Shown in pieces: positions 1-36,202 of a DNA stretch of 36,202 nt. Below the pieces are notes generated by a model, which had not been told where the DNA came from, did no database searches, and worked only from the letters and a program-made list of their open reading frames with translations. This DNA is from Desulfovibrio sp. (GTDB lineage Bacteria; Desulfobacterota; Desulfovibrionia; Desulfovibrionales; Desulfovibrionaceae): NCBI GenBank assembly GCA_031280915.1, contig JAITGC010000102.1:1-36202 (forward strand), in the 5' to 3' direction. A program made the position numbers and the translations under genes. Numbering within the stretch: position 1 is the first letter of the stretch; every line of letters begins with the position of its first letter.

Positions 1-245
1 GTTTCAACCAGCTTTTTGCAGATAATACTGCATTCCCTGTTGAAAACGATACAGTATTTGAACAGACTTATCTATAAATTTCAACGAATTGAAATGTTTT
101 TAAGGGGCGACTATTTAACGTTGTGGCTGTCGTGCGGAATATTTTGTCGGCCCTGAAAAAGTAAACAACAGAAAGACCGACTATTCTGGCGTGCCGGTTA
201 CAAACTGTGAGTCTGCATGGGACAAGACAGTTTAATAGGCAAATT
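1..245. other. AT-rich window edge, no recognisable gene
   Basis: I see no convincing gene here. On the plus strand one frame is open from the window edge to a TAA at 75-77 (24 residues, ending in FEQTYL). This could be the 3' tip of a gene outside the window, but it is too short to judge. The remaining frames are broken by stops. A small inverted repeat, TTTCAA-cgaa-TTGAAA, lies around 79-94. Base composition is clearly more AT-rich than the rest of the window and continues into the glycosyltransferase fragment next to it, which suggests acquired or decaying DNA. Confidence 0.4.
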
Positions 246-563
246 TCATCTAGAAACTATCAGAGTATAGATTTTAATATATCTATGATTTGATTTGGAT
301 TCGGATGATGAAAAGTAGAAATCGGCCATTGTATATAATCTCGATAAAGACTCCCATATAAAATGTCCAAGATGGTAGAACAGACAGCCGCCATATACGT
401 ATGTGCCGTGTAAATATTCAATAGACTTTTGCAGCTGTGCTTGTCTTCCTCTGTATAAAAGACTATCTTCTATAAATTCACCATCAGAAGAGTAGAGTCC
501 TCCAGTGAATGAATCCATAGTTCCTTCTAGCGGAATTATTGTAGCATTTTTGAGAATGTTCAT
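246..563 (-). pseudogene. truncated GT61-like glycosyltransferase, N-terminal fragment
   Basis: The 105 residues resemble the N-terminus of GT61 (DUF563) glycosyltransferases, which modify capsule or LPS glycans. Visible hallmarks are an early GGLYSSDGEFIEDSL segment, the YVYGGCLF motif and the signature HLGHFIWESLSRLY, whose His-Gly-His-Phe...Glu-Ser-Leu-x-Arg-Leu pattern is typical of the family. Full members have roughly 300-400 residues. Here the frame ends after the signature in a low-quality tail, and no catalytic C-terminal half follows in any frame down to the window edge. There is no clear ribosome binding site before the ATG at 563. The fragment is AT-rich, unlike its neighbours. 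I infer a truncated, probably transferred gene; a frameshift with the rest outside the window is the alternative. Confidence 0.55.
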
Positions 564-587
564 ACTTGTTGAACAGGAATAGCAGAT

Positions 588-3500
588 CTAGACTCGGCGG
601 ATAGTTGCGTCGTGGACGCTGAACAAGGCGGCGTCCGGTGCTGTTTTGCGCAACATTTCCACAATATGCGGGTGGCAGGTAAAGTAAAGCAGTTGATGTT
701 TTTTGCCGGCGCTGTCTTTAGTTATATCCACAAAGGCGTGGGCCGTGCGTTCCGCGCGTCCCGGATCGAAATTGACCAGAATTTCATCCATAATGATGGG
801 TAGTGGTTCGGCTTCTGCGGAATGGTTGGTAATGTAGGCCAGCCTCAAGGCCAAATAAGCTTGTTCCTGCGCTCCTCGGCTCAAAATTTCGAGAGGCGCG
901 GGCGCACCGTGGAGCGGTAAAATGGAAAGGCTCGCATCGTCAAGGCTGGCGCTGATGCCGCGCCAGTGCCGGGTGATGCTGGCGAAAATTTCCGAAGCGC
1001 GGCGGATGACCTTTGGCTGACGTTCCTGCTCAAATTTCGCTTTGGCTTCTTTCAGCAGTTCACGGGCAATGGCCAGTTTGCCCCACTCACTTGCCTTTTC
1101 TTCCATACTTCCCATGAGGGAAGCTTCCTGTTGCTGAAGCGCCGCCAAGTCGTCCGCGCATTCCAGCGCTCTGACTCTGCCGCCCAGCGTGGTAGCGGCC
1201 TCGTCAAGTTTCATCTCCAGCGCCTGCAGCCTGTCCAACTCCGTCTTGATGGCGTTTACGCGATTTTCTTGCGCTTCTTGATCCGTTTCGCTGAAGGATG
1301 CGAGAAAGGGATCAAAGAGTTCGTTTTTGGCCGCCAGGCGCAACATATCCTCATTTTGCTGAATGGCGCGTTCAAGTTCAAAACGTTCATTGCGTATTCT
1401 GCCCAAGCGCAGAAAATCGTTGGCGTCGCGTGCTCCGGCCTGTCTGAAAAGTTCTGCCTCTTCACCCAGCGCCTTTTGCAGCGCGGCTTCGTCCCGGCAC
1501 AGGGTATCCTTTTCCTCCGCCAATTGTCCGGCGAGACTTTTCCGTTCGGCTGAAGCGGCAACGGCTTTTTCGGCCGCTTCCAAAGCCGCGTTCAAGCTGC
1601 TTAACCAGTCGTCGTTACCGTCAACATCCTTTAACGGCGTCCGGGCGAGTTTTCCCAGCAAGTCCGATAGGGGGCCGCGCAAGGCCAGCACGGCTTCGCG
1701 TCCACGTTTGCGCTCACTCACGCAACGTAAGAGTTTTTCTTCGGCGGCAAGGCATTTGTCCATGCGGTTGAAGGCTTCGCGCGCGGCGTCTGGCGCCAGA
1801 TCTACGCCCATGCCCACTTTGTCCAAAGTCGCGCGCCACTGCTCTCGCGCGCAGGCAAGCCGTTCTTCAACTTCCTTGAAGGATTGAGCTGCCTCTTCTT
1901 TGCGTGTTTGGCAGTTTCTGAGAAAGTCTTCTCTGTTTTGGACTTGTACCTCGGCCTTGATGCGTTCTTCACGTGCGGCATCCGCTGCGCGGCAACTCTC
2001 CAAAATCCGCAGAGCGCTTTGTTTCAAAGATTCTCCGTCAGCCGGATTGTCGGCCAGAGCGGCAACAGGCTCCAAGGCACGCAGAATTTCCTCCAAAGAA
2101 CGCGTATCGTCTTCCAATTCCCGCAGGGCCATCTCCGTCTCCTGCAGATTGGCCAGGGCTACTCTGGCGGTTTCCACCTTGGCGAAAAAGGCTCCAGCCC
2201 CGTCCGCCGATGGAACCACATTCACCCCCAGACTCAGCATCGTGTCCTGCCAGTGGCGGCGCACCCGCTGTACGCGGCCCGTCATGTGCTGATCCCGCTG
2301 GTTTACGGCTTCGTTCCTCCGGGCTTCAGCCAATTTTATCTCACGCTCAAGGTCGTCCAATATTTTACGGCTTTGTTCCTCAAGGGCGATTTTTTCCCGC
2401 TCGTCCTTCAGACGCAGGGCAACGGCATCCAAAGTGACGGGATCTCTGTTTTCAACGTCGAGTAAAGCGCAAAGCCGCGTTGTTTGTTCATCAAGACTGG
2501 TCACGTGCTCGGCCAGAGTTTCCCGCGCCTTGCGCAATTGCGCCATGTGCTGTTTGTGACGTTTGGCTTCCGGCCCGCTGCGCGGCAGCCCTCCGGCCAG
2601 AAAGGCCGCTCCGCAGACCAAGATGAGGTAGCCGGACCACAAAGTGACAGGGGCGACAAGTCGTTCTGTCAAAGCATAATGTGTTATGCCGAACTGCCAG
2701 TGGGCCAGGAGCATGCCCGCCCCAAGCAGAGCGAGAGCCAGACCAAGCACGATAAGGGGTAGGCTTTTGACCGGAGAGGGCGGAGTTTCGGATTGTATTC
2801 TGCCGTCAATCTCACTCAGGCGGTCATGCTCCAGGGCCAGAGTGGCGGATTTGCTCCGTAGGTCATCCAAATATCTTTCTTTTTCGTCAAGGCTTTTGCG
2901 GCTGACGGCAAAGGGGTTGCGCTGGAGTTCTTCCAGGTACAGTTTTTTGCGCAGTTTCAGATCTTGTACCTGGCCGTCCGCCTGGAGGACAGCATCTTCA
3001 AATTTTTGTGTTTCATGCTGTCTTTCCTGCACTTCCAGGGCAATTGCCAGAACCTCTTCCCTGCGTGCCGCGATATTTTCCAAATTCCCGGCCGGATCAA
3101 CCGTTCCCTTCAGGGCCAATGGTTCAAAGGCCCTTGCGAAAAGCGCCCGGGCTTTGTCGATGTTTTTGCGGCGCTCGACCAAGGAACGGAGATTGCTCTC
3201 CCGTCTGTCCAGCGTTTGCCGCGTTCTATCCCGTTCCTCCTCGTTCAGGGCGGCTTCCGGCGAAGGCAGGAGAGTCAGGGTTTTTTTGGCGTTTTCCAGT
3301 TCTTCCTCAGCTGCCGGAACTTCCCGGTCGGCCTTACGTAGTGCGTCAAGGGCGGCACTGTGGGCCAGAACGGCGGCTGTCATGCCCTGAGCTTGTTTTT
3401 CAATGTCCTCACGGGCAAAGAAAGTGCGGTCGGTGGCGCGGATGCGGGCGCATGTCCAGCCGTGTCCCAGGCTGGCGAGTTCATTTTTGAGCCGGGCCGC

Positions 3501-4553
3501 CGCCCGGCGGCATTCTTCCTGCTGTTCAGGCAAGAGGGCCAGAGCCTCCCGGCAGGCGTTTTTGCGTTCCGCCAGACCGCGTAAAAGCGGCAGAGCCTCC
3601 AGCAGTCCGGCATCAATAGTTATGGCGTCATACATCTGCTCCAAGCGCGCAAATTTGGCCTGGCGGTCGGCCAATACCCGTTCACAATTTTGGCGTGTCG
3701 TTTTCAGAGCGGCCAAACGCGCCGGGGCATTTTCGGGGAAGTCTTTTCCCACCGCCTCCAGCCGTTCCAGCCGGGCAAGGCTTACATGCCGTTCCTGCCA
3801 TTGCCGCCATACGCCGAGGCGTCTTGCAATCCGTCGTTCTTCCTCTTCCAGAAGGGATTTTTTATGCCGCGTTTCCGTCAACGCGGTCTTGTTCTGCTCC
3901 AAATCGCGGGCAAGGTTATTGTAGGCAGCCGCCTGCAGTCTGAGTTCATCCAGCCGGCGGCGGATATCCTCAAGCTCCCTGATGTCGGCGTTGAGGGAGG
4001 GATTGGTGCCACCCGGCTTGAAAATACGTTCCATTTCCTTGCTGAAACCGTCCAGCACCAGGGCTGGTGAGGCAAGGCCCGGCCCGAAGCTCGCGCTGTA
4101 GAGAGCATGTCGTACACCGGGTTCGCCGAGTTTTTCAAAATCCTGTAGTTCCGAGAGGCTAAAACCGAAAACGGCGTTGTATACATCACGATTTATGCCG
4201 CGCAGCAAATCAGCCAGATATTGTGGCGGCAGCGTCCGACCGTCGCCATCGCCGAGAAGTGTCCTTCCCCCACCCGCGCCGGGCCGCCGCGTCAGGCGCA
4301 GGTCTCCCCCGTCGCTCAGACGCAAGCCGAGGCTGCCGCCAGTTTTTCCGCCCTGTAGATAACTTTCATAGAGTTTCCAGGTTTTGCCGCGTCGTTCGGG
4401 ATACCCGGCGAGGGTTGCGCGCAGAAATTCCAGGCAGGTGGATTTACCGGCCTCATTTTCTCCCAGAAAGACGGACAGGCCCGGTGGGATGCCTTCCACC
4501 GCGAGGCCGGAAAAAATGCCGAAGCCGTCAATATGGAAGGACTCAATGTACAT
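588..4553 (-). CDS. yhaN: YhaN-type SMC/Rad50-like AAA ATPase
   Basis: This is a large (1321 aa) ATPase of the SbcC/Rad50-like YhaN family, the partner of the YhaO nuclease encoded just upstream; the pair is thought to act in DNA end processing. The start MYIESFHIDGFGIF is the usual N-terminal strand of these proteins. Walker A is GENEAGKST at residues 31-39. The ABC signature-like LSRGAQEQ lies at about 1224-1231, and Walker B LPIIMDE with D1256 and E1257 follows. The middle is Gln/Glu/Lys/Arg-rich coiled coil, interrupted at about 598-620 and 633-655 by two hydrophobic segments, as known for YhaN. The coiled coil could therefore be membrane-anchored. A GGGAG ribosome site lies 5 nt before the ATG, and 17 nt separate it from yhaO. 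Several long opposite-strand ORFs across it are shadows. Confidence 0.9.
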   Translation of the reverse strand: MYIESFHIDGFGIFSGLAVEGIPPGLSVFLGENEAGKSTCLEFLRATLAGYPERRGKTWKLYESYLQGGKTGGSLGLRLSDGGDLRLTRRPGAGGGRTLLGDGDGRTLPPQYLADLLRGINRDVYNAVFGFSLSELQDFEKLGEPGVRHALYSASFGPGLASPALVLDGFSKEMERIFKPGGTNPSLNADIRELEDIRRRLDELRLQAAAYNNLARDLEQNKTALTETRHKKSLLEEEERRIARRLGVWRQWQERHVSLARLERLEAVGKDFPENAPARLAALKTTRQNCERVLADRQAKFARLEQMYDAITIDAGLLEALPLLRGLAERKNACREALALLPEQQEECRRAAARLKNELASLGHGWTCARIRATDRTFFAREDIEKQAQGMTAAVLAHSAALDALRKADREVPAAEEELENAKKTLTLLPSPEAALNEEERDRTRQTLDRRESNLRSLVERRKNIDKARALFARAFEPLALKGTVDPAGNLENIAARREEVLAIALEVQERQHETQKFEDAVLQADGQVQDLKLRKKLYLEELQRNPFAVSRKSLDEKERYLDDLRSKSATLALEHDRLSEIDGRIQSETPPSPVKSLPLIVLGLALALLGAGMLLAHWQFGITHYALTERLVAPVTLWSGYLILVCGAAFLAGGLPRSGPEAKRHKQHMAQLRKARETLAEHVTSLDEQTTRLCALLDVENRDPVTLDAVALRLKDEREKIALEEQSRKILDDLEREIKLAEARRNEAVNQRDQHMTGRVQRVRRHWQDTMLSLGVNVVPSADGAGAFFAKVETARVALANLQETEMALRELEDDTRSLEEILRALEPVAALADNPADGESLKQSALRILESCRAADAAREERIKAEVQVQNREDFLRNCQTRKEEAAQSFKEVEERLACAREQWRATLDKVGMGVDLAPDAAREAFNRMDKCLAAEEKLLRCVSERKRGREAVLALRGPLSDLLGKLARTPLKDVDGNDDWLSSLNAALEAAEKAVAASAERKSLAGQLAEEKDTLCRDEAALQKALGEEAELFRQAGARDANDFLRLGRIRNERFELERAIQQNEDMLRLAAKNELFDPFLASFSETDQEAQENRVNAIKTELDRLQALEMKLDEAATTLGGRVRALECADDLAALQQQEASLMGSMEEKASEWGKLAIARELLKEAKAKFEQERQPKVIRRASEIFASITRHWRGISASLDDASLSILPLHGAPAPLEILSRGAQEQAYLALRLAYITNHSAEAEPLPIIMDEILVNFDPGRAERTAHAFVDITKDSAGKKHQLLYFTCHPHIVEMLRKTAPDAALFSVHDATIRRV

Positions 4554-4570
4554 GACGTCTCCCCGCGGGT

Positions 4571-5857
4571 TTATCTGTCTGTTTCAAGATTCTCCCCGCA
4601 CAGTATTTCCGCTTCCTGAAGCAGGGAGCGCAGCATGTCCCTGGACGGGAAGGAGAGAATTTTTCCGGCGCGTCTGTGCGCGTACAGCGGGCCGAGAGCT
4701 GCTTCAGCCAGCTTGTCGAACTTGCCGGGGTCAGTTCGCAGACTTTCGGCAAGGCGCAGCACCTCTCCTAAAATGTCGTCCCGGCTCGGATTCTTTTCGT
4801 ATGGGGCCTGGGTGCGGCAGCATATATCCTTGATCCATAAGCCCGGCCTGCCCTCGGCGAGGTGGCGCAGGCGGGCGGCGAGGTCTTCCTGTGCGTTTTT
4901 CCGGCGCAGGAGGCCATCAAGTTCCGTGCGCCCCCGCAACACAATGCGGACGATCAGCACCTCGCAGTCAGAGCCGGCTTCCGCTGCGATTGCGCCCAAA
5001 ACTTCGGCAAGGCGTGCTTCCACCTCGTCAAGCTTGTCGACACGATCCAGGTCGCACTCTGTTTCTTCCCAGCGCGCAGGGCCGAGAGAATGAAAAACGT
5101 GCTCGCAGACCCATTCCGCGCCGTTGTGGCGCGCGGAGACCGAAAGGCAGCCGCGCGGGCCAGGCTCGTTGACGTGCAGGCCTTGGGCGCTGCCGGAATA
5201 GGCTATGAAAGGCCGTTGCGAAAGAACGGCATATTTGTGAATATGGCCCAGCGCCCAGGCGTCGAGGCCGCTTGCCTTGAGGTCGGACAGAGAGCAGGGG
5301 GCGTAATTGCCGGCGGCTTGTCCATCAACCGCTGTATGCAGTACGCCCAGTTGGAAATATTTGCTGAATTCCGCGTCCCGCGTGAAGAGGCGGCTGAGAT
5401 TCTGGTTTTCCTCTGCCTTCTCATGGCTTATGCCGTGCACAAGCGCTACGGTTTCCCCTTCGCGCCGTACGGTATGAACACTGACTTCCGACCCGAAAAT
5501 GACGACATTTTCCGGCCAGCGCACAGCCGTAAGGCGGGAGGAAAGGGGATCGTGATTGCCATGGGCAAGAAAAACCGGAATTGCCGAACGCCCGAGGCGC
5601 TCACAGGCGTCGCGCAGGGCAAGCTGAGCTTTGATGCTGTGAGTTTCCTGATTGTAGATATCTCCGGCAATGACCAGAAAGTCGGGTTTTTCCCGTTCGC
5701 AGAGGTCGCACAGGCGTTTCAGGGCGATAAAGGATGCCTCGCGTAATTGTCTGGCCAGGCGGGGAGTTTGCAGTGACTGGGAAATACCTAGAAAAGGAGC
5801 GTCCAGATGCAGGTCGGCGGCGTGGATATAATGGGGGGAGCGCATGGACGGATCCAT
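4571..5857 (-). CDS. yhaO: YhaO-type DNA repair exonuclease (SbcD-like metallophosphoesterase)
   Basis: This is a calcineurin-like metallophosphoesterase related to SbcD/Mre11, expected to cut DNA with a dimetal centre in complex with the downstream YhaN ATPase. The five metal-binding blocks are visible in order: IHAADLHLDAPF, VIAGDIYNQE, AHGNHDP, LVHGISH and ALGHIHK. The C-terminal ~200 residues are the less conserved cap and interaction region. The open frame extends to 5908. I prefer the ATG at 5857, 2 nt after the TGA of the upstream gene (TGAaATG, likely translational coupling), or the ATG at 5845, which places the first motif near the N-terminus as usual. The protein is about 424-428 residues. 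The nuclease assignment is firm; the gene symbol rests on the pairing with yhaN. Confidence 0.88.
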   Translation of the reverse strand: MDPSMRSPHYIHAADLHLDAPFLGISQSLQTPRLARQLREASFIALKRLCDLCEREKPDFLVIAGDIYNQETHSIKAQLALRDACERLGRSAIPVFLAHGNHDPLSSRLTAVRWPENVVIFGSEVSVHTVRREGETVALVHGISHEKAEENQNLSRLFTRDAEFSKYFQLGVLHTAVDGQAAGNYAPCSLSDLKASGLDAWALGHIHKYAVLSQRPFIAYSGSAQGLHVNEPGPRGCLSVSARHNGAEWVCEHVFHSLGPARWEETECDLDRVDKLDEVEARLAEVLGAIAAEAGSDCEVLIVRIVLRGRTELDGLLRRKNAQEDLAARLRHLAEGRPGLWIKDICCRTQAPYEKNPSRDDILGEVLRLAESLRTDPGKFDKLAEAALGPLYAHRRAGKILSFPSRDMLRSLLQEAEILCGENLETDR

Positions 5858-5858
5858 T

Positions 5859-6437
5859 TCAGCCGCGCAGCCGCGTGCATTCTTCGGCCAGACGGGCAAG
5901 GCATTCATCCCTGGAGTTTATTTTCAGCCCCTGGCGGATATGCCCCAAGGCGCGCACATATTCGCCGGTCTCCATAAGAGCCTTGGCAATAAGGGCAAAG
6001 AGGCCGAATTCATTTTTATAAAATTTATAGGCGTCCGTGAAGCATTGGTCGGCCTCAACGGGCTTGCCCTCCTGCAAAAATTTTTTGCCGTCTTTGAGAC
6101 AGCGGTCCAGATTGAGCTTACGTTGCAGGGCGGTTTCGTACTCTTCCTGGTCTTCCACATTCAGCACGGCATTGGAAAGTCGGATGAAGAGATTCAGAAG
6201 AGTCCGTTCCTGCCCAGGCTGATAGGCTACCGGAGAGCCGGCGATGTTTTTGAAATTCGGGTCGGCATTGAGATCAGCCAAGGCGTCGCGGATGTCGCCG
6301 CGCAGGTCCGTCGGAGCCGGCTGCCCCTCAAGAGCTTTGAGAGCGGCAATCATAAAATTTAGGGAACGCGTCAACTCTCCGCGTTTGGAAGTGGTCCTGG
6401 CCTTACCCAGACATTCGCGTACACTGTGTGCGTTCAT
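5859..6437 (-). CDS. conserved hypothetical protein with TPR-like helices
   Basis: This is a soluble, almost entirely helical protein of 192 residues without signal peptide or membrane segment. The C-terminal half reads as one or two tetratricopeptide-like units (about 120-185), with alternating Ala, Leu and aromatic positions such as DQCFTDAYKFYKNEFGLFAL and the following ALMETGEYVRALGHIRQGL. It may be a protein-protein interaction scaffold. I chose the ATG at 6437 over the one at 6461 because an AAGGA ribosome site lies about 7 nt upstream. It is the first gene of a unit with yhaO and yhaN, and its stop is 2 nt from the preferred yhaO start, so a helper role for that nuclease complex is possible but unproven. 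I do not recognise a named family. Confidence 0.7.
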   Translation of the reverse strand: MNAHSVRECLGKARTTSKRGELTRSLNFMIAALKALEGQPAPTDLRGDIRDALADLNADPNFKNIAGSPVAYQPGQERTLLNLFIRLSNAVLNVEDQEEYETALQRKLNLDRCLKDGKKFLQEGKPVEADQCFTDAYKFYKNEFGLFALIAKALMETGEYVRALGHIRQGLKINSRDECLARLAEECTRLRG

Positions 6438-6501
6438 GTTTTGTCCTTCCCGCGATCTCAAGCGGCCAGGCGATCTTGCTGCGTTTTTGTTATCGAAAAA
6501 A

Positions 6502-6531
6502 AATAGAAAAAGTCTAGACTAATGAGTCCAA
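6502..6531 (-). promoter_or_regulatory. candidate promoter with embedded palindrome, TPR-yhaO-yhaN unit
   Basis: On the minus strand TTGGAC (6526-6531) and TCTATT (6502-6507) are separated by 18 bp and could be -35 and -10 elements for the TPR-yhaO-yhaN genes. The perfect 10-bp palindrome AGTCTAGACT (6511-6520) lies between them, a position where a bound repressor would block transcription. Both hexamers deviate from consensus, so this is a moderate guess. Confidence 0.35.
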
Positions 6532-6780
6532 GTTAGCGGAAACAAACGTTTGATGCAAGCGTATTTGCCTGGAGCATTTTCGTTTTGAATGTATTCTGAC
6601 AGTTGCGGAATCGGTCGTCCATAAGGCTGAGCGTCAAGGAGACGCGTAACCGAAGGCGCGACATACGGAAAAAATCTCAGAGGCAATTCATTTCAAAGGA
6701 GCAGTGAAAAAATTTTTGTAAAAAAGTTTTCTTCATCTTGACAATCATCTCAACAAGGCGCAGTCAATCTTAAAGGTGAT

Positions 6781-6852
6781 ATGAAAGAAAATCGAAAATT
6801 CATGAGAAAAATTGAGATAAATAAAAATATATTTGTTAAAATAATTTTTTAA
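6781..6852 (+). CDS. possible 23-residue small ORF before dnaA
   Basis: The ATG at 6781 is preceded by AAAGGTGAT, a fair ribosome binding site, and opens a 23-codon frame ending in TAA at 6850-6852. The peptide is basic and Lys/Ile/Asn-rich, as any AT-rich frame would be. It does not reach dnaA and has no recognisable motif. It may be a leader ORF or chance. Confidence 0.2.
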   Translation: MKENRKFMRKIEINKNIFVKIIF

Positions 6853-7048
6853 AAAATGTGAATTTCTTTAAAATACAGAAGATTTTTTGTGCCAAAAATG
6901 AAGGAAAATTCGCAATAACAAAAGCAATAACAATGGATATCAACATATTGCCGGCATAATTTTTTGGGGTAAATGCGAAGCCCCCTTCTCTCCGGATGAC
7001 CTGGCGGCCTTCCTTGTTCAAAAATGTCACTCCGCATAAAAACTTCTC

Positions 7049-8425
7049 ATGCAAGAAAAATGGGCCGAAATTTCAGAAAATTTAAAAAAACTGCTGGATC
7101 CGGGAACCTTTAAGGTTTGGATTGCGCCTTTACGCGTTGCCGTTCGGGAGAATGGCCTCCATCTTTTCGTCCAGAACGCCTTTGTGGCGGATTGGCTGGA
7201 AGCTCGTATGGCAGAGTTGCTGCGTGAGGCGGCGGCTCCTGTCCTCGGCCTGGCGTCACAGGCCTTGGAATTGCGCATTGAAATAGCTCCGGTTCCGGCC
7301 GCTGCGCTCGTCGGTGACGGCGTTGCCGCCTCGAAGGAGGACGGCCCGGCGCGTCAACTGCCTCTGCCTCTGCCTCCTGGCGCCATTGCCGGACAGCATC
7401 AGACCTGGCGTTATTCTTTTGAGGATTTCGAGGTGGGCCTCAGCAACAGTGTGGCTGTGGCCGCCGCCAAGGATGTCTGCGGCGGCGGCGGCGTACGCGC
7501 GCTTTTCGTAAATTCCGCCCCCGGCCTCGGCAAAACCCATCTGACGCAGGCTGTGGGCAAGGTTGTCAGCCAGTCTTCGCAGGGCGGTCGCATAGCCTAC
7601 ATGACGGCGGAAGACTTTGCCCGGCATTTTGTCTCGGCCCTGAAACGGCGGGAAATTGAGAGCTTCCGTGAGCGTCTTGCCGAACTGGATGTGCTGTTGC
7701 TTGAAGATGTGCATTTTTTGCAAGGCAAGGAAAAAATTCAGGAGATAGCCTTGGCGACCCTTAAGACTCTGCAGGAACGGAACGGCAGGGTTATCTTCAC
7801 CTCTTCTTTTTCTCCGCGGGAATTGCAGGAAATGGACACAAGCCTGGTTTCATATTTTTGTTCGGGCATTCTCACCCGCATGGACAAGCCCTCCAGAGAC
7901 ATGCGCCGCCGCATCCTCATGCGCAAGGCCGGACAATTTCAGATGTCTTTGCCCGATGATGTCTGCGAACTCCTGGCTTCACGCCTGCGTGGGGATGTCC
8001 GCCAACTGGAGTCCTGCCTTAACAGCCTGATTTTTAAAGCGCGTTTGCTCAACTGCGGTCTCAATCCGCAATTGGCAATGGATGTGCTTGAACAGTATGC
8101 CGGTGCGGAATGCGGCGCGGATCTGAACACCATCATCCGTCTTGTTTGCGAGATATTCGGCCTGACGGAACGTCAGATGGTTTCGCGTTCGCGTCGTCGG
8201 GATTGCGTGTCTGGGCGCAACACGGCGTATTATCTGGCGCGCAAGCATACCGAGCTTTCATTGGAGGAAATCGGTTCAACCTTCAACCGCCGCCATTCAA
8301 CGGTCATCAAGGGAATTACGTCCGTGGAGCGTGAAATTTCCAAGGAATCCACCTTGGGGCGTCAGCTTATCCGCGCCGTGCGTCTTATTGAGCGGAATGC
8401 CGGTCTTTCCTCCACCACCGCTTAG
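7049..8425 (+). CDS. dnaA: divergent DnaA-family replication initiator
   Basis: A 458-residue protein with the full DnaA layout. Domain I is at about 1-75 (LLDPGTFKVWIAPLR), followed by a short linker. The AAA+ domain has Walker A APGLGKTH at 157-164 and a Walker B region LLLEDVHFL with E219 and D220, where the usual pair is two aspartates. The C-terminal helix-turn-helix has NRRHSTV at 413-419, corresponding to the canonical GGRDHTTV. Box VII reads VSYFCSG; aligned with E. coli (SRFGWG) the arginine finger position is Tyr269. Sensor II (RGDVRQLE) keeps its arginine. The neighbours are not dnaN or gyrB, and no DnaA box was found upstream, so it may be a second, specialised copy rather than the only initiator. 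The ATG at 7049 is the first in frame after a stop and lacks a clear ribosome site. Its 3' end overlaps tyrA. Confidence 0.85.
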   Translation: MQEKWAEISENLKKLLDPGTFKVWIAPLRVAVRENGLHLFVQNAFVADWLEARMAELLREAAAPVLGLASQALELRIEIAPVPAAALVGDGVAASKEDGPARQLPLPLPPGAIAGQHQTWRYSFEDFEVGLSNSVAVAAAKDVCGGGGVRALFVNSAPGLGKTHLTQAVGKVVSQSSQGGRIAYMTAEDFARHFVSALKRREIESFRERLAELDVLLLEDVHFLQGKEKIQEIALATLKTLQERNGRVIFTSSFSPRELQEMDTSLVSYFCSGILTRMDKPSRDMRRRILMRKAGQFQMSLPDDVCELLASRLRGDVRQLESCLNSLIFKARLLNCGLNPQLAMDVLEQYAGAECGADLNTIIRLVCEIFGLTERQMVSRSRRRDCVSGRNTAYYLARKHTELSLEEIGSTFNRRHSTVIKGITSVEREISKESTLGRQLIRAVRLIERNAGLSSTTA

Positions 8426-9152
8426 CCCGTTCGCACAAAAGTTCTACATCCCCGCTCGCGGCGAGATTGAGTATCTGGCGATATTGGCGTATGGCCTCAA
8501 GACTGTGGGGGTTGGCATTGAAAATTCCGGTGAACAGTTCCGCATCTTCGGTAAGCATTTTTCGGGCCGCCTCCATGCGGCGGCGGAAGGAAGGCGTGAT
8601 AAAAGGCAATATTTCGTCCTTGTCCGCCAACAGGGCGAAATAGGCCAAAGTAGTGATGAAGTTCATGCCCTGAATGCGCGCTACGGCCTGATCGTGCTCA
8701 CGGGCTGTCGTTTCGAAAACGTGGCAGCCGATGGCGAGAAAGAATTCCCGCACCAGCGCCAGATGTTCGGTTTTCGCTCCCCGGCCGGGAACGATGGCTA
8801 CGGTTTTGTCCTCTGCCTCAAGGGGCGCGGGGCCAAAGAGAGGATGTGTGCCCACCACCGGCCCTGACCAGTGTTTTTCCATTTGCAGCAAGGGAATTTC
8901 CTTGACTGACGTGATGTCGCAGAGTACGGCCTTTGGAGGCAGATACGGGCAAACGGAGCGTACCGTCTCCTCAAAAACAGCGGCCGGCACACAGAGGATG
9001 GCAAGCGCCGCGTCGGCGCAGGCCGGGGCCAGTGTGTCGGGAACAAGGGGCATGTCCGTGCCGGTCACGTATATGTCGCGTTCGGCGGCGCGGGCGATAA
9101 GCATGGCCCCCATGCGGCCGTGTGCGCCCACAAGCACGATTTTGTCCGTCAT
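8385..9152 (-). CDS. tyrA: prephenate dehydrogenase
   Basis: The enzyme oxidatively decarboxylates prephenate to 4-hydroxyphenylpyruvate with NAD(P), the tyrosine branch. The 255 residues begin with a Rossmann fold (LVGAHGRMGAMLIARA, residues 7-22) and contain the family motif THPLFGPAP and the helical C-terminal domain (NFITTLAYFALLADKDE). There is no chorismate mutase or ACT domain, so feedback control probably lies elsewhere. It is the last gene of the aromatic unit. Its ATG overlaps the aroA stop as ATGA, and a GGAG lies 9 nt upstream. Its last ~13 codons overlap the 3' end of convergent dnaA by 41 bp. In Desulfovibrio vulgaris I recall trp genes following at this point; here they are absent. 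Confidence 0.92.
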   Translation of the reverse strand: MTDKIVLVGAHGRMGAMLIARAAERDIYVTGTDMPLVPDTLAPACADAALAILCVPAAVFEETVRSVCPYLPPKAVLCDITSVKEIPLLQMEKHWSGPVVGTHPLFGPAPLEAEDKTVAIVPGRGAKTEHLALVREFFLAIGCHVFETTAREHDQAVARIQGMNFITTLAYFALLADKDEILPFITPSFRRRMEAARKMLTEDAELFTGIFNANPHSLEAIRQYRQILNLAASGDVELLCERAKRWWRKDRHSAQ

Positions 9153-10528
9153 CTGATCTGTCTCCAGATATCCCAGAATCGGGGGAAGGACTTGGCCACG
9201 ACTTTCGGGTCGTCCATGCGGGCCGCGATGCTGGCCGGATTGTCGGCCTCGTCCAGACCTAGCAGGGCCAGGGACATGGCGATGCGGTGGTCGTTATGCG
9301 TTGAAAGGACGGCATTGTTCGCCAAGCGTGGCCGGCGGGGATAAGCCCCGTACACGATAAGGCCGTCCGACCTCTCCTCGGCCGCAATGCCGGCTTTGCG
9401 CAATTCCGTAACTGGAGCCGCGATACGGTCGGATTCCTTGACGCGCAGATGAGCCGCATTGTACAGACGACTTGTCCCTTGGGCAAAAGCGGCCAGCACG
9501 GCCACGGTGGGAGCCAGGTCAGGGCAGGGCCCCATGTCGATATCCGCCGCGTGCAGGTTTGACGGAAAAACGCTCACCGCGTTCGGCGCGACGTTCACGT
9601 GTGCTCCCATGTTTTTCAGAATATCCAGAAAGACTCTGTCTCCCTGCAGGGAATCCCTGCGCAGTCCTTCCACGCGCACCGGCACGCGCCCCAATGCGCC
9701 AGCCGCCAGCAGATAAGACGCGCCCGACCAGTCTCCTTCCACACAGTAGTCGCCCGCCCGGTAACTTGCGGGCCGCATGGTGACGCGCAAACAGCCGGGG
9801 ACTGCCTCGGCGATGGCACGGAGGCTTCGGGCGTCGTGCTCTTCCCAGGGAGCTTCCGTGTGGGCGCGAGTTTCCACGCGGGTCTTAATGCCGAAATCCT
9901 CCAGACACTGGAGGGTCAGCCCCACATAGGGCCAGGAAATAGCTTTGTCGCCGGACAATTCCAGGAGCAGGGGAGCGGAGGACAAGGGAGCCGCCATCAA
10001 AAGGCCGGAAAAGTATTGACTGGACACATCCATGCTTATTTGGATGCGGTCTTCGCCATGCGGCGGGCCAAGTCCCCGGGCGTGCAAAAGCAGGGGAGGG
10101 CAATCCGGTTCGCCTTCAAAACGGATTTTCGCCCCGAGACGGGCAAGGGCTTGGGCAAGGTCCCCGATGGGGCGTTTATGCATGCGTTCGGCCCCGTGAA
10201 CGCGGAAAAAACCCTGTCCGGCGGCCAGCACAGCCGTGAGCAGACGGCAGGTAGTGCCCGATTCGTGCACATCGCAGGAAAGCGCATGAGCCTCATCAAG
10301 ACCGCCAATTGGTGCGGGCATGCCCCGGATTTCCCATCCGTCGTTGTCCGGCAGGGGCGTCATGGATGCCCCGGCCGCGCAAAGAATGGCTCTGGTACGT
10401 TCCAGGTCCTGGCTTTCCAGGGGATGGCGCACACGGGAAATGCCGCGTGCAAGGGCCGCACCGATGAGATAGCGGTGCGAAGCGGATTTTGAGGACGGAG
10501 CCGTTACGGAAATAATACTGTCATGCAT
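9149..10528 (-). CDS. aroA: 3-phosphoshikimate 1-carboxyvinyltransferase (EPSP synthase)
   Basis: Transfers enolpyruvyl from PEP to shikimate-3-phosphate, the sixth shikimate step, in the cytoplasm. The 459-residue protein shows the N-terminal SKSASHRYLIGAAL (substrate and phosphate binding), ESGTTCRLL, and near the C-terminus RVKESDRIAAPV and NDHRIAMSLALLGL, all standard for the family. The open frame runs back to 10942 inside pheA. The true start is the ATG at 10528: it gives the conserved N-terminus (MHDSIISVTAPSSKSASHR), overlaps the pheA stop by 8 bp, and has GAGGA 8 nt upstream. The tight overlaps with pheA and tyrA indicate one transcript with coupled translation. Confidence 0.95.
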   Translation of the reverse strand: MHDSIISVTAPSSKSASHRYLIGAALARGISRVRHPLESQDLERTRAILCAAGASMTPLPDNDGWEIRGMPAPIGGLDEAHALSCDVHESGTTCRLLTAVLAAGQGFFRVHGAERMHKRPIGDLAQALARLGAKIRFEGEPDCPPLLLHARGLGPPHGEDRIQISMDVSSQYFSGLLMAAPLSSAPLLLELSGDKAISWPYVGLTLQCLEDFGIKTRVETRAHTEAPWEEHDARSLRAIAEAVPGCLRVTMRPASYRAGDYCVEGDWSGASYLLAAGALGRVPVRVEGLRRDSLQGDRVFLDILKNMGAHVNVAPNAVSVFPSNLHAADIDMGPCPDLAPTVAVLAAFAQGTSRLYNAAHLRVKESDRIAAPVTELRKAGIAAEERSDGLIVYGAYPRRPRLANNAVLSTHNDHRIAMSLALLGLDEADNPASIAARMDDPKVVAKSFPRFWDIWRQIR

Positions 10529-11699
10529 CGTATTCGTCCTCGTCTGGAGATTCTCCGGCGTTGCGCTCCAGGCGGGGACCAATCGGATACGCGCCCAGAA
10601 TGCGGAAACTCGTGCAGGCTTCTTCCAGGCGGCGGCAGAGATTCTCATGCCGTGGGGCGGTAAGGTCGCTTTCCACATCCGCAAAAAAAACATAGCGCCA
10701 ACACTGCCCGCGCAGAGGGCGCGATTCCAGCTTGCGCATGTTGATGCCGCCGGCGGCCAGAAGGGCGAGCACTCCGGACAGGGCGCCCGCCTTGTCCGGC
10801 AGGGTGAAGAGCAGGGATGTTTTGTCCGCCGTGCCGCTGGTTTCGGGAATCGGCGGAGTGCGGGAGGCTGACTTGGGACCGATGATGACAAAACGCGTCC
10901 AGTTGTCCGAAATATCTTCAATACGGCGGGCAAGAACGCCAAGGCCGAACATGTCGGCCAGTTTTTTGTGCCCTATGGCCGCCGCGTCGGCGTTGCCCGT
11001 CGCACTTTGGGCGGCTGCGGCGGTGGATTCCGTCGGGATGAGAGCGGCCTTGGGCAGATGGACGCGCAGCCAGCCGCCGCACTGGGCCAGGGGTTGCGGG
11101 TGGGAGTAAACGGTGCGTATGGCCGCCAGGGATAAGGCATTGCTTAACAGACAGTGGGAGATGCGCGAAAACAACTCCGCCCGGATAAAGACCTCATTGT
11201 TGAGAAAGAGGTCAAAGCTCACGCCGACCGTGCCCTGCAGGGAATTTTCCAAGGGGACGACGCCCAGGTCGCACTGCCCTGAGGAGACCTCTTCAAAAAT
11301 TTGGGCGATATTGCCGCAGGGGTGAAAGGAGGCCGCGTGTCCCAGATATTCCACTCCGGCAAAATAGGAGAAGGTACCCTCGGGGCCGAGGTAGGCCACG
11401 CTCTGTGGCCGCTGCAGGGCGCGGGAAGAGGAAAATATCTCGCGCCAGATGGCCCGCAGGTGTTCTCCGGGCAGAGGGCCGGCGTTTTTGCGGACAAGGC
11501 TCTCCAATACTTCGCGTTCCCGCAGGGGTTTAAAAACGCCCGGCCCCATGTTTTTTTTGATGTCCCCCACTTCAAGGCTCAGGGAGGCGCGGCGGTTGAG
11601 CAAATCGAGCAGGGATGTGTCCGTGGCGTCGATTTCCGTTCTGACGGCGGCGAGACGTTCTTCGGGGGAGAGGGCAGCGTTGGGGGATGCTTCCGTCAC
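10521..11699 (-). CDS. pheA: bifunctional chorismate mutase / prephenate dehydratase (P-protein)
   Basis: Converts chorismate to prephenate and then to phenylpyruvate. Of 392 residues, about 10-95 form an AroQ-type chorismate mutase (RTEIDATDTSLLDLLNRRASL; REREVLESLV). About 100-280 form the dehydratase domain (YLGPEGTFSYFA, VVPLENSLQGTVG, and the TRF of NWTRFVIIG). About 295-370 form an ACT domain (LLFTLPDKAGALSGVL; KLESRPLRG) that usually binds phenylalanine for feedback inhibition, so control by Phe exists at both enzyme and attenuator level. The start is GTG at 11699, with GGGAGGT placed 6 nt before it, 2 nt after the stop of the preceding gene. Confidence 0.95.
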   Translation of the reverse strand: MTEASPNAALSPEERLAAVRTEIDATDTSLLDLLNRRASLSLEVGDIKKNMGPGVFKPLREREVLESLVRKNAGPLPGEHLRAIWREIFSSSRALQRPQSVAYLGPEGTFSYFAGVEYLGHAASFHPCGNIAQIFEEVSSGQCDLGVVPLENSLQGTVGVSFDLFLNNEVFIRAELFSRISHCLLSNALSLAAIRTVYSHPQPLAQCGGWLRVHLPKAALIPTESTAAAAQSATGNADAAAIGHKKLADMFGLGVLARRIEDISDNWTRFVIIGPKSASRTPPIPETSGTADKTSLLFTLPDKAGALSGVLALLAAGGINMRKLESRPLRGQCWRYVFFADVESDLTAPRHENLCRRLEEACTSFRILGAYPIGPRLERNAGESPDEDEYDA

Positions 11700-11701
11700 G
11701 G

Positions 11702-12685
11702 TCAGACCTCCCGTATGTCTTCGCGTACGCGCATACCGAAATGGCGGCCCGCCTCGTCAAGACGGCAGAGGGCGACATCGCCGGGCTTGAGGCACACAAC
11801 GCTCAAAGGGGCGCCGTCCGGGGCCGTCAGTCGTATGGTTTCCGCATTTTGCAGAAAAATCCCGCCTGTTTTTCGTCTGTTTTCCGTTTCCGCCTCGGCT
11901 TCAATGTAAAGCATCGGCCGTACTTCAATTTTGACGCGTCCCAAGGTGGCAAGGCGCGCGGCGCCGTCAGCGCCGACAATGAGCACTTCCCTGCCAGCGG
12001 CAAGTTCTCCAAGGTAGGTGGTTCTGTCGCGGGGCAGGCGCACGTAAGCATGCACGGCTCCGGCATTAATCCGGAAGGGCCGCGCGGCCACATATTCGTT
12101 ATGCTCCGTTTCGGCATGCACGAGAAAGGTGAAGGCTGAAGAATTGCCTACCAACATGCCCTCTCCGCGTTGGAGGAGGGAAAGGGTGTCCGCGCAGACG
12201 CGGTGCCCCAGGCCGACGGATTCCACGCGGGTAATGATGCATGGGCTTAAATTTTCCCGATTTTGTGAGAGTTTGCAGACAGCCACAATTTCTTTGATTT
12301 CGTCCGCCGCCTCGGGCGTCAGCACAACAATGGCCACGCCGCGTTCCAGGATGCCGGCGGCGAGTCTGGCTTCATCAAGGCCACCAGCTTCGGCCAGGAC
12401 GGCATCACTGCCGGCCAGCAGGTTTTCCACGGGTATCACCTCCCAACCCCGGCGCAGCACCACGCGTTCGCCCCCGCGGAGACGCTCAAGGACATTCTGT
12501 TCGTCGGTTTTGGCGGCAAGGCTGACGCGGCTTGTTTCTTCGTCCGCCCAGATGGCGCAACGGGCCAGCGTTGAAACTTGCCCAACCATGTCCCTGGGCA
12601 CAATAAGCCCGTCCACGCCGGATTCCAGGGCCAGGGTCACATGAGTTTTGTTGTAGGGAACCGAACGGAAATATATCTGTGCCAT
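11702..12685 (-). CDS. aroB': 3-dehydroquinate synthase II (archaeal-type AroB')
   Basis: In the alternative entry to the shikimate pathway this enzyme oxidatively deaminates and cyclises 2-amino-3,7-dideoxy-D-threo-hept-6-ulosonate (ADTH) to 3-dehydroquinate using NAD. It is unrelated to classical AroB. The 327 residues match the family through GVDGLIVPRDM near residue 24, the ITRVESVGLGHRVCADTLSLL block, GEGMLVGNSSAFTFLVHAE, and FRINAGAVHAYVRLP followed by TTYLGELAAGREVLIV. It starts 3 nt after the ADTH synthase stop with GGAG 7 nt upstream. The two enzymes act consecutively, which supports the function. The family is typical of archaea and is known in Desulfovibrio. Confidence 0.93.
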   Translation of the reverse strand: MAQIYFRSVPYNKTHVTLALESGVDGLIVPRDMVGQVSTLARCAIWADEETSRVSLAAKTDEQNVLERLRGGERVVLRRGWEVIPVENLLAGSDAVLAEAGGLDEARLAAGILERGVAIVVLTPEAADEIKEIVAVCKLSQNRENLSPCIITRVESVGLGHRVCADTLSLLQRGEGMLVGNSSAFTFLVHAETEHNEYVAARPFRINAGAVHAYVRLPRDRTTYLGELAAGREVLIVGADGAARLATLGRVKIEVRPMLYIEAEAETENRRKTGGIFLQNAETIRLTAPDGAPLSVVCLKPGDVALCRLDEAGRHFGMRVREDIREV

Positions 12686-12688
12686 TGT

Positions 12689-13486
12689 TTATTCTCCGAC
12701 AATTTCCAGGGCCGCGTCCACGGCGGTATTTTCATGCACGATTGCGCGCAGAGCCTTGATAAGGGCCACGCGACGGGGATGCTGGAAGATATTGCGCCCC
12801 ACGGAAATTCCAGATCCGCCCGCCTGTATGGAATTGTATACCATCTGTAGAATATCGCGGGTGGAGTCCATGCGCTCTCCACCGGCTATGACAACGGGCA
12901 CGCAACAGGCGGCAACCACATCGGAAAAGCTTTCCATATCTCCGGTATAGGGAACCTTGACGATGTCCGCCCCCAACTCCACGCCGACGCGTGCGCAATG
13001 GGCCACGATTTCCGGCGCGAATCCGTTGGAGATCTGCGGACCGCGCGCATATACCATGGCCAGCAGAGGCATGCCCCAGTTGTCGCAGGCTTCCGCCACC
13101 CTGCCCATATCCGCCAGCATAAAACGCTCATTGGGATCCCCCAGGTTAACGTGCACGGAGACGCAGTCCGCGCCGTGCTTGATGCCTTCCTCCACTGTAC
13201 CGACAAGGGTTTTTGTGTTGCCGGCCGGGGTCAGGGCGGTGGAGGCGGAGAGATGGACGATCAGCCCGATGTCCTTGCCCGCGCTGCGGTGGGAACAGCG
13301 TACCAGGCCCTTGTGCATAAGCACTGCGTCAGCGCCGCCCTTGGCCATGTCGTTAACGGCCAGGCGCATATCTATGAGACCTTCCACAGCGCCGATAGTG
13401 ACGCCGTGATCCATGGGCACAATGATGGTACGTCCGTTTTCCCTGTTGATAATGCGTTCCAGGCGGACTCTTTTGCCGAGATACAT
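12689..13486 (-). CDS. 2-amino-3,7-dideoxy-D-threo-hept-6-ulosonate (ADTH) synthase
   Basis: A class I aldolase-like enzyme that makes ADTH from aspartate semialdehyde and 6-deoxy-5-ketofructose 1-phosphate, replacing DAHP synthase. The 265-residue TIM barrel shows IVPMDHGVTIGAVEGL near the N-terminus, LMHKGLVRCSH, GADCVSVHVNLGDPNE, ADIVKVPYTGDMESF with the Schiff-base type lysine, VVIAGGERMDS, and the phosphate-binding AGGSGISVGRNIFQH. It is often mis-annotated as fructose-bisphosphate aldolase; the adjacent type II dehydroquinate synthase decides the assignment. It is the first structural gene of the unit, has AGGAG before the ATG at 13486, and lies 50 nt after the attenuator terminator. 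Confidence 0.92.
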   Translation of the reverse strand: MYLGKRVRLERIINRENGRTIIVPMDHGVTIGAVEGLIDMRLAVNDMAKGGADAVLMHKGLVRCSHRSAGKDIGLIVHLSASTALTPAGNTKTLVGTVEEGIKHGADCVSVHVNLGDPNERFMLADMGRVAEACDNWGMPLLAMVYARGPQISNGFAPEIVAHCARVGVELGADIVKVPYTGDMESFSDVVAACCVPVVIAGGERMDSTRDILQMVYNSIQAGGSGISVGRNIFQHPRRVALIKALRAIVHENTAVDAALEIVGE

Positions 13487-13535
13487 GTGAGCGCTCCTTC
13501 ATGGGTAAATTTTATCGGTTCGTGCCGGAGCGGCC

Positions 13536-13571
13536 AAAAAAAAGGGCCGCCGGCGTTTTGCCTGCGGCCCT
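13536..13571 (-). terminator. intrinsic terminator/attenuator of the aromatic operon
   Basis: On the minus strand AGGGCCGC (13564-13571) pairs perfectly with GCGGCCCT (13543-13550). An inner GGC/GCC pair follows after one mismatch, the loop is AAAAC, and the stem is followed directly by eight T residues (13536-13543). It stands between the leader peptide and the first aromatic gene, so it terminates transcription before the operon. The 5' arm is also the partner of an alternative antiterminator helix (GCCTGTGGTC at 13608-13617 with GGCCGCAGGC at 13560-13569). Confidence 0.88.
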
Positions 13572-13636
13572 CTGAACTTCTTTCGCGTACGCGTCAACAA
13601 AGTCCCCGACCACAGGCTCCGGTAAAGTACGCGAAA
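13560..13636 (-). promoter_or_regulatory. mutually exclusive leader RNA helices (anti-antiterminator and antiterminator)
   Basis: Two competing helices can be drawn. The first pairs TTTCGCGTAC (13627-13636, inside the control codons of the leader peptide) with its perfect complement GTACGCGAAA (13581-13590). It encloses the second element, GCCTGTGGTC (13608-13617), which can pair over all ten positions (two G-U) with GGCCGCAGGC (13560-13569), destroying the terminator stem. A ribosome stalled at the Phe codons covers the first element and frees the antiterminator. A ribosome at the leader stop codon (13594-13596) covers the second element and allows termination. Confidence 0.8.
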
Positions 13637-13695
13637 AAAAACCAACTGAAACCGGCGGCGTACAGGGAGAAAGTGGCGGGAACGAAATTCTGCAT
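13594..13695 (-). CDS. attenuator leader peptide rich in Phe, Tyr and Trp
   Basis: A 33-codon ORF with ATG at 13695 and TGA at 13594-13596, too short for ordinary gene finding. It contains seven Phe, two Tyr and one Trp. The core FSWFFFAYF (residues 16-24) places Trp, three consecutive Phe, Tyr and another Phe codon exactly over the 5' arm of the first leader helix. The peptide resembles in logic the E. coli pheA and trp leader peptides and should have no function other than being translated. A GGAG lies 11 nt before the ATG. A five-residue ORF (13695-13712) whose TGA overlaps this start as TGATG may assist initiation. A promoter lies about 30 nt upstream and the terminator 23 nt downstream. 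Confidence 0.85.
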   Translation of the reverse strand: MQNFVPATFSLYAAGFSWFFFAYFTGACGRGLC

Positions 13696-13725
13696 CAATT
13701 ACCGTACTCCATAATTAGAGTATTA

Positions 13726-13754
13726 TTTATATCCGCTTGCGGAGAAGTTGTCAA
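13726..13754 (-). promoter_or_regulatory. strong sigma-70-type promoter of the aromatic operon
   Basis: The minus strand has a perfect -35 TTGACA (13749-13754), a 17-bp spacer, and -10 TATAAA (13726-13731), close to full consensus. Transcription would start near 13719, about 25 nt before the leader peptide ATG. A near-consensus constitutive promoter fits control by attenuation rather than by activation. Confidence 0.8.
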
Positions 13755-13790
13755 CCGGCATCAAATATTTTGCAGAACAATCGAGTGAAG

Positions 13791-13869
13791 CTTGTAACAT
13801 ATTGAAACGTCAGGATAAAATTTCAAGAGGCGGATTTAAAAATATTTTGTTATTTCAATAAGTTACAAG
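13791..13869. repeat. 17-nt inverted repeat between divergent operons
   Basis: CTTGTAACATATTGAAA (13791-13807) and TTTCAATAAGTTACAAG (13853-13869) are inverted copies matching at 16 of 17 positions, separated by 45 nt of AT-rich DNA. A 10-nt direct repeat AAATATTTTG (13763-13772 and 13840-13849) overlaps the area. The arms lie about 37 bp upstream of the aromatic operon -35 and about 40 bp upstream of a possible glycogen operon -35. This suits paired binding sites for a DNA-looping or dimeric regulator. No T-run follows either arm, so a terminator is unlikely. Confidence 0.7.
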
Positions 13870-13909
13870 TGCTTGTCCGAATTATCCTGAGGACATCATG
13901 GTTGTGCGC

Positions 13910-13938
13910 TTGACAGGATGTTCGTCATCGGCTATGGA
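13910..13938 (+). promoter_or_regulatory. candidate promoter of the glycogen cluster
   Basis: TTGACA (13910-13915) followed after 17 bp by TATGGA (13933-13938). The -35 is perfect and the -10 weak, which would suit an activated promoter. A TATAAA at 13951-13956 has no matching -35. Confidence 0.4.
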
Positions 13939-13985
13939 GAAGATAACAGATATAAAATTGAAACCGTGCGGAAAAGGGGTGTGGG

Positions 13986-16046
13986 ATGCGTTTCTGCTTT
14001 GACAAGGCCGCCTGCCAGAACACCCGCAGGGCCTTGCGTAAGGAATGGCTGTTGGCAAACGGCTTGGGCGACTACGCATCCAGCAGCATACTGTGCTGCA
14101 ACACACGAAAATACCACGGGCTGTTAACCGTCAATACCAGGCGCGGACGGCATGTGCTTCTGTCCGCTCTTGAGGAATCCGTCTCCGGCGCGGACAAGGA
14201 GTTTTTTCTTTCCACGCGCCGTCATCCCGATATTCTCCACCCGGACGGCCACCAGTATCTCGACCGTTTCGAATTTGATTCCTGGCCGGAATTCACGTAT
14301 CGCATAGGCGATGTCGAAATCAGGCGGGAGATGTTTCTGCAGCGGGGAGTAAGCCGTCTTGTGTTGCGTTACTTCGTCAAAGCTGATTCAACGCCGCCGC
14401 CCCTCACCCTGACCCTGAAACCCTTGCTGGCCTACCGGCATTTCCATGCGCTTACACGCGCCAATTTGACTCTGCGGACGCAAACTCAGCCGTTGGAGAA
14501 CGGTTTTTCCATTGCTCCTTATGAAGAATTGCCGGAGCTTTTCGTGCAGGTGAGCGGTGAGCACGTTTTTTATCCCTCGCCGGATTGGTTTTATAATGTT
14601 GACTATTTTCAGGAGGCCGAGCGGGGTTTTCCCAGTGAAGAGGATTTGTTTCAGCCCGGTGTTCTGAAAATGCCCCTCACAGCGGGAGAGAGTGTCTATG
14701 TGACTGTCGGCATAGGATTTTGCGGAGAAGATCCTGAGGCTGTCTGGCAGGCCGAGAATACGCGAATGCGTGCCGAGCATGACGGGAGAGAAGGATTGCT
14801 TGACAGCCTTGGTCGGACGGGGAGGCAATTCTGTACAACGACGACTTCGGGTCGCTCTGCAATTCTGGCCGGCTACCACTGGTTTGACTCTTGGAGCCGT
14901 GACGCCCTCATCTCTTTGCCCGGCCTGACATTTTTGAATAACAACAGCGAGTTCGGCCTCGAGGTGCTCAAACAAACGGCGGGCGCCTTGCGTAACGGAC
15001 TTGCGCCCAATTATTTTGTGGAAGACGGCGAGAACGCATACAATTCCGTTGACGCCGCTCTGTGGTATTCTTTTGCCCTGCAGTGTTTTCTGAAGGAAAA
15101 TCCTGAAGCTATAGGCCTTGTACGCGAGCAGTTCTGGCCGGCTGTCAAAAGCATTGTTAAAGGATACCGCCAGGGGCCGGGCATGGATATTTTCGTGGAC
15201 GAGTTCGGCCTGCTGCATGCGGGCAACGCCGGTACGCAGCTTACCTGGATGGATGCCAAGGCGGGCGGACGTCCGGTGACGCCGCGTCACGGCTGCCCGG
15301 TGGAGATCAACGCCCTCTGGTACAATACTTTGGCTTTTGCGGATTATTTGGCATCTTGTTTTCGCGAGCCGGAATGGGAGGCCACAAAAATTCTGCGGGA
15401 GTTACGCACGGCTTTCTTCGAACGTTTCTGGGTGGCGCGGGGAGAAGGCTATCTCGGCGACGTCTGGCGTGAGGGCACGTTGGACCAAGCCATCCGGCCA
15501 AACCAGATTTTCGCCGTTTCTCTGCCGTATCCCATTCTGGAAGAGCAGTATCAGGCATGTGTGGTGGAATGTGTGCGCAATCGGCTTCTGACCCCTTACG
15601 GCTTACGTACTCTTGCGCCGGACGATCCGGCTTACAGGGGGAGTTACGAAGGCCCGCCGGATGCCCGTGACGCGGCCTACCATCAGGGTACGGTTTGGCC
15701 GTGGCTGCTTGGTCATTATGGAGATGCTCTGCTGCGCACGGTCTGGAATGTGGAGGGCGCCGCTGAGGCATTGCTTGACACTTTGATGCCCCTCTTCAGC
15801 GATCACCTTGCGGATGCCGGTTTGGGCGGCATTTCCGAAATTTTTGACGCTTCCCCGCCGTACCGTCCCAACGGCTGCATAAACCAGGCCTGGAGCGTGG
15901 CGGAATGTTTCAGGCTTCTGCGCTCGCTCAAAAAGGCCGCGCCCAAGGTTTACGACGACTGGGAAAAACGTATTGCGTACCGTTTGGCTAATCCGCCTTC
16001 GGGCGATACCGCCGGCGTGTGTCGCGCGCTGATGACGTCAGCGTAA
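13986..16046 (+). CDS. glycogen debranching enzyme (amylo-alpha-1,6-glucosidase, GDE family)
   Basis: Removes alpha-1,6 branch glucose residues from glycogen. The 686-residue protein has the N-terminal GDE domain (EWLLANGLGDYASSSI, NTRKYHGLL) and a C-terminal (alpha/alpha)6 barrel with the family blocks GYHWFDSWSRDALISLPGL, TWMDAK...GRPVTPRHGCPVEINALWYN, and YHQGTVWPWLLGHY near the end; the acidic residues in these blocks form the active site. No signal peptide is present, so it is cytoplasmic. The start has AAGGGG and GTGGG before the ATG. It opens a cluster of four same-strand glucan genes with a 30-nt gap to the next. Confidence 0.92.
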   Translation: MRFCFDKAACQNTRRALRKEWLLANGLGDYASSSILCCNTRKYHGLLTVNTRRGRHVLLSALEESVSGADKEFFLSTRRHPDILHPDGHQYLDRFEFDSWPEFTYRIGDVEIRREMFLQRGVSRLVLRYFVKADSTPPPLTLTLKPLLAYRHFHALTRANLTLRTQTQPLENGFSIAPYEELPELFVQVSGEHVFYPSPDWFYNVDYFQEAERGFPSEEDLFQPGVLKMPLTAGESVYVTVGIGFCGEDPEAVWQAENTRMRAEHDGREGLLDSLGRTGRQFCTTTTSGRSAILAGYHWFDSWSRDALISLPGLTFLNNNSEFGLEVLKQTAGALRNGLAPNYFVEDGENAYNSVDAALWYSFALQCFLKENPEAIGLVREQFWPAVKSIVKGYRQGPGMDIFVDEFGLLHAGNAGTQLTWMDAKAGGRPVTPRHGCPVEINALWYNTLAFADYLASCFREPEWEATKILRELRTAFFERFWVARGEGYLGDVWREGTLDQAIRPNQIFAVSLPYPILEEQYQACVVECVRNRLLTPYGLRTLAPDDPAYRGSYEGPPDARDAAYHQGTVWPWLLGHYGDALLRTVWNVEGAAEALLDTLMPLFSDHLADAGLGGISEIFDASPPYRPNGCINQAWSVAECFRLLRSLKKAAPKVYDDWEKRIAYRLANPPSGDTAGVCRALMTSA

Positions 16047-16076
16047 AAGCGAACCACGCGGGCAAGGGCAAGGATT

Positions 16077-17399
16077 ATGCGGGTACTCATGTTCGGCTGG
16101 GAGTTTCCGCCGCATATCAGCGGGGGTTTGGGCACGGCCTGCTACGGCATGACTCAGGCCCTGGCAAAAGTGGGCGCGGAAATTATTTTTGTGTTGCCGC
16201 GCGTCAAAGGAGAAGGTGGGCATGATTTTCTGCGTCTTGCTTCCGCTTCCGGTACGCCCGTCAGTCAAGCCGAGGCCTCACGCATGTTTGAGACCGGGCG
16301 GGAAATCAGCTGGGAGAATCTCCGTTTTTTTGCTCTGGACAGCCCGCTTTCTCCCTACGGTACGCCGGGGGGCTATGCGGAGACAGTGGAGCGGCTTTGG
16401 AGCGTCGGCCGGGAGCATGACGGGGAGCGTCTACTCGCTGACCATTCGTTTACTTATGAGCTTCAGGGAGGCTACGGGCCTGATCTGCTGAGTGAGGTGC
16501 GCCGCTACAGCCGTTTGGCGGCGGCTTTTGCCCTTAGGGAATCCTTTGACGTCATCCATGTCCATGACTGGATGACCTATCCGGCCGGGATGCTTGTCAG
16601 GGCGCTGACGGGCAAGCCGCTGGTGGCGCATATCCACGCCACGGAATTTGACCGTTGCGGAGAGAATATCAATGCCCAGGTTGCGGCTATGGAATGCGCC
16701 GGTCTCATGGCGGCAGATCGCGTTGTGGCGGTGAGCCACCTGACCCGCAAAACCGTCATGGAGCGTTACGGCGTACCGCAGGAAAAAATTGTGGTGGTGC
16801 ATAACGCCGTCGCCCGGCATGAGGCGGCGCGGCGGTATGTTGTGCCGCCCCGCATACGCCATGAAAAACGGGTGCTTTTTCTGGGGCGGGTCACTTTTCA
16901 GAAAGGGCCTGAGTATTTTATGGAGGCCGCCCGGCTTGTGTTGAAGCGTCTTTCGCATGTCCGCTTTTTCATGGCCGGTAGCGGAGATATGCTGCCCATG
17001 CTGATACGGCGCGCGGGTCAGTTGCGCATAGGCGGCCGATTTCATTTTGCCGGTTTTCTGCGCGGAGAGGAAGTGGATCGCATGTTCGCCCTGAGTGATT
17101 TGTATGTTATGCCTTCCGTGTCCGAACCCTTTGGCATCACACCGTTGGAGGCCATGCTTTACGATGTTCCGGTGTTGCTCTCGCGGCAGTCCGGCGTGTC
17201 CGAGGTGCTCAGCCATGCGCTCAAGGCCGATTTTTGGGATACCCGCGACATGGCGGATAAAATTTGCGCCGTATTGCGTTTGCCTTGTCTGGCGACGGAA
17301 CTGGTGAAAAACTGTCGGCAGGAATTGAAATCTATCCGCTGGGAGAACGCCGCCGGACAACTTATGGCGGTGTATCGTGATGTTTGCTCTTGGAATTGA
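16077..17399 (+). CDS. GT4-family glycosyltransferase, glycogen synthase-like
   Basis: A 440-residue GT-B fold retaining glycosyltransferase. The N-terminal loop WEFPPHISGGLGTACYGM (residues 8-25) is the nucleotide-sugar binding region. VIHVHDWMTYPAGML and HIHATEFDR are typical of the synthase-like branch. The C-terminal lobe has VLFLGRVTFQKGPEYF and the catalytic E-x7-E motif EPFGITPLE (E350 and E358). The substrate cannot be read from the sequence. Position between a debranching enzyme and a GH57 enzyme suggests alpha-glucan elongation or use of a nucleotide glucose donor. The cluster also encodes a GT3 glycogen synthase, so this enzyme may have a different role, such as glucan priming or maltose-1-phosphate type synthesis. 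Confidence 0.85.
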   Translation: MRVLMFGWEFPPHISGGLGTACYGMTQALAKVGAEIIFVLPRVKGEGGHDFLRLASASGTPVSQAEASRMFETGREISWENLRFFALDSPLSPYGTPGGYAETVERLWSVGREHDGERLLADHSFTYELQGGYGPDLLSEVRRYSRLAAAFALRESFDVIHVHDWMTYPAGMLVRALTGKPLVAHIHATEFDRCGENINAQVAAMECAGLMAADRVVAVSHLTRKTVMERYGVPQEKIVVVHNAVARHEAARRYVVPPRIRHEKRVLFLGRVTFQKGPEYFMEAARLVLKRLSHVRFFMAGSGDMLPMLIRRAGQLRIGGRFHFAGFLRGEEVDRMFALSDLYVMPSVSEPFGITPLEAMLYDVPVLLSRQSGVSEVLSHALKADFWDTRDMADKICAVLRLPCLATELVKNCRQELKSIRWENAAGQLMAVYRDVCSWN

Positions 17400-17444
17400 G
17401 GAATGTGCGGCATGTGGTCTCCGCCGGGATTCTTGAGGAGGTGA

Positions 17445-18776
17445 ATGATGCCCGCTCTTTGCTGGTGCTTTGACGTGCATGAGGCGTACCGTCTGCGGCG
17501 TTATACCGTTTTCGACATCGGGCAGAGTTCCGTTTATGAGGATGACGACCGCAACTGCGACTCTCTGATGGCCTTCGCGCGCGCTGCCTATTTGCCCATG
17601 AACGATCTGGTGCTGAAGCTCATCCGCCGTCACAAAAAGAGCTTCAAATGCGCTTTTGCCGTTTCCGGCACAGCTCTTGACCAGTTTGAGCAATACGCCC
17701 CGGAGGTCATAGATGGCTTTAAAGCCCTGGCGGACACCGGCTGCGTGGAATTTGTAGCCTGCCCTTCGGCGCATTCTCTGGCTTTCCTCTATTCCAGGGA
17801 AGAGTTCAACAGACAGGTCAAGGCTCATTGCGCGCGGCTGAAAGACCTTTTCGGCAAAAAGCCCCTTACTTTCCGCAATACCGAATTTATTTACAACAAC
17901 GCCCTGGCCGCCGCTGCTGAGGAATCCGGCTTCAAGGCCGTGCTCGCCGAAGGGGCCTATCATGTGCTTGGCTGGCGGAGTCCAAATTATCTGTATATGG
18001 CTCCGGGCGCTTCCTCAATTCGGCTTTTTTTGCGTAATCCATCTCTGGCCACGGATATCAGCCTCAAATTCGGCAATCGGGAATGGAGGAGTTGGCCCCT
18101 GACTGTGGAAAAGTATGTGGGGTGGTGCCGCAGTTGCGCGGATGCGGACGTCATCAACCTTTACTGGGACTATCACGCCTTCGGCGCGCGCCATGACGCC
18201 GCATCAGGCATTTTCGCCTTTATGGACGCGCTGCCCGCCGCCCTGCTCGCGGACAGACGCTTCAGCTTTATGTCGCCGTCCGAAGCGATCAAAAAAATCG
18301 AACCGCGAGGCGAGGTGGATGTGCCGGATTTTATGTCCTGGCGGGATACGGAGCGTGATCTCACCACATGGCTTGGCAACGACATGCAGAAAGATGCCGT
18401 TCATACTCTCTACGGTCTTGATCTGCGGGTGCGCGAAGTGGGAGACGCGGCCCTGAGGCAAGATTATGAGCGTTTGCAGACCATTGAGCACTTTTATAAC
18501 ATGTCCACAAAATGGTTTACCGGCTATGCTGCGGACAGGCCCAATCCTTTCGGCAACCCTTATGATGCATACATCACATATATGAATGTGCTGGCCGATT
18601 TTGAACTGCGTCTCGCCGCTGCGGAGAAGGCCAGTGCGCCCGTAGCGCGGAGGCCGACGGCTGGCGAGACAATCGCGTCGAAGAAAGTCGCTTCATCGAA
18701 AAAGCCGGTCGAACCAAAGAGAGCGACGCCCCAAAGAACCGGCCAAAAGTCCGGCGGCCGCTCGAAAAAAAGTTAA
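17445..18776 (+). CDS. GH57-family alpha-glucan hydrolase or transferase
   Basis: Glycoside hydrolase family 57 members act as alpha-amylases, 4-alpha-glucanotransferases or branching enzymes. The 443-residue protein shows FDVHEAYRLRRY at the start, FAVSGTALDQFE, a motif 3-type RNTEFIYNN with candidate nucleophile E147, and motif 4-type YWDYHAFGARH with candidate acid/base D242 (the usual form is DYETFGEH). There is no signal peptide. The last ~60 residues are a low-complexity Lys/Ser/Arg/Pro tail (KKVASSKKPVEPKRATPQR) without family similarity. A very strong GAGGAGGTGA ribosome site precedes two adjacent ATGs (17445, 17448). The absence of any other branching enzyme in the cluster makes a branching or transferase role worth testing. 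Confidence 0.82.
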   Translation: MMPALCWCFDVHEAYRLRRYTVFDIGQSSVYEDDDRNCDSLMAFARAAYLPMNDLVLKLIRRHKKSFKCAFAVSGTALDQFEQYAPEVIDGFKALADTGCVEFVACPSAHSLAFLYSREEFNRQVKAHCARLKDLFGKKPLTFRNTEFIYNNALAAAAEESGFKAVLAEGAYHVLGWRSPNYLYMAPGASSIRLFLRNPSLATDISLKFGNREWRSWPLTVEKYVGWCRSCADADVINLYWDYHAFGARHDAASGIFAFMDALPAALLADRRFSFMSPSEAIKKIEPRGEVDVPDFMSWRDTERDLTTWLGNDMQKDAVHTLYGLDLRVREVGDAALRQDYERLQTIEHFYNMSTKWFTGYAADRPNPFGNPYDAYITYMNVLADFELRLAAAEKASAPVARRPTAGETIASKKVASSKKPVEPKRATPQRTGQKSGGRSKKS

Positions 18777-18867
18777 TGCTTCCGTCGGACGGCGGATAAA
18801 TCGTGTACCGCCGACCAGCGCCCAAGGTCGCGGAAGCAGCTTTGGCTGTTATTGCATTGTTTTTTTT
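18777..18867 (+). terminator. structured intergenic region ending in a T-run
   Basis: TGCTTCCG (18777-18784) pairs perfectly with CGGAAGCA (18831-18838), with GGCGG/CCGCC (18791-18795 with 18808-18812) nested inside. A short hairpin CAGC-tttg-GCTG (18837-18848) follows, then, 11 nt later, eight T residues (18860-18867). This probably terminates or attenuates readthrough from the GH57 gene into the fusion gene 85 nt downstream. The distance between stem and T-run is longer than in an ideal intrinsic terminator. Confidence 0.45.
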
Positions 18868-18951
18868 AAAATATTATGTGTATTGCTGACGCCGGGCACG
18901 GCGTCTCTTCACCGTTAACGGCAGAGAATAGCCATCAACCGCGGAGCGCGT

Positions 18952-21900
18952 ATGGAATTCAACAATTCCGCAGTCACTCTCTTTGAAGTCAGTTGGGAAG
19001 TCTGCAATAAAGTAGGCGGCATTTATTCCGTCATCAGCAGCAAGGCTCTCCAATCCGTGGAAACTTTCGGCGAGGATTATTTCCTGCTGGGGCCGGATTT
19101 GCAGCGTAATTCCGGCTTTGTTGAAACGGAGGAACAGGTATGGGATTCCTTGCGTATGGCGTTGGCCTCCAAGGATATTAAATGCCGTCTTGGCCGCTGG
19201 GATATTCCCGGCCGGCCCAAAGCTATTCTGGTGGATTTTTCCAAACGTTACGCCAGTAACCAACTGCTTTATGAACTCTGGAAGAACTACGGAGTGGATT
19301 CGCTTTCCGGCGGCTGGGATTATATTGAACCGGTCATGTTCGCTTCAGTTTGTGGTGAAGCCATCGCCGCCATCCATGAAACCCTTGTGGAACCCTTGGG
19401 AGACGCATCTGTCGCTCTCTTTCACGAATGGATGTGCGGCGCCGGCTTGCTGACCCTCAAGAAATTGGCTCCCGGCGTGGGCACGGTGTTCACCACCCAC
19501 GCCACCATGCTGGGCAGGGCTTTGGCCGGCACGGGACGGGATATTTACAGTGGACTGCGCAGCCTTAGCCCGGCCAGAGAAGCGACGGCACACAATATTA
19601 CCGCCAAATGCTCCATGGAAAGCGCTTCCGCCAGAGAGGCTGACGCCTTTACCACCGTCAGTCCCATCACCGGCGAGGAGTCTTCCATTTTTCTTGGCCG
19701 GCAGCCGGACGTAATTACGGTAAACGGGCTGGATCTACGCATTATCCCTGATTATTCGGAAGACAGGACGGAACCTTTCGCCCGGCGCGGCAAGGTAATG
19801 GCTGCGGCCGAACGTTTTTTGCGTTGCGAATTGCCGGACAACACCTATATCTTTGTCATTTCCGGCCGCTACGAGATGCATAACAAGGGTGTGGACGTCT
19901 TTTTGGAAGCTTTGGCTCGCGCCGCTCAGAGTCTGAGCGGCTCTGAGGCGACCATGCTGGCCCTCTGTCTGATTATGGGCGGCCATACGGGCCCCAATGA
20001 AGCGGCGGCCTCCGGTGATCCTGCGGCCAGCGACAACGGCAATCCCTTTATCTGCACCCACAACGCCTGGAATGCCCCGGAAGACCCGGTCATTAACTCC
20101 TGCCGCCGCCTCGGTCTCGACAACAGGCCGGAACGGCGCGTCAAGGTTATTTTCAATCCGGCCATGCTGGACGGCAACGACGGCTTTTTTAACATGTCTT
20201 ACGAAGAAGTGCTTTCGGCTTGCGACGGGGGTTTTTTCCCTTCGTGGTACGAGCCTTGGGGCTACACTCCGCAGGAATGCGCGGCGTGGGCCGTGCCGAC
20301 AGTCACCACTGATCTTTCCGGTTTCGGGATGTGGGTCAAGGGCATTGAGGGACAGGCCGTTCAACAGTCTCCCGGCGTTTATGTCATGCCCCGTCGTGGC
20401 ATGGGGCAGGAGCAGTGCGTTGACTTGCTGCATCAGGCCATAATGAAGGGGCTTGCCCTTAGCCCGACAGACGTCACCCGCCGCCGCGTCAATGCGCGCG
20501 CCCTTGCGGAAAAGACATCCTGGCAATTTTTTTATGAAAATTACATCAAGGCTTTCCGCATGGCTCTGGACAAGGCGGAATCCCGCACCGCCAGAGAGCG
20601 GGGCAGCCGTGAACTCATCCGTATTCTCAACGCTTCCTCAACGGTCACGCCTTTCTTGCGCCAAGTCATGGCCGTGGCCGCGCTGCCGAAGGAGCTCGCT
20701 CGTCTGCGTGATTTGGCTTCAAATCTGTGGTGGTGCTGGAACGACAAGGCCAAGGAGCTTTTTTACTCCCTGGATCCGCGACGTTGGGAAAAACACCACA
20801 ATCCGTTGCGCCTGATTGAAGAAGTGGATCCCGCCCAACTTTCCCGCCGTGTGCGCAATGAAGAATACATGAAGCTCTACGCGGAGACACTGGCGGAATT
20901 TGATGCCTACATGGCCGAACCCCAACGTGTTTTGAGCGACGATCTTACTCCTGAATGTCCGGTCGCCTATTTTTCCACGGAATATGGCCTGCATGAATCC
21001 GTACCCATTTATTCCGGAGGCCTGGGCGTCCTTTCCGGCGACCATCTCAAATCCGCCTCGGACATGGCTCTGCCCTTGGTGGGAATTGGCCTTCTGTACA
21101 AAAACGGCTATTTTCAGCAGGAAATCAGCCCGGAAGGACGCCAAATCGCTCATTATCCGGTCAACAACTTTGCTCACCTGCCCGTGAGTCTGCTGTATGA
21201 TGAAGCCGGGGAACCCATATTCGTCCATTTGGAATTGCCGGGCCGTATCTGCTACGCCAGGGTGTGGAGAATGCATGTGGGACGGACCGCCCTTTACCTC
21301 ATGGATACGGATACTCGTCGCAATATTGAGGAAGATCGCCATATTACCGACCGTTTGTATGAGGCCAACCGTGAAATCCGTCTCCTTCAGGAAATGCTGC
21401 TGGGCATGTGTGGGGTGCGTCTGCTGCGCAGGCTGGGCATCAAAGCCCATGTCTTCCACATGAATGAAGGCCATTCCGCTTTTCTGGCTCTGGAGCGCCT
21501 GCGCGAGTATATGTCTGCCGGCATGACCTATGATGAGGCTGTGGTGCGGGTGCGTTCCAACACCATTTTTACTACCCATACGCCGGTTCCGGCAGGCAAC
21601 GAAGCTTTTTCGCTGGATCTCATGGAACGTTATTTCTCCGGCATGGCCGCCTCTTTGGGACTTGCCTGGGAGCAATTCGTATGTTTGGGACAAATGGAGG
21701 GAGGCAACCAGCACCACTTTGAAATGACGGTGCTGGCCTTGCGCCTTTCCTTCAGGGCCAACGGAGTGAGCCGTCTGCATGGAGAAGTCTCGCGCCGTAT
21801 GTGGAGCAGCCTGTGGAAGGGTCTGCCCGAAGCGGAAACGCCAGTTGACTACGTTACCAATGGTATACACACGCCGTCGTATGTGGGAACGCAAATGCGG

Positions 21901-23199
21901 GAACTGTTGACCGCCCATCTCGGTACTGACTGGATTTCCGCTCCGCCGGATTCTCCTGTCTGGCAGAAAGTGGATGAAATTCCCGACGATGCTTACCTGG
22001 CTGCCCGCATGAGCCAGAAAGAATCATTGCTGGAATATCTGCGTGCGCAGATTCCTGGCTATGTCGAGAAATTCAGGATTTCGAAGGAAAAACGCCTGAT
22101 GCTGGAAAAATGTCTCAGTCCGGAAACACTGATCGTTGGTTTTGCCCGGCGTTTTGCGCCCTACAAGCGGGCAGCATTGCTTTTCGCCAATCCTGACAGA
22201 CTGGCCGCCATTCTGGGCAATTCCGACAGGCCGGTTTGTTTTGTTTTTTCCGGCAAGGCCCATCCCGCTGACGAACCCGGTATTGATCTCATCCAGCAGG
22301 TGGTGCAGTTTAGCCTCGACGAGCGTTTTATTGGCAAAGTCTTCTTTCTCGAAAATTACAGCCTCGGTGTTTCCCGTCTGCTTTCCCAGGGATGCGACGT
22401 GTGGCTCAACAATCCGCGCCGGCCGCATGAGGCGTCGGGCACCAGCGGCATGAAACTGCCGATCAACGGCGGCATTAATTTGAGTATTGCCGATGGATGG
22501 TGGTGTGAGGGCTACAATCGCCAGAACGGCTGGACCATCGGTCCGGCGCTGACGACGGAGTTGCCTCTTGAAGGGCCCAATGATTACAATGATGCCGAAT
22601 CGTTATATACCTTACTGGAAGAAAGCGTTCTGCCGCTCTATTTCGGCAAGGAGGCCGATGGTACGCCCAGAGGCTGGATTGAGGTGTCAAAACGTTCTTT
22701 GAAAAGCCTGAGTGCGATGTTCAGTTCCGACCGTATGCTGCGCGACTATGTCGATTGGGGTTATGTTCCGGCGGCCGTTCGCCGGAACAAATTGGCCAGC
22801 GGCGATTGGGCTTTGTGCAAAGACCTGGCTCACTGGCAGAAAGACTTGGCAGTGCGTTTCGGCACTTTGAAGGTTGAGGAAATCGTCATCAGCGGGCTGG
22901 AAAATAACGCCATGACTTGTGGCGAGCCTGTCAGCATCCGGGTACGTGTTCATCCGGGCGATATGCGGCTGGATGAAATTGTCGCCCAACTCGTGGTGGG
23001 ACAAGCCTATGCCGGGGGCAATTTCAAACTGAGACCGGAGTGCCTGCGCCTGATTGCCAAACAGACCTCGGGTGGCATAGAATTTTCCGCAGCCTACATT
23101 CCTTCCCATACGGGAACGTACCGCTATGGCATACGCTTTATGCCCACGCACCAGGCCTTGGGATCGCCTTTTGAGACGGGCCTGATACTTTGGGCTTGA
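18952..23199 (+). CDS. GT3 glycogen synthase fused to GT35 alpha-glucan phosphorylase
   Basis: A 1415-residue two-enzyme protein. Residues 1 to ~550 are a eukaryote/Bacteroidetes-type (GT3) glycogen synthase: FEVSWEVCNKVGGIYSVISSKA at the N-terminus, ALFHEWMCGAGLL, VFTTHATMLGRALAG, and the catalytic E-x7-E EPWGYTPQE (E434, E442). From ~565 a DUF3417-type region (LRDLASNLWWCWND) leads into the phosphorylase: YFSTEYGLHESVPIYSGGLG near 670, FHMNEGHSAF, and the pyridoxal phosphate site EASGTSGMK with K1168. The last ~110 residues look like an extra beta domain. The frame is open across the junction with no stop or ribosome site, so the fusion is real at sequence level. One polypeptide would both extend alpha-1,4 chains from a nucleotide sugar and degrade them with phosphate. 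GGAG lies 5 nt before the ATG. Confidence 0.92.
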   Translation: MEFNNSAVTLFEVSWEVCNKVGGIYSVISSKALQSVETFGEDYFLLGPDLQRNSGFVETEEQVWDSLRMALASKDIKCRLGRWDIPGRPKAILVDFSKRYASNQLLYELWKNYGVDSLSGGWDYIEPVMFASVCGEAIAAIHETLVEPLGDASVALFHEWMCGAGLLTLKKLAPGVGTVFTTHATMLGRALAGTGRDIYSGLRSLSPAREATAHNITAKCSMESASAREADAFTTVSPITGEESSIFLGRQPDVITVNGLDLRIIPDYSEDRTEPFARRGKVMAAAERFLRCELPDNTYIFVISGRYEMHNKGVDVFLEALARAAQSLSGSEATMLALCLIMGGHTGPNEAAASGDPAASDNGNPFICTHNAWNAPEDPVINSCRRLGLDNRPERRVKVIFNPAMLDGNDGFFNMSYEEVLSACDGGFFPSWYEPWGYTPQECAAWAVPTVTTDLSGFGMWVKGIEGQAVQQSPGVYVMPRRGMGQEQCVDLLHQAIMKGLALSPTDVTRRRVNARALAEKTSWQFFYENYIKAFRMALDKAESRTARERGSRELIRILNASSTVTPFLRQVMAVAALPKELARLRDLASNLWWCWNDKAKELFYSLDPRRWEKHHNPLRLIEEVDPAQLSRRVRNEEYMKLYAETLAEFDAYMAEPQRVLSDDLTPECPVAYFSTEYGLHESVPIYSGGLGVLSGDHLKSASDMALPLVGIGLLYKNGYFQQEISPEGRQIAHYPVNNFAHLPVSLLYDEAGEPIFVHLELPGRICYARVWRMHVGRTALYLMDTDTRRNIEEDRHITDRLYEANREIRLLQEMLLGMCGVRLLRRLGIKAHVFHMNEGHSAFLALERLREYMSAGMTYDEAVVRVRSNTIFTTHTPVPAGNEAFSLDLMERYFSGMAASLGLAWEQFVCLGQMEGGNQHHFEMTVLALRLSFRANGVSRLHGEVSRRMWSSLWKGLPEAETPVDYVTNGIHTPSYVGTQMRELLTAHLGTDWISAPPDSPVWQKVDEIPDDAYLAARMSQKESLLEYLRAQIPGYVEKFRISKEKRLMLEKCLSPETLIVGFARRFAPYKRAALLFANPDRLAAILGNSDRPVCFVFSGKAHPADEPGIDLIQQVVQFSLDERFIGKVFFLENYSLGVSRLLSQGCDVWLNNPRRPHEASGTSGMKLPINGGINLSIADGWWCEGYNRQNGWTIGPALTTELPLEGPNDYNDAESLYTLLEESVLPLYFGKEADGTPRGWIEVSKRSLKSLSAMFSSDRMLRDYVDWGYVPAAVRRNKLASGDWALCKDLAHWQKDLAVRFGTLKVEEIVISGLENNAMTCGEPVSIRVRVHPGDMRLDEIVAQLVVGQAYAGGNFKLRPECLRLIAKQTSGGIEFSAAYIPSHTGTYRYGIRFMPTHQALGSPFETGLILWA

Positions 23200-23244
23200 G
23201 CGCGACGCAAGAGCAGGAAGGAATACAAACGAAATACATCTATG

Positions 23245-23281
23245 CCTTCCCGGGGGAGCCGCAACCTTGATTCCGGGAAGG
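23245..23281. terminator. 9-bp hairpin between convergent genes
   Basis: CCTTCCCGG (23245-23253) and CCGGGAAGG (23273-23281) form a perfect stem with a 19-nt loop, midway between the convergent glycogen fusion and Hpt genes. There is no T-run on either side, so it may be a transcript-end stabiliser or a weak bidirectional terminator. Confidence 0.35.
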
Positions 23282-23313
23282 TTGGAGGAAGTAAGGAAGA
23301 ATGCTCCGCTGAG

Positions 23314-23652
23314 TTATTGGGCCTGAAAAGCCTGCATGGCCACCAGTGCGTCTGTCAGCGCGGAATTGAAATGCGCCATGGCGGTATTGGTGTCCGCGTT
23401 GGCTTTGAGGGCCATTTCCAACTCCAGCGCGGCGGCGGCCAATGCTTTTGCGCCCAAGTTGGCGGCCGCGCCCTTGGTGGTATGCACCAACCTGCGCGCC
23501 TCCTCAGTATCGTTGGTGGAGAGGGCTTGGGCTATTTTCGCCCCGCTGTCCCGTTCCGAATCAATGAATTTGCCGAGCAATTTGCTGTAAAGCTCCCGCT
23601 TGTTGAGTACGCGGGCCATGGCTTCTTTCCAGTCAAGCACTTCTTCGTTCAT
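23314..23652 (-). CDS. stand-alone histidine phosphotransfer (Hpt) domain protein
   Basis: A 112-residue all-helical protein consisting of a single Hpt domain. The phosphorylatable histidine is H57 in LVHTTKGAAANLGA, matching the H-x-x-K-G-x4-G consensus of these phosphorelay intermediates. There is no receiver or kinase domain attached or encoded next to it, so its partners are elsewhere (hybrid kinases or chemotaxis-like systems). GAGGAAAGAAGG provides the ribosome site upstream of the ATG at 23652. Upstream on the minus strand, TTGCCC and a TATA-rich stretch near 23698-23730 may be its promoter. Convergent with the glycogen cluster and divergent from the tRNA-Sec/trmD genes. Confidence 0.88.
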   Translation of the reverse strand: MNEEVLDWKEAMARVLNKRELYSKLLGKFIDSERDSGAKIAQALSTNDTEEARRLVHTTKGAAANLGAKALAAAALELEMALKANADTNTAMAHFNSALTDALVAMQAFQAQ

Positions 23653-23804
23653 GGTGGCCTTCTTTCCTCAGGTCAAAAATGATCGTTGTGTTGCCACTCT
23701 ATAAAATAACTGTGTAAAGGGCAATACGGCAAAAGACATGAACAGAAGATATTTCTGAAAACCATCCGGACTGCGAACTTCTTTTTTGCTTTTTTAAATT
23801 ATGC

Positions 23805-23833
23805 TTGCCTGCCCGTGCCCTGGAGGCTATATT
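23805..23833 (+). promoter_or_regulatory. promoter of tRNA-Sec (and possibly trmD)
   Basis: TTGCCT (23805-23810), 17-bp spacer, TATATT (23828-23833), ending 8 nt before the first base of the mature tRNA. Spacing and position fit a tRNA promoter well. No strong terminator is visible between the tRNA and trmD, so readthrough into trmD is likely. Confidence 0.65.
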
Positions 23834-23841
23834 ACCCCGAG

Positions 23842-23935
23842 GGGGACGTTTCGTCACCGGTGTGGCGCCCGGTCTTCAAAACCGGTGGCGGGCCTTGCGG
23901 TCCGCGGCAGGTTCGACACCTGTGCGTCCCCGCCA
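23842..23935 (+). tRNA. selC: tRNA-Sec (anticodon TCA)
   Basis: A 94-nt tRNA that reads UGA as selenocysteine. It has every selC feature: an 8-bp acceptor stem (GGGGACGT with GCGTCCCC, one T-G pair), a 6-bp D stem (CGTCAC-cggt-GTGGCG), an anticodon stem-loop CCGGT-cttcaaa-ACCGG with anticodon TCA at 23876-23878, a long variable arm (GCGGGCC-ttgc-GGTCCGC), a T arm GCAGG-ttcgaca-CCTGT, discriminator G and encoded CCA. The alignment with E. coli selC is clear by eye. It implies that the organism makes selenoproteins, as expected for Desulfovibrio formate dehydrogenases or NiFeSe hydrogenases; none is encoded in this window. Confidence 0.97.
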
Positions 23936-24001
23936 ACAGAGTCAGGGGGCTTGGCGCTATCGCCCTTGCAAGAGATCGCTTCTTGCGGCATGCTCCCCGG
24001 C

Positions 24002-25297
24002 ATGGCGAATTTTCATCTGATTACTCTGTTCCCCGAATTTTTTGATTCCCCCTTGCGGGCCGGGCTGCTCGGACAGGCGCGCCAACGCGGTTTGGTGAAC
24101 TTCTCCTTTCATAATCCACGTGATTTCAGCGGCGCCAAATTTCGCCATATAGATGACCGGCCTTATGGTGGCGGGCCGGGCATGGTCATGCAGGCCCCGC
24201 CGCTGGCGGCAGCCCTGCGCGCTGTGGCAAGGCCGGGCCGCGTGCTTCTTCTGAGTCCGGGGGGATACCCCTTTACCCAGGCCTTTGCTGAATCTCTGGC
24301 CGGAGAAGAGGACATAACCCTCATCTGCGGCCGTTACGAAGGGGTGGACGCTCGTTTGGAGCGCATTTTCCCCATAACACCCGTGTGTGTCGGCGAGGCC
24401 GTGCTCAATGGCGGCGAAACGGCGGCCTTGACCATTATTGAGGCGGTATCCCGGCTTGTTCCGGGATTTATGGGCAAGACGGAATCCGCCAGTGAGGAGA
24501 GTTTCGCCGGAGGTTTGCTGGAATATCCGCACTACACAAGACCCGATGTATGCGAGGGGCATTCTGTGCCCGAAATATTGCTCACCGGCCATCATGCCCG
24601 CATTGCCCGCTGGCGGCGGGACAGGGCTCTCGCCGCCACGCTGGGCATCCGCCCGGATATGCTCAACGCAACGCCGCTGAACCGGGCGGACGCCGAGGCC
24701 CTCGCGGCTCTTCCCCGGGAGCGCCCAGGACGCAATCTTTCTTTTTGCCTTTTGCATTACCCCGTCATGCTGGATGAAAAAAAAACCGGCATTTCTTCTT
24801 TGACAAACCTGGATATTCATGATATTGCCCGCATTTCCCACAGTTATGGAATGGGGCCTTTTTATGTAGTGACGCCTCTTGCCGATCAGCGTCGCTTGTT
24901 GGAAGACATTCTGCGGCACTGGACGCGCGGCCCTGTTGCGGCGGACAATCCTGACAGGGCCGGAGCGCTTGCCTGTGTCCGCCCGGCCGCCTCTTTGGGG
25001 GAAGCTGTGGAGGGCCTTGGCGAATACGCGGGGGCAAAGGCGCGTCTTGTGGCCAGTTCCGCAAGCTGGCCGGTGAAAAAGAACGCGCCGTCGCCCCTCG
25101 TCCCGCGGGATGTCCGTGATTGGTGCGAAGTTGGGCCGGTGCTTTTGTGTCTCGGCACGGCAAAGGGACTTTCCCGCCAAGCGCTTGCCCATTGCGAGGG
25201 CATCTTGCGGCCCCTGCGTTTTTTGGGCGACAACCATTTGTCAGTGCGTAGCGCTGCGGCTGTTTTTGCGGACAGAATACTGGGCGATTTTTTTTGA
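24002..25297 (+). CDS. trmD: tRNA (guanine-N1)-methyltransferase with extra C-terminal SPOUT domain
   Basis: TrmD methylates G37 next to the anticodon, preventing frameshifts. Residues 1 to ~240 are TrmD proper: [30 protein letters not shown], the knot segment [33 protein letters not shown] and [20 protein letters not shown]. Residues ~250-431 are a second methyltransferase-like region ([34 protein letters not shown] and [21 protein letters not shown]), matching the RNA_Me_trans type that is a separate protein in Thermotoga and fused in Desulfovibrio. The frame is open back to 23801, over the tRNA-Sec gene. The ATG at 24002 gives the family N-terminus. No strong ribosome site is seen. rpsP and rimM, the usual upstream partners, are not here. 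Confidence 0.93.
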
Positions 25298-25307
25298 GGA
25301 GTGCATC

Positions 25308-25655
25308 ATGGACGTCATGAAGAAAATTGAAATGGAAAATATGCGCACGGATATACCCGCGTTCCGGTCCGGAGACACGGTTAAGGTGCATCTGCGCATT
25401 GTTGAAGGTGAAAAAGAGCGCATTCAGGTCTTTCAGGGCAATGTGATACGCGTCAGGCGCGGGACAACCAACGCCACCTTTACCGTGCGAAAAATTTCCG
25501 ACGGTGTTGGCGTGGAGCGTATTTTCCCCTTGAATTCGCCCTTTATCGACCATGTTGAAGTGGTGAGCCTGGGTCGTGTGCGTCGCAGCCGGCTCTATTA
25601 TCTGCGCGCCCTCAAGGGCAAGGCGGCGCGCATCAGACCGCGCGGTCGTTATTGA
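25308..25655 (+). CDS. rplS: 50S ribosomal protein L19
   Basis: L19 sits at the interface between the ribosomal subunits. The 115-residue product has the family segments [46 protein letters not shown] and [18 protein letters not shown]. The frame extends upstream to 25110 inside trmD; the ATG at 25308 is right because TTGAGGAG lies just before it and the product has the normal length. It starts 10 nt after the trmD stop, the conserved trmD-rplS order. Confidence 0.97.
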
Positions 25656-25661
25656 CAGGGC

Positions 25662-26327
25662 ATGGCGGTCCGGCGCGTTGCGGGAATTGATGAAGCCGGG
25701 CGTGGATGTCTGGCGGGGCCGGTAGTGGCGTGCGCGGTTATTCTGCCGCCTGATCACGGCCTCGTCGGCCTCACTGATTCCAAACTTCTTTCCGCCGGGA
25801 GGCGGGAAGTCCTCGCCCCCCAAATACGGCACGGCGCGACGGCTTGGGGTTTAGGCCTTGTCTGGCCCGGACGCATTGACAGTATCAACATTTTGCGGGC
25901 CACCTTTGAGGCCATGGGCCGGGCGGTGCGCACCCTGAGTCAGCCCCCCGACTGTCTGCTTATCGACGGCAACAAAATTTTGCCTGAAGAGGTATTGCTC
26001 CCCTGCTGGCGGCGGGCAGGCCACTCCAGTCCCTGTCCCAGGCAGAAAGCGCTGGTGGGGGGCGACAGAACAGAACCCGCCATTTCCGCCGCTTCCATTC
26101 TGGCAAAAACATTTCGGGACAAGCTGATGCGTGCCCTTGCCCGCCGCTGGCCGGGTTACGGCTTTGAAATTCATAAAGGCTACGGCACAAGTGCCCATTA
26201 TGCGGCCTTGGGCCGTTTGGGGCCTTCTCCTCAGCACCGTTTGACTTTTCGCGGCGTACGCTCGGCCCTCCCGGCTCCGCAAGAGGGATGGCTGTGGCGG
26301 AATCCAAGGGACAAGCCGGAGCGATAG
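25662..26327 (+). CDS. rnhB: ribonuclease HII
   Basis: Cleaves RNA in RNA-DNA hybrids and at single ribonucleotides in DNA. The 221-residue protein opens with the catalytic [15 protein letters not shown] (D and E at 10-11), followed by [23 protein letters not shown] (third acidic residue) and [20 protein letters not shown], then [23 protein letters not shown]. It begins 6 nt after rplS and overlaps yraN by 40 bp, so these genes form one transcript. Confidence 0.95.
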
Positions 26328-26746
26328 CCGTGCCGGAAAGTGATGTCGCTGAACACATCCTTGTGGGGAGGGTCGGGGAGGATGCCGCCGTGTCCCTGCT
26401 GCGGGAAAAGGGTTTGAAAATTCTGGATCGCAACTGGCGTAAGGGGCGTCTGGAACTTGATATTGTTTGTGCGGACAGAGAGGCAATCGTTTTTGTGGAA
26501 GTGAAAACCCGTCAGGCGCGGGGCATGTCTGACCCCGCCGCCGCCCTGACGCTGGCTAAGCGGCGTTTGGTGATAAAGGCGGCGCAGGCATGGCTTGCCG
26601 CGCACGACGCCTGGCGTCGCCCCTGTCGTTTTGACGTTGTCTGTGTGCGTAAAGACGGCCTTACGTTAAGTGCGGAGCATTATCGCCATGCCTTTGATTT
26701 CTCCTCTGCTCTGGGTGGTGGCCACGCCGCTTGGCAACCCTGGTGA
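26288..26746 (+). CDS. yraN: YraN/UPF0102 family endonuclease-like protein
   Basis: A 152-residue member of UPF0102, a PD-(D/E)XK nuclease-fold family of unproven function. It shows [26 protein letters not shown], then [24 protein letters not shown], which carries the fold's acidic residues and lysine (E-x-D ... E-V-K), and [15 protein letters not shown]. It starts inside rnhB and its end overlaps rsmI. The rnhB-yraN-rsmI neighbourhood is conserved in many proteobacteria. Confidence 0.88.
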
Positions 26747-27533
26747 TCTTTCGCCCAGGGCGAAAGAGATTCTTGCGGAGGTGGATGCGGTTCTGGCGGA
26801 GGACACGCGCCGCGCGGCCCGTCTCTGCTCCGGGCACGGCATTCAACCCCGCCGTTTGTTGAGTTTTTTTGAACACAATGAAGAAAAACGCACTCGAGAG
26901 GCCTTGGGTCTTTTGAAAGCGGGCAGCAGTCTGGCGCTCATCTCCGACGCGGGTACGCCTCTTTTGGCCGATCCCGGTTACCGTCTGGTCAGAGCCTGCC
27001 GTAAAGAGGGAATCCCCGTTTCACCACTGCCCGGCCCCTCCGCTCCGGCGGCTGCCCTTTCCGTCGCAGGCATCCCTCCATTGCCCTATACCTTTCTCGG
27101 TTTTCTTCCCCGCGATGACGCGGGGCAAAAATTGCTCTTCACAGCCTTTGCCGCAACGCCTGGCGCTCTGGTTTTCTTTGAGCGGCGTGACAGGCTTAAG
27201 ACAAGCCTCGCTGCAGCCCTGGAAATCCTTGGCCCGCGAGAGCTTGCTGTTTGCCGCGAATTGACCAAAATACACGAGGAATTTATACTTACCCGTCTTG
27301 AGCGGGTGGATGAAGTGCCGGACGAACTGCTCGGAGAGCTGACAATCATCATCGGCCCGCCGGAACGGACGGAACGCCTGTCCGAGGGGGATGTCCGTCG
27401 CCTGATTGCCGCAGAGTCCGCAACCGGGCGCTCCAGCCTTAAACCCCGTGAACTGGCGCGCCATCTGCGGGATGCGGCCCGCGGTTGGAGCGTGAAAGAG
27501 ATTTACGCGTTGCTGACGGAAAATAAAACATAA
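26688..27533 (+). CDS. rsmI: 16S rRNA (cytidine-1402 2'-O) methyltransferase
   Basis: RsmI methylates the ribose of C1402 in the 16S rRNA decoding centre. The 281-residue protein has the tetrapyrrole-methylase-like fold with [19 protein letters not shown] at the N-terminus, AEDTRRAARL, LISDAGTPLLADPGYRLVR and VSPLPGPSAPAAAL. I use the ATG at 26688 because it places the first strand normally and has GGAG about 10 nt upstream; an in-frame ATG at 26670 would add six residues. It overlaps yraN by 59 bp. Confidence 0.94.
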   Translation: MPLISPLLWVVATPLGNPGDLSPRAKEILAEVDAVLAEDTRRAARLCSGHGIQPRRLLSFFEHNEEKRTREALGLLKAGSSLALISDAGTPLLADPGYRLVRACRKEGIPVSPLPGPSAPAAALSVAGIPPLPYTFLGFLPRDDAGQKLLFTAFAATPGALVFFERRDRLKTSLAAALEILGPRELAVCRELTKIHEEFILTRLERVDEVPDELLGELTIIIGPPERTERLSEGDVRRLIAAESATGRSSLKPRELARHLRDAARGWSVKEIYALLTENKT

Positions 27534-27545
27534 CGGTTTGTGGTC

Positions 27546-28001
27546 ATGAGCAGAAAATCCGTTGACACTTCCATTGCCGTCAATAAAAAAGCCTGGCATC
27601 TGTATGAGCTTGCGGAATTTCTGGAGGCCGGCATTGTGCTTACCGGCCCGGAAGTCAAAAGCATTCGTGCCGGCAAGGTCAATTTTATCGACAGCTATGT
27701 CGAATTCAGACAAGGGGAGGCCTGGCTTGTTTCCCTGCATATCGCCCCCTACGCCAATGCCGGCTGCGCCGCGCAACAGCAGCCGGATCGCCCCCGCAAA
27801 CTCCTGTTGCACGAGCGGGAGATTGCTCGCTATGCCGGCTCTGTTGCCCAAAAGGGGCTGACGGTTGTACCCGTGCGCATCTATCTCGCGCGCGGCAAGG
27901 TCAAGGTGGAGATTGCCCTTGGACGCGGAAAAAAGCTGCATGATCACAGAGAAAGCCTGAAACGGCGTGCGGCGGAACGGGATATGGCCCGTGAAACGTG
28001 A
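27546..28001 (+). CDS. smpB: SsrA-binding protein
   Basis: SmpB brings tmRNA to stalled ribosomes. The 151-residue protein contains NKKAWHLYELAEFLEAGIVLTGPEVKSIR, FIDSYVEFRQGEAWLVSLHI, RPRKLLLHEREI, VPVRIYLARGKVKVEIALGRGKKLHDHRE and a basic tail ending in RRAAERDMARET, all characteristic. The ATG at 27546 is preferred over an in-frame GTG at 27540. It lies 12 nt after rsmI. The tmRNA gene itself is not in the window. Confidence 0.96.
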   Translation: MSRKSVDTSIAVNKKAWHLYELAEFLEAGIVLTGPEVKSIRAGKVNFIDSYVEFRQGEAWLVSLHIAPYANAGCAAQQQPDRPRKLLLHEREIARYAGSVAQKGLTVVPVRIYLARGKVKVEIALGRGKKLHDHRESLKRRAAERDMARET

Positions 28002-30490
28002 TGCGCCGTCCTCCGCTGCAGGCGCCGCTTCTTTGGCAATGCTATCTCGCTTTCTGGATTCTCGGCATTCATGGCGTTGTCTGGCTCAATCCGGCCATTT
28101 TTTGCGCGTTTCTTCTGCCCCTTGTTGATTCCCGTCTCAGGCAGCCACACCGTCTTGTTCTTGCTGCCGTTATTTTTATGTGCGGTTTTGTGGCCGCCGG
28201 GCGGCAGTTGGCTGTCGCGTCGTTGCCGGAGCGGTTGCCTGGGAACATTGAAGGGAGCCGCGCTCCGCGTTTGTGCGGCCTTGTGTATGGTGTGCAAGGC
28301 CTGCCGGACAACCGTCTGCGTGTTTTGCTGGAGGAGTCGCGTTTTCAGAATAACCCCGAAGCCGCGCCGGAAACCGTCTCCGGCCTTGTGGCCTGGACGT
28401 GGGAAACTCCGTTGCTTACGCCGCTTGTCGGGCAAAGGGTCTGTCTTGATCGGCGGCCACGTCCGGTTCACGGTTTTGCCAATGAAGGGCTGGAAAATTT
28501 CGGCATGTGGTTGCGGAACCAGGGTGTCTCTTTGCAGCTGTGGAGCAGGGGCGAACAGGGCAATCCGCATCTTTCCGGCCAGGGAAGCCCGCTTGCCCGC
28601 CGGCGGGAAGAGCTACGGGTGAAATTTTTGGAGGCCCTTGCCTTCAATGACGCTCCAGGTGGCGCGGCAGAGCGGAGCGTGTCCGACATGCCGCAGGGCA
28701 GGGCCATACTCGTGGCCTTGCTTTTCGGTGACCGCCGCTTCATCCAGCAGCAGACCATAAACGATTTTTCAGCCGCCACCCTGATGCACAGCCTGGCTCT
28801 TTCGGGCCAGCATCTGGCTGTGGCCGGGCTGGTTGGATTGCTCTGCGTTCTGGCGGCGGCCCGGATGTACGCGCCGCTCTATCTTCACAAGCCGCGTCTG
28901 GTCTGGGCGACACTGGCGGCCTGCCCGCCAGCGCTCGCATATCTCTGGTTGGGCAGCGCGCCGCCTTCCCTTGTGCGGGCGGGCTGCATGCTGTTTGTCC
29001 TGGCCTTCTGGCTGACGCGCCAAAAAAGTTTTACCACCCTTGATGTCCTGTGCGCGGCGGTGCTTTGTATCACTGTGGTCGATCCTTTAAGCGCGCTGGA
29101 TACCGGCATGCGGCTTTCCGCCATCTGCGTGGGCGTTATCGGGCTGAGCCTGCCTTTTTTGCGCGGCGTGCTTCCCCGGCAAATGGAAAGGGGCGGCGAA
29201 TCCTTTATTCGGCGTCTCGCCCGTGGTCTTTTGCGGATTTTAGTCCTTTCCCTGCTGATACAGGCCATACTGCTGCCCCTGAATCTTTTGCTTTTCGGCA
29301 ATGCGGGATTTTGGTTTCCCCTGAATGTCCCCTGGTTGCCGCTGCTGGGATTTCTTGTTCTTCCCGGCGCCGTTCTGGGTCTCGCCTTGCAGGCCGCCGG
29401 GCTGGAGCAGGCTGCGCGGGCCATTCTTGATCTGGCGGCCTTGCCTCCCCAGGTACTTGCGGATATGCTGGCCTGGCTGGGCAGCCGCCAGCTTTTGGAC
29501 ATGCCGGCCTTCCTTCGTCCGCACTGGACGGCCCTGCCTTCCTTTGCCGCTTTGGCTTGTGCGGCGGCCCTTGCCGTAGGGAGAAAAAGGCCTCTCAAGG
29601 CCGGTCGGCGTCTGTTCGTGCTCGGCTGTGTTTTGTTGTGCGTCGGCCCGGTGCTGCGCATTCAGGAACGGGCTTCCGGCGCGGTACGGCTCAGTGTGTT
29701 GGATGTGGGGCAGGGGCAGGCCATCGCGCTGGATGCGCCGGGCGGCGTACGGTTTTTAGTGGATGCCGGAGGAAGTTCTCCACCCCGCTTTGACGCCGGC
29801 AGGGCCGTAGTGGCCCCCGTGCTGAGTTATAATGTTCCGCCGCGTTTGACAGCCGTCTTCAGCAGCCATCCGGACGTTGATCATCTTGGGGGCCTTTTGC
29901 ACATTCTCAGGGCCTTTGAGGTGAATGCGGTTTTTGACAATGGCCGCTCCGCCAGCGGCCAGTTGAGACAGGCCTGGGAGGATTTTTCCTTTCGCAGGCG
30001 CAGTCTGCGAGCGGGGGACAGCCTGATCTTGGGCGAGGCGGACAGGGGGTTGCGTCTTGAAGTGCTCTGGCCTCCGCAATTACCGACAAACGGCGGGGAG
30101 GGCGTGAGCCGCGAAGGTAGCAGCAATGACGCTTCGCTGGTATTGCGTCTGAGCTGTTTCGGGCAGGGACTGATTCTCATGCCCGGCGATTGCGGGCCGG
30201 CGGCGCTCAGTGGCTTGCTGGCCCAAGGCCGCGATGTGAGGGCAAAGATTCTGGTAGCGCCGCATCACGGCTCGGACAAAAGTTTTTGGCCGGATTTTTA
30301 TAGGGCCGTCAACCCTGATATCGCGCTGGTCTCCTGCGGTTTTCAGAATCGTTACGGACATCCGGGGAAAAAAGTGCGGGATTGGTTTGAGCGGCACGGC
30401 ATTCCGCTGCTCACCACAGCGGAGAATGGTCAGATACGTCTGGATTTCCCGCCGGACGCTTCCGTGCGTGCGGTGACCGCAAAATTTTGA
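28001..30490 (+). CDS. comEC: ComEC/Rec2-type DNA internalisation protein
   Basis: A polytopic membrane protein that forms the channel for single-stranded DNA in natural transformation. Of 829 residues, the N-terminal part has several hydrophobic helices and a DUF4131-like soluble domain. The centre (about 250-500) is the competence domain with SLALSGQHLAVAGLVGLL and many membrane segments. The C-terminal ~260 residues form a metallo-beta-lactamase fold: VLDVGQGQAIAL, SSHPDVDHLGGLL, LMPGDCGPAAL and VAPHHGSDKSFW. The ATG overlaps the smpB stop by one base (TGATG), so translation is coupled. Only 6 nt separate its stop from the convergent DUF3179 gene. It is full-length and looks intact, but no other competence gene is visible. 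Confidence 0.9.
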   Translation: MRRPPLQAPLLWQCYLAFWILGIHGVVWLNPAIFCAFLLPLVDSRLRQPHRLVLAAVIFMCGFVAAGRQLAVASLPERLPGNIEGSRAPRLCGLVYGVQGLPDNRLRVLLEESRFQNNPEAAPETVSGLVAWTWETPLLTPLVGQRVCLDRRPRPVHGFANEGLENFGMWLRNQGVSLQLWSRGEQGNPHLSGQGSPLARRREELRVKFLEALAFNDAPGGAAERSVSDMPQGRAILVALLFGDRRFIQQQTINDFSAATLMHSLALSGQHLAVAGLVGLLCVLAAARMYAPLYLHKPRLVWATLAACPPALAYLWLGSAPPSLVRAGCMLFVLAFWLTRQKSFTTLDVLCAAVLCITVVDPLSALDTGMRLSAICVGVIGLSLPFLRGVLPRQMERGGESFIRRLARGLLRILVLSLLIQAILLPLNLLLFGNAGFWFPLNVPWLPLLGFLVLPGAVLGLALQAAGLEQAARAILDLAALPPQVLADMLAWLGSRQLLDMPAFLRPHWTALPSFAALACAAALAVGRKRPLKAGRRLFVLGCVLLCVGPVLRIQERASGAVRLSVLDVGQGQAIALDAPGGVRFLVDAGGSSPPRFDAGRAVVAPVLSYNVPPRLTAVFSSHPDVDHLGGLLHILRAFEVNAVFDNGRSASGQLRQAWEDFSFRRRSLRAGDSLILGEADRGLRLEVLWPPQLPTNGGEGVSREGSSNDASLVLRLSCFGQGLILMPGDCGPAALSGLLAQGRDVRAKILVAPHHGSDKSFWPDFYRAVNPDIALVSCGFQNRYGHPGKKVRDWFERHGIPLLTTAENGQIRLDFPPDASVRAVTAKF

Positions 30491-30496
30491 ATCAAT

Positions 30497-31672
30497 TTAT
30501 TTCTGCAGCGCGGAGGGATTTTGCTGTCCGCCCATCCGGCTGCCGGCATCCGGCGGAGAGAACTGGAGCAGATTGGCCGGCACCTCTCCGGGGCCAGGCA
30601 GGGTGAAGGTTTCCGGATTCATGCTGGCCCAGGCGAACCACATTGAATAGTAACCATAAAGCTGTTTCATGGAAGCGCCTTGCATATTGCCTTCCAATGC
30701 CTTGCCTGTGGCCGGGTCCCATCGGCTGCGCGTGGCGAGATCGGTCAGGCTGCCGTATTGGCTGACGAACAAAAAAGGTTCCGCCCATATTTTGCGGTCA
30801 AAAATGCGGACGACATCCAGTTTGCCGTCATAGACGGCCAACAGGGCTGAAGGGCCGAGGAAAAAATTGACCGCTCCGCGTTTTTTGACATAGGCGATGT
30901 CAACAGCCAGCAAAAAATTGTTGTATTCCAGACAGAGCATGGGTGTTTTCTTATGAAAACGCTTGTCCAGGTGCTGAATGGGATAAACGAGGAGATCATT
31001 GTCGTAATATGTGCCCTGTTTCATGTAATTGCCGTAGGGGTCGCGCCCGTAGGGGCGATGGCCGGACGGCAGGGCCAGCACGCGCGCATCGGGAAAACCC
31101 CGACTCGCCGCCCCCCAGGTTGTCCAGAAAACGGGCAGCATGGGCAGACCGCGGCCCAGAAAAGGGCCATCAAAGGCCATACCTGTTTCCTGAAGCCAGA
31201 GACTGCCGGAATTGCGGTCAATCAGTACGCTGTTGCCGTCATAAAGGCGGCCTTCCAGGTCGAAGATCAGGTTGATGCCATGCATTGAAGCGTTGTAGGC
31301 CATAAGCGTGCCGGTTATCGGGCAGTAGGTGACGGCATAGGCGGCATCATCAATGACCTCGTTGACGACCTGATGCCAGACCATAATGTTTTGTGGATAG
31401 ATACGCGGACCGTCCGGCAGCATGACCACAAACACAGGCTCATTCCGGCTCATGTTTAAATCCGCGTCCTGCACGCGGTCATAGCGGGGGCGGTAGAGCA
31501 CGGGGATGGCCCCGTAGCTGACGTTGGTCTGCACCAGTTTTTTGGAGACAGCGGCGAGCTGCTCCAGATTTTTTGGTCTGCCCCAAGCGGATTCCGCAAA
31601 CAGAGCAAGGGCTGACGACAGGACGGCGCAGGCGAAGAATAACCGCGATATTCCCGGATTATGCGTCATCAT
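30497..31672 (-). CDS. exported DUF3179-domain protein
   Basis: A 391-residue protein with a Sec signal peptide (MMTHNPGISRLFFACAVLSS, cleavage probably after AESAWG around residue 32) and one DUF3179 domain. The family hallmarks are visible: DGPRIYPQNIMVWHQVVNEVI, YAVTYCPITGTLMAYN, RNSGSLWLQETGMAFDGPF, and DNDLLVYPIQHLDKRFHKKTP. The function of DUF3179 is unknown to me. The conserved Cys-Pro and Trp residues suggest an extracytoplasmic binding or enzymatic role. The long open frame upstream to 32065 lies within rmlD in another frame; the ATG pair at 31669-31672 fits the signal peptide. It overlaps rmlD by 14 bp, so the two are co-translated. Confidence 0.82.
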   Translation of the reverse strand: MMTHNPGISRLFFACAVLSSALALFAESAWGRPKNLEQLAAVSKKLVQTNVSYGAIPVLYRPRYDRVQDADLNMSRNEPVFVVMLPDGPRIYPQNIMVWHQVVNEVIDDAAYAVTYCPITGTLMAYNASMHGINLIFDLEGRLYDGNSVLIDRNSGSLWLQETGMAFDGPFLGRGLPMLPVFWTTWGAASRGFPDARVLALPSGHRPYGRDPYGNYMKQGTYYDNDLLVYPIQHLDKRFHKKTPMLCLEYNNFLLAVDIAYVKKRGAVNFFLGPSALLAVYDGKLDVVRIFDRKIWAEPFLFVSQYGSLTDLATRSRWDPATGKALEGNMQGASMKQLYGYYSMWFAWASMNPETFTLPGPGEVPANLLQFSPPDAGSRMGGQQNPSALQK

Positions 31673-32531
31673 CGGTATGGAATGCGTTATGGAGATAATC
31701 CCGCAGGGCTTGGGGCCATGGACGAGGAGGCTGGCCCAGAAAGGCGCCGAGCTTTGTCGCGTCAAGGACAGACCACGCCGGGCGCCGGGCTTTCTGCGGC
31801 CACTGCTCCGAAGTGATGGGAATAACTTGGCAGGCCCCTCCGGCAAGGGCAATGGCCTCAGCGGCAAGTTCAGCCCAATTGGCCTGTTCGCTGTTGACGG
31901 CATGCCAGATTCCGGTGGCCCGTTTTGCCGCCAAGGCGAGGCTCCACCGGGCAAGATCCAGCGTGTAGGTGGGCGAGCCGGTCTGGTCAAAAACAACCTC
32001 CACGCTGTCCGCTGTGCGGCTTTTATGGAGGATTGCCTGCACAAAATTTTTTCGGCCCGGCCCAAAAAGCCAGGCGGTACGCAACACGCAGGCTCTGCCC
32101 GGCAGAGTTTTCAGTACCGCCCGTTCTCCGGCGAGCTTGGTGAGGCCGTAAATTGAAAGGGGAGCCGGTGTATCGTCTTCCCGCCAGGCGTGCTCGCCCT
32201 GTCCGGAAAAAACGAAATCCGTACTGAAATGCACAAGATGGCCTTGTCCCATTGACTTGAGTATATGGGCGAGGGTATCGGGTAGGGCGCAGTTTAAAAG
32301 CCGCGCCTGTCTGGGCCGTTCTTCGGCGTCATCTACCCGTGTCCAGGCCACGGCGTTGAATACCACATCCGCCGCGCTTTTGGCAAGGCGTTTTGCAAGA
32401 AAGGCGCTGTTCGTCACATCGCCGTCCGCCCGTCCGAGGGTTTCCACCCCCCAGCCCTCTTCAGACAACACGCGCGTCAAGGCCCGGCCCAAAAGGCCCG
32501 TCGCGCCGCCGAGCACGAGCGCTTTCGGCAT
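31659..32531 (-). CDS. rmlD: dTDP-4-dehydrorhamnose reductase-like SDR
   Basis: An extended short-chain dehydrogenase of the RmlD type, which reduces dTDP-4-dehydrorhamnose to dTDP-rhamnose for surface polysaccharides. It shows the nucleotide motif LVLGGATGLLG at the start, VVFNAVAWTRVDDAEERP (the NAxAYTxVDxAE signature), STDFVFSGQG, YGLTKLAGE with the catalytic Tyr and Lys, RTAWLFGPG, and DQTGSPTYTLDLA. I use the ATG at 32531, giving 290 residues; ATGs at 32564 and 32594 are alternatives. The rest of the rhamnose pathway is not adjacent, so the exact sugar substrate is inferred from family similarity. Confidence 0.85.
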   Translation of the reverse strand: MPKALVLGGATGLLGRALTRVLSEEGWGVETLGRADGDVTNSAFLAKRLAKSAADVVFNAVAWTRVDDAEERPRQARLLNCALPDTLAHILKSMGQGHLVHFSTDFVFSGQGEHAWREDDTPAPLSIYGLTKLAGERAVLKTLPGRACVLRTAWLFGPGRKNFVQAILHKSRTADSVEVVFDQTGSPTYTLDLARWSLALAAKRATGIWHAVNSEQANWAELAAEAIALAGGACQVIPITSEQWPQKARRPAWSVLDATKLGAFLGQPPRPWPQALRDYLHNAFHTDDDA

Positions 32532-32564
32532 GGTGGGCCTTTGTTGCGTGTCAGAATGCGGCAT

Positions 32565-32985
32565 GGTCTTTCCAAGGCAAACCGGCCCAAACATTTTTAT
32601 TGAACCGGTTTGGTTTGAGCAGCACTACGCCGCATGTTTCGTCGACTTCAGGCCCAAGGTCGCTGCAGCTCTTTTACGCGCGGGCGCTGTCCGTCCGTCA
32701 ATTCCAGGGTCACGCTGCTCTGCTCCGGGTCGCAGCTCTTTTACGCGCGGGCGCTGTCCGTCCACCCACTGCCTTCTGCGGCCTTGCGGCGGTACTATCG
32801 GGGAACGGCAAGGCGCGGCGTACCCTCCCCCCTCCGACAATGCGGTGTAAAAATTAGCGTTTATTTCCTGTGGAAGTCAACCGGCTTTTTCCTCCGGTAG
32901 TGCTTTGGTTTGGGATTGTCAGGGAGTGGTTCAACGCGCCCCGCCCCAGAACCGAGAAAAAATGGCCGGGAGGCCGTCCTGTGGG
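32565..32985. other. GC-rich intergenic region with tandem repeat
   Basis: No convincing gene. It contains the 32-nt direct repeat described separately. Minus-strand frames through the repeat give short Ala/Arg/Lys-rich stretches ending in stops, which might be remnants of a basic protein tail. A weak hairpin ACCGG-ctttttcct-CCGGT lies near 32880-32898. The 3' part leads into the sigma-28-type promoter of the chemoreceptor gene. Confidence 0.45.
32665..32763. repeat. pair of 32-nt direct repeats, 67-nt period
   Basis: An identical 32-nt sequence beginning GCAGCTCTTTTACGCG and ending GCGCTGTCCGTCC occurs at 32665-32696 and 32732-32763, with a 35-nt unique spacer. The flanks are also similar (GGTCGCT versus GGGTC before the unit). 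The 67-nt period is not a multiple of three. There are only two units and no cas genes, so this looks like a local tandem duplication rather than a CRISPR. Confidence 0.8.
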
Positions 32986-33012
32986 TTAAGTGTTTTCCAA
33001 TCATGCCGATTT
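32986..33012 (+). promoter_or_regulatory. sigma-28 (FliA)-type promoter of hemerythrin chemoreceptor
   Basis: TTAAGTGT (32986-32993), an 11-nt spacer and GCCGATTT (33005-33012) match 12 of 16 positions of the E. coli FliA consensus TAAAGTTT-N11-GCCGATAA with exact spacing. It lies about 90 nt before the ATG of a chemoreceptor, the class of gene expected under this sigma factor. Confidence 0.62.
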
Positions 33013-33103
33013 GTTGCTTGCCGTCTCAAGAGAACGGCTGTACCGTTGGTTTTGTTTTTGATGTCATTATTTTAAAGTCTGCAACAGGTCTGTGGAGGTT
33101 GTC

Positions 33104-34789
33104 ATGGGTATTGTTCTGGATGCGGTGATACTTTGCGGGATCGCCATAGTGGCCTTTGCGCGTCCGGAGGGGTTCATCCTGGGAATTTGTCTGGCCGGCC
33201 TCGCCCTGTGCGTCGCGGCGAGTCTGTTCCTGCGGCTGACAGGCAACAAAACCCAGAAAGCTCTGGCGGATTTTCTCAATGAGTTGGATAACGGACTGGG
33301 CAATGAGCGGGGCCAGACGGAAAAAACCGCGCCTGTGCCTGCCGACGGCCTTGCGGAACGCCTGCGCGGGCATGTTGCGCATATTCAGGACTCGCTCCGG
33401 CTGACGAAGGAGGAATTCGCGGCGAAAACGGCGGAGATGCGCGCCGAGGCGGAAAGCCTCACGGCCCGCTTCGACGGCGCGGAGAAGCGGGAAAAAGAAC
33501 TGGCGGACAAACTTTCGCAGGGTGTGCCCGCGATGGAAAAGGCGCGCGCTGTCTGCGGCAGGCTTTCGGCCAATGTGAATGATCTTTCGCGGCTTGTGGT
33601 CAATGTGGAAAACGGCGTGAATACGCAGCATGTCCGTTTGGGGGAGAGCGGCCAAGCCATGGAGAGCAATGCCAGAAGCGCGGCAGAGGCCGCCGGCGTC
33701 ACCCACGATCTTTTTGACATGGCGCAGACTTCGCGCGTCAAGGCAACAACCGGCGAAAAGGAAGTACAGGAAGTCACCACTCTGATGGAGAGCGTGAGAA
33801 ATGTCATCACCCAATTGAAGGCGGCCATGGACGGACTGGGGACAACAGCCGGCAGCATCAGCCAGATTATGGTCATGATCAACGAAGTGGCCGACCAGAC
33901 AAATCTGCTTGCCCTGAACGCGGCCATTGAGGCTGCCCGCGCCGGCGAGGCCGGCCGGGGTTTTGCCGTGGTGGCCGATGAGGTACGCAAACTCGCGGAA
34001 AAGACCATGGGGGCGACCAAGGAGGTGGAAACGGCCGTGCACGCCATCCAGGAGGAAACCCAGCGCACCGTGCGCACGGTGGACAATGCTGCCGAAATTG
34101 CCGTGAACGGGGCGGAACGTGCTTCCCGCGCCGGCGGCTTCATGCGTGACATCGTTCTTGACATGGACAATATAGCCGAACGCTTGCAGGGCATCGCCCA
34201 GGGAGCCGCAGAACAGGCTGAAGTGAGCGCCAAGACCAGCGGGGCCATTGAGGATGTCCGCCACATCGCCGACGAGACGGCGGGGAGCATGAATACCTTC
34301 ATGGCCTCGCTGCTTTCCTGCAAGACGGGCATGGAGGAGTTGGATCTCATCGTCAATGCGCTGGCGACGGGCGATTACGCGCAGGCTGCTTCCGACAAGT
34401 TTGTGCAGTGGACGGTAAAGCTGGATCTGGGCGTGCCCCTTATTGACAGCCAACACAAGCAGCTTTGCGGCTATATCAATGACCTTTACGCGGCAATGAA
34501 AGCCAATCAGACGCGTGGAGAGCTGCGCAATGTCGTCAAGAAACTGCGCGACTACACGGCCTCGCATTTCAGCGACGAGGAAAAACTGTACAGCGCCTCA
34601 CAGTATCCCGGCACAAAAGAGCATAAAGCCATTCACAAAAAATTTGTCGCCCAGCTTGATGACTTTGAAAAGCAGCTTAAAGACGGTACGGCCACGGTCA
34701 GCATGGAGCTGCTGACCTTTCTCAAGGACTGGCTCATCAATCATATCGCCGGCACTGACCCCGGCTATGTGCCGTATCTCCAGAGTTAG
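33104..34789 (+). CDS. methyl-accepting chemotaxis protein with C-terminal bacteriohemerythrin domain
   Basis: A 561-residue receptor that should signal to CheA/CheW and sense O2 or redox state through a diiron site. Two membrane helices (about 2-18 and 23-43) are joined by only a few residues (ARPEG), so there is no periplasmic sensor. A coiled region and the signalling tip [20 protein letters not shown] (from ~261) through [12 protein letters not shown] follow. The last ~130 residues are a hemerythrin domain with all seven iron ligands: H451 (IDSQH), H488 and E492 (HFSDE), H507 and H511 (HKAIH), H547 and D552 (HIAGTD). The plan is that of D. vulgaris DcrH but lacks its large periplasmic part. 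The ATG at 33104 has GGAGG 5 nt upstream; an in-frame GTG lies at 33092. Confidence 0.93.
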
Positions 34790-34790
34790 A

Positions 34791-34850
34791 GCATTTCATT
34801 ACTTGAAATGCCCTGAGGCTGTTGACAAAGTCCTCTTTGGCAACAGCCTC
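34791..34850 (+). terminator. two hairpins after the hemerythrin chemoreceptor gene
   Basis: GCATTTCA-ttact-TGAAATGC (34791-34811) is followed by a long stem GAGGCTGTTG...CAACAGCCTC (34815-34824 with 34841-34850), with CAAAG/CTTTG nested inside. The second ends one base before the next sigma-28 promoter. T content after it is modest, so terminator strength is uncertain. The pair could also be a short mobile or repetitive element. Confidence 0.45.
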
Positions 34851-34877
34851 TTAAGTTCATTTGTAATACGCCGATAA
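34851..34877 (+). promoter_or_regulatory. sigma-28 (FliA)-type promoter of second chemoreceptor
   Basis: TTAAGTTC (34851-34858), an 11-nt spacer and a perfect GCCGATAA (34870-34877) match 14 of 16 positions of the FliA consensus with exact spacing, 99 nt before the ATG of the receptor. This is the better of the two sigma-28-type sites and supports the first by analogy. Confidence 0.75.
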
Positions 34878-34976
34878 GCACTGCGGGCAGTATAAAAAGT
34901 CAGGGATGCTCCTGTAGCAACTGACAATGCGGATACCGTTTTGGTAATCAGTAATTAAGAAAGGGGGACTCTGGGT

Positions 34977-36202
34977 ATGACGACAAAAATCAAAATTATC
35001 GCCGGTTTTGTCCTCATGATTCTGTTGAGCGGCATGATGGCGGGGATAGGCTGGCGCAGCCTGGGCAACGCGTCGGACGGTTTCAACGATGTCGCGCGTC
35101 GCAGCGGAGTTGCCGTGCTCTTCTCGAATCTGGTCGCGACGCTCAATGATATGACCACATGTTCGGCGCGTTTCATGTATTCCCGCGACGCCGGTCAGGT
35201 GGACGCCGCGTTGAAAGACCTCGACAAGGCCGCAAGCATGCTCAGAGAAGCCAATGCGCAGGTGTCAAATCCCCAGGATAAGGCCGTGATGAATGAGACG
35301 GACAAGGCCTTCCCCTCGATACGGGAGAACATCGGGCAGCTTGCGGCCGGCGTACAGAAGCTTGTGAAATCTTATACCGATGTGGTGCGCCCGGCGGAGT
35401 GGCAAGTGCAGGAAATTTTCAACGGCCTTGAAAAAACAATGATAGAGGCCGGCAACATCGCCGCCATGCGGGAGCTGACCCATGCCGCCCACGCCTTGGC
35501 CAACTGCAGGGCCGTGTCGGCCCGTATGGCCATGTCATACAGCGAAAAAGACGGTGAACGGGTTCTCGCCCGCCTGAAAGAACTGGGCGAGGCTTTGTCC
35601 AAAATTGATCCCCTCCTTCAGACGGAAGCCGGACGTGTGGAATTCGCCAGACTGACGAGCGCTTACAACATCATGCTCAAAGCCGGACAGGACAATGTGC
35701 GGGAAGTGTCCGCCATGCAGGAAGTCCTGCAACACTACCTCAGCCAGGTTGGAGGGGTTAAGAAGACGGTGGCCCAATTGCAGGAAAATGTGAGCGCCCG
35801 CATGCGCGATGGCAGCCGTGAAGTGGCTGCGTCCAACCGAGACGCCCAGACGCAGATGCTGGCGCTTTCCGGCGGAGCTTTGCTGTTCGGCGCGATCATA
35901 GCCATATTCATCATTGTCGGGCTGGTTCGCGTCCTCAATACATTGCGGAATTTCGCCGAATCCATAGCGGAGGGCGATTTCAATGCGCACCTCAATATCC
36001 GGGAAAAAGGCGAAATCGGAATGATGACGGAATCCTTGCGGGCGATTCCCGCCACGTTGAACAAGATGCTTGAGGAATACAAACGCATGGAAAGGGAAAT
36101 CAGTTGCGGCATTCTGACGACAGCGGGCAACGTGGGCGAGTTCCGGGGCGAATTCGCCACCCTGATCAACGGCACGAACAATATCCTGGAGCGTCTCCGC
36201 AT
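34977..36202 (+). CDS. methyl-accepting chemotaxis protein, 3' end outside window
   Basis: The first 408 residues of a chemoreceptor; the frame is open to the window edge. An N-terminal membrane helix (about 6-24) is followed by a ~270-residue, mostly helical periplasmic region (25-295), the size of a helical bimodular (HBM) or extended four-helix sensor. A second membrane helix (about 296-318, ALLFGAIIAIFIIVGLV) leads into a HAMP domain (319-370, FAESIAEGDFNAHLN). A second HAMP-like module then starts (GILTTAGNVGEFRGEFATLI and GTNNILERL), as often seen in Desulfovibrio receptors. The signalling tip is not yet reached, so the MCP call rests on this layout, the sigma-28-type promoter and the neighbouring receptor. 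AAGGGGG precedes the ATG. The ligand cannot be inferred. Confidence 0.85.
   Translation, partial: MTTKIKIIAGFVLMILLSGMMAGIGWRSLGNASDGFNDVARRSGVAVLFSNLVATLNDMTTCSARFMYSRDAGQVDAALKDLDKAASMLREANAQVSNPQDKAVMNETDKAFPSIRENIGQLAAGVQKLVKSYTDVVRPAEWQVQEIFNGLEKTMIEAGNIAAMRELTHAAHALANCRAVSARMAMSYSEKDGERVLARLKELGEALSKIDPLLQTEAGRVEFARLTSAYNIMLKAGQDNVREVSAMQEVLQHYLSQVGGVKKTVAQLQENVSARMRDGSREVAASNRDAQTQMLALSGGALLFGAIIAIFIIVGLVRVLNTLRNFAESIAEGDFNAHLNIREKGEIGMMTESLRAIPATLNKMLEEYKRMEREISCGILTTAGNVGEFRGEFATLINGTNNILERLR

Follow-up and report, generated by a model that had tools for sequence, protein, structure and literature searches.

How is aromatic amino-acid synthesis controlled in a Desulfovibrio that enters the pathway through 2-amino-3,7-dideoxy-D-threo-hept-6-ulosonate (ADTH) synthase? 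As far as the literature was searched, such control is undescribed in sulfate-reducing bacteria with this entry. The question is raised by a stretch of 36,202 nucleotides, here called the window, which is contig C96 in a draft genome of 2.34 Mb with 86.87% completeness. The original prediction, made from the letters alone, placed an attenuator reading three aromatic amino acids before the operon. By every comparative test the element is, as judged from sequence, a conserved aromatic amino-acid attenuator. We put the probability at about 0.91 that the element attenuates transcription through a translating ribosome, which would sense Phe, Tyr and Trp in a single run of codons. If so, one conserved RNA switch would govern the common pathway in most of the family Desulfovibrionaceae and answer to three amino acids at once.

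The operon and the anatomy of its leader

The operon behind the element encodes, in this order, ADTH synthase (ADTHS), 3-dehydroquinate synthase II (DHQS II), PheA, AroA and TyrA (Table 1). It begins about fifty bases past the T run of the terminator, and a convergent dnaA stands beyond it. The entry through ADTHS and DHQS II that had been claimed is borne out, as both enzymes pass curated models: ADTHS scores 383.3 bits against TIGR01949 (cut-off 299.45) and DHQS II 522.5 bits against NF002628 (cut-off 508). The PDB entry nearest to the window's ADTHS is MJ0400. The DAHP synthase family PF00793 was matched in none of the 13 genomes of the genus searched, the window genome included, compared with all eight genomes from other families of the order.

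Table 1. Positions of the operon genes and leader features in the window
Feature	Position	Strand	Basis
ADTH synthase (2-amino-3,7-dideoxy-D-threo-hept-6-ulosonate synthase)	12689..13486	-	PF01791; TIGR01949 above cut-off; MJ0400 chain E=1e-94
3-Dehydroquinate synthase II (DHQS II)	11702..12685	-	PF01959; NF002628 above cut-off
pheA: chorismate mutase, prephenate dehydratase and ACT	10521..11699	-	PF01817, PF00800, PF01842
aroA, EPSP synthase	9149..10510 (start approximate)	-	PF00275
tyrA-like prephenate dehydrogenase	8385..9152	-	PF02153
-35 hexamer TTGACA	13749..13754	-	sequence
-10 hexamer TATAAA, spacer 17 bases	13726..13731	-	sequence
GGAG, probable ribosome-binding site of the leader	13707..13710	-	sequence; presumed
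Leader peptide ORF, 33 codons and stop	13594..13695	-	translation; homologous leaders in relatives
Putative control codons Trp-Phe-Phe-Phe-Ala-Tyr-Phe (codons 18-24)	13624..13644	-	translation
Helix 1, 5' arm TTTCGCGTAC (original prediction)	13627..13636	-	present in window, not conserved
Arm 2, antiterminator 5' arm GCCTGTGGTC, within leader codons Ala27-Arg30	13608..13617	-	96.9% of cells paired, 67 sequences
Helix 1, 3' arm GTACGCGAAA (original prediction)	13581..13590	-	present in window, not conserved
Arm 3, antiterminator 3' arm and terminator 5' arm GGCCGCAGGC	13560..13569	-	pairing and alignment
Intrinsic terminator: hairpin 13572-13542, T run to 13536	13536..13572	-	-24.0 kcal/mol; 97.0% of cells paired

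The promoter agrees with the consensus at 11 of 12 letters, as near to it as had been predicted. It was read directly from the sequence, because our fixed-rule scan demands T at the last -10 position and therefore missed TATAAA. Promoter sites with at least nine of 12 letters stand within 90 bases before the leader in 50 of the 67 aligned sequences (window included), compared with 14.9% of mononucleotide shuffles. The translation of 13695-13594 gives the expected leader, MQNFVPATFSLYAAGFSWFFFAYFTGACGRGLC, with seven Phe, two Tyr and one Trp; the part around the control run reads FSWFFFAYFTGACGRGLC.

Arms 2 and 3 form ten continuous pairs, two of them G-U. Arm 3 is common to the antiterminator and the terminator, so the two helices are mutually exclusive, as claimed. 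The terminator is also as strong as had been stated: its hairpin carries eight T at the 3' side, two of them within the stem. The leader RNA of 181 bases folds 3.0 s.d. better than shuffles.

Conservation of the arms and of the aromatic codons

The test set comprised 80 ADTHS loci and the window, and 79 of these have at least 400 bases upstream. A three-part test asked for an aromatic-rich short ORF, a terminator at most 110 bases from its stop codon, and at least eight continuous pairs between the end of the ORF and the 5' half of the terminator. It was passed by 67 of the 79 orthologous upstream regions, the window included, compared with none of 395 dinucleotide shuffles and one of 900 stretches of 600 bases taken elsewhere in the same loci. 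This result speaks for the aromatic amino-acid attenuator that had been claimed before the ADTHS/DHQS II operon.

A peptide filter gave 71 leaders in 81 regions, and a terminator lies behind every one of the 71. Among the ten other regions, two (L023 and L078) are too short upstream; at L034 and L042 the element stands before ADTHS genes without DHQS II (outside the peptide-filter set), and at L057 and L063 it precedes the leading gene of a tandem ADTHS pair. The last four, L012, L062, L074 and L079 (4 of the 79 regions), gave no match to R1, a covariance model of the element, and no DHQS II was found behind these ADTHS genes. Every locus that has DHQS II behind ADTHS and readable sequence upstream carries the element, 69 in total (67 including the window, together with L057 and L063). 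R1 has one match in the window genome; across the family, 173 of 199 genomes match at E up to 0.001, and 26 give no match at that threshold.

For alignment A1, made with MAFFT, 67 of the 71 leaders were kept; L015, L022 and L072 were dropped as copies or near copies by eye, and L041 for unresolved bases. In A1 the antiterminator is paired in the percentage of cells given in Table 1, against 34-41% with one arm slid by one to three columns. Its covariation is modest, since both arms have a second role: arm 2 is part of the coding sequence for Ala-Cys-Gly-Arg, and arm 3 has to pair with arm 4 as well. Two-sided changes occur in seven cells (1.4 on average in shuffles), all on one of the ten pairs, and 388 of 500 shuffles reach two-sided change at one pair. 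Two of the ten pairs are mostly U-G, and in eight sequences a change of G to A in arm 3 turns one of these into U-A, with C changed to U in arm 4 to match. In the terminator, compensatory changes occur at 7 of 11 pairs, with two-sided changes in 45 cells (shuffled mean 8.7). The covariation sought in the helices was found clearly in the terminator and modestly in the antiterminator, and helix 1 is not conserved. The aromatic codon run, the antiterminator and the terminator are all kept across the Desulfovibrionaceae.

The spacing of these parts is conserved as well. In the 67 sequences the median number of aromatics in the densest eight codons upstream of arm 2 is six. From the last aromatic codon to arm 2 the median distance is 6 bases (interquartile range 6-6, range 0-12), and from arm 2 to the stop codon it is 11 bases (interquartile range 11-14, range 8-20). 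Within the antiterminator loop a second helix often forms, and 47 of the 67 loops fold more than 1 s.d. below mononucleotide shuffles. Outside the aromatic run and the Ala-Cys-Gly-Arg stretch the peptide varies widely in A1. Substitutions at codon positions 1, 2 and 3 (403, 411 and 518 over 91 pairs) give a signal too weak to indicate coding.

Helix 1, the first helix of the original prediction and said to overlap the control codons, was rejected as a conserved element. Its arms TTTCGCGTAC and GTACGCGAAA are perfect complements in the window, yet in the 67 sequences only 47.0% of cells are paired, compared with 45.0% in shuffles (56 of 500 shuffles reach the observed value), which is no better than two slid versions. 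Codon-permuted leaders even show a little more pairing of this type (9.3, compared with 8.0 in the 67 real sequences; p=0.045). Helix 1 is therefore at most a local feature.

With arm 3 absent, binding of arm 2 by upstream leader codons has a mean of 0.636, compared with 0.500 in codon-permuted leaders, and is higher in 58 of the 67 sequences (p=1.8e-8, a value that is too optimistic for related sequences). For the window by itself, the observed binding of arm 2 is equalled or exceeded in 42.5% of the codon-permuted controls. Binding by upstream codons fits a protector function, and there could be a protector state without a fixed helix.

One run sampling all three aromatics had been claimed, and in codon content this holds for the lineage: Phe, Tyr and Trp occur together in 60 of the 67 main-operon leaders, and Phe and Tyr in all 67. 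Leaders of the 12 operons with trpE after tyrA have a mean of 1.67 Trp, compared with 0.94 in the 48 without trpE seen; this cluster was identified by Pfam on two members, and the difference follows lineage and is not an independent test.

We also compared the codon cores of main operons with those before other genes, in a sample of 14 genomes chosen for several R1 matches and other loci at hand. The 82 main-operon cores comprise 69 with Phe, Tyr and Trp and 13 with Phe and Tyr, and none is Phe-only. They are the 67 leaders above and 15 picked ones; about 30 more, mostly near copies, were left out, and none of these is Phe-only. Among the 29 other cores, 16 are Phe-only and five have Trp. Of this group, 21 stand before ADTHS genes that have no DHQS II seen behind them or are first in a tandem, and eight before sodium:solute symporters; L054, at a contig end, is in neither group. 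The Fisher p-values for the contrast (8e-12 and 1e-10) overstate it, since loci were taken as available and include close relatives, and since classes were assigned from neighbouring genes, in some cases from no more than 150-700 bases beyond ADTHS. The difference as such is clear, and the codon core varies with the gene that follows.

The window genome has a single match to the chorismate-binding family, trpE, and it is on a different contig, C63. There (L082:561-900) trpE stands behind a Trp-run leader of its own, MFSFVISVNFTAAGWWRMSDIEGDERP, and a terminator. R1 does not match this leader at E up to 0.1. A Trp-run leader, defined as two Trp at most two residues apart, with a terminator upstream of trpE, was seen at 26 of the 30 genus loci read (L195-L224), the window genome included; trpE was matched in 37 of 41 genomes. 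In genome G417 (L190) a TrpE-like gene stands behind a WRGLWW leader that R1 matches only at E=0.003.

Proposed mechanism, alternative explanations and known attenuators

We suggest that the aromatic pathway is most likely kept off until a shortage of Phe, Tyr and Trp makes ribosomes stall. In brief, RNA polymerase would start at the TTGACA/TATAAA promoter, and a ribosome would follow on the 33-codon leader, which is presumably translated. The footprint of a ribosome extends about 15 bases upstream of its P site and about 12 bases downstream. When charged Phe, Tyr or Trp tRNA is scarce, the ribosome should stall in the Trp-Phe-Phe-Phe-Ala-Tyr-Phe run. The run ends 6 bases before arm 2, and most of arm 2 would then be free. 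Arm 2 (GCCUGUGGUC, in the Ala-Cys-Gly-Arg codons) could pair with arm 3 (GGCCGCAGGC), the terminator could not form, and ADTHS, DHQS II, pheA, aroA and tyrA would be transcribed. When the aromatic tRNAs are charged, the ribosome is expected to reach the stop codon; this lies 11 bases beyond arm 2, and at this position the ribosome would cover most of the arm. Arm 3 would then pair with arm 4, and transcription would probably end near 13536. Freeing of arm 2 by a stalled ribosome and its covering by a ribosome at the stop codon would follow the logic of classical attenuation.

Two alternatives would do without ribosome control. The leader may simply encode a translated small protein, one that acts in trans or is just conserved as a small gene, followed by an ordinary terminator. 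The promoter, the plausible ribosome-binding site and the conservation as a peptide would suit such a gene. We regard it as the least probable of the alternatives, because the peptide varies widely outside its two conserved stretches, the codons of one of these (Ala-Cys-Gly-Arg) are themselves the antiterminator arm, and in many paralogs the aromatic run is Phe-only, Tyr-rich or Trp-rich. Competing helices would equally suit a switch governed by a metabolite (a riboswitch), a T-box or an RNA-binding protein, but all of these leave the aromatic codons beside the antiterminator arm and the steady distance to the stop codon unexplained. Covariance models of riboswitches and T-boxes gave no match in the window at E up to 10 nor in 20 related loci at E up to 1, and we consider such a switch very unlikely.

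A narrower form of attenuation, which does not exclude reading of all three amino acids, is that the element is Phe-specific in effect and the Tyr and Trp codons are passengers. Phe dominates the leader of the window, and pheL of Escherichia coli is likewise Phe-rich. Three findings reported above point the other way: all three aromatics are kept in most main-operon leaders, Phe-only cores sit on other genes (16 of 29, compared with 0 of 82 in main operons), and there is more Trp where trpE follows tyrA. On this evidence a Phe-specific effect is unlikely, and we prefer an attenuator with a single run that responds to all three amino acids.

Such attenuation is a mechanism already known. The closest described element is the Phenylalanine leader of Rfam (RF01859; E. 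coli pheL-pheA), which has in common with ours an aromatic-rich leader peptide, a mutually exclusive antiterminator and terminator, and control of pheA. The stretch Phe-Phe-Phe-Ala-aromatic-Phe is, we take it, shared by the E. coli pheL peptide and the leader of the window. RF01859 aligns end to end with the window at 23.1 bits, below the gathering score of 55, and has no match in the 20 related loci at E up to 1; the element is therefore not a member of that family. The family is defined by control codons for Phe only, and none of the 82 main-operon cores has Phe alone. The element differs further in its use of Phe, Tyr and Trp codons, its five-gene operon with ADTHS entry and the lack of a conserved helix 1.

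The tryptophan leader attenuator (trpL-trpE) would work by the same mechanism, and the element differs from it in operon and codons; the Trp leader family of Rfam was absent among the matches in the window (E up to 10) and in the 20 related loci (E up to 1). In the multi-amino-acid leaders of enterobacteria (ilvGMEDA and thr) one leader reads several of the amino acids that its operon produces. The element differs from these in its aromatic set, in the ADTHS pathway, in its occurrence in Desulfobacterota and in having paralogs narrowed towards single amino acids. Vitreschak et al. (2004) reportedly compared attenuators across the proteobacteria.

A regulon survey (PMC5343134), in the portions consulted, describes how pheA and trp are attenuated in E. 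coli and other gammaproteobacteria. In an RNA motif survey that includes 10 genomes of Desulfovibrionales, the sections seen list attenuator models for his, leu, thr and trp only (PMC3766115). The main text of a terminator survey (PMC2965389) has no word beginning with "Desulfo", "phenylalanine" or "aromatic", and a delta-proteobacterial reconstruction (PMC545781) has none of the terms aromatic, tryptophan, phenylalanine and leader peptide. The parts available of PMC5764234 do not mention dehydroquinate or attenuation. A literature search, which mostly covered sources other than subscription journals, gave no report of such attenuators in Desulfovibrionaceae among the matches listed. As far as we found, such an element is new for this lineage and this pathway, and so are its codon run for three amino acids and the paralogs with altered codons.

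Leaders of the same kind before other genes, and weak matches outside the family

Within the family, leaders of the same kind stand before several other genes. Sodium:solute symporter genes lie behind Phe-run leaders at L140, L148, L156, L172, L182, L186 and L187, and at L187 two tandem symporter genes follow FFFAFFGF and YFYAYYGY. Three symporters that were scanned belong to PF00474, and two scanned against NCBIfam passed no substrate-specific cut-off. At L188:322-1542 there are tandem ADTHS genes, each with a leader and a terminator, the first with the core GWWY and the second with FGFFCFYF. Tyr-rich cores occur at L181/L192 (one place) and L155.

At L191, on the minus strand, a leader with FFSFFFFSFF (R1 E=2.5e-4) precedes genes at 2445-646 for a PaaK-like phenylacetate-CoA ligase and an ACT protein; the ligase scores 621.4 bits, slightly below its cut-off (646.3). 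Phe attenuation would possibly make sense here if the enzymes make Phe from phenylacetate, as in aryl-acid salvage.

Based on these observations, we lean towards the view that one homologous scaffold has spread through the Desulfovibrionaceae and that its codon run has been rewritten for each gene. Mixed Phe/Tyr/Trp runs would mark the common ADTHS operon, and Phe-only, Tyr-rich and Trp-rich runs ADTHS isozymes, which would then be a functional parallel to AroG, AroF and AroH of E. coli. The symporters stand behind Phe runs and one Tyr run, and would therefore be unrecognised Phe and Tyr importers. The Phe run before the phenylacetate-CoA-ligase-like gene and the ACT protein would mark aryl-acid salvage to Phe. 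With runs rewritten gene by gene, leader codons would thus be a readable label of the substrate. From the paralogs one can predict directly, and in a form open to test, the amino acid to which each isozyme responds and the symporters that transport Phe or Tyr.

In the phylum, R1 matches 46 of 395 genomes at E up to 0.01, 17 in the family and 29 outside it. We inspected 13 loci outside the family (L109-L121), where the R1 matches are weak; eight stand before ADTHS or DAHP synthase genes. ADTHS follows at L110, L111, L118, L119 and L121. At L114, L115 and L120, also weak matches, DAHP synthase genes lie behind Tyr/Phe-rich leaders with terminators. Leaders were extracted at seven of the eight loci, all but L111, and are rich in Phe and Tyr.

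Other genes follow at the remaining loci. A leader with RFFYFSGY and a terminator precede a gene of the metallo-beta-lactamase fold at L117:1501-1594. Competing helices with only two aromatics stand before an EamA-family transporter at L109, and two terminators before a TrpE-like frame at L113. L112 and L116, from another family of the phylum and on the minus strand, have a short ORF with the run ITAAAAAS or INAAAAAS, a competing helix and a terminator. The Ala-rich leader of L112 precedes a class I/II aminotransferase and that of L116 a similar frame, and the element at these two loci could be an alanine attenuator.
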